Shown here: positions 1-6,208 of the stretch, piece by piece
Layout of the letters: each line of letters starts with the position of its first letter
How positions within the stretch are numbered: position 1 is the stretch's first letter
Program-made: the position numbers and the translations under genes
Assembly: GCA_028290765.1 (NCBI GenBank)
Contig: JAQGJF010000077.1
Location: forward strand, 1 to 6,208
Reading direction: 5' to 3'
Length of the DNA: 6,208 bases
Source: Tardiphaga sp.
GTDB lineage: Bacteria > Pseudomonadota > Alphaproteobacteria > Rhizobiales > Xanthobacteraceae
Notes under the pieces: generated by a model
The model's database searches: none
The model's input: only the letters and a program-made list of their open reading frames with translations
Told to the model about the DNA's origin: nothing

Positions 1-52
1 CCGCCCAGCCGACTTCCAGCAATCCCGCGATGAAAAGCAGTATCCACGCCAT
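1..52 (-). CDS. sugE: SMR-family exporter, SugE/Gdx type (5' part only, cut by window edge)
   Basis: Reading leftward from the ATG at 52-50, the visible N-terminus is MAWILLFIAGLLEVGWA, and the gene then runs off the window. This is the first membrane helix of the small multidrug resistance family. It places a glutamate at residue 13, the position of the proton- and substrate-coupling Glu in known SugE/Gdx proteins. Family members are about 105 residues long with four helices, act as antiparallel dimers in the inner membrane, and export guanidinium (Gdx) or quaternary ammonium compounds in exchange for protons. A strong ribosome binding site, GGAGG (62-58), sits 5 nt before the ATG. The two-hairpin guanidine-II riboswitch just upstream favours the guanidinium-exporter (gdx) reading. 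Only 17 codons are visible, so the substrate class is inferred from N-terminus and leader together. The gene is divergent from prfC. Confidence 0.8.
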   Translation of the reverse strand, partial: MAWILLFIAGLLEVGWA

Positions 53-70
53 GACGGCCTCCGAAACGAT

Positions 71-116
71 GCAGGGCCGTCCCTACGATGCGATGATGGA
101 TTGGAGGTCGTCCTCC
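71..116 (-). promoter_or_regulatory. Guanidine-II (mini-ykkC) riboswitch
   Basis: On the minus strand two short hairpins precede the SMR exporter. P1 (116-103) is GGAGG-ACGA-CCTCC, with a perfect 5-bp stem. P2 (86-71) is GTAGGG-ACGG-CCCTGC, with 6 pairs including one G.U wobble. Both loops fit the ACGR tetraloop that defines the guanidine-II class, in which each loop binds a guanidinium ion and the two loops kiss through their CG bases. The 16-nt linker is within the usual range, and SMR exporters are classic targets of this class. Control looks translational: GACGGCC in P2 (81-75) is exactly complementary to GGCCGTC (59-53), which overlaps the ribosome binding site. The loop plus 3' arm of P1 (111-103) pairs with 62-54 at 8 of 9 positions. 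Guanidine-stabilised hairpins should therefore free the ribosome site. The match is by eye; no covariance model was run. Confidence 0.85.
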
Positions 117-121
117 GGCCT

Positions 122-152
122 CTTATATGTCGCGGAACAGGCTGGCTCGCAA
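122..152 (-). promoter_or_regulatory. Possible promoter for riboswitch and SMR gene
   Basis: On the minus strand TATAAG (127-122) matches the -10 consensus at five of six positions. TTGCGA (152-147) is a possible -35. The spacer is 19 nt, or 17 nt if the overlapping CATATA (129-124) is used instead. Either choice puts the transcript start near 115-119, at the foot of riboswitch hairpin P1, which supports the call. The AT-rich core also reads TATATG on the plus strand (124-129), so it might be shared with a divergent prfC promoter (TTGGAG 101-106, 17-nt spacer), but that match is weak. Confidence 0.4.
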
Positions 153-181
153 CCGGGGACTCCGCTGTAAAGCCCTTGATT

Positions 182-207
182 GTGCCGGCTTTCCCTGCCA
201 CAGGCAC
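182..207 (+). other. Hairpin just before the prfC start
   Basis: GTGCC (182-186) pairs with GGCAC (203-207), and inside it GGC (187-189) pairs with GCC (197-199), leaving an ACA bulge (200-202) and a 7-nt loop. The 8-bp stem ends 4 nt before the ATG and includes the AGG that is the only ribosome-site-like sequence for prfC. If formed in the mRNA it could lower translation. No regulator or known RNA family is recognised, so the role is inference. Confidence 0.35.
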
Positions 208-211
208 GTTT

Positions 212-1831
212 ATGTCCGACATTGCTCTCACCACCGTATCGCCCGCGCGCGCCCAGCTCGCCATGGAAGTGGCGCGCCGGCGGACCTTTGCGATCATCTC
301 GCATCCCGACGCCGGCAAGACCACGCTGACCGAAAAGCTGCTGCTGTTCGGCGGTGCCATCAATCTCGCCGGCCAGGTCCGGGCCAAGGGCGAACGCCGC
401 AGCACCCGCTCCGACTGGATGAAGATCGAGCGCGACCGCGGCATCTCGGTGGTGACCTCGGTGATGACCTTCGAGTTCAACGACCTCGTGTTCAACCTCC
501 TGGACACGCCGGGCCATGAAGACTTTTCCGAAGATACCTATCGGACCCTGACGGCGGTCGATTCCGCGGTGATGGTGATCGACGCCGCCAAAGGCATCGA
601 GGCGCGGACGTTGAAGCTGATCGAGGTTTGCCGGCTGCGCGATATTCCGATCATCACCTTCGTCAACAAGATGGACCGCGAGAGCCGCGACACCTTCGAT
701 CTGCTCGACGAGATCGAAAAGACCCTGGCGCTGGACACCACACCGATAACCTGGCCGGTCGGCCGCGGCCGCGATTTTCTCGGCACCTATGATATTGCCA
801 CCGGCGGCATCCGGCTGCTCGAAGGCGGCGGCGCCAAGACTGGTGCAGCGGAACAGATCGACGTCGCCGAACTTGCCGGCCGCAACAAGAATCTCGACGT
901 CGCCGAGATCACCGAGGAACTGGCGCTGGTCTCGCAGGCCTGCAAGCCGTTCGACCTCGCTTCGTTTCGCGAGGGCCACATGACGCCGGTCTATTTCGGC
1001 TCGGCACTGCGCAATTTCGGCGTCGGCGATCTGCTCGAAGGCCTCGGAAAATTCGCGCCGCCGCCGCGCGCGCAGGACAGCAATCTGCGCAAGGTGGAAG
1101 CCAGCGAGCCGCAGATGTCCGCCTTCGTGTTCAAGATCCAGGCCAATATGGATCCGAACCACCGTGACCGCATCGCCTTTGCCAGATTGTGCTCCGGCAA
1201 GCTGACGCGCGGCATGAAGGCCAAACTGGTGCGAACCGGCAAGAACATGTCGCTGTCGTCGCCGCAATTCTTCTTCGCGCAGGATCGCGCCCTGGCGGAT
1301 GAAGCCTTCGCCGGCGATGTGGTCGGCATTCCCAACCACGGCACGCTGCGGATCGGCGACACGCTGACCGAAGGCGAGGACATCACCTTTGTCGGCGTGC
1401 CGAGCTTCGCGCCGGAAATCGTCCGCCGCGTCCGGCTCACCGACGCCATGAAGGCCAAGAAGCTCAAGGAGGCGTTGCAGCAGATGTCGGAGGAGGGCGT
1501 CGTGCAGGTGTTTCGCCCGCGCGACGGCGCGCCGGCGCTGGTCGGCGTGGTCGGCCCGCTGCAGCTCGACGTGCTGAAAGCGCGGCTGCAGGCCGAATAT
1601 CAGCTGCCGGTGGATTTCGAAGTCTCGGAATTTCAGCTGGCTCGCTGGAATTCAAACGACGACCTCAAGAAGATCGATGCCTTCATCGCCACCAACGGCT
1701 CCGGCGTCGCCGACGACGTCGATGGCGATCCGGTGTTCCTGGCCAAGAACGAGTTCTATCTTGGCTACACCAAGGAACGCGCCGAGGGCATTGTGTTTTC
1801 CAGCATCAAGGATGTGAAGAAGACCGGGTGA
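212..1831 (+). CDS. prfC: Peptide chain release factor 3 (RF3)
   Basis: RF3 is a translational GTPase that removes RF1 or RF2 from the ribosome after peptide release, so that they recycle. The 539-residue product is close to the usual size (E. coli, 529). The GTPase domain carries the P-loop SHPDAGKT (residues 30-37), the switch I RGIS (77-80), DTPGH (98-102) and NKMD (152-155). The P-loop form HPDAGKT, rather than the HVDHGKT of elongation factors, is typical of RF3. The rest follows the family through the beta-barrel domain (ANMDPNHRDRIAFARLCSG) and the C-terminal region (EGVVQVFRPRDGAPALVGVVG). The ATG at 212 was chosen over the upstream in-frame ATG at 101 because MSDI... fits the family N-terminus and AGG lies 7 nt before it; the ATG at 263 has no ribosome site. 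The gene is complete, appears monocistronic, and converges on the TetR gene. Confidence 0.96.
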   Translation: MSDIALTTVSPARAQLAMEVARRRTFAIISHPDAGKTTLTEKLLLFGGAINLAGQVRAKGERRSTRSDWMKIERDRGISVVTSVMTFEFNDLVFNLLDTPGHEDFSEDTYRTLTAVDSAVMVIDAAKGIEARTLKLIEVCRLRDIPIITFVNKMDRESRDTFDLLDEIEKTLALDTTPITWPVGRGRDFLGTYDIATGGIRLLEGGGAKTGAAEQIDVAELAGRNKNLDVAEITEELALVSQACKPFDLASFREGHMTPVYFGSALRNFGVGDLLEGLGKFAPPPRAQDSNLRKVEASEPQMSAFVFKIQANMDPNHRDRIAFARLCSGKLTRGMKAKLVRTGKNMSLSSPQFFFAQDRALADEAFAGDVVGIPNHGTLRIGDTLTEGEDITFVGVPSFAPEIVRRVRLTDAMKAKKLKEALQQMSEEGVVQVFRPRDGAPALVGVVGPLQLDVLKARLQAEYQLPVDFEVSEFQLARWNSNDDLKKIDAFIATNGSGVADDVDGDPVFLAKNEFYLGYTKERAEGIVFSSIKDVKKTG

Positions 1832-1842
1832 GGCGAGGGGCC

Positions 1843-1943
1843 GACCGTCATTCGCCAAGGAGCGCGCCTTTGCAGGTTCCTCGGGGTAAGGTCCATCTCT
1901 TCTCATGGCTCGAGACGCGAGCTGCGCTCCTCCCCATGGGAGC
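1843..1943. repeat. Bradyrhizobium-type dispersed palindromic repeat, possible bidirectional terminator
   Basis: The 112-bp gap between the convergent prfC and TetR stop codons is almost filled by this element. Its left part, read on the minus strand, would translate as YPEEPAKARSLANDG; 'PEEPAKA' strings are a familiar mark of short repeats scattered through Bradyrhizobium intergenic DNA. Its right part is an imperfect palindrome: CATGG (1904-1908) pairs with CCATG (1934-1938), and inside it GAG-A-CGC (1912-1918) pairs with GCG-CTC (1924-1929) around a 5-nt loop. The element touches the TetR stop codon (1946-1944). It could end transcription from both sides, but there is no T-tract on either strand. 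Repeat status rests on recall and was not checked by search. Confidence 0.6.
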
Positions 1944-2621
1944 TCAGCCCCGCTCCGGCGGCGAGCGAGGTGCCTCCGCTTCATCGGGTTGCGGATACAG
2001 TTTCAAGAAGGCTGCCGTGGCATCGCGGGCCCGTCGCGTGACCTCGCCGGCGGTCGGCTGATTGGTGACGCAAAGCAGCAAGCTCACTAGCAGATTGCCC
2101 CACAATAGCCCCGCGAAACGCTCGGCCATTTCGGCAGGGTGGCTGCCGAGTAGTCCCGACGCATGAGCCCGCAACATGATTCCCTTCAAAGCGGCGCGAG
2201 TCGTCTCGCCTGCGATGGAGTCCAGTGACTGCGCAATTTCAGGCACGGCGATCGCCTCGGCGATCGCCAGCCGGAACACGGCGACCACGGTTGGGTCGCT
2301 TGTTTCGCGCAGCAACTGCGTTCCGAAAGCGGTGAGCGTGCGCGCAAGCGTCTCGCGGTCACGCGGCTCGGGCAGGTTGGCCGGCACCTGCAGTCGTTTG
2401 GCGCGCTCGCTGATGCAGGCCGCGAGCATTTCCTGTTTGTTGCCCACTACGGCGTACAGCGCGCGCTTTGAAACGCGCGCGCGGCTGGCGATCTCCAGCG
2501 TGCTGGTTTCTGCGTATCCGTTCTTCATGAATGCCGAAAAGGCCGCGTCGAGAATGCGCTGCCGAACCGCGGGTTCATCGGCGCCGTCCTGACGCTGTTT
2601 CGAGATCGATCTTGCCGTCAC
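1944..2621 (-). CDS. TetR-family transcriptional repressor
   Basis: This is a 225-residue cytoplasmic DNA-binding protein, a usual size for the family. The N-terminal TetR domain begins at VRQRILDAAFSAFMKNGY (about residues 19-36), and its helix-turn-helix lies around TLEIASRARVSKRALYAVVGNK (41-62). The C-terminal ligand-binding and dimer domain contains FRLAIAEAIAVPEIA (116-130), which resembles the AefR-like group of TetR C-termini. The frame stays open to 2756, but that extension would run through the operator array. The GTG at 2621-2619 is preferred: AAGG lies 9 nt upstream, and about 20 residues then precede the first helix. An ATG at 2657-2655 is possible but lacks a ribosome site and sits inside a GGTACC half-site. 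It is divergent from the NmrA-like gene, which it probably represses along with itself. The effector is unknown. Confidence 0.9.
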   Translation of the reverse strand: MTARSISKQRQDGADEPAVRQRILDAAFSAFMKNGYAETSTLEIASRARVSKRALYAVVGNKQEMLAACISERAKRLQVPANLPEPRDRETLARTLTAFGTQLLRETSDPTVVAVFRLAIAEAIAVPEIAQSLDSIAGETTRAALKGIMLRAHASGLLGSHPAEMAERFAGLLWGNLLVSLLLCVTNQPTAGEVTRRARDATAAFLKLYPQPDEAEAPRSPPERG

Positions 2622-2632
2622 GATATTTTTCC

Positions 2633-2660
2633 TTGACTTGGTACTTATTGGTACCATAAA
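2633..2660 (+). promoter_or_regulatory. Possible promoter of the NmrA-like gene
   Basis: TTGACT (2633-2638) matches the -35 consensus at five of six positions, and CATAAA (2655-2660) matches the -10 at four, with a 16-nt spacer. The first operator pair (2640-2655) fills this spacer, a classic layout for repression by blocking RNA polymerase. The transcript would start near 2667 and have a leader of about 88 nt that contains the other two operator pairs. No comparably good promoter was found for the TetR gene on the other strand. Confidence 0.4.
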
Positions 2661-2720
2661 TTCGGCAACGTTGGTACCGCTTGGTACCGGTGATGATGCC
2701 GAATGATACCACCTGGTACC
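2640..2720. promoter_or_regulatory. Array of three paired GGTACC operators
   Basis: Six GGTACC-like hexamers form three pairs: GGTACT 2640 with GGTACC 2650, GGTACC 2673 with GGTACC 2683, and GATACC 2705 with GGTACC 2715. Starts within a pair are exactly 10 bp apart, one helical turn. Successive pairs lie 33 and 32 bp apart, about three turns, so all sites face one side of the DNA. Most half-sites are preceded by TT or CT. GGTACC is itself palindromic, so each pair is both a direct and an inverted repeat. The position between the divergent TetR and NmrA-like genes marks these as the likely binding sites of the TetR protein. The sequence pattern is seen directly; the binding partner is inferred. 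Confidence 0.75.
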
Positions 2721-2754
2721 CGATAAAAACACGGTGTGTGAAGGAGGAATGGCC

Positions 2755-3687
2755 ATGGCAAATCAATTGATTCTGGTCACCGGAGCGTCGGGCGGCCGGC
2801 AGGGCAAGACCGGCCGGCATGTCGCCGAAATGTTGCTGGCGCGCGGGGTTCCGGTTCGCGCCTTCGTTCACAGCATCGACGAACGCTCGCACCACCTGCG
2901 CGCGCTCGGCGCCGAGGTGTTCGAAGGCGACTTTCTCGATAGCCGGTCGGTCCAGCGCGCGGTGCAGGGCACCTCGTCGATCTATTTTGCCTACCCGGTC
3001 CAGGACGGGTTGCTCGACGCGACGGCAGCGATGGCTCTCGCCGCGCGCGACGCAGGCATCTCACGCCTCGTCAATCTGGTGATGCTGCAATCGTCGCCCG
3101 ACGCGCCGACGCCGCGGATGCGGCAGAATTACCTGTCAGAACAGGTTTTCGACTGGGCCGGAATCGGAGCCGTGCATATCAGGGCCACGGTGTTCTACGA
3201 AAATCTCCACTCCCTGGTGCGCTTGAGCCTGCCGGCCCAAGGCGCGGTCCGGCTGCCCTGGGGCAGTGACAGCACGGTGCTGCCGCTGGTGGCGGGTGAG
3301 GACGTGGCACGCGTCGCCGTCGGCCTGTTGACCAGCCCGTCGCTGCCGGCAGGCGCCAGCTATCCGGTGGTCGGGGCGACCCTTGCGCTGCGGGAGATCA
3401 TCGCGACCTTCGGGCGGGTGCTCGGCCGCGATGTGCGTTACGAAGAGATCACGGATGAGGAATGGCGTCGCGACGCCCTTGCGCGCGGCATCAATCAGCA
3501 CGCCGTCGAACATCTTTCGCAGCTCTGGCGGGCGCTCCGCAGCGCGGGCGTCGATCCGGCGACCGCAAGGTTTGCGGTGACGGATTCAATCGAAACGCTG
3601 GGCGGGGCGAAACCCAAGACGTTCGAGTCATTCGTGCGCGAGGAGCAGGGTACTTTGAGGGGACAATCTGGCCAGAACGCGGCATAA
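2755..3687 (+). CDS. NmrA-like NAD(P)-binding protein (atypical SDR)
   Basis: This 310-residue cytoplasmic protein has a Rossmann fold. The dinucleotide-binding loop is LVTGASGGRQGKTGRHV (residues 7-23), followed by an acidic patch EVFEGDFLD (54-62) and SSIYFAYPV (74-82). IRATVFYENL (142-151), EDVARVAVGLL (182-192) and the closing KTFESFVRE (288-296) are typical of NmrA-like and NAD(P)H-binding oxidoreductase relatives. No YxxxK catalytic pair of classical SDRs is obvious, so it may be a redox sensor, a reductase or another NAD(P)-dependent enzyme. The ATG at 2755 was chosen because AGGAGG (2742-2747) stands 7 nt before it; the in-frame GTG at 2734 lies upstream of that site and the ATG at 2749 is too close to it. 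It is divergent from the TetR gene and probably repressed by it. The hydrolase follows after 121 bp on the same strand. Confidence 0.85.
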   Translation: MANQLILVTGASGGRQGKTGRHVAEMLLARGVPVRAFVHSIDERSHHLRALGAEVFEGDFLDSRSVQRAVQGTSSIYFAYPVQDGLLDATAAMALAARDAGISRLVNLVMLQSSPDAPTPRMRQNYLSEQVFDWAGIGAVHIRATVFYENLHSLVRLSLPAQGAVRLPWGSDSTVLPLVAGEDVARVAVGLLTSPSLPAGASYPVVGATLALREIIATFGRVLGRDVRYEEITDEEWRRDALARGINQHAVEHLSQLWRALRSAGVDPATARFAVTDSIETLGGAKPKTFESFVREEQGTLRGQSGQNAA

Positions 3688-3808
3688 ACGGGTTGTCGCT
3701 TGGTGCGAAGGTCTGCGATGGACAGGGGGCGCTAATCGCGGCAGCATCGCCGTTGATGTTGCGGGCGGCGCTGCCGATCATCGCCGGCAACGCAGCGGAG
3801 TTGCAATC

Positions 3809-4786
3809 ATGAGCGAACCGACGCAACGAACGATCGAGACCAACGGCATCCGCCTCAACATCGCCGAGCAAGGCAACGGGCCCCTGGTGCTGCTGTGCCA
3901 CGGCTTTCCGGAATCCTGGTACTCCTGGCGCCATCAGATTGACGCTCTCGCCGCGGCGGGCTTCCACGCCGTTGCACCCGATATGCGCGGCTACGGCAAG
4001 AGCGATCGGCCGGAGGCGATCGATCAATATACGATCTTCCATCTGGTCGGCGATCTGGTCGGCCTGCTCGACGCGCTTCAGGCACCGACCGCCGTCATTG
4101 TCGGCCATGACTGGGGCGCGAACGTCGCCTGGCAGGCGGCGCGCCTGCGTCCCGACCGCTTCCGCGCCGTCGTCGGCCTCAGCGTACCGTACCGGCCGCG
4201 CGGTACGGTGCGCCCGACCAGCGTCATGCCGCGGACCGCGGACGCCCAATTCTACCAGCTGTATTTCCAGCAACCCGGTGCCGCTGAAACCGAGTTCGAG
4301 CGGGATCCGCGGGTGAGCGTGCTCACCATGCTGTACGGCGGTTCGGGCGACGCGCCGCGCGGCAGCGGCGTGGCCACCGACGTCGGCATGGTACCGCGCG
4401 GCGGCGGTTTTCTGCGAGGCGGTCGGGTGCCACAAACACTGCCCGCGTGGCTGAGCGAATCCGATGTCGATTTCTACGCCGGCGAGTTCCAGCGCAGCGG
4501 CTTCCGCGGCGCTCTCAACTATTATCGCAACATCGACCGCAACTGGGAGCTGCTGGCGCCTTTCGCAGATCTGCATGTGACGGTTCCGGCGCTTTACGTT
4601 GCCGGCGATCGCGACATGGTGGTCGCTTTCCCCGGCATGGACCAGCTGCTGGCCAATCTCAAGCACTTCGTTCCGGCACTGCGCGACATACAGATGCTCG
4701 CCGGCTGCGGTCACTGGACCCAGCAGGAGCGCCCGGCCGAGGTCAATGCCGCGATGATCGGCTTCCTCCGCAGCCTGCCGAACTGA
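3809..4786 (+). CDS. Soluble epoxide hydrolase-type alpha/beta hydrolase
   Basis: The 325-residue protein has the full epoxide hydrolase layout, which opens epoxides to diols through a covalent aspartyl ester. HGFPESWYSWRHQ (31-43) holds the HGxP oxyanion motif. GHDWGA (99-104) gives nucleophile Asp101. GDRDMVV (266-272) gives the acid, probably Asp269, and CGHWTQQERPAEVN (300-313) gives the base His302. Cap tyrosines that would grip the epoxide oxygen are likely Tyr149 or Tyr152 and Tyr238 or Tyr239 (ALNYYRN). The aspartate nucleophile is shared with haloacetate dehalogenases, but the paired cap tyrosines and the CGHWTQ...EVN tail favour an epoxide hydrolase. No signal peptide is seen, so it should be cytoplasmic. 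GGAG (3797-3800) lies 8 nt before the ATG. It follows the NmrA-like gene after 121 bp with no clear terminator, so co-transcription is plausible. The natural substrate is unknown. Confidence 0.9.
   Translation: MSEPTQRTIETNGIRLNIAEQGNGPLVLLCHGFPESWYSWRHQIDALAAAGFHAVAPDMRGYGKSDRPEAIDQYTIFHLVGDLVGLLDALQAPTAVIVGHDWGANVAWQAARLRPDRFRAVVGLSVPYRPRGTVRPTSVMPRTADAQFYQLYFQQPGAAETEFERDPRVSVLTMLYGGSGDAPRGSGVATDVGMVPRGGGFLRGGRVPQTLPAWLSESDVDFYAGEFQRSGFRGALNYYRNIDRNWELLAPFADLHVTVPALYVAGDRDMVVAFPGMDQLLANLKHFVPALRDIQMLAGCGHWTQQERPAEVNAAMIGFLRSLPN
4182..4213. repeat. Strong inverted repeat inside the hydrolase gene
   Basis: GCGTACCGTACC (4182-4193) and GGTACGGTGCGC (4202-4213) are inverted copies matching at 11 of 12 positions around an 8-nt loop. 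The one mismatch would be a G.U pair in RNA. It encodes part of the VPYRPRGTVRP segment after the nucleophile helix. It contains GTACC and GGTAC strings like the operator half-sites upstream, but not their 10-bp pairing. Confidence 0.5.
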
Positions 4787-4923
4787 TGGTATTTTTGGAC
4801 GGCGGCAATTTCAGCCGTGGCCGTTCCGGGGCGGGCTCATGCGGATGTGAACGTCTTGAGCTTGATTATGCGATGCGGCTCCATCATGTCAGTCGGGCAG
4901 GGTGTGTTGCAAAGGTCACGGTC

Positions 4924-5538
4924 ATGTTGCGGCGCATACTTTTTCCCTTGATGGCGATTGTAGCCGTCGCGGCGTTGGTCGGGCCGTCAAGCGCCCGCGA
5001 GCGGCGGCAGTTCAATCCGCTGCCGTTCTCCCATTCGCCATGCAGCGTGCTGGCGGGCGAGCCCTGCACGCCGTCCTTTTGCAGCGTGTTCAACCACGGC
5101 CCGTGTCTTCCGGAGCTCGATTACCCGATCGGCGAGAATCTGCAGCTCACGGTTCAAAGCCAGCCGGCGAGCGGCGATGCGGCGAAATACCAAAAGCCCG
5201 ACCACGACCTCGACAACATCGGCGACCTGTTCGCCGCGTTGCGGGCGTGCTGGTCGCCACCGCCGGCGGACGCCGCGCGAGAGGGCATGCAGATGTCGGT
5301 AATGTTCAGTTTCAAGAAGGCCGGCACACCGATCGCGCCGCCGCGCCTCACCTATGCCACGCCGGACACGCCGAAGGATATTCGCGACACTTATCTCAAG
5401 GCGATCAATACCTCGCTCGACGGCTGCACGCCGTTGACCTTCAGCAAGGGCCTCGGCGACGCCATCGCCGGCCGTCCCATCATGATCCGCTACGTGGACA
5501 ATCGGACGATCGACAACAAGCAATCCGGCACGCCGTGA
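4924..5538 (+). CDS. Exported protein of unknown function, cysteine-rich N-terminus, paralog 1
   Basis: The 204-residue product starts with a signal peptide: MLRR, then a hydrophobic run (residues 5-20), with likely cleavage near PSSA (21-24). So it probably acts in the periplasm. Residues 40-61 form a cysteine-rich stretch (C40, C48, C53, C61). From residue 71 on, the protein is a clear relative of the next gene: KYQKPDHDLDNIGDL, RACWSPP, GMQMSVMFSF, APPRLTY, a second conserved cysteine (C168) and GDAIAGRPIMIRYVD. The LRxCWxPP start, VxFSF strand and later CxPL element recall TonB/TolA C-terminal domains of alphaproteobacteria, but this is only a resemblance. The ATG at 4924 was chosen because AAAGG (4911-4915) lies 8 nt before it and it opens the signal peptide; the in-frame ATG at 4873 does not. 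The name and role are not recognised. Confidence 0.85.
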   Translation: MLRRILFPLMAIVAVAALVGPSSARERRQFNPLPFSHSPCSVLAGEPCTPSFCSVFNHGPCLPELDYPIGENLQLTVQSQPASGDAAKYQKPDHDLDNIGDLFAALRACWSPPPADAAREGMQMSVMFSFKKAGTPIAPPRLTYATPDTPKDIRDTYLKAINTSLDGCTPLTFSKGLGDAIAGRPIMIRYVDNRTIDNKQSGTP

Positions 5539-6081
5539 GGCGGCCTGGCGGTTGCCAGTGAACTTTGCGTGAGCGGACTTGAGAGCTCCGATCGAGCGCA
5601 CGATCATCGACTGGAACCAACGCGGAGGATGATCGATGATGCGGCGAATGGTTGCGGGAATTCTGTTCGTCGTTGCCGGTGTGATATTCGCAGGCCCGGC
5701 GGACGCGGAGCTGCTCAGCGACGATCTGATGTTGACGGTGGTCAGTCCGCCCCCCGTCGGTGCCGCCGACGAATACCAAAAGCCGGATCACGATCTCAAT
5801 ACGCTCGACGATCTCTATGCGACGTTACGATCGTGCTGGTCGCCGCCGCTCGCGTCCGACGCGGTCCGGGGCATGCAGGTGACCGTGCTGTTCTCGTTCG
5901 ACACTGCGGGACGGACCATCGCCGCGCCGCGTTTAAATTACAGCCCGCCCGGAGCGCCCGGCGCTACGGTCGAGGCCTATCTCAAATCCGTCACGACCTC
6001 GCTCGCGGCCTGTCAGCCGCTCAAGCTGACCCCTGCGCTGGGCGATGCCATCGCCGGCCGTCCGATCATGATCCGCTACGT
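5461..6081 (+). repeat. Nearly identical 35-bp segments in the two paralogs (5461-5495 and 6047-6081)
   Basis: The segments encoding AIAGRPIMIRY match at 34 of 35 bases between the two genes, including synonymous positions, whereas most of the rest has diverged. This supports duplication in tandem, with either strong constraint or local gene conversion at the 3' ends. The coordinates span both copies. Confidence 0.7.
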
Positions 6082-6121
6082 CGACACCAGGACGCTATCG
6101 AAACAGTCCGGCGCGAAGTGA
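5636..6121 (+). CDS. Exported protein of unknown function, paralog 2
   Basis: The 161-residue product has a signal peptide: MMRRM, a hydrophobic core (about 6-20) and a likely cut after PADA (21-24). The mature protein matches residues 71-204 of the preceding gene product almost end to end: YQKPDHDL (47-54), RSCWSPP (65-71), GMQVTVLFSF (79-88), AAPRLNY (96-102), C126 and GDAIAGRPIMIRYVD (136-150). It lacks the four-cysteine N-terminal segment of its neighbour. The two shared cysteines (C67, C126) could form a disulfide in the periplasm. GGAGG (5624-5628) stands 7 nt before the ATG, a better ribosome site than that of the first copy. The gene follows after 97 bp and may be co-transcribed. Function unknown; the same weak TonB/TolA C-terminal resemblance applies. 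Confidence 0.87.
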   Translation: MMRRMVAGILFVVAGVIFAGPADAELLSDDLMLTVVSPPPVGAADEYQKPDHDLNTLDDLYATLRSCWSPPLASDAVRGMQVTVLFSFDTAGRTIAAPRLNYSPPGAPGATVEAYLKSVTTSLAACQPLKLTPALGDAIAGRPIMIRYVDTRTLSKQSGAK

Positions 6122-6144
6122 AGCGGCGGCAGGCCGGCGTGTCT

Positions 6145-6208
6145 TTACTCGATCCTGATATTCGCGGCGCGGATCACGTCGGCCCATAGCGCCTTTTCGT
6201 CGGTTATC
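6145..6208 (-). CDS. Probable Bug/TctC-family solute-binding protein (3' end only, cut by window edge)
   Basis: On the minus strand an open frame enters from the right edge and ends at TAA (6147-6145). The visible C-terminus reads ITDEKALWADVIRAANIRIE. A closing W-A-x-V-I-x-A-A-x-I is typical of the periplasmic binding proteins of tripartite tricarboxylate transporters (Bug family, TctC type), which are very abundant in Bradyrhizobium and its relatives. They capture carboxylates or other small organic ligands for uptake or sensing. Only 20 residues can be seen, so the family call is tentative. The gene converges on paralog 2 with a 23-bp gap. Confidence 0.55.
   Translation of the reverse strand, partial: ITDEKALWADVIRAANIRIE

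Follow-up and report, generated by a model that had tools for sequence, protein, structure and literature searches.

How would an RNA with a guanidine-binding motif hide, and then release, the SD of the exporter gene behind it? The question is raised by the first bases of the window, by which we mean the whole stretch of DNA analyzed (6,208 nucleotides). Here a riboswitch motif on the minus strand sits between the divergent gene prfC and an SMR gene that is cut at the window edge (Table 1).

Table 1. Features of the riboswitch locus and its neighbours, in window coordinates.
Feature	Position	Strand	Details and basis
SMR (Gdx/SugE-type) exporter gene, start	1..52	-	17 codons visible; read by eye
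SD and spacer	53..62	-	SD GGAGG 62-58, spacer CCGUC 57-53; sequence
Putative anti-SD strand within P2	75..81	-	GACGGCC; 7/7 pairs with 59-53
P2 hairpin	71..86	-	GUAGGG-ACGG-CCCUGC, loop ACGG 80-77; Rfam match
Linker between P1 and P2	87..102	-	16 nt
P1 hairpin	103..116	-	GGAGG-ACGA-CCUCC, loop ACGA 111-108; Rfam match
-10-like box	124..129	-	CATATA; would place the RNA start near 117, where P1 begins
-35-like hexamer	147..152	-	TTGCGA; 17 bases ahead of the -10-like box; tentative, read from sequence
prfC, peptide chain release factor 3	212..1831	+	Pfam RF3_C and GTP_EFTU; divergent neighbour

The riboswitch motif and its target gene

An Rfam scan matched the minus strand from 119 to 72 to the guanidine-II model RF01068 with 37.6 bits (E 6.3e-5), above the gathering score of 32, and no other Rfam match at E ≤ 1 was found in the window. 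This covariance-model result bears out the initial annotation, which had read two ACGR-loop hairpins here and assigned them to the guanidine-II class. P1 has 5 pairs (-8.1 kcal/mol) and P2 has 6 pairs, one of them a G-U (-9.4 kcal/mol). Besides exceeding the curated cut-off, the RNA has both ACGR hairpins closed by G-C pairs, the 16-nt linker and a nearby exporter gene, with the ATG 18 nt past P2 and 17 codons that fit an SMR protein. Judged by its sequence, the motif looks like a genuine guanidine-II riboswitch, a known class, and would bind guanidine. The window RNA is a further example of this established type and ordinary in itself: it shares with the class (mini-ykkC, RF01068, sugE/gdx type) the two ACGR hairpins, the linker and the SD of an SMR gene downstream, and no difference other than ordinary sequence variation was found.

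The start codon and Glu13 that had been pointed out at the window edge are indeed visible: the ATG lies at 52-50, and the 17 codons, read by eye, translate to MAWILLFIAGLLEVGWA, Glu13 included. The earlier assignment of the target to the SMR type is supported by these codons and by the SugE genes of relatives, since the full SMR genes of L222 and L010 match NCBIfam NF008512 with 151.9 and 143.1 bits (cut-off 126). The complete downstream gene presumably encodes an SMR guanidinium exporter.

The arrangement beside prfC recurs. Using the hairpin pattern, prfC was found divergent at 136 of 160 collected SMR-linked riboswitch loci, the window included. Among the best 80 of 590 prfC matches, the closest relatives belong to Bradyrhizobium, Afipia and bins named only Xanthobacteraceae or Hyphomicrobiales, and RF01068 scored over the cut-off beside prfC in 6 of 19 loci of these closest relatives. 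The source bacterium looks Bradyrhizobium-like. The guanidine-II motif is common in the family of genome G001, since 205 of its 391 genomes bear RF01068 matches at E ≤ 0.01, ahead of various genes; the cut-off is exceeded in 169 of the 391. An order-wide pattern search (P2 plus GGAGG) was positive in 18 of 397 genomes, and these loci were added to the pool described below. A plasmid search with window bases 1-2000 returned 8 records, with every match confined to the prfC portion of the query.

Several other arrangements were seen in passing. A second big guanidine-II group in the family of G001 (L088-L096, L098, L100-L104, L106-L108, L110-L116) has another gene downstream, mostly a frame of 269-281 aa (MILTEEQ.../MTVSVETQ...), and its spacers appear by eye unlike the window's type. 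At L185-L188, L190, L218, L175 and L173 the gap from P2 to the SMR start is 63-98 nt, against the usual gap of mostly 13-25 nt, and the SD region still matches P2 by 5-7 contiguous pairs' worth. Far from the riboswitch, the window holds two adjacent look-alike frames of 205 and 161 aa on the plus strand (4921-5538, YQKPDHDL...; 5636-6121, IAGRPIMIRYVD), neither of which has a Pfam match at E 0.001.

Predicted folding of the window RNA

We consider it likely that this guanidine-II riboswitch lets an SMR guanidinium exporter be translated when guanidine is present, and that P2 serves as the anti-SD partner. Without guanidine, P1 would be folded, and the loop and 3' arm of P2 (81-75) would pair with the SD and spacer (59-53) and hide GGAGG. 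Guanidinium would bind the two ACGR loops as a kissing pair, which would keep P2 folded and free the SD. This explanation is favoured because of the Rfam match, the predicted ensemble (SD-P2 0.78), the shuffling controls and the likeness to E. coli gdx; against it, 55 of the 150 loci compared below have a main SD partner other than P2, or none.

The complementarities behind this reading had been noted before and hold up on inspection: 81-75 of P2 pairs with 59-53 exactly (7/7), and 111-103 of P1 pairs with 62-54 at 8 of 9 positions, the sole miss being an A.C. From these matches the initial annotation had concluded that either pairing would hide GGAGG, and had suggested a two-step control in which both hairpins compete for it. 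For the window's transcript the first claim is supported as regards P2 but not P1. The ensemble predicted without ligand has P1 formed at 0.97 and P2 at 0.03, and the SD pairs with P2 at 0.78 and with P1 at 0.02. The structure with P1 and the 7-pair P2/SD helix has an energy of -20.6 kcal/mol, compared with -17.5 kcal/mol for P1 plus P2 and -16.8 kcal/mol for P1/SD with P2 folded. Two-step control by P1 and P2 was therefore rejected for the window on these energies (-16.8 against -20.6 kcal/mol) and on the SD-P1 share of the ensemble; P1/SD with P2 is less stable even than the two hairpins side by side.

The prediction was stable towards the choice of transcript ends, with SD-P2 at 0.78-0.80 in 22 of 25 combinations. 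When all 52 coding bases and at least 2 nt of 5' flank were included (4 of 25 settings), P1 was predicted to be open in all four and SD-P2 stayed.

Shuffling controls were run on the window alone. The free-minus-forced energy (forced to P1 plus P2) is -4.37 kcal/mol, a test that is weak alone because 16% of 300 shuffles do as well. A contiguous P2/SD duplex at least as good as the real one arose in 5.3% of 300 SD-keeping shuffles and in 2% when the bases around the SD were drawn at random. The P2/SD complementarity of the window is above chance, though only modestly for one RNA. The contiguous P1/SD run of 5, namely the SD against CCUCC, was attained by every shuffle. The fold of 160 nt as a whole is uninformative (z -1.51, 17 of 200 shuffles as stable).

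That the motif has decayed or arisen by chance and does not switch is hardly credible, as it scores above the Rfam cut-off with both loops and stems intact and keeps a conserved place beside prfC and ahead of an SMR gene, even if the energy gap of the window is in itself unexceptional.

Comparison over 150-160 loci

Loci were pooled from prfC similarity (best 80 of 590) and from the best-scoring RF01068 matches; weak or lost riboswitches are under-sampled, because loci were taken from the best-scoring matches. Three of 163 hairpin-pair entries were dropped, because P2 lay too near the start or because the entry parsed one gene a second time, which left 160. Fold statistics cover the 150 loci with 12-26 nt from P2 to the ATG, 10 with an unusual distance being left out. 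The window itself is counted in the sets of 160, 150, 136 and 67 loci.

P2 was the main predicted SD partner in 95 of the 150 loci. P1 took this place in 17 loci, bases elsewhere between P2 and the ATG in 13, the linker in 9 and the coding region in 6, with no partner in 10. The closing pair fell below 0.5 for P2 in 116 loci and for P1 in 32. Shuffling around the SD weakened the predicted switch: mean SD-P2 fell from 0.54 to 0.22 and P2 folding rose from 0.23 to 0.62. When the downstream part was exchanged between loci, these values were 0.44 and 0.37. The effect lies mainly in loci with the spacer type of the window (GG, two pyrimidines, GU), where mean SD-P2 was 0.71 (75 loci), compared with 0.36 in the other 75.

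The free-minus-forced energy had a median of -5.2 kcal/mol, compared with -0.8 kcal/mol for shuffles, and lay below -2 in 79% of loci and 32% of shuffles. The Mann-Whitney test on this gap (p 2.5e-34) ignores kinship and was not relied on. At the level of single duplexes the two hairpins scored alike. The P2 duplex beat 95% of SD-keeping shuffles in 28% of the 150 loci and the P1 duplex in 27%; with random bases around the SD, the shares were 51% and 49%. A contiguous duplex score of at least 7 was reached by P1 in 87 loci, by P2 in 77 and by both in 73, and the counts for P1 and for both hairpins speak for a switch in which each of them holds the SD.

A slid control was applied to the 67 loci with an 18-nt gap, which amount to 33 distinct rows with many close kin. 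P2/SD cells could pair at 95.7% in register and at no more than 55.6% when slid by 1-3 bases; for P1/SD the values were 94.7% and at most 61.9%. Since P1 and P2 are equally strong here, the test does not separate them, and a double switch draws as much support from it as the P2/SD helix.

Conservation was read from the same 67 loci. Spacer bases -5 to -1 carry 1.45, 1.10, 1.89, 1.81 and 1.28 bits. The bases just ahead of the SD (-14 to -12) carry 0.37-0.72 bits, and the linker, its last two bases apart, 0.08-0.68 bits. Bases -18, -17 and -15, which lie between P2 and the SD, are well conserved (1.54, 1.30 and 1.35 bits), a pattern for which the P2/SD helix in its present form gives no reason. 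At position -4, 50 loci have C, 16 have T and 1 has G; being nearly always C or T, this base almost always keeps its pair with the loop G when it changes.

Covariation and near relatives

The loops of P1 and P2 are alike, which leaves just the R base and the arms to distinguish the two hairpins as SD partners. Covariation between loop R and spacer Y was counted in 140 of the 163 rows, those with C or T at Y; 12 lacked the required spacer form and 11 had A. For P2 the raw association runs in the pairing direction (Fisher p 0.0009), and for P1 it runs opposite to pairing (p 0.0025). On a tree of prfC plus SMR DNA, P2 had about 2.2 supported pairs for and 0.3 against, and P1 had 0.6 for and 0.7 against; with this tree, which covers 122 of 136 rows, the count is significant for neither hairpin, nor able to reach significance. 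The sequence covariation points to P2 and is not significant once kinship is counted.

Near relatives differ in the hairpin that is predicted to capture the SD: the window and L222 would use P2, whereas L219 and L010 would use P1. The loop R-spacer Y pair is G-C in the window and in L222, A-U in L219, which differs from the window on both sides of the pair, and an A.C mismatch in L010. In L219 the SD pairs with P1 at 0.78; in L010 it is held by P1 at 0.56 and by the coding region at 0.42; and in L229 it is predicted to be shared evenly between P1 and P2. With P1 as main partner at 17 of the 150 loci, L219 and L010 among them, a potential for P1/SD pairing exists in the family. On the modelled fold energies, the decision for the window is for P2, and the bacterial family seems free to use either hairpin.

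This variation allows a broader reading, which we put forward tentatively and consider less likely than not. In this bacterial family, the SD and spacer may have evolved as a copy of the 5' strand and loop of the hairpins, so that either hairpin could capture them with its loop as a toehold, the ligand would compete, and the capturing hairpin would drift among relatives. Ligand and SD capture would compete directly, because the captured bases are those of the guanidine-binding, kissing loops.

A double anti-SD switch, with P1 and P2 both holding the SD and control in two steps, is unlikely. The 8-of-9 match of P1, its role as main partner in loci such as L219 and L010 and the even share in L229 are what one would expect of it; but the loops of P1 and P2 are of one kind, so that much of the P1 match comes free, the covariation for P1 does not follow suit, and in the window itself the folding energies go the other way.

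Other guanidine-II systems and the start of the RNA

Capture of the SD by P2 is not new in kind, because Huang et al. (2017; PMC5486947) already suggested for G. violaceus an OFF stem-loop that overlaps P2 and the SD. The initial annotation had named this instance and its double arrangement as the point of interest; the P2 half has a precedent. In the passage concerned the suggestion is made for one sequence, whereas here it is examined by folding and by comparison over 150 loci. A fuller published account of the P2-SD reading than that passage may exist. A literature search for guanidine-II together with Bradyrhizobium gave a match on Nitrospirales only.

For E. coli K-12 gdx, the identical computation gave P1 at 0.99, P2 at 0.10 and SD-P2 at 0.64, so that gdx (sugE) shares with the window a predicted P2/SD hairpin with P1 kept. 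In caesium-resistant E. coli with constitutive gdx, 20 bp are lost from -30 to -11 (PMC13064478); judged from the K-12 sequence, this deletion removes P2 together with the stretch from there to the SD. The authors, who measured expression by RNA-seq, presume that the SD becomes exposed once the P2 loop is lost, and the deletion fits P2 as the repressing element.

Published models place the anti-SD elsewhere. In E. coli gdx the linker is named (PMC9300104), unlike the P2 strand favoured here, and PMC9094411 likewise places the anti-SD in the linker. Like the switch proposed for the window, that of P. aeruginosa turns on translation of a multidrug-type exporter. There, the 5' flank and linker form a P0 helix that sequesters the SD, a model backed by mutants (PMC9561414); expression platforms therefore differ. 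For the window, a linker or 5'-flank helix as the holder of the SD is quite improbable. Such pairing took the SD in 3 of 25 settings, those in which the transcript had at least 4 nt of 5' flank but just 3 coding bases (linker 0.40-0.43, flank 0.30-0.32), but was 0.0 in the other 22, and the linker is the main partner in just 9 of the 150 loci.

The start of the RNA bears on the flank as well. The CATATA box 17 bases past TTGCGA, together with a CATA(T/C) box that lies 17-20 nt ahead of the P1 loop in 109 of 136 prfC-linked loci including the window (a count without a chance control), suggests that transcription probably begins where P1 does, near base 117. The promoter reading is tentative because a strict sigma-70 scan of window bases 1-260 found none. 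Such a start would leave almost no 5' flank, whereas the P0 helix of P. aeruginosa draws on one. On the plus strand, the complement of P1 at 101-118 resembles a terminator, a hairpin followed by T-rich bases, and is probably a by-product of P1.

Models disagree on the route from the guanidine-II aptamer to the SD (through the linker, the 5' flank or P2), and the prfC-adjacent family offers many natural variants in one conserved place in which the P2-SD model could be tested by simple mutations.

A second atpB behind guanidine-II riboswitches

The most unusual thing met lies outside the window. At nine loci (L364-L371, from G204, G186, G255, G267, G211, G161, G072 and G194, and L380, from G174), a second atpB, for subunit a of the F0F1 ATP synthase, is located apart from the canonical gene and is preceded by a guanidine-II riboswitch. 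Both copies scanned (from L105 and L194) match the NCBIfam equivalog NF004482. The riboswitch is present in 9 of 9, the first 8 genomes having been chosen for their riboswitch matches; the hairpin pattern detects it in 7 of these 8, and RF01068 matches in the eighth (G161) and in G174. A literature search for guanidine riboswitches with an ATP synthase subunit found no paper, one with the gene name atpB matched two, and "ATP synthase" is absent from the main text of three papers on guanidine-riboswitch genes.

An SMR gene follows the second atpB in 7 of 8 loci examined, and in 4 of 8 an ACGR hairpin pair of its own lies between the two genes. The canonical atpB has no such hairpin pair at any of 8 loci, and at 7 of the 8 a 75-aa atpE-like frame comes next; at the remaining one the contig ends. 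The second atpB keeps the arginine of SVRLFA, which we take to be the essential arginine of subunit a, and in all 8 cases carries Val where the canonical subunit has Asn (canonical residue 179). The second atpB is perhaps a guanidine-induced, and perhaps guanidine-tolerant, subunit a. Of 29 genomes in the genus of G001, 5 have a copy with 93% identity or more to the query.
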